From contig JAFXZY010000048.1 of NCBI GenBank assembly GCA_017541025.1, forward strand, positions 1 through 39,219: a DNA stretch of 39,219 nucleotides. Reading direction: 5' to 3'. Positions 1-39,219 of the stretch are shown in pieces (the stretch's first letter is position 1; the number at the start of each line of letters is the position of its first letter). Source of the DNA: Bacteroidaceae bacterium (GTDB lineage: Bacteria > Bacteroidota > Bacteroidia > Bacteroidales > Bacteroidaceae). The notes under the pieces were generated by a model that saw only the letters and a list, made by a program, of their open reading frames with translations, had not been told where the DNA came from and did not search any database. The position numbers and the translations under genes were made by a program.

Positions 1-73
1 AAAAGGAATCCAGTTATTAGCCTCTTGACCCTAGCCTCATGACTTAAAAAAAGAACAAAATTATGAACGTAAG

Positions 74-433
74 ATGCAAAGAAAAGTCTTTACACCCATC
101 TTCCCAAAGCGGGAAGATGCTACTCCTGCTCCGTCGGGGCAGTCGGCACAGGCTAAGGAGCCTGATGCAGCAGCTGTGCTCCGCAAGCTCGGAGCGTGTG
201 AGCTGCGCAGTGCCTTTGCGCAGGCAATATTCAAACACATGCGGAAGAACTTCCAGAGCGAATCGGAATTCCGTAAGACCGTTGGTCAGTGGGTGGCGCG
301 TGATATTGCCACCGATGTGGAGCTGCGCATGGAGATGCAGCGCCTTGGCTATCGTCCCCACGAACGTGGTTATACCATTCCCCAGCGCTTGGCCCTCGTG
401 CGGTTTTATATGCAAAAAGAAGTGCTGTTTTGA
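74..433 (+). CDS. Small protein of unknown function, first gene of the islet
   Basis: I do not recognise this 119-residue protein. It has a low-complexity, Pro/Ala-rich N-terminus (about residues 1-35) followed by a compact, probably helical region rich in Arg and aromatic residues (about 40-119), ending in MQKEVLF. No signal peptide or membrane segment is visible. The start at 74 is the first ATG of this frame; a second frame with an ATG at 63 covers the same stretch but gives a Cys/Arg-rich, unconvincing product. It lies about 170 bases ahead of the clamp-like gene on the same strand and is probably part of the same islet. The window begins only 73 bases upstream, so its promoter is not seen. 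Confidence 0.55.
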   Translation: MQRKVFTPIFPKREDATPAPSGQSAQAKEPDAAAVLRKLGACELRSAFAQAIFKHMRKNFQSESEFRKTVGQWVARDIATDVELRMEMQRLGYRPHERGYTIPQRLALVRFYMQKEVLF

Positions 434-605
434 GAGTTGATAGTTGATAGTTTATAGTTTAAAGACAGTTGAAAAAGTGGAAAGAAGCGAGTATTAAGTA
501 ATAAACTTGTTGAACTCTAAACTAACCACTGACTCTAAACACTAAACTCTAAACTCTAAACTAAGATACTGACTATAAACATTAAACTTTAAACTTTATA
601 AAATT
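431..605. repeat. A/T-rich heptamer-like tandem repeats between genes
   Basis: After the stop codon at 433 the sequence runs through variants of GTTGATA/GTTTATA and then AACTCTAAACT/TAAACAT units up to the next start codon. There is no ORF of interest. The same style of repeat appears after other genes in this window (2,350-2,381; 15,511-15,603; 21,628-21,658; 23,757-23,785), so it seems to be a genome-wide intergenic filler rather than a gene remnant. Confidence 0.7.
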
Positions 606-1469
606 ATGACTTATACAATTTATCAGGCTTCTAGCCTGCGCGCTATGGTAAAGCAGTTGCTGCCATGCGCTGAGAGTAAGAACTTTAGTGATAGTAACTA
701 TTGCAGCTTGGGCATCCTGAGTCGCAAACAGGAGAATGCCGACGAGGAGGTGCTGCTCTATGCCGAGACGCACCAGCCATCCTTCTGCATGGGACTGGGA
801 ATGGTGCTGACAACCGAGAATGTAAAGGCCGATAATGGGCACTGTGTAAGAGTCCTCACTCGCGACCTGGACAACGCTCTGGCTAGCTTCGGACAGCGCA
901 TGGTGTACATGCAGCTGCAGGATGAAGGTAGTGTAATGTTAAGCACAGTGGAGTCCCTTAGCGAAGAGGACGAAACACCCGTTCCTTCTACCCGCCGCAT
1001 GGTGTTTTTGCAGGGCGAGAAGGTGGAGCCGCTGACCCTCCCCGGTGATTCACAAAAAGAGGACAAGGAGTGCCTGTGCGGTCAGCCTGAAACGGAGCGT
1101 GACACGTGCATCTTGGCTAATAAGGTTGAGTTGCTGGACAGCCTGCGCTTCTCCGTCCCCTTGGCTGCTACACGTGGCAACGGGTTGCGTAAGCAGGGTG
1201 TCTTGCTGGAACTTACACCCGAGAAGATGCATGTGGAGGGTTCCAACCTGAGCATGTACGCCATGGCCAACAGTCGTGACCCTTGGTTGCAGGCACCCCG
1301 TCGCCAGCACCAGTGCATGTTGGCACCGGATAGCGTGCGACACCTCCTGTCGGCCCTCTCCAGCTATGGCGAGGAGCAGTCGCTGACACTGACGGTTTCC
1401 ACGAGTGAAGGTAATCAGAGCACACTAACTGTGCTGTGTGATACGGTGATGGTGATTATGGATTGTTAA
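606..1469 (+). CDS. Putative sliding-clamp-like (DnaN-like) protein, two domains
   Basis: This 287-residue soluble protein has no signal peptide. Its C-terminal half (about residues 165-287) has the pattern of a bacterial DNA polymerase III beta-clamp domain: a helix-forming LLDSLRFSV stretch, then GVLLELTPEKMHV, a strand with the SMYAMA turn, the CMLAPDSVRHLLSAL helix and two closing beta strands. The N-terminal half may be a second, more divergent copy. A real clamp has three such domains in about 366 residues, so this protein is shorter. The fold call is my own pattern reading and not a firm family match. It sits between two unknown small proteins of the islet, one of which looks replication-related, which fits a DNA-transaction role. 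Coding identity is good: full length, no internal defects. Confidence 0.55.
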   Translation: MTYTIYQASSLRAMVKQLLPCAESKNFSDSNYCSLGILSRKQENADEEVLLYAETHQPSFCMGLGMVLTTENVKADNGHCVRVLTRDLDNALASFGQRMVYMQLQDEGSVMLSTVESLSEEDETPVPSTRRMVFLQGEKVEPLTLPGDSQKEDKECLCGQPETERDTCILANKVELLDSLRFSVPLAATRGNGLRKQGVLLELTPEKMHVEGSNLSMYAMANSRDPWLQAPRRQHQCMLAPDSVRHLLSALSSYGEEQSLTLTVSTSEGNQSTLTVLCDTVMVIMDC

Positions 1470-1474
1470 AACAA

Positions 1475-1500
1475 GGGGGAGCTTCTCCCCCTAACCTCTC
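1475..1500. repeat. Short GC-rich palindrome after the clamp-like gene
   Basis: A GGGGGAG/CTTCTCCCCC palindrome followed by CTAACCTCTC lies directly after the stop codon. It is a short relative of the GC-rich palindromic element family seen at 3,793, 19,463, 26,511 and 30,347. It could act as a transcription stop, but no T-tract follows immediately. Confidence 0.45.
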
Positions 1501-1581
1501 TTTCCTTCTTTTCTTCTTTCGTTGGAAAGAAGATAAAGAAACAAAAGAAGAAACAAAAAACGTCCTGGCTCGGAGGCCGGC

Positions 1582-1657
1582 TGTGGGTTTTCCTGAACAC
1601 TTCACGAAACTCGCTACGCTCAAACATCGTTCAGTTTTATGTTCAGGAAATCCCACA
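1582..1657. repeat. Long-loop hairpin in the 1,470-1,723 intergenic stretch
   Basis: Arms at 1,582-1,598 and 1,641-1,657 are inverted complements with 16 of 17 matches, separated by a 42-base loop. The block ends in CTCTAAAGACC, a word also found inside the 81-bp inverted repeat at 3,444-3,524. An open frame crosses this stretch, but its Phe/Lys-rich product looks non-coding. Confidence 0.55.
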
Positions 1658-1723
1658 TCCTCTAAAGACCTCCTCGTGCGGAATGTTTTTATTAATTTTA
1701 GTGATGAAAAGTAAAAGAGAAGA

Positions 1724-2323
1724 ATGAGAATGAATGAAATAAGGGCTGAAAGAAACAGACTTCGACTGGAAGTGGCGGCACTAAAATGCCGTTTGCTGGA
1801 GATTAGGCAAAGACAACAGGAGTTAAGAAAAACAGAAACGAAAAAGAAAATGAAAGAAAGCACCCCTGCACCCCTCAAAGAAAGAAAAGAAAGAAGAAAA
1901 GAAAAACAAGAAGAGTTTAACAACAACAAAAACTCAAAGATATCTTTCGAAATTTTTACAAAAGAGGGACCTGAAGAGCCAAGATTTAAAGTTCCAACTT
2001 TAGAGGAAGTTCAGGCATACATGAATGAAAAGGGAGAAACAAGATTCCCGGCTGGAAAGTTCTGGGATTACTACGCAGCAAAAGGGTGGGCGCTGGGAAA
2101 GTCAAAGATGATGTCGTGGCAGTTGGTTTTGGATTATTGGATAAAGGAGGAGGATGCGAAGGCGGCAAAACAGAGTCATAAATCTGGAAGCAAAGCGTCT
2201 CAGAACATTGTGACGTTCAATGCCTACAAGCCGGTGGAGACAAAGGGAGCCGTAAGTTATGAGGAGTATAAGAGGATGATGCGGGAAGGGAAATGCCTCT
2301 CCCCTAACCCAGGAAGAGTGTAG
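1724..2323 (+). CDS. Coiled-coil protein with a phage replication-protein-like C-terminal motif
   Basis: The 199-residue product starts with a highly charged helix (about residues 5-70) that should form a coiled coil, followed by an Asn/Lys-rich linker. At about residues 90-140 is PTLEEVQAY...FPAGKFWDYYAAKGW, then GKSKMMSWQ...YW. This resembles the short helical motif (FYxxKGWxVGKxxMKDWKxAVRTW in known examples) that ends many phage and plasmid replication-initiation proteins. The rest of a replication protein is missing, so this may be a stand-alone DNA-binding adaptor. No enzyme motif is present. It sits between the clamp-like and DUF4248 genes. Start chosen at the first ATG; an alternative Met is two codons downstream. 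Function is inferred only. Confidence 0.65.
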   Translation: MRMNEIRAERNRLRLEVAALKCRLLEIRQRQQELRKTETKKKMKESTPAPLKERKERRKEKQEEFNNNKNSKISFEIFTKEGPEEPRFKVPTLEEVQAYMNEKGETRFPAGKFWDYYAAKGWALGKSKMMSWQLVLDYWIKEEDAKAAKQSHKSGSKASQNIVTFNAYKPVETKGAVSYEEYKRMMREGKCLSPNPGRV

Positions 2324-2349
2324 AGATGAGAGTGTAGAGGTGTTTTTAA

Positions 2350-2381
2350 AGGTTATAGGTTATAGGTTATAGGTTATAGAC
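2350..2381. repeat. GTTATAG heptamer array (about four copies)
   Basis: About four head-to-tail copies of a 7-base unit (GTTATAG) lie in the gap between the coiled-coil gene and the DUF4248 gene. They belong to the intergenic heptamer class seen across the window. Confidence 0.75.
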
Positions 2382-2413
2382 GTTAATCAACTGTAAACGG
2401 TAAACTTTATTCA

Positions 2414-2620
2414 ATGGAAAAAAAGTTCAGAATCAGAACTTATGGTCGGACAGAACTGGCGCAGCTATATTGCCCGGGGGTGCTGCCGAGGTCTGCCTAT
2501 CGCAGGCTGAAAGCATGGATGGTACTCAATCCCCGCCTTCGCCCGCTTCTGCGCCAGAACAGCCGAATCTTTACACCGGCTCAGGTGAAGAGAATCGTGG
2601 ATGTTCTGGGTGAGCCATAA
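2414..2620 (+). CDS. DUF4248 family protein
   Basis: This 68-residue protein has the DUF4248 signature: RIRTYGRTELAQLY at the N-terminus, a central LKAWMVLNPRLRPLL helix and a C-terminal FTPAQVKRIVDVLGEP. The family is small, found in Bacteroidales, and often lies next to HU-type DNA-binding genes, as here. The layout resembles a small winged-helix-like or helix-turn-helix DNA-binding fold, but no function is established. The length equals the usual family length. Its stop codon lies inside the first unit of a 10-bp repeat array that precedes the HU gene, so the end of this gene and the control region of the next are merged. Confidence 0.85.
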   Translation: MEKKFRIRTYGRTELAQLYCPGVLPRSAYRRLKAWMVLNPRLRPLLRQNSRIFTPAQVKRIVDVLGEP

Positions 2621-2676
2621 GTGGCAATAAGTATCCATAAGTGCCCATAAGTTACCATAAGTACCTGTAAGTTACA
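2617..2676 (+). repeat. Six phased 10-bp repeats (ATAAGTNNCC) ahead of the HU gene
   Basis: Six consecutive decamers start at 2,617, 2,627, 2,637, 2,647, 2,657 and 2,667. The first five begin ATAAGT and the sixth GTAAGT; the last four bases vary around NNCC. The period equals about one helical turn, so all copies face the same side of DNA. They end 20 bases before the -7 promoter element of the HU gene. This looks like an iteron-like operator. Confidence 0.8.
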
Positions 2677-2696
2677 TCCTCGCTTTTGCTCCGCCG

Positions 2697-2704
2697 TACC
2701 TTTG
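2697..2704 (+). promoter_or_regulatory. Bacteroidetes -7 promoter element for the HU gene
   Basis: TACCTTTG matches the TAnnTTTG consensus. No clear -33 TTTG lies at the usual spacing, so an activator bound to the upstream decamers might be needed (inference). It gives a leader of about 115 bases before the start at 2,825. Confidence 0.7.
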
Positions 2705-2723
2705 CAGTGCCTTAGGGCGAAAG

Positions 2724-2786
2724 TTCTTACGGCTACACGTGGAAAAAATTACTGCCACGTGTACCGGTAAGAATTACTACGCGTAG
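2724..2786 (+). promoter_or_regulatory. Structured 5' leader of the HU gene
   Basis: Arms at 2,724-2,742 and 2,755-2,773 form a 19-bp stem with 17 matches and a 12-base A-rich loop. Just after it, 2,777-2,786 is a perfect 10-bp palindrome, CTACGCGTAG. Both are in the transcribed leader, upstream of the HU start codon, and could control translation or be protein-binding sites. Confidence 0.7.
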
Positions 2787-2824
2787 CAGAAAACAATAAA
2801 AATTAACCCCAAAAACAAAAAACT

Positions 2825-3418
2825 ATGGCATTAAAAGTAAAAGCGAAAGAGAAACTTCAGAAGATCGGCAAGTATGCCGACACCTACCGTTACGTGATGC
2901 AGCCCGAACTGTACACGCCTCTGAAGGAGGAGAAGGTTATCCGCGAGGCAGCTCTGCGCAGCGGAGTGAACCAGGGTGTGATGCAGGCCTGCTGGGATGC
3001 TGCCGGTGAGGTCATCAAGGCTTGGGCTACCGAGGGTCACAGCGTGGCACTGCCCGGACTTGGCAGCATGCGTTTCGGCCTCCGTGCCAAGAGTGTGGCC
3101 GACGTGAACGAGGTAAAGGCGGGCCTTATCACCACTCGCCGCATCATCTTCACGCCCAACACCGAGCTGAAGGATGAGTTGGCACAGACCGCCATCCAGA
3201 TCACCTGCTACGACCGCAACGGCAACGAGGTGAAGCGTGTAACCAGTACCGACCCAGGTACCATCGAGGACCCTGAAAACGGGAACGATAACGGGAACGT
3301 TAACCCTAACGAGGGGGGAGATAACGAAGGCCAACAGCCAAATGCCAACGGCCAAGGTGACGATAACGGCGGTGACGACAATGGTGGCGGCGACGAGCCA
3401 GGAGCGGATGAAGACTAA
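2825..3418 (+). CDS. HU-family DNA-binding protein with acidic, Gly/Asn-rich tail
   Basis: The 197-residue product has an HU/IHF-like domain over about residues 1-125. It shows the N-terminal basic stretch, the VIREAALRSGVNQGVMQACWDAAGEVIKAW helical region, the VALPGLGSMRF beta turn and the arm-like RRIIFTPNTELK segment typical of the long Bacteroidales HU subgroup. From about residue 145 it continues as a disordered tail of Asn, Gly, Asp and Glu. HU proteins bend and coat DNA as dimers; the acidic tail is unusual and may weaken non-specific DNA binding or bind partners (inference). It follows DUF4248 and precedes the P5-like gene, a common Bacteroidales order. A phased repeat array, a -7 element and a leader hairpin lie upstream, which suggests tight regulation. 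Confidence 0.9.
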   Translation: MALKVKAKEKLQKIGKYADTYRYVMQPELYTPLKEEKVIREAALRSGVNQGVMQACWDAAGEVIKAWATEGHSVALPGLGSMRFGLRAKSVADVNEVKAGLITTRRIIFTPNTELKDELAQTAIQITCYDRNGNEVKRVTSTDPGTIEDPENGNDNGNVNPNEGGDNEGQQPNANGQGDDNGGDDNGGGDEPGADED

Positions 3419-3443
3419 GACCCCCTAACCCTTCGGGCCCCTC

Positions 3444-3524
3444 CGTCGCGAATGGGGATTCGCTCCCCTTTGTGGGGCCACAGCCACATTCAGTGGCTAC
3501 TCTAAAGACCCCAGTCGCCCTTTA
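3444..3524 (-). repeat. 81-bp inverted repeat, left copy
   Basis: The reverse complement of this stretch matches 4,268-4,348 at 77 of 81 positions. Each copy contains its own small palindromes (for example GCGAAT-GGGG-ATTCGC and AGCCAC/GTGGCT). It follows the HU stop codon and could fold into several hairpins in RNA. Confidence 0.85.
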
Positions 3525-3532
3525 GGGGGAAT

Positions 3533-3561
3533 GAAGAGTGGGCCTTCGGGCCCAACTCTTC
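3533..3561 (+). terminator. Hairpin with TTCG loop after the HU gene
   Basis: Arms GAAGAG-TGGGCC and GGCCCA-A-CTCTTC close on a TTCG tetraloop, with one bulged base. No T-tract follows, so it may be a transcript-end stabiliser rather than a true intrinsic terminator. Confidence 0.55.
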
Positions 3562-3577
3562 AAATTGAAAATTGAAA

Positions 3578-3722
3578 ATTGAAAGTTGAAAATTAATTTC
3601 AGTAGTTAAGAATTCGGAAGTTAAGTAGTTAAGCCATTACCAATAATATGTGCAGAACTATCGTCTTTAACTCCTGTCCGAATGGACGAGCGAAGCGATA
3701 ACTCCTTTAACTTCTTTAACTC
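3578..3722 (+). repeat. ~140-bp direct repeat, first copy
   Basis: This stretch is repeated at 4,424-4,562 in the same orientation. The shared core includes CAGTAGTTAAGAATTCGGAA, GTGCAGAACTATCGTCTTTAA and CTCCTTTAACTTCTTTAACT. Inside, a short hairpin differs in sequence but keeps its pairing: GTCC-GAAT-GGAC here and GGCC-GAAA-GGCC in the second copy. Confidence 0.85.
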
Positions 3723-3729
3723 CTTATAA

Positions 3730-4125
3730 ATGATAACAAACAACAACCCATTGAACATCCGCGTTGGTAAAAGCAAGTGGCAAGGACAAGTACTCCCCCA
3801 AAGGGGGAGCGGAGAGGGGGCTTTTTGTCACTTTGAATCGATGGAATATGGCCTCCGTGCTGGCTTCTGCCTGCTCCGCACCTATGCCACCAAGTACCGA
3901 CTGAACTGCGTGAAGGACATCATCACCCGTTGGGCGCCGCCATCGGAGAACAACACGCAGAGCTACATCCGCCATGTTTGTCTTCTCACTGGCTTTGGTG
4001 GTAACCAACGACTGACGGAGAAGGACTGGCCCCGCCTCGTCAAGGCCATGGCCAAGATGGAGTCCGGCGCAGATCTGGATGACAATCTCATCCAAAGTGC
4101 ATTTAGGTTATACAAACATTATTAA
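3730..4125 (+). CDS. Structural protein P5-like (phage muralytic/lysozyme-like) protein
   Basis: This 131-residue protein begins with MITNNNPLNIRVGKSKWQGQ and continues with ESMEYGLRAGFCLLRTYATKY, IITRWAPPSENNTQSYI. These are the hallmarks of the P5-type proteins of Bacteroidales, named after the lytic structural protein of the membrane phage PRD1. They resemble small muramidase-like domains. No signal peptide is present. At about residues 22-31 the peptide VLPQRGSGEG replaces the usual short polar turn; its DNA (3,793-3,822) is one copy of a GC-rich palindromic element. It is followed after 27 bases by the smalltalk gene. The family name reflects homology and the enzymatic role is not proven here. 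Confidence 0.8.
   Translation: MITNNNPLNIRVGKSKWQGQVLPQRGSGEGAFCHFESMEYGLRAGFCLLRTYATKYRLNCVKDIITRWAPPSENNTQSYIRHVCLLTGFGGNQRLTEKDWPRLVKAMAKMESGADLDDNLIQSAFRLYKHY
3793..3822. repeat. GC-rich palindromic element inside the P5-like gene
   Basis: CTCCCCCAAAGGGGGAG followed by CGGAGAGGGGGCT. Read in reverse it is AGCCCCCTC..CCCCTTTGGGGGAG, the same pattern as at 19,463-19,497, 26,511-26,574 and 30,347-30,380. It is translated in frame as part of VLPQRGSGEGAF. Confidence 0.65.
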
Positions 4126-4152
4126 TAACGATAACGTTAAAACATTAAAATT

Positions 4153-4251
4153 ATGAAAAAAAAAGAGACGTGGAAGACTATACTTCACCTTGTGGCAAGC
4201 ATTATTGCTTCTATCATTACTGCACTGGGTACTACTAGTTGTATGAGGTAA
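4153..4251 (+). CDS. Smalltalk protein (32 residues)
   Basis: A 32-residue product: MKKKETWKTILHLV, then ASIIASIITALGTTSCMR. It has a short basic start and one hydrophobic helix, the layout of the tiny Bacteroidales 'smalltalk' family found beside HU and P5/amidase genes. The family function is unknown; it is probably membrane-associated. The start is the ATG of TTATGAAA, 27 bases after the P5-like stop. It is too short for most gene finders. A second copy of its last eleven codons lies 120 bases downstream (4,374-4,421). Confidence 0.85.
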   Translation: MKKKETWKTILHLVASIIASIITALGTTSCMR

Positions 4252-4267
4252 GTTTTAGCTCCCTCCA

Positions 4268-4348
4268 TAAAGGGCGACTGGGGTCTTTAGAGAAGCCACT
4301 GAATGTGGTTTCGGCCCCACAAAGGGGAGCGAATCCCCATTCGCGACG
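4268..4348 (+). repeat. 81-bp inverted repeat, right copy
   Basis: Inverted partner of 3,444-3,524 with four mismatches. It starts 16 bases after the smalltalk stop and separates the intact gene from the copied fragment of its end. An open frame crosses it, but the product is repeat-derived. Confidence 0.85.
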
Positions 4349-4373
4349 TTGGGAAGCGGGGGGAGGGTCCCCA

Positions 4374-4421
4374 ATTATCACAGCATTGGGCACAACCTCT
4401 TGCATGGGTGCCATGCGCTGA
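4374..4421 (+). pseudogene. Fragment of a second smalltalk gene
   Basis: Reads IITALGTTSCMGAMR and stop. The first eleven residues equal the end of the intact smalltalk protein, but the codons differ at about a third of bases, so it is an old copy and not a recent duplication. No start codon or N-terminal part remains; the 81-bp repeat stands where it would be. Confidence 0.65.
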
Positions 4422-4423
4422 GA

Positions 4424-4562
4424 ATTGAAAGTTGAAAATTTATTTCAGTAGTTAAGAATTCGGAAGTTAAGTAGTTAAGCCATTACCATTACATGTGCAG
4501 AACTATCGTCTTTAACTTCTCAGGCCGAAAGGCCGATAACTCCTTTAACTTCTTTAACTTCT
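4424..4562 (+). repeat. ~140-bp direct repeat, second copy
   Basis: Second copy of 3,578-3,722. It follows the smalltalk fragment, and the gap between the copies is about 700 bases. The stretch 4,422-4,713 holds no gene: it contains this repeat, heptamer-like filler (about 4,585-4,660) and a terminator. Confidence 0.85.
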
Positions 4563-4661
4563 CAAGAAACAAAAACAAAAACCTTGAACCTCTTGAACCA
4601 GAAGTTAGCCAACGGCCAAAAGCCAAAGTCTCTATAACCGCTAACCCCTAACCTCTAAACT

Positions 4662-4702
4662 AAAAAATGGGGCGTTTGCGAAAGCAGACGTCCCATTTTT
4701 TT
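4662..4702. terminator. Bidirectional terminator between islet and fasciclin gene
   Basis: Arms AAAAAATGGGGCGTTTGC and GCAGACGTCCCATTTTTTT pair through an 18-bp stem with G-T pairs, on a GAAA loop. Both strands carry a T-run after the stem, so it can stop the islet (+) and the fasciclin gene (-). Confidence 0.85.
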
Positions 4703-4713
4703 ATATCTTTCCA

Positions 4714-6804
4714 TTACCAAATATCTTCAGGAGTGTTCGGGTTGTCGTAGATTTCCTTGGGGCACCACTCTATGTAGTCGAGGAAGAGCTGCTTGTTGGG
4801 ATTATCCTGCACACTCTTGAAGCGCAGGTAGTATACTCTGTCGGCATCCACATGGGTGCGGAGCAAGATACGGCGCGTGGTCTTGGCCAGTGAGCGGGCT
4901 GTCTGGCTTCCGCCTGGGATTTCAGTAAAGTACTCTGGGCCCTTCATGAATCCGTTGTTACGCATACGCTTGTCCACCTCGGCATTATAGTCATCGTCCT
5001 GCGTGTCGACCTCCCATTTAAGCGTTGGGTCGGTACCACCCAATCCCATGTTCACGGGGATTCCGGCAGGATAGAGGGCATCCTTGTTCTCGCCGTAATA
5101 AACCTGACAGATACCTCGCCAAGGACTCTCGGTGGATACACCCATTCTTATCTCGTAAGTACCTGAAATGGGCACAGGCGGCAGGCGAAGTGTTACGTCG
5201 TACGTTCCCTCGCACAGCATTTCGTCGGCCTGATAGTTGGGCCAGTCCTGATTAATACCGTTCAGCAGGTAGAATATCATGTCCTTGGTGTTGATATTGA
5301 TGTCGTTAAAGTACTGATATACCTCATCAGCAGGGAAAGAGTAGCGATAGAAGTAGCTCATGCATCGCATATCGTTAGTCATCATTTCGGGAGCGAATTC
5401 CCAAACGTCGTAGCGCAAGCGGAACTTCATCAGTTCCGTACGGACGTGGTTGTCGTAAACCAGCACCTTGTCTATGGGGTAGATGATGGAGTTTAAGAGC
5501 TTAACCATCTTAGACTCCACGCCGGTATTCAGGTATATTCCTTCGTTCTCATGAGTGCATGACAACTCGTGATAGGTTCCCCTGCGGCCGTTATCCATAA
5601 CGGGGAAGCGGTTCAGGTAAACGCCCTTGCTTTCTGAACTTTCCCACAGACGGAGCAGACGACGTTTTCCCATGGTAACGTAATGGTTCCAAGCACCTAC
5701 CGTGGGCGCTTTGTTACGTCCCTTGGGGTTATAACCTTTCTCATTATAATGCAGTACCAACTTGTCAACAGCTAATCGGCAAGGTAACAGATGATAGGTA
5801 ACAAACTGATTGATGAGGTTGTTCTCGTCCTTGTAATTTTCATCGTTAATGGCATCGGGATAAAAGTTCTGTGATGCCACCCATTCCCTTACATCATCGA
5901 TGGTAATAGCTGTCAAATCCTTCTTCAGGGTCTTTACCCAGAAATCATCTGTCTCGGCAAACAGGGTAAAGCCGTACTTGCGGGATGGCTGTGGCGGGAC
6001 ATAGGTACTGAGGTTGGGCCACCAGCTGTCGCCGATGACACCTATCTTCACCAGTTTTTCATACTCATAGTCTTTAACGGCCGATAGTGTGTCGGTCAGT
6101 CCGCAGGCCTCTACCAGCTTGGCCATGATGAAGTACCCACAGTCGGGCAACGTGGCATAAAGGTGAAGGGTGCTGCCGAGAGTCTCATTGGTGGGATTGA
6201 TGGCATAACCCACTTCGTGGATAAAGCCATTAAGACATTCTATATCACGATTTTTGAGAGAGACAGGGCATTTGCCGTCAATGAAACAAGAGTCGCGGTC
6301 GTTCTTGGCATAGATAACGCTGATTTTGCAGTCTGCCATGGTGTTAAGTGAGAATTCCTCGTTATTATCGGGAAACTCGCTCACGGTAAACATCTTGCGT
6401 TCGGCATCCTTACCGTCGATAAGGCTGTTCATAACTATCACGTAGCGGATAGAGTCCAGAACGCGCTCGCTGGGGAATCCTTCCCAACTGGGTTCTGAGA
6501 TAACACCCTTAATGCATAGGGTGTCCAGATAAAGTTGGATAGCTGCGTTGGTGGGTGCAAAACAAGTGTAGGCTCCGTAAGCCGTCAATAACTGATAGAC
6601 AGAGGTTTCTGAAATCTCGCTTACCTTCTGTTCTTTGCATAAGCGAACGTATTCGCTGAACTGCTCGTGGTCTGTTAGGTAGCCGCCAATGGTGCGCTCC
6701 TTAAAGACATAGCGTGCCGAGGTGTCGACATCCTCGGTACAACTGGTGACCAGAAAGGCCCCCAATAGTAGAATGGAAATTAGGTTAAATACTTTGAATT
6801 TCAT
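4714..6804 (-). CDS. Fasciclin-domain lipoprotein
   Basis: This 696-residue protein has a lipoprotein signal peptide (lipobox VTSC, about residues 19-22), so it should be anchored in the outer membrane. A FAS1 (fasciclin) domain follows at about 35-220, with the tell-tale YTCFAPTNAAIQLYL helix; a second, weaker FAS1-like domain covers about 225-450 and includes NQFVTYHLLP. The C-terminal third (about 470-696) is like the DUF5108-type region of Bacteroidales fasciclin proteins, containing VTLRLPPVPISGTYEIRMG. FAS1 domains mediate adhesion or protein and carbohydrate contact; in Bacteroidales they often accompany SusC/SusD-type loci, but no SusC/D pair is seen here. It is 55 bases behind the CotH gene, likely co-transcribed, with an additional -7 element in the gap. 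Confidence 0.85.
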   Translation of the reverse strand: MKFKVFNLISILLLGAFLVTSCTEDVDTSARYVFKERTIGGYLTDHEQFSEYVRLCKEQKVSEISETSVYQLLTAYGAYTCFAPTNAAIQLYLDTLCIKGVISEPSWEGFPSERVLDSIRYVIVMNSLIDGKDAERKMFTVSEFPDNNEEFSLNTMADCKISVIYAKNDRDSCFIDGKCPVSLKNRDIECLNGFIHEVGYAINPTNETLGSTLHLYATLPDCGYFIMAKLVEACGLTDTLSAVKDYEYEKLVKIGVIGDSWWPNLSTYVPPQPSRKYGFTLFAETDDFWVKTLKKDLTAITIDDVREWVASQNFYPDAINDENYKDENNLINQFVTYHLLPCRLAVDKLVLHYNEKGYNPKGRNKAPTVGAWNHYVTMGKRRLLRLWESSESKGVYLNRFPVMDNGRRGTYHELSCTHENEGIYLNTGVESKMVKLLNSIIYPIDKVLVYDNHVRTELMKFRLRYDVWEFAPEMMTNDMRCMSYFYRYSFPADEVYQYFNDININTKDMIFYLLNGINQDWPNYQADEMLCEGTYDVTLRLPPVPISGTYEIRMGVSTESPWRGICQVYYGENKDALYPAGIPVNMGLGGTDPTLKWEVDTQDDDYNAEVDKRMRNNGFMKGPEYFTEIPGGSQTARSLAKTTRRILLRTHVDADRVYYLRFKSVQDNPNKQLFLDYIEWCPKEIYDNPNTPEDIW

Positions 6805-6829
6805 TTATGTAATGTTGTTAATTTGGCTA

Positions 6830-6837
6830 CAAAAGTA
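6830..6837 (-). promoter_or_regulatory. -7 element for the fasciclin gene
   Basis: On the minus strand this reads TACTTTTG, matching TAnnTTTG, 25 bases before the start codon. The best -33 candidate (TTG at 6,861-6,863) is a little far, so strength is uncertain. Confidence 0.5.
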
Positions 6838-6859
6838 CACACTTTTTTTTAATAACGCA

Positions 6860-9800
6860 TCAATTTTGCATCATTTTCTTCACAATTACAGTACCATTAC
6901 TGTAAATATGCCTGCTGATGCTTACACCTTTAACAGGTCCGGACAGCTTAAGTCCATCCAAACTGTAGTATTCTGTGCCGACGAGTTGGCCTGCTATATC
7001 AGGCGTCAGTTCCAACACCTTATCTATAATCTCCTGCTCTCGCTCATTCCGACTGCCATCGCCGTTTTCGTAGAGGTCTTCGATGCTGAAATCATAGGTG
7101 CTCAGTACATTACTCTTGCCTATGGTGGGGGTATTCATCAGGTAAGTCTTGTTGCCGCCATCGGGATAACGGCCAAAGGTCTGCTTGTCGCCTTGTGCAT
7201 TGTAGCAGAGGGCATCAGCCCAACTTCCATTCTCGGCCTGAATAATCACGGCAGCTCCGTCAGAATTCTCCAGCTTAAAAGGTGCATGCAGTTGGCTTAT
7301 CTGCTCTCGCTTGGAAGCCCAGATAACCAATGTGCCATGTGCCGGAACGATGGTGGAAATACCTTCACCACTCGTTATCTGGTACTTGGCGGGCTGGTCG
7401 GCCTTGTCGCTCAGATACATGCCAGCAATATCAATATCCTGGTTGGTGGTGTTGTAGAGTTCTATCCAATCGTCTTTCTTCGCATATTCATTCACGTAGA
7501 TGCTGTTGTTGGCACTCACCTCATTGATACGGATGGGCGAAGCGCCGGAGGCAGCATATTTTGCAGGATTGCTGATGGGCTCGAACAGAGCGGTATAGGA
7601 GTCGTCCACATCCTCCGTGAGTGTCAGTTGGTTGGTGCGGATGCATGATGAGTTATTTACCCAACCTGTGAACCTATATCCTGCCGGTGCCGTTGCGGTA
7701 ATTGTTACAGGTGCAAAGAGGGTACCGTCGAAACTGTTTCCGGGTACGGGCAGATTGTCCAACATGAGAGAAGCCTGCGGAATATTGGCCTTGAAGCTCA
7801 CCTTCATGCCTTCGCCCAAATGATAGCTGTTGCGCAAAGCATTGATACGGGCCTGACGACTGGAGTTGCTTATCATTCTCTCTATCTGTTCGCCATTTGA
7901 GGTCCATGGCTGTTTGCCTTCAATGGCAAGAGCTGCTTCTACCAGCTGGCAGATGCTGTCACTTATGCTGCTGCATCTTTCTGGGGTGAACACGCTGCCG
8001 CCCAACAGGCAGTAGGCGTTTACGAACTGTCGCTGGAACTGCGGGTTCTGCTTCATGCCGTTGTATATCTGCAGCAGTTCATTGCCGTTATTGTTGTTGA
8101 TGAGGCTCACGCCGTTGTTGTTGCTCCAGCCCCAATCCTGATCGTGCAACACAAGGTGGAACTTTCCGTCGGGCAGGCTGCGATAGCCCTTTACATTATT
8201 ATTATTACAAATCCAGTCGGAACAGCCTATGTATGAGATGGCGGCAAAGAAGTTTATCACCTCGTCCATATCCGCTTTCTGCCTGATTTCGTTGTAGACC
8301 TCATCATCAGCCGCTTTTTTGCTAAGTGAGAGCCATTCGCTGAAAGCATCCTTTGTTCCTGCCTTCTGGAAGTAACCGTTGCTGTACTCAAAGGCATCCA
8401 TCTCATCATCGTCGTACCCATAGTTGGCGGCGCCGTTGTATCGGTTATTGGGTTCTCTGAGGTTCAGCATACCAATGTACTCTCCGTTGAAGAAAACATG
8501 AACGGGCTGATAATCCTGTGCATCGATATAGAAGCCGTTGGAGATAAGTACCTGCTGTGTGATGGCATCCCTCACACGCCCGTGTTCCCATGAGTTGTTG
8601 TCGTTTCCTCCATTACGGATTTGCAACTGCTTGTATTTATTATAAGGTTTATAACGGAAGAACGGATAGTCGAAGCTGGTGGTACCTTCATAAAGCCTGC
8701 TGGCTTTCAACTTGAAGGAAGAGGGTGCATAATGCCGGCTCCATCCACCACTTATAATGAATTCTGCTTCCTGATTGATGACCATCTTTCCGTCTGGTGT
8801 AATGTATTCGAAGTTCACGGGGCGCTCCCAGTCCATATTGATGTTGGACTTGCCGTGATTTCTTCCGCTCACGCCGTTGGTGCCATCCACGTAAACGCCA
8901 ATCATATCGTCGTACAGGTTATCAGGATTGGTGGTAATGGCCAGAACGGGCAGGTAATAAGCCTCATCCTTATAGATATAAGAGCGGGTTATTACTTGAC
9001 TGGGCAGATATCCCTTCTGGAAGAGTCGCAGCCTGAGGCTGGTGGTTTCGGATATGTGGAACACGCCGTCCTTGCTTACCGTTCCGTTCTGAAGGGTTGG
9101 AGTAGTGCCGTCTGTGGTATAACGGAGAGTAGCGCCAACGGGGATATCCACTTTTACGTCAAACGGATTGGTAAACAGATGCGAGTCAGTATCCACCTCA
9201 GGGGCATTCATACGGAATTCCGCAAACGTTTCGGCATTATTGGCATCCTCTGGTGTCGGGTCGCCGTTATAACCCCAATCGTCGTGAGAAAGGTCTTTCT
9301 TTGCCCAGGAGCAACGGGCAATAGCCGTTGGATAGTCAATCGTAAGGAAGGGCTTACGTCCGTCCTCGCTCAGGAAGATTTGCCCGCCTTCGGTATTCAG
9401 CTTGAAAGGCACTTGCTTGGTGGCTTGGTCACCAAACACGCCATCCGCTGCATTGTGGTCAAAGAAGACGCATTTGTAACCCTGAGGTTCGATAACCCCT
9501 AAGTCCGGCAGCATGAATTTCTTCAGGTCATTGGCATCATCGCTGATGTACAGATAGCGCAGGGATATACGTTTGTCCGACTGGTTGTACAACTCTACCC
9601 ATCCGCCATAATTCCATGAATAGTCAATGGTCTGGTCTATGTTGGCTACATTTACCTCTGTGGCAATCAGCGAGGACGGGATATCCGCTTCGGTATCTCC
9701 CTCATCGTAGGCATCCTCCACAATGCTCATACCCACATCATAGAATTTGCCGCCCCAGTTCTCCTGAATGTACGTAGCAATCACGTTTCTGCCCACTTGC

Positions 9801-10786
9801 AGGTAACGGGCAGGAATCTCTATCGTTACGGGATGTTTACCATCGGTCCAGTTGTCCTGTTTGTCTATCAGGTGCCCATTCACATAGATGGAGTAGGCAT
9901 CATCATGACATACATTTATATAATAGGCCGTGGAGTTTTTCACTTCATCCAGTTCAAAATCGCGCCTGATCCAGAAGTTGGTATTCTCGCCTCCAGGCCA
10001 GATGGTCTTGACTTCCGGCATATAGCCGCTGTTGCCGATGGGCATAGGAGCCTCGGTCCACATACTGTCATCAAAGTCGGCATCAGTCCAACTGAGCGTT
10101 TCCACACGCCCCTCTATCTTCATATCCTTAATGCGAGTCCACGATTCCTCGTCGCGGTAGTAGCAGTAATTGTAATAGGATGTTCCCACCCATAGTTCCT
10201 TCTGCTCTGTCTCATCGAAGAGTCGGATATTGGAGAGTTTAATTTCAGTATTCTCTTCTTCGGTGGTTATACTCAGCGCTAACTTCATATCCTGGATGTC
10301 TGTTCCCTGCAGTCCGTTACGAGTAATCTTTATGTCTTCCCCTGCTTCAAGGTCTAGGGTATTAGAGTAGAACTCTATGTTGTTATCCTCGTTTTCTGAG
10401 AGCTGCAACTGTATAGATGCCGGCTTGTCGGTAGAAACCACTACCTGGAATCTATATTTGTGGTCGGCATGCAAGGTGATAGGTGTCTTAAACTGAACCC
10501 TACCGTTGCGCGGAGTGGAAACCTGGGTGGGCATACTGATAGTATATACATCATTCTCCTGAGCCTCATACAGTTTGCTCCAACCGTGAATATCGCTCTC
10601 CACATTGGTGTAGTTTCCTGCATATCCTCCTTCCGAGTTAAAGAGCAGTCGGGCCGTCCAAGTTTCTTCGTAGCCCATCGGCAAATTACCCAATCTTTGT
10701 GCAAATGCATGACAATTAATCAGCAAGATGGCAAGTAATGCCTTTAAAATGCGGTTTTTTCTCACAGCCTTCGTTTTTGTTTTCAT
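6860..10786 (-). CDS. CotH kinase family protein with two lamin-tail domains
   Basis: A secreted protein of about 1,308 residues. I start it at 10,786, where MKTKTKAVRKNR leads a signal peptide ending near CHAFA-Q; a longer frame from 10,852 would overlap the upstream gene. Domains in order: an N-terminal galactose-binding-like region (about 150-350), a lamin-tail domain (about 370-435), a chitobiase-like LRYTTDGTTPT repeat (about 545-605), the CotH domain (about 640-1,000; QLQIRNGGND near 720, HDQDWGW near 882), a bacterial-repeat TALFEP domain, a second lamin-tail (about 1,080-1,160) and a C-terminal YYSLDG...GTVIVKKMM motif. CotH proteins are spore-coat-type atypical kinases that in Bacteroidetes occur as large surface proteins; the activity here is unproven. 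It lies between the TMEM43-like and fasciclin genes on the same strand. Confidence 0.88.
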   Translation of the reverse strand: MKTKTKAVRKNRILKALLAILLINCHAFAQRLGNLPMGYEETWTARLLFNSEGGYAGNYTNVESDIHGWSKLYEAQENDVYTISMPTQVSTPRNGRVQFKTPITLHADHKYRFQVVVSTDKPASIQLQLSENEDNNIEFYSNTLDLEAGEDIKITRNGLQGTDIQDMKLALSITTEEENTEIKLSNIRLFDETEQKELWVGTSYYNYCYYRDEESWTRIKDMKIEGRVETLSWTDADFDDSMWTEAPMPIGNSGYMPEVKTIWPGGENTNFWIRRDFELDEVKNSTAYYINVCHDDAYSIYVNGHLIDKQDNWTDGKHPVTIEIPARYLQVGRNVIATYIQENWGGKFYDVGMSIVEDAYDEGDTEADIPSSLIATEVNVANIDQTIDYSWNYGGWVELYNQSDKRISLRYLYISDDANDLKKFMLPDLGVIEPQGYKCVFFDHNAADGVFGDQATKQVPFKLNTEGGQIFLSEDGRKPFLTIDYPTAIARCSWAKKDLSHDDWGYNGDPTPEDANNAETFAEFRMNAPEVDTDSHLFTNPFDVKVDIPVGATLRYTTDGTTPTLQNGTVSKDGVFHISETTSLRLRLFQKGYLPSQVITRSYIYKDEAYYLPVLAITTNPDNLYDDMIGVYVDGTNGVSGRNHGKSNINMDWERPVNFEYITPDGKMVINQEAEFIISGGWSRHYAPSSFKLKASRLYEGTTSFDYPFFRYKPYNKYKQLQIRNGGNDNNSWEHGRVRDAITQQVLISNGFYIDAQDYQPVHVFFNGEYIGMLNLREPNNRYNGAANYGYDDDEMDAFEYSNGYFQKAGTKDAFSEWLSLSKKAADDEVYNEIRQKADMDEVINFFAAISYIGCSDWICNNNNVKGYRSLPDGKFHLVLHDQDWGWSNNNGVSLINNNNGNELLQIYNGMKQNPQFQRQFVNAYCLLGGSVFTPERCSSISDSICQLVEAALAIEGKQPWTSNGEQIERMISNSSRQARINALRNSYHLGEGMKVSFKANIPQASLMLDNLPVPGNSFDGTLFAPVTITATAPAGYRFTGWVNNSSCIRTNQLTLTEDVDDSYTALFEPISNPAKYAASGASPIRINEVSANNSIYVNEYAKKDDWIELYNTTNQDIDIAGMYLSDKADQPAKYQITSGEGISTIVPAHGTLVIWASKREQISQLHAPFKLENSDGAAVIIQAENGSWADALCYNAQGDKQTFGRYPDGGNKTYLMNTPTIGKSNVLSTYDFSIEDLYENGDGSRNEREQEIIDKVLELTPDIAGQLVGTEYYSLDGLKLSGPVKGVSISRHIYSNGTVIVKKMMQN

Positions 10787-10820
10787 TTTAGTTTTCGTTG
10801 TTGATTGGTATAAATTCTCG

Positions 10821-12020
10821 TTACCTTGAGTTTTTCTTTGCCTTGAAAGCAAAAAAACAAATTAGGAAACCAGCTATTGCTAACAGAGCGATACCTATGA
10901 GCGGACGGTAGAACAACCAGGCCAGAGCGATGATGACGAGCGACCACACAAGACCTACAACAAAGCATATCAAGCCTACACCAAAGCCTACTATGTTGGC
11001 CAGGAAAGGAACTACTTTCATCAGGGTCTCTAAAATGCCGAAGATGCCTCTCAAACCACCAATAACCAACAAGACACCCACAATGCGCAATATCCACATG
11101 ATTATGTGGTTGTCTTCGTGAGCACCTTCGTAAATCTCCGCTGCATCCTTAGTGCCCATTACAAGGGTGGAGAAGGTTTTGCCATTCTTTGCCCTGAAAC
11201 TGGTAAAGGTATTGCCTTTCTGCTGGGCTATAATGGTGATTTGGGCAGGCATGACCTTGGTAAAGGTGATACGTACATCACCCACAGCAGGACTGTTAGG
11301 ACTGACACCATAGTACAGTTGATTATCCCGAACATGTACCAGCAGCAGAGAATCTGTATGCGTACCATTCTGACAGCTGAGAACCTGCTGGCACTCTTTA
11401 TTCCAGCCTGCAAGAGTTGCAGAATCAAGGCTGAGGGCCACGGGCTCTTCGCCACTGATGCTCTGAATCTGACGTTCATTTAACTGGAAGGCACCAAAGG
11501 TGACATTTTGGGCAAACCACCGCTCTGAATCGGCAGAGTTGAGCACATAGTTGCTCTTTTGGTATGAGGGATCATGAAAGTCGGCAGATTCTACGGGACT
11601 GCTGGTCCACTGCTTCTTATAGGTATAGGTGGTGGTGATTTCCTGCTTTCCGCCCAGTTTTTCCTTACGCTCCTGGTGCGACTGCTCCACCCACTGGTAG
11701 TACTCAACATCGCGAACCAGCCTGACTGCCGTAACACCAACGCCAAAGATAGGGTCGATAAGTGAATCCTGTGTATTGGCAAAGCCTGTGGCATGGACCA
11801 GTTTGCCGTCCATTTCGGGATTGATGCGATCTATGTTTTCCAACTCAACGGTAACCCCTTGGGCCTCGTTCAGCATCTTGTCGGTCTTCACTACCCTGCC
11901 TTCGTTCCACCATAGCAAAGCTGTACCTGCAATGAAGATGATAAACCCTCCAAATATGCCTCGAAACGAATTACCTACTCTGGAGCCGTAACCCACTGTT
12001 GTTCTTTCTTGATAAGCCAT
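10821..12020 (-). CDS. TMEM43 (LUMA) family membrane protein
   Basis: The 399-residue protein has one N-terminal membrane helix (about 22-40, with the ALLWWNEGR turn typical of the family), a large middle domain (about 45-295) and three or four C-terminal helices (about 305-395) ending in a basic tail. This is the bacterial TMEM43 layout; the middle domain carries the DPIFGVGVTAVRLVRDVEYYQWVE segment with WVEQSHQERKEKLGG. The human relative sits in the inner nuclear membrane; the bacterial role is unknown. It is the first gene of a probable three-gene unit with the CotH and fasciclin genes (34-base gap to the former). A -7 element lies 31 bases before its start, back to back with that of the EamA gene. 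Confidence 0.9.
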   Translation of the reverse strand: MAYQERTTVGYGSRVGNSFRGIFGGFIIFIAGTALLWWNEGRVVKTDKMLNEAQGVTVELENIDRINPEMDGKLVHATGFANTQDSLIDPIFGVGVTAVRLVRDVEYYQWVEQSHQERKEKLGGKQEITTTYTYKKQWTSSPVESADFHDPSYQKSNYVLNSADSERWFAQNVTFGAFQLNERQIQSISGEEPVALSLDSATLAGWNKECQQVLSCQNGTHTDSLLLVHVRDNQLYYGVSPNSPAVGDVRITFTKVMPAQITIIAQQKGNTFTSFRAKNGKTFSTLVMGTKDAAEIYEGAHEDNHIIMWILRIVGVLLVIGGLRGIFGILETLMKVVPFLANIVGFGVGLICFVVGLVWSLVIIALAWLFYRPLIGIALLAIAGFLICFFAFKAKKNSR

Positions 12021-12050
12021 AATTTCTATTTAATTGATTGTTTTCTGCAG

Positions 12051-12058
12051 CAAAATTA
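12051..12058 (-). promoter_or_regulatory. -7 element for the TMEM43-like gene
   Basis: TAATTTTG on the minus strand matches TAnnTTTG and sits 31 bases before the start codon. It lies face to face with the EamA promoter at 12,069-12,097. Confidence 0.65.
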
Positions 12059-12068
12059 CGGATTTTAG

Positions 12069-12097
12069 TTGAAACTTGAAAATTATTTATACCTTTG
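12069..12097 (+). promoter_or_regulatory. Promoter of the EamA exporter gene
   Basis: A TTG at 12,069-12,071 and TACCTTTG at 12,090-12,097 are separated by 18 bases, near the Bacteroidetes -33/-7 spacing. The expected transcript start lies after the ATG at 12,076, so translation must begin at the later ATG at 12,124. Confidence 0.75.
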
Positions 12098-12123
12098 CAG
12101 CCGATTTTAGCAAAACATACGTA

Positions 12124-13023
12124 ATGAGTACATTAATTAACAGCTTAAGACGAAACATTGCCATCGTGGTGGGGCTGTGCGTCTGCGCCATCTGGGGTGA
12201 GACATTTGTATCTACCAAAATACTGTTGGAAAACGGGCTGATGCCGAGCGACATCTTCTTCTACCGCTTTGCATTGGCATACGTTTGCATCTGGTTCTTC
12301 TCATACAAACGTCTGTGGGCCGACAACTGGCAAGACGAATTTCTTTTGTTAGTGCTGGGAATCATGGGCGGTTCCCTGTATTTCCTGACTGAGAATATGG
12401 CACTGATGTTCTCTACCGCCTCTAACGTAGCTATTTTGGTGGGCTCAACCCCATTGATAACTGCTGTACTGATGGCCTTGTTCTACAAAGACGAGCGTAT
12501 GTGCACCAGGCAGATGGTGGGATCTCTATTGGCATTTGGGGGTATGGCGCTGGTTATCCTGAACGGACAACTGATGCTCCACCTGAATCCGAAAGGTGAT
12601 ATCCTGGCCTTGTGTGCTTCGCTGACGTGGGCCTGTTATTCTCTGGTAATAAAGAAACTGTCAAGGCACTACAACGCCCTGTTCATTACACGTAAGATTT
12701 TTATCTACGGCATTATTACCATTTTGCCCTATCTGTGGACAGAAAGTCCTTTACAGACAAACCTTACAATACTAAGCAAGCCCACCGTTTGGGTGAACTT
12801 GCTCTATTTAGGTGTGGTAGCCTCTATGTTTTGTTTCGTAGCTTGGAACTGGACACTGAAACAACTGGGCACAGTACGCGCCACTAACATTATCTATCTG
12901 CAGTCGTTCTTCACCATGTTCTTTTCTTACCTGATACTGGACGAACGCATTACGCTAATGGCTATCTGCGGTACAGCTACACTTATATTAGGTATGTATA
13001 TGGCTGGAAAGGCCGCTACTTAA
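12124..13023 (+). CDS. EamA/DMT family transporter
   Basis: I choose the ATG at 12,124 because the promoter lies downstream of the earlier in-frame ATG at 12,076. The 299-residue protein has about ten membrane helices in two EamA repeats, with the family features WGETFVSTKILLENGL, ALAYVCIWF and a second-half repeat ending IICLQSFF-like (YLQSFFTMFFSYLILDERIT). Members of this family export small metabolites or amino acids; the substrate cannot be read from sequence. Its stop overlaps the stop of the opposing esterase gene by eight bases, with no terminator between them, so the two 3' ends overlap as antisense RNA. Confidence 0.9.
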   Translation: MSTLINSLRRNIAIVVGLCVCAIWGETFVSTKILLENGLMPSDIFFYRFALAYVCIWFFSYKRLWADNWQDEFLLLVLGIMGGSLYFLTENMALMFSTASNVAILVGSTPLITAVLMALFYKDERMCTRQMVGSLLAFGGMALVILNGQLMLHLNPKGDILALCASLTWACYSLVIKKLSRHYNALFITRKIFIYGIITILPYLWTESPLQTNLTILSKPTVWVNLLYLGVVASMFCFVAWNWTLKQLGTVRATNIIYLQSFFTMFFSYLILDERITLMAICGTATLILGMYMAGKAAT

Positions 13024-14173
13024 ACAGTTTCTGGGAGAAGATACTCAGATAAATGCGCCAGTTACGCCAGATATGTCCGTCTTCGTTCTCGTAATACTCG
13101 TAGGGATACTTCATTTTATCCAGATAGGTACGCAAACCTTTGTTCTGCTCATACAAGAAGTCGGTCTTACCGATACCTATCCAATACAGATGGGGTTTGG
13201 CCTTGAATACAGCAGCTATCTGACCGCTTACTTGTGCATCATCGGCTATCTGCTGGTCGATGCTCTTATTTGAATTGCGATCCATACGTACAGCAGCCGA
13301 GAAAAGACCTATATAACCGAACATTCCGGGATTCATCAGGCTGATATGGAAGGTATGGAATCCTCCCATGCTAAGGCCGCACATAGCTGTATTGTCAGCA
13401 CCTTTTTTAACACGGAAGTTCTTCTCAATGTAACTTTTCACCTCGGGGAAACTTTCCTCAAAGCTGGCTTTCTGACGACCACGCTGTGTCAGAGCTGTAA
13501 ACTCAGGACTGGCATCGTTGTCGGCATGTCCGTTAGTCATTACCACAATCATAGGAACAGTCTTGCCGGCAGCAATTAGGTTGTCTAAAATTTGTGAAGC
13601 TCGACCCAGCGTAAGCCACGCATCCTCATCGCCACCCATACCATGCAGCAGATACAGCACTGGATAACTGCCGCCCTTCTCGTATCCGGCAGGGGTATAG
13701 ATACTCATACGGCGCGACATGCCCAGTGTAGGACTATCATACCAGACTTGCTGGATGTTGCCATGAGGGACATTGTGGTTACCATACAGATAGCCGCAGT
13801 CACCCTCTTCCTTACTTACAATAAAGGTACTCATGAAACTACGTACGTCCCTACTGCGATTCCAGTTGGCAGGGTCTTGCAACTCTACGCCATCGGCATA
13901 GAAACGGTAGCTGTACAACTCGGGTGCCAAAGGCTGTGTGGTGAATGACCATACTCCGTTCTCGCCTTTATTCATCTCCTTGCGATAACCGTCGATACAG
14001 TCACCCATCACTTCGACCTTCTTTGCTTCAGGAGCACGCAGGCGAAGGGTTACGGTTCCGTCATCGTTCTTCTGTGGGGAAACGATGTTCTGACGCTCGA
14101 AAATAGCTTGCTGCGCAAACATACTGGTAATACCCAGGGCAAATGCCAAAAGGGATAAGGCAGTTCTTTTCAT
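13016..14173 (-). CDS. Carbohydrate esterase family 1-type esterase with N-terminal E-set domain
   Basis: A secreted 385-residue protein with a signal peptide to about residue 20 (MFA-Q). Residues about 35-120 form an immunoglobulin-like E-set (CBM48-like) domain with APEAKKVEVMGD. The alpha/beta-hydrolase domain covers about 135-385: oxyanion region YLLHGMGG (about 174-181), nucleophile Ser268 in GLSMGG, and His367 in GHIW; the acid is probably Asp near residue 335. This architecture is shared with feruloyl esterases and enterochelin-esterase-like proteins of Bacteroidetes. A role in removing ferulate or acetate-type decorations from xylan is likely but not shown; a GH43 gene lies in the same window. 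Confidence 0.88.
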   Translation of the reverse strand: MKRTALSLLAFALGITSMFAQQAIFERQNIVSPQKNDDGTVTLRLRAPEAKKVEVMGDCIDGYRKEMNKGENGVWSFTTQPLAPELYSYRFYADGVELQDPANWNRSRDVRSFMSTFIVSKEEGDCGYLYGNHNVPHGNIQQVWYDSPTLGMSRRMSIYTPAGYEKGGSYPVLYLLHGMGGDEDAWLTLGRASQILDNLIAAGKTVPMIVVMTNGHADNDASPEFTALTQRGRQKASFEESFPEVKSYIEKNFRVKKGADNTAMCGLSMGGFHTFHISLMNPGMFGYIGLFSAAVRMDRNSNKSIDQQIADDAQVSGQIAAVFKAKPHLYWIGIGKTDFLYEQNKGLRTYLDKMKYPYEYYENEDGHIWRNWRIYLSIFSQKLFK

Positions 14174-14213
14174 AAATGTTGTTTTTTAGGTTGTTATTAA
14201 GTTAATTGCTGCA

Positions 14214-14221
14214 CAAAAATA
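14214..14221 (-). promoter_or_regulatory. -7 element for the esterase gene
   Basis: TATTTTTG on the minus strand, matching TAnnTTTG, 41 bases before the esterase start codon. Confidence 0.55.
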
Positions 14222-14296
14222 CATAATTTGTTTTATCTGCCATACAGAAAGAGTGGTTTCTTTTGTTTTTACCTCGTTTTTTTGAGGAAAAGTGCG

Positions 14297-14304
14297 TAAC
14301 TTTG
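14297..14304 (+). promoter_or_regulatory. -7 element for the MFS gene
   Basis: TAACTTTG, 33 bases before the start codon. No convincing -33 element at the usual spacing. Confidence 0.6.
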
Positions 14305-14336
14305 CACGGTAAAAAAGAATAGGCCTAAAGAAAAAG

Positions 14337-15509
14337 ATGGAAAAACTCTGGAACAACAACTACCGCAAAGCATGGGTTGCCAACTTCATGATGTATTTCT
14401 CCTTCATGATTCTGACACCCTTGCTGCCGTTGTATCTGAGCGAGGAGTTTGGTGCCAACAAGGACCAAATAGGCTTGGTGCTGAGCGGCTATGCCCTTAC
14501 GGCTTTGCTGATAAGACCCTTCAGCGGGTTCTTTGTAGATAGTTTTCCCCGTAAGGCGGTGCTGCTGATCTGCTATTTCCTGTTCTTTATTCTCTTTGGC
14601 GGATACATAGTGGCTGGCTCGTTGCTCTCGTTCTGCATCATCCGAACGCTGCACGGAGCCCCCGTGGGTGCAACAACAGTTGCCAACAGCACCGTTGCCA
14701 TAGATGTACTGCATCCTACCCGCAGAGCCGAGGGCATAGGCTACTATGGTCTGAGCAACAATATGGCTACGGCTATTTCCCCAACAGTAGGACTGCTTAT
14801 ATATCAGTGGACAAACAATTACACAATCATTTTCTGTGTTTCGTTGCTGACAGCAGGAATAGGACTGCTTATTAACAGCACACTGAAGCTGAAACCCAGA
14901 GAATGTGCTACACAACGACCAAGAATCCAGTTGGACCGTTTCCTCTTATTAAAGGGGTGGAGCCAGGCTTTATGTATGGCCGGATTCAGTTTCTCGTATG
15001 GTGTTATCAGCACCTATCTGGCCATCTACGGCAAGGAGGAACTGGGCATTACAACGGGCACAGGACTCTTCTTTGCATTGTTGAGTTTGGGACTGATGTC
15101 GAGCCGTTTAGTGGGGGCCCGCTCTTTGCGCAAAGGCTTGGTAGTAAAGAATGCCAAACATGGCGTGTTGGTATCGCTCTTCGGTTATCTGCTCTTTGCT
15201 GCCGTCCATAATCCTATAGGCTACTACGGAGCAGCGCTGATAATAGGTTTAGGCAACGGGCACATGTTTCCTGCCTTCCAGACGATGTTTCTGAATCTGG
15301 CTCCCAACAATCAACGGGGCACAGCCAACAGTACCCTGCTAACTGCCTGGGACCTGGGTGTAGGACTTGGTATCATTCTGGGGGGCTTCATTGTAGAGCA
15401 TACCTCTTATAATATGGCTTTCTGGGCAGCTTGGATTAGCAACCTCATGGGAACGATCTTCTTCTTTGCCTACGCCAAAGGACACTTTGAACGGAACAAA
15501 TTAAGGTAA
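14337..15509 (+). CDS. MFS transporter
   Basis: The 390-residue protein has about 12 membrane helices. The loop after helix 2 is GFFVDSFPRK, the family's GxxxDRxxRR-type motif, and RTLHGAPVGATTVANS is the helix 4 region; LPLYLSEEFGANKDQIGLVLSG is characteristic of the Bacteroidetes branch. The substrate is not clear. It is followed by an AraC-type regulator and a TonB-dependent receptor, so it may move a ligand that the receptor imports, or export a related compound. A run of heptamer repeats lies between it and the regulator. Confidence 0.9.
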   Translation: MEKLWNNNYRKAWVANFMMYFSFMILTPLLPLYLSEEFGANKDQIGLVLSGYALTALLIRPFSGFFVDSFPRKAVLLICYFLFFILFGGYIVAGSLLSFCIIRTLHGAPVGATTVANSTVAIDVLHPTRRAEGIGYYGLSNNMATAISPTVGLLIYQWTNNYTIIFCVSLLTAGIGLLINSTLKLKPRECATQRPRIQLDRFLLLKGWSQALCMAGFSFSYGVISTYLAIYGKEELGITTGTGLFFALLSLGLMSSRLVGARSLRKGLVVKNAKHGVLVSLFGYLLFAAVHNPIGYYGAALIIGLGNGHMFPAFQTMFLNLAPNNQRGTANSTLLTAWDLGVGLGIILGGFIVEHTSYNMAFWAAWISNLMGTIFFFAYAKGHFERNKLR

Positions 15510-15510
15510 A

Positions 15511-15603
15511 CGGTTAGAGGTTAGAGGTTAGAGGTTATTGAAAACGTAAACAGTAAACGGTAAACGGTAAACAGTAAACAGTAAACAGTAAACAGTAAAC
15601 TAA
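15511..15603. repeat. GTTAGAG and TAAACAG/TAAACGG heptamer arrays
   Basis: About four GTTAGAG units (15,513-15,537), then about eight TAAACAG/TAAACGG units (15,546-15,600). The second array ends immediately before the start codon of the AraC gene, so it forms the leader of that gene. Confidence 0.85.
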
Positions 15604-15606
15604 TAT

Positions 15607-16359
15607 ATGCAGCAAATCCTTCATCTACTTTGCACTGCCGGAAGTTGCCAACTACACTTCTCCGGGCATGAGCATACGCTGAGTGCGGGTGGTTGCATGA
15701 TTGCTATGGCCAGTCATGTAGGACATATTCAGCCATCGGAGGATTGCCAACTTTACCAACTGTTGCTGCCTGCCGACCTTCAAGCCTCTTGTATGCCCCA
15801 TAGCAGTTACGGAACTTGTGGATGGCTGCACTTGTTTATGCATCCTATCTTTCAGTTAGAAGATGAGATGCTGGTTATCTTGGAGCACGACTTCAAGGAT
15901 GTAGCCTTCCGCTCCGAACACACTCCCGAAACCTATCGCCAGGAGGCCATCCTGCAAAGTATGCGCACCCTTTATCTGGATGCCATGAGTGCCCACGAAG
16001 CCCTTTTTGAACACGAAGAAACAACACAACGGGCAGCAGATATCATGTCGCGCTTCATTCGTATGTTGGAGAACGGGAGTTATCGTCAACAGAGAACCGT
16101 AGCTTTTTATGCTCAGGAACTTTGTGTCACTCCCAAGCACCTGCACAAGATCTCTACTCAGGTAAGCGGACGTACGCCCAGTTACTGGATTCAGCAGTTC
16201 ACAGTAATGGAAATCAGACATTTGCTGATGCACAAGAAACTCTCGGCAAAGGAAATTTCGGACAAGCTGAATTTCGACAGCATTTCACATTTTAGCCGTT
16301 ATATATCTGAACATCTTGGAGTTACACCAAAAAAAATAAAACAAGCCCCATCCCACTAG
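15607..16359 (+). CDS. AraC family transcriptional regulator
   Basis: The 250-residue protein has an N-terminal cupin-like sensor (about 1-110, with LHFSGHEHTLSAGGCMIA) and a C-terminal AraC double helix-turn-helix (about 145-248). The recognisable parts are YAQELCVTPKHLHKISTQVSGRTPSYWI for the first helix-turn-helix and AKEISDKLNFDSISHFSRYISEHLGVTP for the second. It is slightly short for the family, and an in-frame stop directly upstream (15,601) excludes a longer start. It sits between the MFS gene and the TonB-dependent receptor and is their likely regulator. The leader is made of heptamer repeats. Confidence 0.9.
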   Translation: MQQILHLLCTAGSCQLHFSGHEHTLSAGGCMIAMASHVGHIQPSEDCQLYQLLLPADLQASCMPHSSYGTCGWLHLFMHPIFQLEDEMLVILEHDFKDVAFRSEHTPETYRQEAILQSMRTLYLDAMSAHEALFEHEETTQRAADIMSRFIRMLENGSYRQQRTVAFYAQELCVTPKHLHKISTQVSGRTPSYWIQQFTVMEIRHLLMHKKLSAKEISDKLNFDSISHFSRYISEHLGVTPKKIKQAPSH

Positions 16360-16392
16360 AGGAAATATTGGTAACACAGTGCGAATTTTAGG

Positions 16393-16425
16393 TTTGCTTT
16401 CATACGTACATTGTTAATACCTTTG
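16393..16425 (+). promoter_or_regulatory. Promoter of the TonB-dependent receptor gene
   Basis: TTTG at 16,393-16,396 and TACCTTTG at 16,418-16,425 with 21 bases between match the Bacteroidetes -33/-7 pattern. The leader before the start at 16,470 is about 40 bases. Confidence 0.8.
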
Positions 16426-16469
16426 CACCTAAATTAACAGGTATTACAAAATCAAGCAATATTTAAGTC

Positions 16470-18368
16470 ATGCAAATTCGCACATTGTTACTTTTGGGTG
16501 CCGGCGCTGCAAGTCTTTCTTTGCAGGCCGCAACCCTAAGTGAAGTTATTCAGGACACCACTCAGATGGGCGAGGTCGTAGTTACCGGTACACGCAACGC
16601 CACAGATGCGCGTTACCTGCCCCTCACCGTTACCAGTATCAGTAACGAAAAACTCAACGAGAACTTCCGTTCTTCTGTTCTTCCTACCGTTATGGAACAG
16701 ACTCCAGGCTTGTTTACCACCAGCCGGGGTGTGCTGGGCTACGGTGTTAGCACAGGAGCTGCAGGAAACCTGAAGATTCGAGGCGTAGGAAGCGGTGCCC
16801 AGTTGTTAGTACTCATAGACGGACAACCCCAGTATGCCGGACTGATGGGACACCCTATTCCAGATGCTTACCAGACCATGATGGCCGAGAAGGTTGAGGT
16901 GCTTCGTGGTCCTGCCAGCTTACTCTACGGCAGCAACGCTATGGGTGGCGTCGTAAACATCATTACACGTCAGATGAACGAGGACGGCAGCAAGACAAAC
17001 ATCCGTCTGCAAGGAGGCAGCTACGGAACTGTTCAGGCCGATGGTGTGAACCGCTTCCGTATGGGAAAATTCCACAGCGTTGTAGGTGCACAGTACCAAC
17101 GCACAAGCGGACATCGCGACAATAGCGAGTTTGAGCAGTTTGGCGGCTATGCCAAGTTGGGTTACGACTTCTCGGAACACTGGAAGGCTTTTGCCGATGC
17201 AAATGTTACGCACTTCAATGCCAGCAACCCTGGTCCTTCCTATGCTCCCCTGATTGACAACGATTCCAAAATTACCCGTGGTTTGGCCAGCATCAGCCTT
17301 ATCAACAGTTTCCAAAATACCAGCGGTACGTTGCGTGCCTTCATCGACTGGGGACACCATAACATCGACGACGGCTACAACATTGGCGGTACACCCAAAT
17401 CATACCTTTACCTGCACGACGATTACATTGCCGGCATCACTTGGTATCAGAGTGCCAGTTTCTTCAAGGGAAATACCGTTACCGTCGGACTCGACTGGCA
17501 GCACTTCGGAGGTAGTGCCTGGAACGAGGATAAAGTTACCGAGGCTAAGACTTATCTGGTAAAGGATGCTGATGGCAACTTGGTAGAGAAGCAGCATTGC
17601 GACGAGGTGGGAACATACGTTGATTTCCGTCAGGACATCTGCCCCTGGTTGACAATAGATGCCGGACTGCGCGTAGATTGGCATTCTGTTGTCGGCACAG
17701 AACTCGTTCCACAGGGCGGTCTTTCCTTCCATCCTACCCGCAATGCCGACATCAAGGCGCTTGTAAGCAAGGGGTTCCGCAATCCCATTATCCGCGAGAT
17801 GTATATGTTTCCTCCTGCAACCACAGATCTGTTGCCTGAAAGCATGATGAATTACGAGATTGCCTACACACAGCGTATTGGCAAGAAGGCTCACATCGGG
17901 GCCAACATATTCTATATCAAGGGTAAGAATCTCATCAATACCGTCAGAATAGACGGTCGTCCACGCAATGTGAACACAGGCGACTTCGAAAACTGGGGTA
18001 TTGAACTTTCAGCCGACTATGCCATCAACCGCCATTGGAGCGTAAACGGCAACTACTCGTTCCTGCGTATGGATACACCCATCGTGGGAGCTCCCGAGGG
18101 CAAGCTTTACGTTGGCGGCAAGTATCACAACGAGAAGTGGACCGTTACTGCAGGTCTGCAGAACATCAGCGGCCTTTATATCACCACCGGTGCCAACACG
18201 CAGAAAGAAAACTTTACCCTGCTGAACGCTACCGTCAGCTACAAGGTATTGCCTTGGATGGCTATCTTTGCCAAAGGCGACAACCTGTTGGCCGAACGTT
18301 ATCAGACGTACGACGGGTTCTACATGCCTAAGGCTACCTTTATGGGTGGTGTAAACATCGATTTCTGA
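16470..18368 (+). CDS. TonB-dependent outer-membrane receptor
   Basis: A 632-residue receptor with signal peptide (about 1-20), then the TonB box region TTQMGEVVVTGTR (about 29-42). The plug domain (about 45-165) has LPTVMEQTPGLF, LKIRGVGSGAQLLVLIDGQP and VEVLRGPASLLYGSNAMGGVVNI. The 22-strand barrel fills the rest and ends in the aromatic FMGGVNIDF. There is no CarboxypepD_reg or STN domain in front and no SusD partner, so it belongs to the siderophore/cobalamin/metal-type class and not the glycan class. The ligand is unknown. It is controlled by its own promoter, next to AraC and MFS genes. Confidence 0.92.
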   Translation: MQIRTLLLLGAGAASLSLQAATLSEVIQDTTQMGEVVVTGTRNATDARYLPLTVTSISNEKLNENFRSSVLPTVMEQTPGLFTTSRGVLGYGVSTGAAGNLKIRGVGSGAQLLVLIDGQPQYAGLMGHPIPDAYQTMMAEKVEVLRGPASLLYGSNAMGGVVNIITRQMNEDGSKTNIRLQGGSYGTVQADGVNRFRMGKFHSVVGAQYQRTSGHRDNSEFEQFGGYAKLGYDFSEHWKAFADANVTHFNASNPGPSYAPLIDNDSKITRGLASISLINSFQNTSGTLRAFIDWGHHNIDDGYNIGGTPKSYLYLHDDYIAGITWYQSASFFKGNTVTVGLDWQHFGGSAWNEDKVTEAKTYLVKDADGNLVEKQHCDEVGTYVDFRQDICPWLTIDAGLRVDWHSVVGTELVPQGGLSFHPTRNADIKALVSKGFRNPIIREMYMFPPATTDLLPESMMNYEIAYTQRIGKKAHIGANIFYIKGKNLINTVRIDGRPRNVNTGDFENWGIELSADYAINRHWSVNGNYSFLRMDTPIVGAPEGKLYVGGKYHNEKWTVTAGLQNISGLYITTGANTQKENFTLLNATVSYKVLPWMAIFAKGDNLLAERYQTYDGFYMPKATFMGGVNIDF

Positions 18369-18459
18369 TAATTTTTCTGTTTGTCTCTGTTTTTTTGCCC
18401 GTTTCGGTTGTTTTTCTTCGGTTTATTTCCGTAATTTGCCATGTAATACGGATTAAACA

Positions 18460-19437
18460 ATGAAGATTAGCATAGCCGGAACGGGCAAAATAGTTGAAGA
18501 GGTGCTGAAAATGCTTCAGCACGAATTTGCAGGAAGAATAGAGGTAACAGGCATCTTCTCGCGCGAGAAAAGCGTCGAACACACCATAGACCTTTGTCAA
18601 GCCTACGCACCCACAGGATTTGTGTTTACCGATTATGCACGGATGCTGCAGGAGGCGGAGGCCGATTTTGTTTATATAGCCAACGCCAACCACGTACATT
18701 ACGAGTATGCCATTCAGGCCATAGAGGCCGGTCACAATGTGATTGTGGAGAAACCCATAGCCGTTGACCGAGCAGAGACGGAGGCACTTTTCGATGCTGC
18801 CATTACTCGCTGCGTCTATTGTCTGCCTGCCTTCAGCCTGCTTTATATGCCTCTGTTCCGACAGCTTATTGACTTGCTTCCCCAACTGGGAACCATACGT
18901 ATGGTAAACGGATGTTACTCGCAGTACAGCAGTCGGTACGACCGTTACCTGCAAGGCGAAATCACTCCTGTCTTCGACCCACAGCAGTCGGGTGGCTGCC
19001 TGCGCGACCTGAACATCTACAATCTCTGCTTTACCATCGGCCTGTTCGGTCCTCCACGTGTCATCCGTTATGCCCGCAACTTGGGTTGGAACGGCATCGA
19101 TACCAGCGGTACGTTGCTCATGCAGTACCCTACATCGGTTGTCAGCATGGGAGCAGCAAAGGATTCAGACGGTTTGAGCTTTGCCTGTATCCAAGGTGAG
19201 AAAGGATATATCAAGATAAAGGGCTCCGTGAGCATCTTGCAGGAGTTTACGCTGCATCTGCGCGGACAAGAGCCTCAGACTTTCAAAGCCGACCCTACGC
19301 GTCATCGTCTGAGTTATGAGTTCGAGGAGTTCCTACGCCTGATAGAGGATCGCCAAAACTGCCACATCGTCATTCCCTACGTATATCGCGTAGCACAGGA
19401 AATCGCCATCGCATTGGAAAGAATGAGTGAAGAGTGA
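18460..19437 (+). CDS. Gfo/Idh/MocA family oxidoreductase
   Basis: The 325-residue enzyme starts with a Rossmann fold (MKISIAGTGKIVEEVL, glycine motif at about residues 6-11), has the YIANANHVHYEYAIQAIEAGHNVIVEKPIAV segment (the EKP motif near 95-98), and a C-terminal substrate domain with GGCLRDLNIYNLCF, the equivalent of the family's GGGxxxDxGxHxxD region, and an equivalent catalytic Lys at the EKP motif. Members are NAD(P)-dependent sugar or cyclitol dehydrogenases. No substrate can be assigned. It follows the receptor gene by about 90 bases but ties with that locus only by position. A GC-rich palindromic element follows it. Confidence 0.9.
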   Translation: MKISIAGTGKIVEEVLKMLQHEFAGRIEVTGIFSREKSVEHTIDLCQAYAPTGFVFTDYARMLQEAEADFVYIANANHVHYEYAIQAIEAGHNVIVEKPIAVDRAETEALFDAAITRCVYCLPAFSLLYMPLFRQLIDLLPQLGTIRMVNGCYSQYSSRYDRYLQGEITPVFDPQQSGGCLRDLNIYNLCFTIGLFGPPRVIRYARNLGWNGIDTSGTLLMQYPTSVVSMGAAKDSDGLSFACIQGEKGYIKIKGSVSILQEFTLHLRGQEPQTFKADPTRHRLSYEFEEFLRLIEDRQNCHIVIPYVYRVAQEIAIALERMSEE

Positions 19438-19462
19438 AAAATATAAATCAACTAACCACTAA

Positions 19463-19497
19463 CCCCCTCTCCTTGGGAGAGGGCCGGGGAGAGGCTG
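19463..19497. repeat. GC-rich palindromic element between oxidoreductase and tex
   Basis: CCCCCTCTCC-TTGGGAGAGGG plus CCGGGGAGAGGCTG. In reverse it reads CAGCCTCTCCCCGGCCCTCTCC then AAGGAGAGGGGG, close to the copy inside the RND gene. Confidence 0.75.
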
Positions 19498-19509
19498 CCA
19501 ACCGAAATT

Positions 19510-21636
19510 ATGACTTTTGAATCAATTATAGCCCAGCGTTTGGGCCTCAAGGAACAATACGTTGCAAACACCGTGGCACTATTGCAAGAAGGTGCCACCA
19601 TTCCGTTCATCAGCCGCTACCGCAAGGAAGCCACTGGTGGGATGACAGATATTCAGGTAGCACAAGTGAGTAACGAACTGGATAAACTGACGGAGTTGCA
19701 GAAACGCAGAGAATACATCCTTACCACCATCGAGGGACAGGGAAAGCTTACCCCCGAGTTGGCCGAACGCATCCAGAATTGTTGGGACAGCACAGAGTTG
19801 GAGGACATCTACCTGCCTTATAAGCAAAAGAGACGTACACGCGCCCAAGTAGCACGCGAAGCAGGCCTTGAGCCATTGGCCAGACAACTGATGCGCCAAG
19901 GGCCCGAACCTGTTTCCTCACTGCTCACTTCCTACAAGGATTGTCCCATGGACCCGTTGCAGGGTGCTCAGGATATTATTGCCGAATGGGTCAGCGAGGA
20001 CGAGCACGCCCGTAACACCCTGCGCACCACCTTTAGCCTGCATGCCGAGATAAGCAGTAAGGTGATAAAGGGAAAGGATGCCGAGGGGCAGAACTTCCGC
20101 GATTATTTTGACTGGCACGAACGTCTGGACCGATGTACCAGTCATCGTCTGCTGGCTATGCGCCGAGGCGAGGCAGAGGGTATTCTGCGCATCAGCATCA
20201 GCGTAGATGACGAACGGGCCATAGAACGTATCTCGCGTCAGTTCGTGCGTAGCAACAACGAATGTAGCAAAGCCGTACAGGAAGCTGTAGAAGACGGTTA
20301 CAAGCGACTCTTGGAGCCCAGCATCAGCAACGAGTTTGCAGCCTCTTCACGTCAGAAGGCCGACGAGGAAGCCATCCGTATCTTCGTCCGGAATTTAGAG
20401 CAACTGCTCATGGCAAGCCCCTTGGGACAGAAGCGCGTAATGGGTATCGACCCAGGGTTTCGCACAGGCTGCAAGGTAGTCTGTCTGGACGAGCAGGGCA
20501 ACCTGCTGCACCACGATGTCATCTTCCCCCACCCGCCTCGTTCCGAACGAGTGCAGTCGATGCTTACCATAGGAAAGCTAATCGAGAAGTACCAGGTTCA
20601 GGCCATCTCCATTGGCAACGGAACAGCAGGCCGCGAGACAGAGGATTTTATCAATCATTTGGAACTGCCCGAGGGCACTGAGGTATATAGCGTCAGCGAG
20701 GACGGAGCCAGCATCTACAGCGCCAGCGAAGTGGCACGCGAAGAGTTCCCCAACGAGGATGTTACCGTGCGTGGGGCAGTGAGCATAGGACGCCGACTGA
20801 TGGATCCTCTGGCCGAACTGGTGAAGATAGACCCCAGCAGCATCGGTGTGGGACAGTACCAGAAAGATGTCAACCAGAGCGCCCTGAAGAAAAGCCTCGA
20901 CCAGACGGTTGTTAACTGTGTGAACCGTGTGGGTGTGAACCTGAATACCGCCAGCAAATTTCTGTTGACATACGTCAGCGGATTAGGTCCTGCCCTGGCA
21001 CAGAACATTGTAGATTACCGCAAGCAGAACGGAGCCTTCCGTACCCGTCGCGAACTGCTCAAGGTGCCCCGCATGGGTGCCAAGGCCTTCGAGCAATGTG
21101 CCGGCTTCCTACGTGTGCAAGGAGGAACAGAGCCGCTGGACAACAGCGCCGTCCATCCCGAGCGCTATGCACTGGTGCAGCAGATGGCCAAGGATTGCAG
21201 ATGTAAGGTAGAAGACCTTCTTACAGACAGCGGGAAACGTAAGCAGATAGATATAAACAAATATGTATCGGCCTCAGTAGGCCTCCCCACCCTACAGGAC
21301 ATTATGGCCGAGTTGGAGAAACCCGGCCGCGACCCACGCAAGCCCCTCACGCAGTTTGCTTTCGATCCAACGGTACACGAACTTTCCGACCTTCGTCCCG
21401 GAATGATTCTGCCCGGCATCGTCAGCAACATTACCAACTTCGGAGCCTTTGTCGATGTAGGCGTACACACCAAGGGGTTGGTACACATCAGCCAGCTGGC
21501 CGATAAGTATGTCAAAGACCCCACTACTGTCGTCAGCCTGCACCAGCATGTGATGGTCCGCGTAGTAGAGGTGGATATGCAACGCGAACGCATTTCACTC
21601 TCCATGAAAGGACTACAGGGGCCCGCTAACCAATAA
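19510..21636 (+). CDS. tex: Tex-like RNA-binding protein
   Basis: A full-length 708-residue Tex protein. In order: the N-terminal helical Tex domain (about 1-300, with QEGATIPFISRYRKEATGG), the YqgF/RuvC-like domain (about 311-440, starting MGIDPGFRTG), the HhH segment (about 480-560, with SGLGPALAQNIVDYR), and the S1 RNA-binding domain (about 630-705, with GIVSNITNFGAFVDVGVHTKGLVHISQ). Tex proteins bind RNA and are linked to transcription, stress response and virulence in several bacteria. It is followed closely (23 bases) by the GH43 gene, with heptamer repeats in the gap; co-transcription is possible but the two are functionally unrelated as far as I can see. Confidence 0.95.
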   Translation: MTFESIIAQRLGLKEQYVANTVALLQEGATIPFISRYRKEATGGMTDIQVAQVSNELDKLTELQKRREYILTTIEGQGKLTPELAERIQNCWDSTELEDIYLPYKQKRRTRAQVAREAGLEPLARQLMRQGPEPVSSLLTSYKDCPMDPLQGAQDIIAEWVSEDEHARNTLRTTFSLHAEISSKVIKGKDAEGQNFRDYFDWHERLDRCTSHRLLAMRRGEAEGILRISISVDDERAIERISRQFVRSNNECSKAVQEAVEDGYKRLLEPSISNEFAASSRQKADEEAIRIFVRNLEQLLMASPLGQKRVMGIDPGFRTGCKVVCLDEQGNLLHHDVIFPHPPRSERVQSMLTIGKLIEKYQVQAISIGNGTAGRETEDFINHLELPEGTEVYSVSEDGASIYSASEVAREEFPNEDVTVRGAVSIGRRLMDPLAELVKIDPSSIGVGQYQKDVNQSALKKSLDQTVVNCVNRVGVNLNTASKFLLTYVSGLGPALAQNIVDYRKQNGAFRTRRELLKVPRMGAKAFEQCAGFLRVQGGTEPLDNSAVHPERYALVQQMAKDCRCKVEDLLTDSGKRKQIDINKYVSASVGLPTLQDIMAELEKPGRDPRKPLTQFAFDPTVHELSDLRPGMILPGIVSNITNFGAFVDVGVHTKGLVHISQLADKYVKDPTTVVSLHQHVMVRVVEVDMQRERISLSMKGLQGPANQ

Positions 21637-21658
21637 CCGCTAACCAATAACCAATAAA
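21628..21658. repeat. TAACCAATAACC-type heptamers between tex and GH43
   Basis: Units TAACCAA, TAACCGC, TAACCAA, TAACCAA fill the gap between the two genes, starting before the tex stop codon and running up to the GH43 start codon. Confidence 0.8.
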
Positions 21659-21659
21659 T

Positions 21660-23711
21660 ATGAAACGTTTAACAATTTTATCCGTTCTGTCGTTCTGCGC
21701 CCTCTTTGGGCAAGCACAGAACCCTTATCTGCCGCTTTGGGAGCATGTGCCCGATGGCGAACCCCGTGTGTTTGAAGACCCCGACAACCCAGGTAAGTTG
21801 CGTGCCTACATCATTGGTTCGCACGACACCCATTACTCGGAATACTGCGGAAACGACATCCGTATGTGGTCAGCTCCTGTCGAGGACCTTACGCAGTGGC
21901 GCGACGAAGGCCCCATTTTCTCTTACTACGTAGATGGACGTTGGGACACCATGTATGCCCCCGATCTGGTAGAGATAAAAGACCCTGATACAGGCAAGAA
22001 GACCTACTGGCTCTATCCCCACTCCCGTGGATGGAGGCGAGTTCCAATGGTTTGCAAGGGAGACCGTCCCAATGGTCCCTTCACCCCAGTAAATCTTACT
22101 GCAGACGGACGTGCCTGCGTAGAAGGGTCGCTTATAGACTTCGACCCCTCGGTCTTCGTCGAGAATATCACCGACAAGAAAGACCCCGACTTCTCCAAAG
22201 GCTTCCGTGCCTACGTTTTCTATGGTTTCCAGCATAGTACTGCCTGCCAGTTAGACCAGAACACCATGTTCTCCAAACGTCCAGGCACCGAACTTATAGA
22301 CCCCTTCATACCTGCCAGCAGCAACGACGGACGTTTGCTCGATAAGGAAGGCAGCGAATATAAAGCCCTCTACGAAGGACAGAACCCCCTCGACTTCAAC
22401 TTCTTCGAGGCCAGCAGCATCCGTCAGGTAGGCAACAAGTACGTAATGGTATTCAGCGGCTACAGCGGCAAGGAGTACGGACAGGGCAACACCAACTCAG
22501 CCCTGCGCTATGCCTTTGGCGACTCACCCCTCGGCCCCTGGCGCTCAGGCGGTGTGCTGGTGGATTCGCGCGGTATTGTGCCCAATCAGGACGGCACACA
22601 GCTTGTAGGCACCAATTATGCTCATAACACCCACGGCTCTCTGCAGGAGATAAACGGCCAGTGGTACGTATTCTATCATCGTCCTCCGCGCGGCTTTGGC
22701 AATGCCCGTCAGGCTATGGTAGCACCGGTTAAGATAGTATGGGACAAGAAACCTGTAGCCAAGGGCGGTATGGTACGCATAACGGGTTACGACCCCTTTG
22801 CACCCAATAACGAGTGGACAGCAAAGGCCTCCGACGGTAACGAATACACAGGAGCCGAGGTTACCAGCGAAGGTTTCCAGATCTACGGTCTTCCACCCTA
22901 CCAATATTACTCAGCCGGCATAGCCTGTTATCTTGCCGGTCCCGGAGCCCACGAGAGTATGCAGGACAACCACGATGTATGGAACAATTCTATGGACCTT
23001 GCAGGCCTTAAGAACGGCTGTGCCATAGGCTTCAAGTATTTTGGCTTTGGCGGCTTGCAGCAGAGCATCAAGGGACTTCCGGCCTTCGTTGGCACCAGGC
23101 AGGGCGACGGCACCGAAATCTGTCTGAACCTCACCCCCAACGGCAAGAATGCCTTCCGCATAAAGGTGATGCTGGACGGTCCTGTCAGTAATAATGTATG
23201 GAAGGGACAGCAGATAGCCGTTATCGACGTTCCTGCCGATACCCCCAATCGTCCTCAGACCTTCCGTGCCAAAGTTCCCGCAGTAGAAGGTCTCACAGGC
23301 AAGCATGCCATCTATCTGTTGGTAGAAGGTCCGGAGATGCCTCCCCGTCCCGAACGCCCCCAGTGGGGCCGTCGTCAGGAGCCCCAGCGTCCCGTTGGCC
23401 TTCTCGACCTTCACGGCATAGGCTTCGCCAGTGCCTCCCACACCTTCAGCGTGCCCGTTGTGCCACAGGTTACCATCGAGGCAGACGGACAGCGTCTGCA
23501 GCTGCCCGAGAAAGCCCTCTTCAGCAGCAATGCCAACGGATATATCGATGTAACACATTACCAGGTATATGCACCACTGAAGGCAGGCTCTAAGATTGAA
23601 GCCACCTCCGACACCCCGCAAGTGAAGTTCGAGATAAGCCCCATCACTGCAGGTCGTGCCACCGTTAAGGCCACCTATAAGGGAAAAACGAAAACGTACC
23701 TCATAAACTAA
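21660..23711 (+). CDS. Glycoside hydrolase family 43 protein
   Basis: A 683-residue secreted enzyme with signal peptide (about 1-19, GQA-Q). The five-bladed propeller of GH43 covers about 30-370. Likely catalytic residues are Asp40 (base; PRVFEDP), Asp162 (pKa modulator; DFDPSVF) and Glu250 (acid; FFEASSIRQVGNKYV), the last followed by the characteristic NTHGSLQEINGQWYVFYHR. The C-terminal half (about 380-683) contains a beta-sandwich region similar to CBM6-like modules and a Big-2-like end. GH43 enzymes release arabinose or xylose from hemicellulose. The location near a CE1-type esterase supports a plant cell-wall diet, but there is no SusC/D here. Confidence 0.9.
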   Translation: MKRLTILSVLSFCALFGQAQNPYLPLWEHVPDGEPRVFEDPDNPGKLRAYIIGSHDTHYSEYCGNDIRMWSAPVEDLTQWRDEGPIFSYYVDGRWDTMYAPDLVEIKDPDTGKKTYWLYPHSRGWRRVPMVCKGDRPNGPFTPVNLTADGRACVEGSLIDFDPSVFVENITDKKDPDFSKGFRAYVFYGFQHSTACQLDQNTMFSKRPGTELIDPFIPASSNDGRLLDKEGSEYKALYEGQNPLDFNFFEASSIRQVGNKYVMVFSGYSGKEYGQGNTNSALRYAFGDSPLGPWRSGGVLVDSRGIVPNQDGTQLVGTNYAHNTHGSLQEINGQWYVFYHRPPRGFGNARQAMVAPVKIVWDKKPVAKGGMVRITGYDPFAPNNEWTAKASDGNEYTGAEVTSEGFQIYGLPPYQYYSAGIACYLAGPGAHESMQDNHDVWNNSMDLAGLKNGCAIGFKYFGFGGLQQSIKGLPAFVGTRQGDGTEICLNLTPNGKNAFRIKVMLDGPVSNNVWKGQQIAVIDVPADTPNRPQTFRAKVPAVEGLTGKHAIYLLVEGPEMPPRPERPQWGRRQEPQRPVGLLDLHGIGFASASHTFSVPVVPQVTIEADGQRLQLPEKALFSSNANGYIDVTHYQVYAPLKAGSKIEATSDTPQVKFEISPITAGRATVKATYKGKTKTYLIN

Positions 23712-23786
23712 AAGTAAAAAAAGTTTAAGAAGGTTAAGAACTTTGGCCGTTGGCTTCGCTAATCGCTAACCGCTAACCGCTAAACC

Positions 23787-23815
23787 AAAAAAGGAGCCTC
23801 GCGGGCTCCTTTTTT
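23787..23815. terminator. Bidirectional terminator between GH43 and M6 protease
   Basis: A 12-bp stem, AAAAAAGGAGCC pairing with GGCTCCTTTTTT, on a five-base loop. T-runs on both strands suit the converging genes. Just before it, 23,757-23,785 carries more CGCTAACCGCTAAC heptamers. Confidence 0.9.
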
Positions 23816-23817
23816 AC

Positions 23818-26301
23818 TTATCTGATAATCTTTCTGACACTTCCGTCAGCCCTGCGAATGATATTTATTCCACGTTGTGGGCTGAAGTGTTTCACACCGT
23901 CAAGCGTGTAATAATGTTCCATGTTTAGTATTGAATGATCAATATTCATTTGGTCAATTCCCTCCGGATCTTCAGGAAGCATTACTTCTACCTCGTTGCT
24001 CCATTTGCTGTGAGTATTTCCGTTCACAGCGCAGACGCTATAGGTGTACAGGCGTTGGTTGGAGAGATTGGTGAAGGCGTATGATGTATCTTCGGTATCC
24101 ACCATACTGGTGGTTATGTTCTTTTTGTACACTACGCCGGCAGCAAAATCCTCCTCCGTCAGTTCACCTTCGTATGCACTCATTTCCGAAATGTAGCAGC
24201 GTCCCTCGCAGGAGAGTCCCCACCAGAACGAGAGACCTCCCTTGGCCACAGTAAAGAGGAATTGCTTGGGTTCGCTGGTAAGTTCCACCTCACCTATTGC
24301 GCCTCCTTCGCCATATTCGCCGAAAATTATCTCCAAGGGGCTTGTATCGTCCCTATATTTCCGGGCAGTAAAGACCAGAGTCATAGTTTCGCTCTCCGTG
24401 CTGATGTAGGGCGAATAGATACTGCCGCCGTTTCTGGCACTGCCCATCTTCACCTCGTCTTGAGGGGTGGTATAGAGTTTCGATCCAACCCAATCTGGCA
24501 AGACAGTATAATCGTCCAACTGTTCTCCCACATCCGTTGAGCCGTCGGTAGTCTTGCCGTTGTTGAACTTACTGAAGTCCTCCTGCATAAGGGTCAGCTC
24601 CTTGATGCTGTATTGTTGCGGTATAAGGTCCTCGGCCTTTATCATCACCGTATAGTTGGCAGCATTCTCTACCGCATTCCATTGGGCTGTGAAGCCGTAG
24701 GAGGTCACAGCTGAAGCTTCCGATGCCACAGGTGAATCTATCTTCATTCCGCCGTTAAACATGAAGCTGATTTTGCCGTTTTGGTCCACGATATCCTCTA
24801 TGGGCTTGCTCATGAACCTTACGCCATCCGGATTGGGCGTGTAGAGTGTAGCGGCGGGGAAAGATATGTCGGTAAGCGCAGTATTCCCCGTCAAGCCCGG
24901 CCAAGTGTCGGTGTTATTGCTAAAATGCGACAAAACCGCATCGGCAGGAATGATGGTCATGCGCTGAACATCGGAGTTGTTGACCGAATTAGTGATCCAT
25001 ACGTCCGCGTCGAAATACACATGCAGCACCAGCATGCCCTTGGCGGCGTCGGAAGCGAAGAAGCCTTCCTGCTGACGATTCTCCAGCATGTAATACTCGT
25101 AAGGATTGGCATCATTATAAATAATGTAAGCCTCGGGTGACTGATATAGCGTCCCCATGTCCGTTACCATACAAGGCTCGGAAAGCACCTTCGGGGTCAG
25201 CCATCCGCAGTACATGCGTTCGTAGCTGGTATAGGGAGGCGGGCAGTTGCCATTCTGGTTGCCAGCATAGGAACCGTAGTCCATCAGATCCCATACATCC
25301 ATACCATAATGGCCTGTACCTTTTGTATCGTAGAAGTCAGGGATACACATGCAGTGGCTGAACTCGTGGCAGGCTACGCCGATGCCGGCTGGTGTGTCGC
25401 CCGATGTACCATCCAGCTCACAGGATATAGCATATGTGTCGATGGTTACGCCGTTGAAAGTTACAGGCCCGTCACCATCGCCGTACCAAGCCTCTTCGGT
25501 AAGTGTACATTCATGGGGCCAGAGGGTATTGGCAGGGGCATAGGAATTTTCGCCATAGCCGGCATAGATGCATAACACCTGGTCAACCAATCCATCGCCG
25601 TCCCAGTCGTACTTACTGAAATCCACTCCCATTTCGGCTACTTTGGTACAAGCCTCTATCACCATCTCGGCGGGAAACATATCATAGCCATTGGTGTCAT
25701 TTCTCCCATAGTAAGTGTATGATTTGCTTACGGTAACAGGTCCGTAAACATCGAAGGTAGGGTTAAACTGCCCGTAGCTGCACTCAGAGAAATAGTCGTG
25801 TACGCTGCCATGGTTGTTATCGGCCGAGAAGCCCTTCTCGTTAAAAAATCTGTCGTAGTACTCCTGCCCGTGATTTGCGTTCAGGTCCTTGTCGGAGAAA
25901 TTTATCAGAATCACCAGCCCCGTGGGGTTGCCGCTGATGGGATTGGTTTCGGCACCCCAATGGGCACGACGTTGAGTACCAGGCTCTCGCAGGTTCTGGG
26001 TATTGTTTAACATGCCGCGAGCCTTAGCCTTTTCCAGGCGATGCTTGTTCCTCTGGGCGAGGCGTTCCTTCCAGGTCTTTTCCAGTTTCCGAAGGTCGCT
26101 CTTCACATACACACCCTCAGCGTCGCAGGTATAGGCATTGTTTTCGGCATCAAGATAAAAGTGAATATTCTCGTCGCCCACAAAAACTACCTCTTTCTGC
26201 GTGCCGTCAGCCAAGGTGATGGTTTTCTTAACTCTCTTGGCGGGAACAGCCATAGCCATCACCGATATCATGAGGATACAAAATGCCAGTATGTTCTTCA
26301 T
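23818..26301 (-). CDS. M6 family (immune inhibitor A-like) zinc metalloprotease
   Basis: An 827-residue secreted protein with signal peptide to about residue 19. The propeptide covers about 20-120 and the M6 catalytic domain about 125-400. The zinc motif is HEFSH at residues 312-316 followed by Asp322 (HExxHxxxxxD), then YDTKGTGHYGMDVWDLMDYGSYAGN with the Met-turn. A C-terminal region (about 530-790) holds two fibronectin-like segments. The protein ends in YYTLDGVKHFSPQRGINIIRRADGSV-type sequence, the same form as in the CotH protein; I infer this is a secretion or sorting signal. A -7 promoter with an overlapping hairpin lies upstream. Confidence 0.92.
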   Translation of the reverse strand: MKNILAFCILMISVMAMAVPAKRVKKTITLADGTQKEVVFVGDENIHFYLDAENNAYTCDAEGVYVKSDLRKLEKTWKERLAQRNKHRLEKAKARGMLNNTQNLREPGTQRRAHWGAETNPISGNPTGLVILINFSDKDLNANHGQEYYDRFFNEKGFSADNNHGSVHDYFSECSYGQFNPTFDVYGPVTVSKSYTYYGRNDTNGYDMFPAEMVIEACTKVAEMGVDFSKYDWDGDGLVDQVLCIYAGYGENSYAPANTLWPHECTLTEEAWYGDGDGPVTFNGVTIDTYAISCELDGTSGDTPAGIGVACHEFSHCMCIPDFYDTKGTGHYGMDVWDLMDYGSYAGNQNGNCPPPYTSYERMYCGWLTPKVLSEPCMVTDMGTLYQSPEAYIIYNDANPYEYYMLENRQQEGFFASDAAKGMLVLHVYFDADVWITNSVNNSDVQRMTIIPADAVLSHFSNNTDTWPGLTGNTALTDISFPAATLYTPNPDGVRFMSKPIEDIVDQNGKISFMFNGGMKIDSPVASEASAVTSYGFTAQWNAVENAANYTVMIKAEDLIPQQYSIKELTLMQEDFSKFNNGKTTDGSTDVGEQLDDYTVLPDWVGSKLYTTPQDEVKMGSARNGGSIYSPYISTESETMTLVFTARKYRDDTSPLEIIFGEYGEGGAIGEVELTSEPKQFLFTVAKGGLSFWWGLSCEGRCYISEMSAYEGELTEEDFAAGVVYKKNITTSMVDTEDTSYAFTNLSNQRLYTYSVCAVNGNTHSKWSNEVEVMLPEDPEGIDQMNIDHSILNMEHYYTLDGVKHFSPQRGINIIRRADGSVRKIIR

Positions 26302-26332
26302 TCTCCTAATCCTATTTTTCTATTTTCGGCCC

Positions 26333-26364
26333 CAAATTTACAAATAAGTAAGCGGAATACAAAA
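26333..26364 (-). promoter_or_regulatory. Promoter of the M6 protease gene
   Basis: On the minus strand, CTTTTG (-33, 26,360-26,364) and TAAATTTG (-7, 26,333-26,340) are 19 bases apart. The -33 part is inside a hairpin arm (26,352-26,369). Confidence 0.65.
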
Positions 26365-26393
26365 GAAAAGTCCATTTTTCTTTCGTATTCCGC
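26352..26393. repeat. Inverted repeat overlapping the M6 promoter
   Basis: GCGGAATAC at 26,352-26,360 and GTATTCCGC at 26,385-26,393 are perfect inverted copies; the pairing extends through the A/T-rich part to about 18 bp with one mismatch and a five-base loop. It covers the M6 -33 region, a likely operator. Confidence 0.75.
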
Positions 26394-26470
26394 ATCCAAT
26401 CTGTTCCCGACAAGGGGTCTCCTCCCCCGATTGGGGAAAATATTAACAAGTCGGTTTCCCGGTTTTCCTA

Positions 26471-26478
26471 TACCTTTG
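26471..26478 (+). promoter_or_regulatory. Extra -7 element pointing toward the DUF937-like gene
   Basis: TACCTTTG in the context CCTATACCTTTGTAC. It lies about 207 bases before the gene start. No ORF follows closely, so it is either a second distal promoter or the promoter of a small RNA. Confidence 0.45.
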
Positions 26479-26510
26479 TACAAAGAAGAAAAAGGGTTGA
26501 AAATGACAGT

Positions 26511-26574
26511 CTCTCCCCTCCTTTAACAAGTCTCCCTCATCAGAGAGAGGTGCTATGAGGGGACCGAGGGGGCT
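26511..26574. repeat. GC-rich palindromic element copy in the 26,302-26,684 gap
   Basis: CTCTCCCCTCCTTTAACAAG at the left and CTATGAGGGGACCGAGGGGGCT at the right frame a degenerate, longer version of the element seen in the RND gene. The rest of this 380-base gap holds the M6 promoter hairpin and two TAnnTTTG elements; I see no gene. Confidence 0.55.
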
Positions 26575-26610
26575 AATTTTGAGACAGATTGGCAAAAAAA
26601 GTTGAACGCT

Positions 26611-26642
26611 GTTGGAGAATATCGCAAAACCCATTATCTTTG
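26611..26642 (+). promoter_or_regulatory. Promoter of the DUF937-like gene
   Basis: A TTG at 26,612-26,614 and TATCTTTG at 26,635-26,642, 20 bases apart, fit the Bacteroidetes -33/-7 pattern. It leaves a leader of about 35 bases to the start at 26,685. Confidence 0.75.
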
Positions 26643-26684
26643 CAAAGGCATAGATATTATATAAACCTTTTAAATTTAGTAGCA

Positions 26685-27149
26685 ATGGCATTCAACATTC
26701 AAGATTTCATCACCAAGCAGGTGACATCAGCAATGGGAAGCGTTGACGTCCCCTCTGCAGCAAAGAACCAAGTACTGAACGGTCTCACAGAGTCCATTCT
26801 GGGCAGCCTGACGCAAACCGCCACCAAGTCAGGCGGTATAGAGCAGCTGAAGAACCTGCTCACAGGTAAAACGGAGGCTGCATCAAGCCCCATCACCGCT
26901 CTGGCCACGAACATATTCAGCAAGAACATCCTTGGCTCGCTGGGATTGGGCGATGGAACCAACAGCGCACTCACGGGACTCATCCCCGTTATCATCGGTC
27001 AGTTGGGCGGCATCCTGAAGGATCAGGATGGCGACGGAGATGTTGACTTTAACGACATCCTTGCCACCCTGGGCGTAGGAGGAGGCGCAAGCTCAATAAT
27101 CGGCTCTGCTGCCAAAAGCATCCTTGGCTCTCTCTTCGGAAAGAAGTAA
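26685..27149 (+). CDS. DUF937-like Gly-rich protein with a calcium-loop motif
   Basis: I start at 26,685 because the promoter lies downstream of the earlier in-frame ATG at 26,589; the 154-residue protein then begins MAFNIQDFITKQVTSAMG. It is built of short amphipathic helices and Gly/Ser-rich turns (GSLGLGDG, IIGQLGGIL, IIGSAAKSILGSLFGKK). At about residues 109-120 is an EF-hand-like loop, DQDGDGDVDFNDI. Such loops and the repeated GxLGG helices are seen in DUF937-type proteins. No signal peptide is visible. Function unknown. Confidence 0.75.
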   Translation: MAFNIQDFITKQVTSAMGSVDVPSAAKNQVLNGLTESILGSLTQTATKSGGIEQLKNLLTGKTEAASSPITALATNIFSKNILGSLGLGDGTNSALTGLIPVIIGQLGGILKDQDGDGDVDFNDILATLGVGGGASSIIGSAAKSILGSLFGKK

Positions 27150-27164
27150 CGTTTCACTCCTTAC

Positions 27165-27206
27165 ACAAAAAGAGGGTGTGTCAAAATAGGCACATCCTCT
27201 TTTTGT
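27165..27206. terminator. Bidirectional terminator between DUF937-like gene and efflux operon
   Basis: A 16-bp stem (ACAAAAAGAGGGTGTG with CACATCCTCTTTTTGT, one G-T pair) on a 10-base loop. T-runs on both strands suit both converging transcripts. Confidence 0.9.
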
Positions 27207-27237
27207 TTGCAATTTCGAAACGGGATTCTTTCCTGTT

Positions 27238-28653
27238 TTACTTAATTCCACCACCTAAGGCGATGTATAGGGCTATGATAGCCTGAGCACCGTTATACAT
27301 GTTTGAAGCCTCATCGAGCTGAGCCGAAAGCAACGACTCCTGAGCGGTAAGCACCTCCAGATAGTTGGCCTTACCGTTATCCATCAGTTCGTGAGTACCG
27401 ATGTATGCCTCGTACAGCACCTCTATCTGACGGTGGTAATAGTCGTGCTTCTCACGAGCCGCCATGCAATCGGCAATGGCCTCGTTCACCTCGTTTCCGG
27501 CATCGATGATAGTCTGCACATATCGCTTCTGCATATCCTGCTCGTCCAGTTTAGAGATTTTCAGGTTGGCCTTTATTTTACCACGATTGAAGATGGGCTG
27601 TGAGAGTTGCCCGACGAAATTGAGCAGCAAACCGCCCGGATTAACAACCACACCGCCGCCGCTATTGGTCCATCCCAATGTTCCTGCCAGGGTAATACTG
27701 GGGAAGAAGGCGGCACGGGCGACCTGCGTGTTATAGAATGCCTCCTCCATAGCGTAGTTGGCCAAACGAATGTCTGGACGGAACTCCAGCATCTGGGCAG
27801 GCACACCGAGTTTAATAAACTGTGTGTCGAACATACGCTGACCTGCAGAAGCCGAATGGTGCTTGTCTTCCGCACCCCAGTGTGTACGATCGATATGCTG
27901 GGGTGTAACACCCAACAGTTCGCAGATGGCATTCTCCGTGGCATGGATGTTACGGCGTATGTCGACAATCTGCGTCTTGACATTCAGATACGATGCCTCC
28001 AACTGGTTAACGGCAGTACGGTATGACTTACCGTTCTCGAACAGCGACTTCTGCGTCTCTAACGAGGCGTTCCACAGGCTGTCGGTCTGCATAAGGATGT
28101 CCAGTTCGCGGTCCAGCAACTGCAACTTATAATACTGCTGGGCCACAGTACTGACGAGGTTGGACCGTACGACCTCCTCTAACATCTGAGCCTGCAGAAG
28201 CGCGGCATTGGCAGCACGCTTCTTGTTAGTAATGCTTCCGAAGGCATCGATGTCCAAGGACATTTGCAGTGGTAGTTGATAACTTTTTGCCCAGGGATTG
28301 TTATCGAACTTGCTGAGCGTTCCCTGTGGCGAGAGGCTGAGCGAAGGCAGGTATGCCATCTTGGCAGCCTTGAGTGAAGCCTCGCTCATCTCCACAGCAA
28401 GGCGTGCAGAGTTCAGTTCGGTATTGTTTTCTAAAACTTGCTCGATGAGTCGCTGCAACGTTGGATCGGGGAAGAACTGGCGCCAGGACATCTGGGCCAC
28501 AGACTCACTTCCATCGGCAGAAATACCACTGAGCACACTACTGCCGAAAACATCGGCCGGTGCCTCCACCTTCTGTTCATATTTCTTGAACAGACCGCAG
28601 CCTGTGAGCAGAAAACTTACAGTTGTAACGACGAATATACTTTTGTAATTCAT
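27238..28653 (-). CDS. Outer-membrane efflux lipoprotein (OprM/TolC family)
   Basis: A 471-residue outer-membrane factor with a lipobox LTGC (about residues 16-19). Its two long helical hairpin repeats cover about 60-260 and 270-465; the first contains LEQVLENNTELNSARLAVEMSEA, the second FRPDIRLANYAMEEAFYNTQVARAAFFPSITLAG, both typical of the RND-type OMF lipoproteins. It forms the channel of a tripartite pump with the two genes upstream on this strand; the gap to the pump gene is 46 bases. Ends before a shared terminator. Confidence 0.95.
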   Translation of the reverse strand: MNYKSIFVVTTVSFLLTGCGLFKKYEQKVEAPADVFGSSVLSGISADGSESVAQMSWRQFFPDPTLQRLIEQVLENNTELNSARLAVEMSEASLKAAKMAYLPSLSLSPQGTLSKFDNNPWAKSYQLPLQMSLDIDAFGSITNKKRAANAALLQAQMLEEVVRSNLVSTVAQQYYKLQLLDRELDILMQTDSLWNASLETQKSLFENGKSYRTAVNQLEASYLNVKTQIVDIRRNIHATENAICELLGVTPQHIDRTHWGAEDKHHSASAGQRMFDTQFIKLGVPAQMLEFRPDIRLANYAMEEAFYNTQVARAAFFPSITLAGTLGWTNSGGGVVVNPGGLLLNFVGQLSQPIFNRGKIKANLKISKLDEQDMQKRYVQTIIDAGNEVNEAIADCMAAREKHDYYHRQIEVLYEAYIGTHELMDNGKANYLEVLTAQESLLSAQLDEASNMYNGAQAIIALYIALGGGIK

Positions 28654-28699
28654 AATTCATAATTTCGTTTATCACGCTAATGCGTAACGACTAAAGTCT

Positions 28700-31600
28700 T
28701 TAATTTACACTCTCCACTTTTACTTCCTTTCCTTGGAACCTTTCATGCAGTTTCTGGAACACGATGAAGAAGGCAGGAACAACGAACAGTAGGGCTATGG
28801 TACCCACAGTCATACCGCCGATAACACCCAGTGCGAGTGAACGGTTACCATTGGCACCGGCACCGCCCTCGATAACGAGCGGTATCATACCTGCTATCAT
28901 TGTGACGACAGTCATCAGAATCGGGCGCAAACGCTCCTTGCAGGCCTCGAAGGCCGCATCCATGATGCTCAGGCCCTGAGCACGGCGCTCGCTGGCAAAC
29001 TCGGTAATCAGAATGGCTGTCTTGGCAAGAAGACCAATCAGCATGATTACACCCGTCTGTAGATAGATGTTGTTGTCCATGCCAGGTATCTGGTACTTAT
29101 AACCAATGTATGCAAACACAAAAGCACCCATCAGTCCGAACGGTACGCTCAGAAGCACAGCCCACGGCGTAAACCACGAGTTGTAGAGTGATGCCAGGAT
29201 GAGGTAAATCAGGATGGCGCAGATTAGGTAGATGAGTGCTGTGGCATTAGAGCCGGCAGTCTCCTCTACCTCACGCGACATACCGCTGTACTCATAGGTG
29301 GCAGTTTTTGGCATCTCCTTCTCGAACACCTCGGCAATGACTTTGTGGGCATCGCCCTCAGTGTATCCACTGCCGGGGGTTACAATGCAGGTGATGCTCT
29401 GGAACAGGTTGAAGTGCTCAATATTGGACGGGCCTACAATCTGCTTCAGCGACACGAACTCAGAGATGGGAGCCATTTTACCGTTGCCCACCTGCATGAA
29501 GATGTTATTCAGCGACTGCGGGTCAAGACGGTATTCGGGCGAAGCGGCAGCCATGATGCGATAGACCTTACCAAACTGGTTGAAGTTACCAATGTAAGCA
29601 CCACCGCAGAAAGAACCCAGCGTGTTGAGTACAGCTTCAGGTGTCACACCGGCGCGATCACACTGGGCGGCATCGACATCGACCCTATATTTCGGGAAAC
29701 GCTCAGAGTACGTTGACATGGCAGAGGCTATCTCCGGGCGTTCAGACAGTTTGTTCAGGAAGTGCTCAGTATGCTTGGCAAACTCCGACAAGTTACCGTC
29801 AGTGGGATCTTCTACCATGAGCATGATGTCGTTACTTGTACCATAGCCTGGAATCTGAGGCATCTCGAATGGAATCACCCGCAAGTTCTTGAGATCTTGG
29901 CAGTCAAAGTAGAAACGATACCTGACGAGAGTGATGTAATGATTCATGCCAGAACGATCGTCCCAATTCTTCAAGCGCACAACCATCGTACCATAGTTGG
30001 AACCGGCACCCGATATCATACCATAACCACAGACTAAAGCGAAACTCTCCAGTTCAGGAATCTTCTTCACCTTAGCCTCAACGGCTTTCGCCATCTCACG
30101 GGTCTGCTTCAGAGTGGAGCCTTCTGGAGCTTGTATCTCAACCAAGAACACGCCCTGGTCCTCCTGAGGCACGAGACCTGAAGGCAGGCTCTTCATAAAG
30201 AACACCAGCAGCACGGCAGCCAGCGCCAATATCCCCCAAGCCAGAACGGGGCGCTTGATGAACTTCTGCACGGCCTTGCTATACTTATTATATATAGCAT
30301 TATAGCTGACGGTGTAGGCCAACTTCGTATAATATGTGAGGCTTTTCTTCTCCCCTCCTTGAGAGGGGTCGGGGGAGGCTTTCATCATAATGGCACAGAG
30401 GGCAGGGCAGAGTGTGAGGGCCGACACGCACGACAGTCCGACAGAAGAGGCAATCGTCACACCAAACTGGGTGAAGAACGTGCCTGATGTACCCGGCATG
30501 AAGGTCACAGGGATAAACACGGCCATAAATACCAAGGTACACGATACTACGGCTACAGACACCTCGCTCATAGCCTGACGAGTAGCTTCACGGGCATTGC
30601 TGATACCATTCTCCATCTTTGCCATGACAGCCTCTACCACCACAATGGCATCATCCACCACCGTACCGATAGCCAGCACGAGGGCGAACAGCGTCAGGAT
30701 GTTGAGCGAGAAACCGCATATTGACACGACAGCAAAGGTACCCAACAGCGACACAATAATAGAAATGGAAGGAATAATGGTAGCCTTGAAGTTCTGTAGG
30801 AAGAAGAACACCACAAGCACCACAAGGATGATGGCGATGATTAACGTCTCCACCACGTTGTGGATAGCAGCGAAAAGGAAGTCGTCGGAGGTCATCAGAG
30901 TCACGAACTCCAGTCCGGCAGGCATTGATGGCTTCATTTCTTCAAACGTCTTGTTGATGCTGGCGTTCACCTGAGTGGCATTAGCACCAGGAGCCGCGAA
31001 CACCATGCAGAGGGCACCCGGCTTGTCTTGGATGTTCGATGTGAAGTTGTAACTCATGGCACCGATTTTTACCTCTGCCACGTCGTCCAGGTGCAGTATG
31101 CCACCACCACTCGTGCGCAGCACAATGTCGTTGAACTCCTCGACAGTCTTCAGTGTACCCTTATACTGCATAGAGTACTGGTAGGAGTTCTCCGACTGTT
31201 CACCCAAGGAACCCACACCGGCCACGAAACTCTGTCCGCCGATAGCAGCGAAGACATCGTTAGGCGTCAGACCGTACTGGGCCATCACATCGGGCTTCAG
31301 CCAGATACGCAGGGCGTAGGTGTTACCCAGGCTCTGCACGTTACCCACACCAGTGATACGCATTAGTTTCGGCTTGATGTTGATATCAATATAGTTCGAT
31401 ACGAAGTCTTCGTCGTACTTACCATCAGCACTCTTCACAGCGAAAATGCGAAGAATGTTGTTCTGGCGCTTCTCCACCTTCACACCAACCTTGTTCACGT
31501 CAGCAGGCAGCAGTGCCTGTGCGCGCGTCACGCGGTTCTGGACGTTCACCGTCGCCATGTCGGGGTCGGCACCTTGTTTGAAATAGACGTTGATTTCCAC

Positions 31601-31864
31601 CTCACCATTCGAAGAGGCTTTTGAGGTCATATAGGTCATATCATTCACGCCATTGATGGCCTCTTCGAGAGGCTGGATAACCGACTTCATCACCGTGTTT
31701 TCGTCAGCACCAGTGTAGCTCGTGCTAATATTCACCGTAGGCGGCGCGATATCAGGATATTGTTCCACTGGCAGCGTGCTCATTGAGATATACCCCACTA
31801 GCGCTATCACAATAGAGATGGCACATGCCATCACATATTTATTGATGAAAATATTGTTCTTCAT
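28700..31864 (-). CDS. RND efflux pump, inner-membrane permease (HAE1/AcrB type)
   Basis: A complete 1,054-residue RND pump with 12 membrane helices. The N-terminus MKNNIFINKYVMACAISI gives helix 1; the proton-relay Asp pair is in GTVVDDAIVVVEAVMAKMENG (helix 4, about 407-408); the first-half ends LCPALCAIMMKASPD. The second half carries PGSGYTEGDAHKVIAEV and the helix 7-12 region. At about residues 496-508 it has an extra peptide, PDPSQGGEKK, encoded by a palindromic DNA element (30,347-30,380); this is the cytoplasmic loop after helix 6, where insertions are tolerated. With the adaptor and OMF genes it expels drugs, bile salts or other hydrophobics. Confidence 0.95.
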   Translation of the reverse strand: MKNNIFINKYVMACAISIVIALVGYISMSTLPVEQYPDIAPPTVNISTSYTGADENTVMKSVIQPLEEAINGVNDMTYMTSKASSNGEVEINVYFKQGADPDMATVNVQNRVTRAQALLPADVNKVGVKVEKRQNNILRIFAVKSADGKYDEDFVSNYIDINIKPKLMRITGVGNVQSLGNTYALRIWLKPDVMAQYGLTPNDVFAAIGGQSFVAGVGSLGEQSENSYQYSMQYKGTLKTVEEFNDIVLRTSGGGILHLDDVAEVKIGAMSYNFTSNIQDKPGALCMVFAAPGANATQVNASINKTFEEMKPSMPAGLEFVTLMTSDDFLFAAIHNVVETLIIAIILVVLVVFFFLQNFKATIIPSISIIVSLLGTFAVVSICGFSLNILTLFALVLAIGTVVDDAIVVVEAVMAKMENGISNAREATRQAMSEVSVAVVSCTLVFMAVFIPVTFMPGTSGTFFTQFGVTIASSVGLSCVSALTLCPALCAIMMKASPDPSQGGEKKSLTYYTKLAYTVSYNAIYNKYSKAVQKFIKRPVLAWGILALAAVLLVFFMKSLPSGLVPQEDQGVFLVEIQAPEGSTLKQTREMAKAVEAKVKKIPELESFALVCGYGMISGAGSNYGTMVVRLKNWDDRSGMNHYITLVRYRFYFDCQDLKNLRVIPFEMPQIPGYGTSNDIMLMVEDPTDGNLSEFAKHTEHFLNKLSERPEIASAMSTYSERFPKYRVDVDAAQCDRAGVTPEAVLNTLGSFCGGAYIGNFNQFGKVYRIMAAASPEYRLDPQSLNNIFMQVGNGKMAPISEFVSLKQIVGPSNIEHFNLFQSITCIVTPGSGYTEGDAHKVIAEVFEKEMPKTATYEYSGMSREVEETAGSNATALIYLICAILIYLILASLYNSWFTPWAVLLSVPFGLMGAFVFAYIGYKYQIPGMDNNIYLQTGVIMLIGLLAKTAILITEFASERRAQGLSIMDAAFEACKERLRPILMTVVTMIAGMIPLVIEGGAGANGNRSLALGVIGGMTVGTIALLFVVPAFFIVFQKLHERFQGKEVKVESVN
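30347..30380. repeat. GC-rich palindromic element inside the RND pump gene
   Basis: In minus orientation it reads AGCCTCCCCCGACCCCTCTC then AAGGAGGGGAGAAG, almost the same as the intergenic copy at 19,463-19,497 in reverse. It is translated in frame as ASPDPSQGGEK. Confidence 0.75.
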
Positions 31865-31971
31865 TGCTTCGATATTTCGATGTGCGGCCTTTTCTTTATA
31901 ACGTTATAACGTCATACCGTTATTACGATGGTCTTTTCATGGCCGCCTCTTCATTCTTCACTCTTCATTCT

Positions 31972-33081
31972 TCACTCTTCACTTTTAAAGAGCACTCTCT
32001 GCCCCTCCGCAACGTTATTAGCTCCTACAGTCACAATCCGGTCACCCGCATTCAAACCGCTGGTAATGATGAAGTCCTTGCCGTTGCCTGTATCTTCTGT
32101 TGTAACTTCAATAGCGGTGGCCGTGCTGTCAGCCTGTACCTTATACACCTGTGCCTTGTCCTGCAGGCGCACCACAGCATTCTGAGGAACGACAAACACA
32201 TCCTTCTCGGCAAAGTTCATCACGACCGTACCCTGTATGCCTGAGTACAGATGGCCGTCGGGGTTAGGGAATGAAACCTTAGCTGTCAAAGAGCCGGTGG
32301 CAGCATTCACGATACCCGTCAGGCTTATGATACGACCCTTGTGGGGATATTCCGTACCGTTCTTCATGACAAACGTTGCATCTGGCATTTTGGCAAGATG
32401 CTTTTCTATATCGGCTGCCTTTACGCCTTCTTGCACCATCGACTCGATAATAGCCTCCGTTACTGAGATTTCGGCATTCATTGTTGTATTACCGCTCAGC
32501 ATGGTCAGCTGTGTCATCGGTGATACCTGGTCACCGACACGCACGGGAATCTCACCGATAATTCCGGATACGGTAGCCGTAATGGTGCAGAAACCGAGGT
32601 TCACCTTCGCACGGTTTACAGATGCTTTCGCCTGAGCTACCCCGGCTTGTGCCTGCTTGTAGGAGTTCTCGGAGTTGTTGAGCATATAGCTGCTCACGAT
32701 TTTTTTCTCGAACAGGTTCTTGTTCGACTCGTATTCCAGCTTCGCACTGTTCTCTGCGGCGAGTGCTGCCTGCAGATTGGCCTGTGCCGCTTCCAGTTCA
32801 AGTTGTGCGTTACGCTGGTCGATGATAAAGAGCGTCTGCCCCTTCTTTACCTGCTGACCCTCGGCCACGCAAATCTTCATCAACTGGCCACTGACTTGTG
32901 GCGTTACTGTTACGTCGTTCTGACCTTTCATCCTGGCACTGAACTTATGAGGGAGTTCAATGTCTGATTTCTCTACCGTCATCGTTTCGAACGATGTCTT
33001 CGTTTCCTTGGGCTCATCTATCCCGCAAGAGGTCAGTACACCGACCACCATTGCCCACATCAGGGCATTTTTAGTTTTCAT
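31972..33081 (-). CDS. RND efflux periplasmic adaptor (AcrA/MexA type) lipoprotein
   Basis: I start at 33,081 (MKTKNALMWAMVVGVLTSCG), which gives a clean lipobox LTSC; a longer frame has a Cys-rich N-terminus and overlaps glgP. The 369-residue adaptor has the biotinyl-lipoyl-like motif AEGQQVKKGQTLFIIDQRNAQLELEAAQANLQ near residues 70-105, the alpha-hairpin (about 100-170) and the beta-barrel and membrane-proximal domains, ending in GLNAGDRIVTVGANNVAEGQRVLFK. It joins the permease and the outer-membrane factor downstream (107 bases to the pump gene). Starts 34 bases after the end of glgP. Confidence 0.93.
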   Translation of the reverse strand: MKTKNALMWAMVVGVLTSCGIDEPKETKTSFETMTVEKSDIELPHKFSARMKGQNDVTVTPQVSGQLMKICVAEGQQVKKGQTLFIIDQRNAQLELEAAQANLQAALAAENSAKLEYESNKNLFEKKIVSSYMLNNSENSYKQAQAGVAQAKASVNRAKVNLGFCTITATVSGIIGEIPVRVGDQVSPMTQLTMLSGNTTMNAEISVTEAIIESMVQEGVKAADIEKHLAKMPDATFVMKNGTEYPHKGRIISLTGIVNAATGSLTAKVSFPNPDGHLYSGIQGTVVMNFAEKDVFVVPQNAVVRLQDKAQVYKVQADSTATAIEVTTEDTGNGKDFIITSGLNAGDRIVTVGANNVAEGQRVLFKSEE

Positions 33082-33115
33082 GTTAAGATAATATTTTTTT
33101 GTTTTGATTATTTCA

Positions 33116-35692
33116 TTATTTGGAAAGAACAGGCAGTTCCAGCCACTTGATGTAGCAGAAGTCCTGACGGTGCGGCAGGTACTGGCTCTTCGGGTACATG
33201 CGCAAAGCACTCTTGTATTGTCCGGACTGCTTGGGAGTCAGGTCTGCCTCGAAGATATAGTTATTACCTTCCCTTCTGGTCACGTTCAGCGGTTCCACGC
33301 TATAAATGTGTTCCACACCTTCATTATCAACGCATACATTTACCTTCTCCAATCCTACGGCATCGTCCAACCCCTGCTCGTCGAGAACAACCTTCAGGTG
33401 ATAGCTCTGACCCGTCTGGCCGCCATTCACCGGATATGAATATTCGCTGCTGACCACGCTGATTTTATCCCAGCGCTCTGCCACAGTCTCCTTCCATTGG
33501 GCTATTTGCTTAGCCAAAAGGTAGTTGTCCTTAGCCAACTGCTTGAAGCGCTTAGCTTGTTTCTCATAAAACTTGAAGTAATAGTCGTCAAGCTGGCGTT
33601 TCATAGTGTAGTGCGGTGCAATCTGTGCAATGGAATTCTTGATAACCTTGATCCAGTCCTTAGAGATACCCTTTTTATCCTTCTTATAATATAATGGTAT
33701 AATCTCGTCCTCCAACAGATGATAGATGGTGGCGGCATCCAGACGGTCCTGATATTCCTGGTTCTGGTAAGTTCGATGCTCGGTAAGCGCCCATCCGGCA
33801 CCCTCGCGATACCCCTCAAGCCACCAGCCGTCCTTCACGCTGAGGTTCACAACGCCGTTCATCTGGGCTTTCTCGCCTGAAGTACCGCTGGCTTCCATAG
33901 GACGGGTAGGCGTGTTCATCCAAATGTCCACACCGCTTACCAGATTGCGAGCCAACATAAAATCGTAGTCTTCCACAAAGATTATCCTGGCCTGGAACTC
34001 GGGACGCTGGGATATCTCGTATATCATCTTTATGAGTCCCTGTCCGGCTCCGTCGGCAGGATGAGCCTTTCCTGCAAACATGAAGATAACGGGGCGGTCG
34101 GGATCGTTCACTATCTTGGACAGACGCTCCAGGTCAGTAAACAGCAAGTGAGCACGTTTGTAAGTGGCAAAGCGGCGACAGAAGCCGATAACCAGCGAGT
34201 TAGGATTAAAGCGCTGTGCCAACCGGGTGATACGGGAGGGGTCGCTCTGGTTCTTCAGCCATGTATCGCGTAACTGAATCTGTACATACTCAAAGAGTTT
34301 CATCTTGAGCGCCATACGGGTTTCCCAAATTTCCTCGTCAGGACAGTTATAGATACCGTGCCAGATTTTCTCGTTCGACTGATCCCGCATATAATTGGCA
34401 TCGAAGTACTTATCATAAATCTTAAGCCATTCTCTGGCAGCCCAAGTGGGGAAATGCACACCGTTGGTAACGTAGCCCACATGGCTCTCCTCGGGGTAAT
34501 ACCCCTTCCAGATATTGTTGAACATTTTCTTGCTTACCTCGCCGTGAAGCCAGCTTACGCCATTCACTTCCTGACAGGTATTGCAAGCAAAGGTGCTCAT
34601 ACAGAACTTCTCGCTGGAGTCCTCTGGGTTTGTCCGGCCCATGCCTATGAATTCATCCCACGTGATGCCGAGCTTCTGGGGATAACCACTCATGTACTTG
34701 CCGAAGAGGCCCTCATCGAAATAATCATGTCCGGCAGGCACAGGAGTGTGTACGGTGTAGAGACCGCTGGCACGCACAAGCTCCAGGGCCTGATTGAAAT
34801 TGAGCCCCTCCTCTATGTAATCGCAAAGACGTTGTAGGTTACAGAGGGCTGCATGACCTTCGTTGCAATGGTATATATCCTTCTTGATACCGAGTTTCTT
34901 CAGCAGCAGCATACCGCCTATACCCAGCAGGATTTCCTGCTTCAGACGATTCTCCCAGTCGCCGCCATAAAGACTATGGGTAATGGGCTTGTCGTACTCC
35001 GAGTTCATCTCGTTGTCGGTATCAAGCAGGTAGAGCTTCACACGACCCACATTGACACGCCATACGTAGGCATGCACCATGAAGTTCATAAAAGGAACAT
35101 CTATCACCATAGGATTGCCGTCGGCATCCAGCTGACGCACTACGGGTAGTGAGCTGAAGTTCTGGGCCTCGTAATTGGCAATCTGCTGCCCGTCCATAGC
35201 CAGACTCTGGGTAAAGTAGCCAAAGCGATAGAGGAATCCCACGGCACACATATCCACATTACTGTCGCTGGCCTCTTTCACATAGTCGCCGGCAAGCATT
35301 CCCAAACCTCCGCTATATATCTTCAGAGCCGAGTGGATGCCGTACTCCATACAGAAGTAGGCCACAGAAGGACGGGTATGATCAGGCTCCACATCCATAT
35401 ATTTACGGAACTTGGCATAGACATCTTTTATACGCTTTAAGAGAGCCTTGTCCTTAAGGATTTCCTGTTTGCGGGCGTAAGTCAGACGTTCCATCATCAT
35501 CACGGGATTGTGTTTCACCTCGTGATACAGGTCGTGGTCGATGTCGCGGAACAGGTCACGGGCTTCGGGGTTCCATACCCACCACATATTATGTACTATC
35601 TCGTCTAAACACTTTAGCTCTTCCGGCAAGGTAGCTTTCACGGTGAGCATAGTCCACTGTGGAACATTTGAATAACTGGCTTTAATCTTCAT
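33116..35692 (-). CDS. glgP: Alpha-glucan (glycogen/maltodextrin) phosphorylase, GT35
   Basis: A full 858-residue cytoplasmic enzyme of the short type, with an N-terminal region (about 1-100, [12 protein letters not shown]) and the GT35 body. [31 protein letters not shown] is the substrate and activation region; PLP binds Lys608 within [14 protein letters not shown] (family form EASGTSxMKxxxNG), here with Glu in place of the usual Met before the Lys. It removes glucose from alpha-1,4-glucans with phosphate to give glucose 1-phosphate. It is preceded by a structured leader and promoter and followed by the adaptor gene, with which it has no obvious functional link. Confidence 0.94.
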
Positions 35693-35758
35693 GGTCCTTT
35701 TTTATAAAAATTCTAAATTCGTTATTTATGTTTTATGGTTACTACTTAACAGCAGATT

Positions 35759-35799
35759 CGGCATTTAAATGAATCATGCCGTATTTTTTTGCAAATATA
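35759..35799 (-). promoter_or_regulatory. Promoter and leader palindrome of glgP
   Basis: TATATTTG at 35,792-35,799 (minus strand) matches TAnnTTTG. Directly downstream, CGGCAT and ATGCCG (35,759-35,764 and 35,776-35,781) form an inverted repeat near the expected 5' end of the transcript. The rest of the 35,693-35,980 stretch is A/T-rich with no gene. Confidence 0.55.
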
Positions 35800-35980
35800 T
35801 AAAAAATCTTAATTCCAAACATATTTTTCAATTAATAATTGTCTTTTATCGGTTAAACGGGTATATGATGTTCCAGCTAAGCATTATAATGAAACAAAAA
35901 GAGGCAAAAGGGTTGGGTTATGATTTTTATTTTATAAATTCGCCACCAGAAAGTTGAATGATTAAAACAAAAAAAACATC

Positions 35981-36124
35981 ATGAAATCTGAGAACACTGA
36001 CAATAAGGAGAAAAAGGCAGAACGCACATATCGTTGTAACGATTGCGGCAATGTAATATACAAGCACGAGGTTTTCTGCTCTAAGTGCGGTAAAACGCTG
36101 GACAGATACGACTTTGAAGACTGA
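35981..36124 (+). CDS. Zinc-ribbon microprotein (47 residues)
   Basis: The product has a charged N-terminus (MKSENTDNKEKKAERTYRC) followed by a zinc ribbon: CNDCG and, eleven residues on, CSKCG, so four Cys (19, 22, 33, 36) in a CxxC-N10-CxxC array, and an acidic end (RYDFED). It is too short for the standard gene lists. Zinc ribbons of this type bind nucleic acids or proteins; no role can be named. It precedes clpB by 147 bases on the same strand. Confidence 0.75.
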   Translation: MKSENTDNKEKKAERTYRCNDCGNVIYKHEVFCSKCGKTLDRYDFED

Positions 36125-36219
36125 CCTTCCTATATCATTATATGCCATAATGACGCAGAACACGTCAATTTGTCTGAAAACAAGCAAGTTGCACGGGGTT
36201 TGTACTCCTTTTAGTGAAC

Positions 36220-36249
36220 CGTTAGCGTTATCGTTGACGTTGACGTTAC
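36220..36249 (+). repeat. Five CGTTRN hexamers in the clpB leader
   Basis: CGTTAG, CGTTAT, CGTTGA, CGTTGA, CGTTAC in tandem, ending 22 bases before the clpB start. A further strong Shine-Dalgarno (AAAGGAGG, about 36,257-36,264) follows, which is rare in this window. An in-frame stop at 36,215 means no longer ClpB is possible. Confidence 0.65.
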
Positions 36250-36271
36250 AAATAAGAAAGGAGGACAAAAT

Positions 36272-38404
36272 ATGATGACACAGAACAACAACCAAAACAG
36301 CTTTTTAAGTCAGTTTGCCAGAAATCTGGTGGACGAAGCCAGAGCAGGTAAGCTTGACCCTGTAATCGGCAGGGACGAGGAGATTAGGCGTGTATTGCAG
36401 ATTCTCTCTCGCCGTACCAAGAACAACCCTATCCTGATAGGTGAGCCGGGTACTGGTAAGACAGCCATTGTGGAAGGTCTTGCACACCGTATCCTCAGAG
36501 GCGATGTGCCTGAGAACCTAAAGGAAAAACAGCTCTACAGTCTGGACATGGGTGCCCTGGTGGCAGGAGCCAAATACAAGGGTGAGTTTGAGGAACGTCT
36601 GAAAGGCGTGGTAAACGAGGTCGTTCAGAGCGAGGGTAACATTATCTTATTTATAGATGAAATTCATACGCTGGTGGGTGCCGGCAAGAGCGAGGGCGCT
36701 ATGGATGCCGCCAACATTCTGAAGCCTGCACTGGCCCGTGGTGAACTGCGTAGTATCGGTGCCACAACACTGGACGAATATCAGAAGTACTTTGAGGTGG
36801 ACAAGGCTCTGGAGCGCCGTTTCCAGACCGTAATGGTGGATGAGCCCGACCGACTGGCCAGCATCAGTATTCTGCGTGGTCTGAAGGAGCGCTACGAGAA
36901 CCACCACCATGTGCGTATCCAAGATGATGCCATCATTGCTGCCGTAGAACTCTCTACACGTTATATTACGGAACGTTTCCTGCCCGATAAGGCCATCGAC
37001 CTGATGGACGAGGCAGCAGCCAAGCTGCGTATGGAACGCGACTCTGTTCCTGAAGAGCTGGATGAGATAAGCCGCCGTCTGAAGCAGCTGGAGATTGAAC
37101 GCGAGGCCATCAAACGCGAGGGCGACAAGCCAAAGTTGGAAGCCCTGAACAAGGAAATTGCCGAGTTGCAGGAGCAGGAGAACCACTTTAAGCAGAAATG
37201 GCAAGGCGAGAAGAACCTGTTGAACCACATTCAGCAGAACAAGCAGCAGATAGAAACCCTGAAGTTTGAAGCTGAAAGAGCTGAGCGCGAGGGTAACTAT
37301 GCCAAGGTGGCTGAAATCAGATACGGTAAGCTGCAGCAGCTGGAAAAGGACATAGAAGCTACTCAGCAGCAGCTGAAGGAGGCACAAGGTACCGAGGCAA
37401 TGCTGAAAGAAGAGGTGACTGCCGACGATATTGCCGATGTGGTAAGTCGTTGGACCGGCATCCCCGTCAGGAAGATGATGCAGAGTGAACGCGAGAAACT
37501 GCTGCATCTGGAAGAGGAACTGCACAAGCGTGTGATTGGTCAGGACGAAGCCATTCAGGCTGTGAGCGATGCCGTAAGACGTAGTCGTGCAGGAATGCAA
37601 GACCCCAAGCGTCCCATAGGTTCCTTCATCTTCCTGGGTACCACAGGTGTAGGTAAAACAGAACTGGCTAAAGCCGTAGCCGAATCTCTATTTGACGATG
37701 AGAAAAACATGGTTCGTATAGATATGAGCGAATACATGGAGAAATTCTCTGTGTCCAGACTCATAGGAGCGCCTCCAGGATATGTCGGATATGATGAAGG
37801 AGGACAGCTCACAGAAGCAGTCCGTCGTAAACCATATTGCGTCGTTCTGTTCGATGAGATCGAAAAAGCTCATCCAGATGTCTTCAATGTCCTTTTGCAG
37901 GTCCTTGATGACGGGCGAATCACTGATAGCCAGGGACGTACTGTGGACTTCAAGAACACTATTCTCATTATGACATCCAATCTTGGAAGCGACATCCTGC
38001 TTGAAGGTATAGAAAACGGAGAAATAAAGGAAGAAGCACGTCAGCAAGTCGAGACACTCCTCAAACGCAGCTTCCGCCCGGAATTCCTCAACAGGATAGA
38101 TGAGACTGTATGTTACAAACCTCTGAACTTTGATGAGATAGGACAGATTGCAGATCTACAGCTAACCGCACTCAGCAAACGCCTTGAAGAGCGCCAGCTC
38201 AAACTGGAAACTACTGAGGCAGCTAAAAAGCTCATTGCCGAGAAAGGATATGACCCGATATTCGGTGCCCGTCCTCTGAAACGCTATCTCCAGTCAGCGG
38301 TAGAAACAGCGATAACCAAATGTATTCTTATGCAGGATCCTTCTCCGGATTCAACAATCGTTATCGATGCTGCGGGAGAAGAGATAACAGCTTCTATAAA
38401 ATGA
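36272..38404 (+). CDS. clpB: ClpB-type AAA+ disaggregase lacking the N-domain (chimeric gene)
   Basis: A 710-residue protein; the usual ClpB has about 860. The normal N-domain (about 150 residues) is absent: the protein starts with [19 protein letters not shown] and goes directly into [24 protein letters not shown]1 (Walker A GEPGTGKT near 57-64), the coiled-coil M domain (about 255-380) and AAA2 (GTTGVGKT near 456-463) follow. Up to about residue 460 the sequence is Bacteroidetes-like ([15 protein letters not shown]). From [15 protein letters not shown] on, and clearly at [14 protein letters not shown] and RPLKRYLQS, it is Clostridia-like, and codon use shifts (Gly GGT/GGC to GGA). ClpB with DnaK rescues aggregated proteins. 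The 5' part is native to this genome; the 3' part may not be. Confidence 0.85.
37640..37770 (+). other. Likely junction between Bacteroidales and Clostridia DNA
   Basis: Inside the conserved AAA2 coding region, Gly codons change from mostly GGT/GGC (last before 37,660) to mostly GGA (from about 37,768), and family-specific residues switch from Bacteroidetes to Firmicutes form. Everything downstream (strong terminator, Shine-Dalgarno sites, TATAAT box, gene content) fits a Firmicute. A join of two assembled genomes at a conserved stretch is the simplest reading. Confidence 0.75.
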
Positions 38405-38416
38405 CCATATAAAAAG

Positions 38417-38461
38417 CAGCACGGATGCTTGACCACTGGACAGCATCCGTGCTGTTTTTTT
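38417..38461 (+). terminator. Perfect intrinsic terminator after clpB
   Basis: A perfect 13-bp stem (CAGCACGGATGCT with AGCATCCGTGCTG), a 12-base loop and a seven-T run. This is the strongest terminator in the window and looks Firmicutes-like. Confidence 0.95.
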
Positions 38462-38473
38462 CGTATTTCTCTT

Positions 38474-38875
38474 TTAGAAAGTGACTGTCTCCGGTTCTGC
38501 AGTGAAAGAGCTGAAAGTCGCAGTAGCATTTCTGAAATAAAGCACCTGTGTATTGTCATCATCTGCACTGTACATCCTTTTCAGATTTGGATTCTTCTCA
38601 AGCATTGCAACCTTAGCATCACGGTCATCATCGTTTATAAGTTCTCCTGCTACACGAAGCCACGTTCCGTTATGAAAAGCACAGATCTCTGCTTTGGGAT
38701 TTGCAGCTAGCTGTTTAGAAACTGCTTTCACTTTTCCGGTCTGAATATACAGTTTTCCATTGTAGATTATAGCTGTTCCAAACGGACGAACTCTTGGCTG
38801 GTCTCCTTCTACTGTAGCCAAATAATATGTCTTTGCCTCATTAAGAAACTGACACACTCTCTCGATTGCTTCCAT
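38474..38875 (-). CDS. Pyridoxamine 5'-phosphate oxidase-like flavin protein
   Basis: I start at 38,875 because GAAAGGAAAC lies just upstream as a Shine-Dalgarno; an upstream in-frame ATG at 38,902 lacks one. The 133-residue protein (MEAIERVCQFLNEAKTYYLATVEGDQPRVRPF) has the split-barrel fold of the PNPOx-like family: FGTAIIYNGKLYIQTGKVKAVSKQLAANPKAEICAF is the FMN-binding strand pattern. Members are FMN or F420 reductases, and several small Clostridia versions have unknown substrates. It belongs to the Clostridia-like end of the window; codon use and Shine-Dalgarno differ from the rest. Confidence 0.9.
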   Translation of the reverse strand: MEAIERVCQFLNEAKTYYLATVEGDQPRVRPFGTAIIYNGKLYIQTGKVKAVSKQLAANPKAEICAFHNGTWLRVAGELINDDDRDAKVAMLEKNPNLKRMYSADDDNTQVLYFRNATATFSSFTAEPETVTF

Positions 38876-38913
38876 CTTCTTGTTTCCTTTCTCTGATCTC
38901 AAGGATAGTGTTC

Positions 38914-38945
38914 GGGAGCAGATCAGATCTGGCTCCCCGTTTTTA
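38914..38945 (+). terminator. Hairpin with T-run upstream of the ada gene
   Basis: GGGAGC-AGATC pairs with GATCT-G-GCTCCC (one bulge), followed by CGTTTTT on the plus strand. No plus-strand gene ends here, so it may be an antisense-side terminator or a leader attenuator. Confidence 0.5.
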
Positions 38946-39046
38946 ATTATTATACTTCTTTCAGTTCATTCTGTCATTTTAAGCTCTTCTTTTTTAAATC
39001 TGATAGGACTCATATGCCGTTCTTTTCTGTTGTTTTTCCAATACTG

Positions 39047-39052
39047 TATAAT
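39047..39052 (+). promoter_or_regulatory. TATAAT -10 box for the ada gene
   Basis: A perfect TATAAT, 22 bases before the start codon. The -35 region is weak. It is unlike the TAnnTTTG promoters of the rest of the window. Confidence 0.65.
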
Positions 39053-39073
39053 TAGAAAAAAAGGAGGCATGCT

Positions 39074-39219
39074 ATGCAAACAGCGAGAATTGATCTTCAT
39101 CTGCATCTTGACGGCTCTTTCAGACCGGAAACGATCTGGGAACTGGTTCAGAAACAGGGCGTTGAATCACCGGCTGACACTCTTGATGGATACAAGGAAT
39201 TCATCAGAAAATGCGTCAT
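39074..39219 (+). CDS. Adenosine deaminase, N-terminal part (cut by the window end)
   Basis: Only 48 residues are present: MQTARIDLHLHLDGSFRPETIWEL and on. The HLHLDGS zinc-binding motif is that of adenosine/adenine deaminases, which convert adenosine to inosine in purine salvage. A strong AAAGGAGG (about 39,059-39,066) precedes the start, which supports it and a Firmicutes origin. A TATAAT box lies just upstream. Adenine deaminase or another member of the same amidohydrolase family cannot be excluded from this fragment. Confidence 0.85.
   Translation, partial: MQTARIDLHLHLDGSFRPETIWELVQKQGVESPADTLDGYKEFIRKCV

Follow-up and report, generated by a model that had tools for sequence, protein, structure and literature searches.

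The clpB gene at the 3' end of this Bacteroidaceae contig raises the question of whether a single open frame can belong to two phyla and, if it does, whether the hybrid exists in a cell or in an assembly. The window, that is the whole stretch of DNA analysed here, is the entire contig C75 (39,219 bases) of assembly G000. This assembly consists of 95 contigs totalling 3.28 Mb, with a completeness of 83.85% and a contamination of 0.93%, figures from which it looks like a metagenome bin. Its clpB gene forms one open frame of 710 amino acids at 36272–38404, on the forward strand. The original prediction had proposed that this ClpB changes ancestry in mid-gene, from Bacteroidetes to Clostridia, and had offered both a chimeric contig and natural recombination as the reason.

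A profile search of the hybrid frame recovered AAA1 (PF00004), the lid (PF17871), AAA2 (PF07724) and D2-small (PF10431). The scan of viral contigs and the structure-sequence search likewise described the parts of the gene as ordinary ClpB, with 1qvr as the best solved relative. AAA1, AAA2 and D2-small are features that both the hybrid frame and the native gene of the sister genome G081 have in common with the ClpB disaggregase (TIGR03346; 1qvr). Unlike that protein, however, the window gene and its five nearest relatives do not have the N-terminal Clp_N domain, and the 3' third of the window gene comes from another organism. The match to the TIGR03346 equivalog reached 1197.4 bits, below the cut-off of 1232.1, and covered model positions 149–851 of 853, a shortfall that goes with the missing N domain. 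Clp_N was absent from the 25 best of the 28 families matched by the window ClpB and from all 25 examined for L086. The five reference relatives belong to the same genus and carry a short clpB (L086–L090, from G081, G051, G084, G047 and G045). A search of the DNA upstream of L001 and of these five genes gave no match to the N domain, save one chance match (L089, 21 residues, E = 7.1). A passage of PMC1887533 reports a three-amino-acid deletion in ClpB as a signature of the Bacteroidetes.

Comparison with these relatives located the change of ancestry. Residues 1–445 of the window ClpB share 97.1–99.6% amino acid identity with the five short proteins, and from residue 476 on the identity is 59.7–64.5%. 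At the DNA level, 1347 of 1400 bases (96.2%) are identical to G081 up to position 37671, and past it 228 of 319 (71%, over 37672–37990). Because identity to G081 breaks there, we place the switch at or just before 37672, at about codon 467, directly past the AAA2 Walker A motif. The part from 36272 to 37671 (forward strand) is thereby delimited as the native 5' portion of a Bacteroidales short clpB, with AAA1, the middle region and the start of AAA2 and without Clp_N, as indicated by its identity to G081, its grouping with other short clpB genes from the genus in a 50-row tree, and an upstream neighbourhood in common with G081. Codon use was scored in 180-base steps against two references, the long open frames in the first 36 kb of the window and 11 Clostridia loci. 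All eight segments within 36272–37711 were closer to the window's own genes, and all four past 37711 were closer to Clostridia, one of them being practically neutral (−0.001). The gene thus changes ancestry abruptly at about 37672, and the change of identity, the codon use and the trees agree with the original prediction on this point, including its claim that codon use changes at the same place. The 248 bases directly before the join (37424–37671) are free of mismatches to G081; set against 96.2% over the entire 5' part, this perfect stretch may reflect chance, exchange or the collapse of related reads.

The 3' part of the gene (37672–38404, forward strand), which comprises the remainder of AAA2 and D2-small, is a Clostridia clpB fragment foreign to the genome by its amino acid identity, its position in the tree and its codon use. 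It shares up to 72% identity with Clostridia. In a tree of 101 rows it groups with 10 Bacillota rows (99/97), nested within a larger group of 23 Bacillota rows and the window (99/93) and apart from Bacteroidota, in an analysis whose bootstrap was not fully settled (0.983). The two genes that follow are those that had been described as Clostridia-like. The first encodes a Clostridia-like PNPOx_N family protein of 132 amino acids (38474–38872, reverse strand; PF01243, E = 8.8e-9) and the second, an adenosine-deaminase-type gene of which the contig contains just the beginning, runs off its end (39074–39219, forward strand; PF00962, E = 5.4e-8 over 41 residues). The PNPOx-type protein has matches of 67–78% amino acid identity in 4 of 23 Clostridia-side genomes, weaker ones in 2 more and none in the other 17, and it has no match in the 5 Bacteroidota genomes searched alongside. 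Elsewhere in the window's genus, 35 of 138 genomes have some match, at 53% at best, and the family is not restricted to Clostridia.

The contig terminates about 1.5 kb past the switch. The 1540-base segment after the switch is present in none of the 138 other genus genomes, in which the best-scoring match has 77% identity over 301 bases and the highest identity among the matches listed is 79% over 266 bases, in the clpB core only. The counter-example named in the original prediction, a Bacteroidales genome in which this ClpB precedes these genes, was thus looked for in these 138 genomes and not found. The Clostridia donor was not found among the best 80 of 582 confirmed contig loci and 31 genomes from the same order as G533 (16 from its family), the closest DNA match among those listed being 77% over 327 bases. 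None of the plasmid records covers 80% of 37500–39219.

Two further signals said to change at the same place proved uninformative. A change of Shine-Dalgarno sites had been claimed, and the comparison speaks against it: the window clpB itself starts behind AAAGGAGG, and among the five relatives G081, G047 and G045 carry AAAGGAGT at the clpB start, strong sites in both cases, with no such site in G084 and that of G051 falling outside the comparison. The claimed change of promoter type was not borne out either, the sigma-70-like match at 38977–38949 being the single one found where 3.5 were expected. After the end of the foreign clpB lies an intrinsic-terminator-like hairpin with a T run (38438–38457, forward strand), identified by consensus match only and one of 6 found against 2.5 expected.

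We searched G000 with the 3' half of the G081 clpB and the DNA downstream of it and recovered contig C49 (21,969 bp), which matches at 97% over 2004 bases. From about 2164 to about 11595, C49 aligns with contig C31 of G081 downstream of clpB, mostly with 84–100% identity in 200-base steps, apart from a gap without a match near 6.4 kb. The window aligns with the same G081 contig on the other, upstream side of clpB (31952–37671), and in G081 a single intact clpB of 710 amino acids joins the two sides. It follows that the clpB of G000 is split over C75 and C49 and broken in the same gene. The native continuation of the window gene thus lies elsewhere in the assembly, on C49, with the reserve that positions 2164–2690 of C49 reach only 89% identity to G081 and resemble other species with a short clpB just as closely. 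This stretch may derive from another close relative, and it may represent an extra seam or a natural exchange within C49. It leaves the verdict on the window untouched, because beyond 2690 C49 is G081-like (about 99% identical over 2690–4335) and syntenic. No intact clpB was found in the G000 assembly, which is 84% complete.

Left of 2164, C49 carries a different clpB, with 1008 of 1353 bases identical to G081 and with a Clp_N domain. It represents the 5' portion of the full-length type of ClpB in this family, a form that has the same AAA core as the short one and differs from it in the presence of the N domain. The 50-row tree places it apart from the genus, the 31 rows of which make up one side of a branch (96/99), and it adjoins G197, from another genus of the family (pair support 89/65). 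G197 is its nearest relative by protein (90.6% amino acid identity) and is not the donor itself. The donor was not found in the 138 other genus genomes (best-scoring match 73% DNA identity over 1.9 kb, shorter stretches up to 78%), nor in a sample of 392 other genomes of the order (74% over 1.9 kb). We had also considered this sequence as a second clpB of the window's genus and rejected that origin on its place in the tree. The hybrid frame of C49 is open, with 859 amino acids counted from its ATG, and it keeps all AAA and D2-small domains. C49 therefore looks chimeric as well, its first 2.2 kb being the clpB start of another genus, and its 859-amino-acid ClpB frame probably does not represent a true gene of G000.

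The two joins lie close together, C75 leaving the native sequence at 37672 and the last foreign-type mismatch of C49 falling at the window equivalent of 37702, about 30 bases away. The probable place of the false join is the Walker A stretch of AAA2 (GVGKTELAK; 37646–37672, forward strand), in which the last base agreeing with G081 is 37671 and of which short exact copies occur outside the genus. The join sits in a stretch conserved between the sources. Its bases 37646–37665 have an exact copy in a viral contig outside the genus (L084). These 20 bases are the longest exact share at the join with any locus outside the genus, and the longest with a sampled Clostridia-side locus (L237) is 14 bases. 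Exact shares of 14 and 20 bases are shorter than the k usually employed in assembly, which counts against the chimeric-contig reading.

An abrupt switch of ancestry, complementary halves of clpB on two contigs and synteny with G081 on the outer side of each are observed here. The meeting of three clpB genes on two contigs at a single conserved site points to a fork that the assembly graph left unresolved; a natural origin would call for two independent exchanges there. We consider it about 95% probable, from the sequences compared, that the two-phylum clpB is an assembly artefact and not a domain-level ClpB hybrid, the assembler being the cause that we infer. The assembly graph would have brought together, at the conserved AAA2 core of clpB, reads from at least three organisms: the native Bacteroidales, a member of the Clostridia, and a second Bacteroidales that belongs to another genus and has a full-length clpB. 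From this fork the assembler would have taken the wrong paths. C75 would then combine the native clpB 5' part with a Clostridia clpB 3' part and the Clostridia genes behind it, and C49 the clpB 5' part of the other Bacteroidales with a Bacteroidales short-clpB 3' part and the native genes behind it. Both frames would stay open because the join hits the same codon position of homologous genes. A passage of PMC8171044 describes chimeric nodes, each a nucleotide stretch that two species have in common and that has two entries and two exits, as a cause of chimeric contigs in de Bruijn metagenome assemblers. The situation proposed here resembles that description in that a nucleotide stretch is common to the species involved, its entries and exits are mispaired and the join lies at this stretch. 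It differs from it in that at least three sources meet and in that the exact shared stretch at the fork is presumed.

The open frames (710 amino acids, and 859 from the ATG) and the preservation of all AAA and D2-small domains in both hybrids are also what a real double exchange could have produced, in which homologous recombination would have given a Clostridia 3' end to the native 5' part and an other-genus 5' end to the native 3' part, leaving two hybrid ClpBs. Such an origin, however, requires two independent events, each with a donor of its own, no more than about 30 bases apart. The lack of an intact clpB in an assembly that is 84% complete, the location of the foreign ends at contig ends and the absence of the segment from every one of the 138 other genus genomes also stand against it. 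We therefore regard it as very unlikely, and the complementary broken clpB on C49 bears out the chimeric-contig half of the original prediction at the expense of its natural-recombination half. Just as improbable is the cell that such an exchange would imply, with a ClpB made of Bacteroidales AAA1 and middle domains and a Clostridia AAA2 substrate-threading ring, two Clostridia neighbour genes acquired along with it, and the reciprocal hybrid elsewhere. It is no more probable that C49 alone is natural, through acquisition of the clpB 5' part of the other genus or through exchange between close species, and that assembly error is confined to the Clostridia join of the window. The step from 89% to about 99% identity to G081 (at 2164–2690 and beyond) is a pattern that close-species exchange can make, but this would not explain why the seams lie only about 30 bases apart, nor the common outer synteny with G081, and the verdict on the window would be the same either way. 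Least probable of all is a Campbell-type integration, by a single crossover, of a mobile element with its own clpB, whose reciprocal hybrids at the insert ends would fit the geometry of half genes on two contigs and for which clpB-like genes do exist on plasmids (743 plasmid records have some match to the query, of which none covers 80%), but which would require both foreign halves to stem from one gene, when one is Clostridia-like and the other Bacteroidales-like, and which is at odds with the two genes in the 815 bases past clpB belonging to metabolic-enzyme families and not to element genes. Even taken jointly, the double exchange and the Campbell-type insertion remain highly improbable.

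Short and long forms of ClpB coexist in the genus. A short ClpB without the N-terminal domain, as judged by open-frame length, takes the place of the form of about 860 amino acids in 31 of 100 other genus genomes. Upstream DNA gave an N-domain match beyond chance for none of the 12 short clpB genes checked (among them L086–L090 and L242–L248; L089 with only 826 bases upstream), versus all 9 checked of the 14 long ones. Thirteen genus rows of the short clade form, together with the window 5' part, one supported group in the 50-row tree (98/94, the length of the L203 row being taken as given). This distribution of sequences would fit a single loss of the ClpB N domain in the genus. In three genomes, G030, G092 and G046, a long-type clpB start with an N domain stands on a small contig of 3.8–5.7 kb (C103, C108 and C81; L251, L249 and L253) and ends in AAA2 at or near the contig end. 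These genomes also hold a short-type or other clpB piece, and the long-type starts may be contaminants or similar assembly debris.

Contig ends truncate at least six clpB pieces of the same 100 genomes on the 3' side (residues 450, 474, 490, 522, 535 and 567) and four more on the 5' side (residues 18, 166, 197 and 236), the latter four outside the conserved stretch. These cuts were counted at fetched loci, where the extent of the contig was seen, and their true number may be higher. The six 3'-side cuts all lie within the AAA2 core, a regularity noticed post hoc that we offer as a matter of consistency and not as a test.

The locus provides a worked case of an in-frame false join, in which the hybrid looks intact and matches the family models of ClpB. 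The genome-level contamination figure of 0.93% is blind to it. The warning attached to the 3' end of this contig is upheld, as its last 1.5 kb is unfit as evidence of gene transfer, and the same segment, together with the first 2.2 kb of C49, is misleading for gene transfer, phylogeny and annotation. The hybrid protein could, moreover, enter protein databases as a cross-phylum ClpB.
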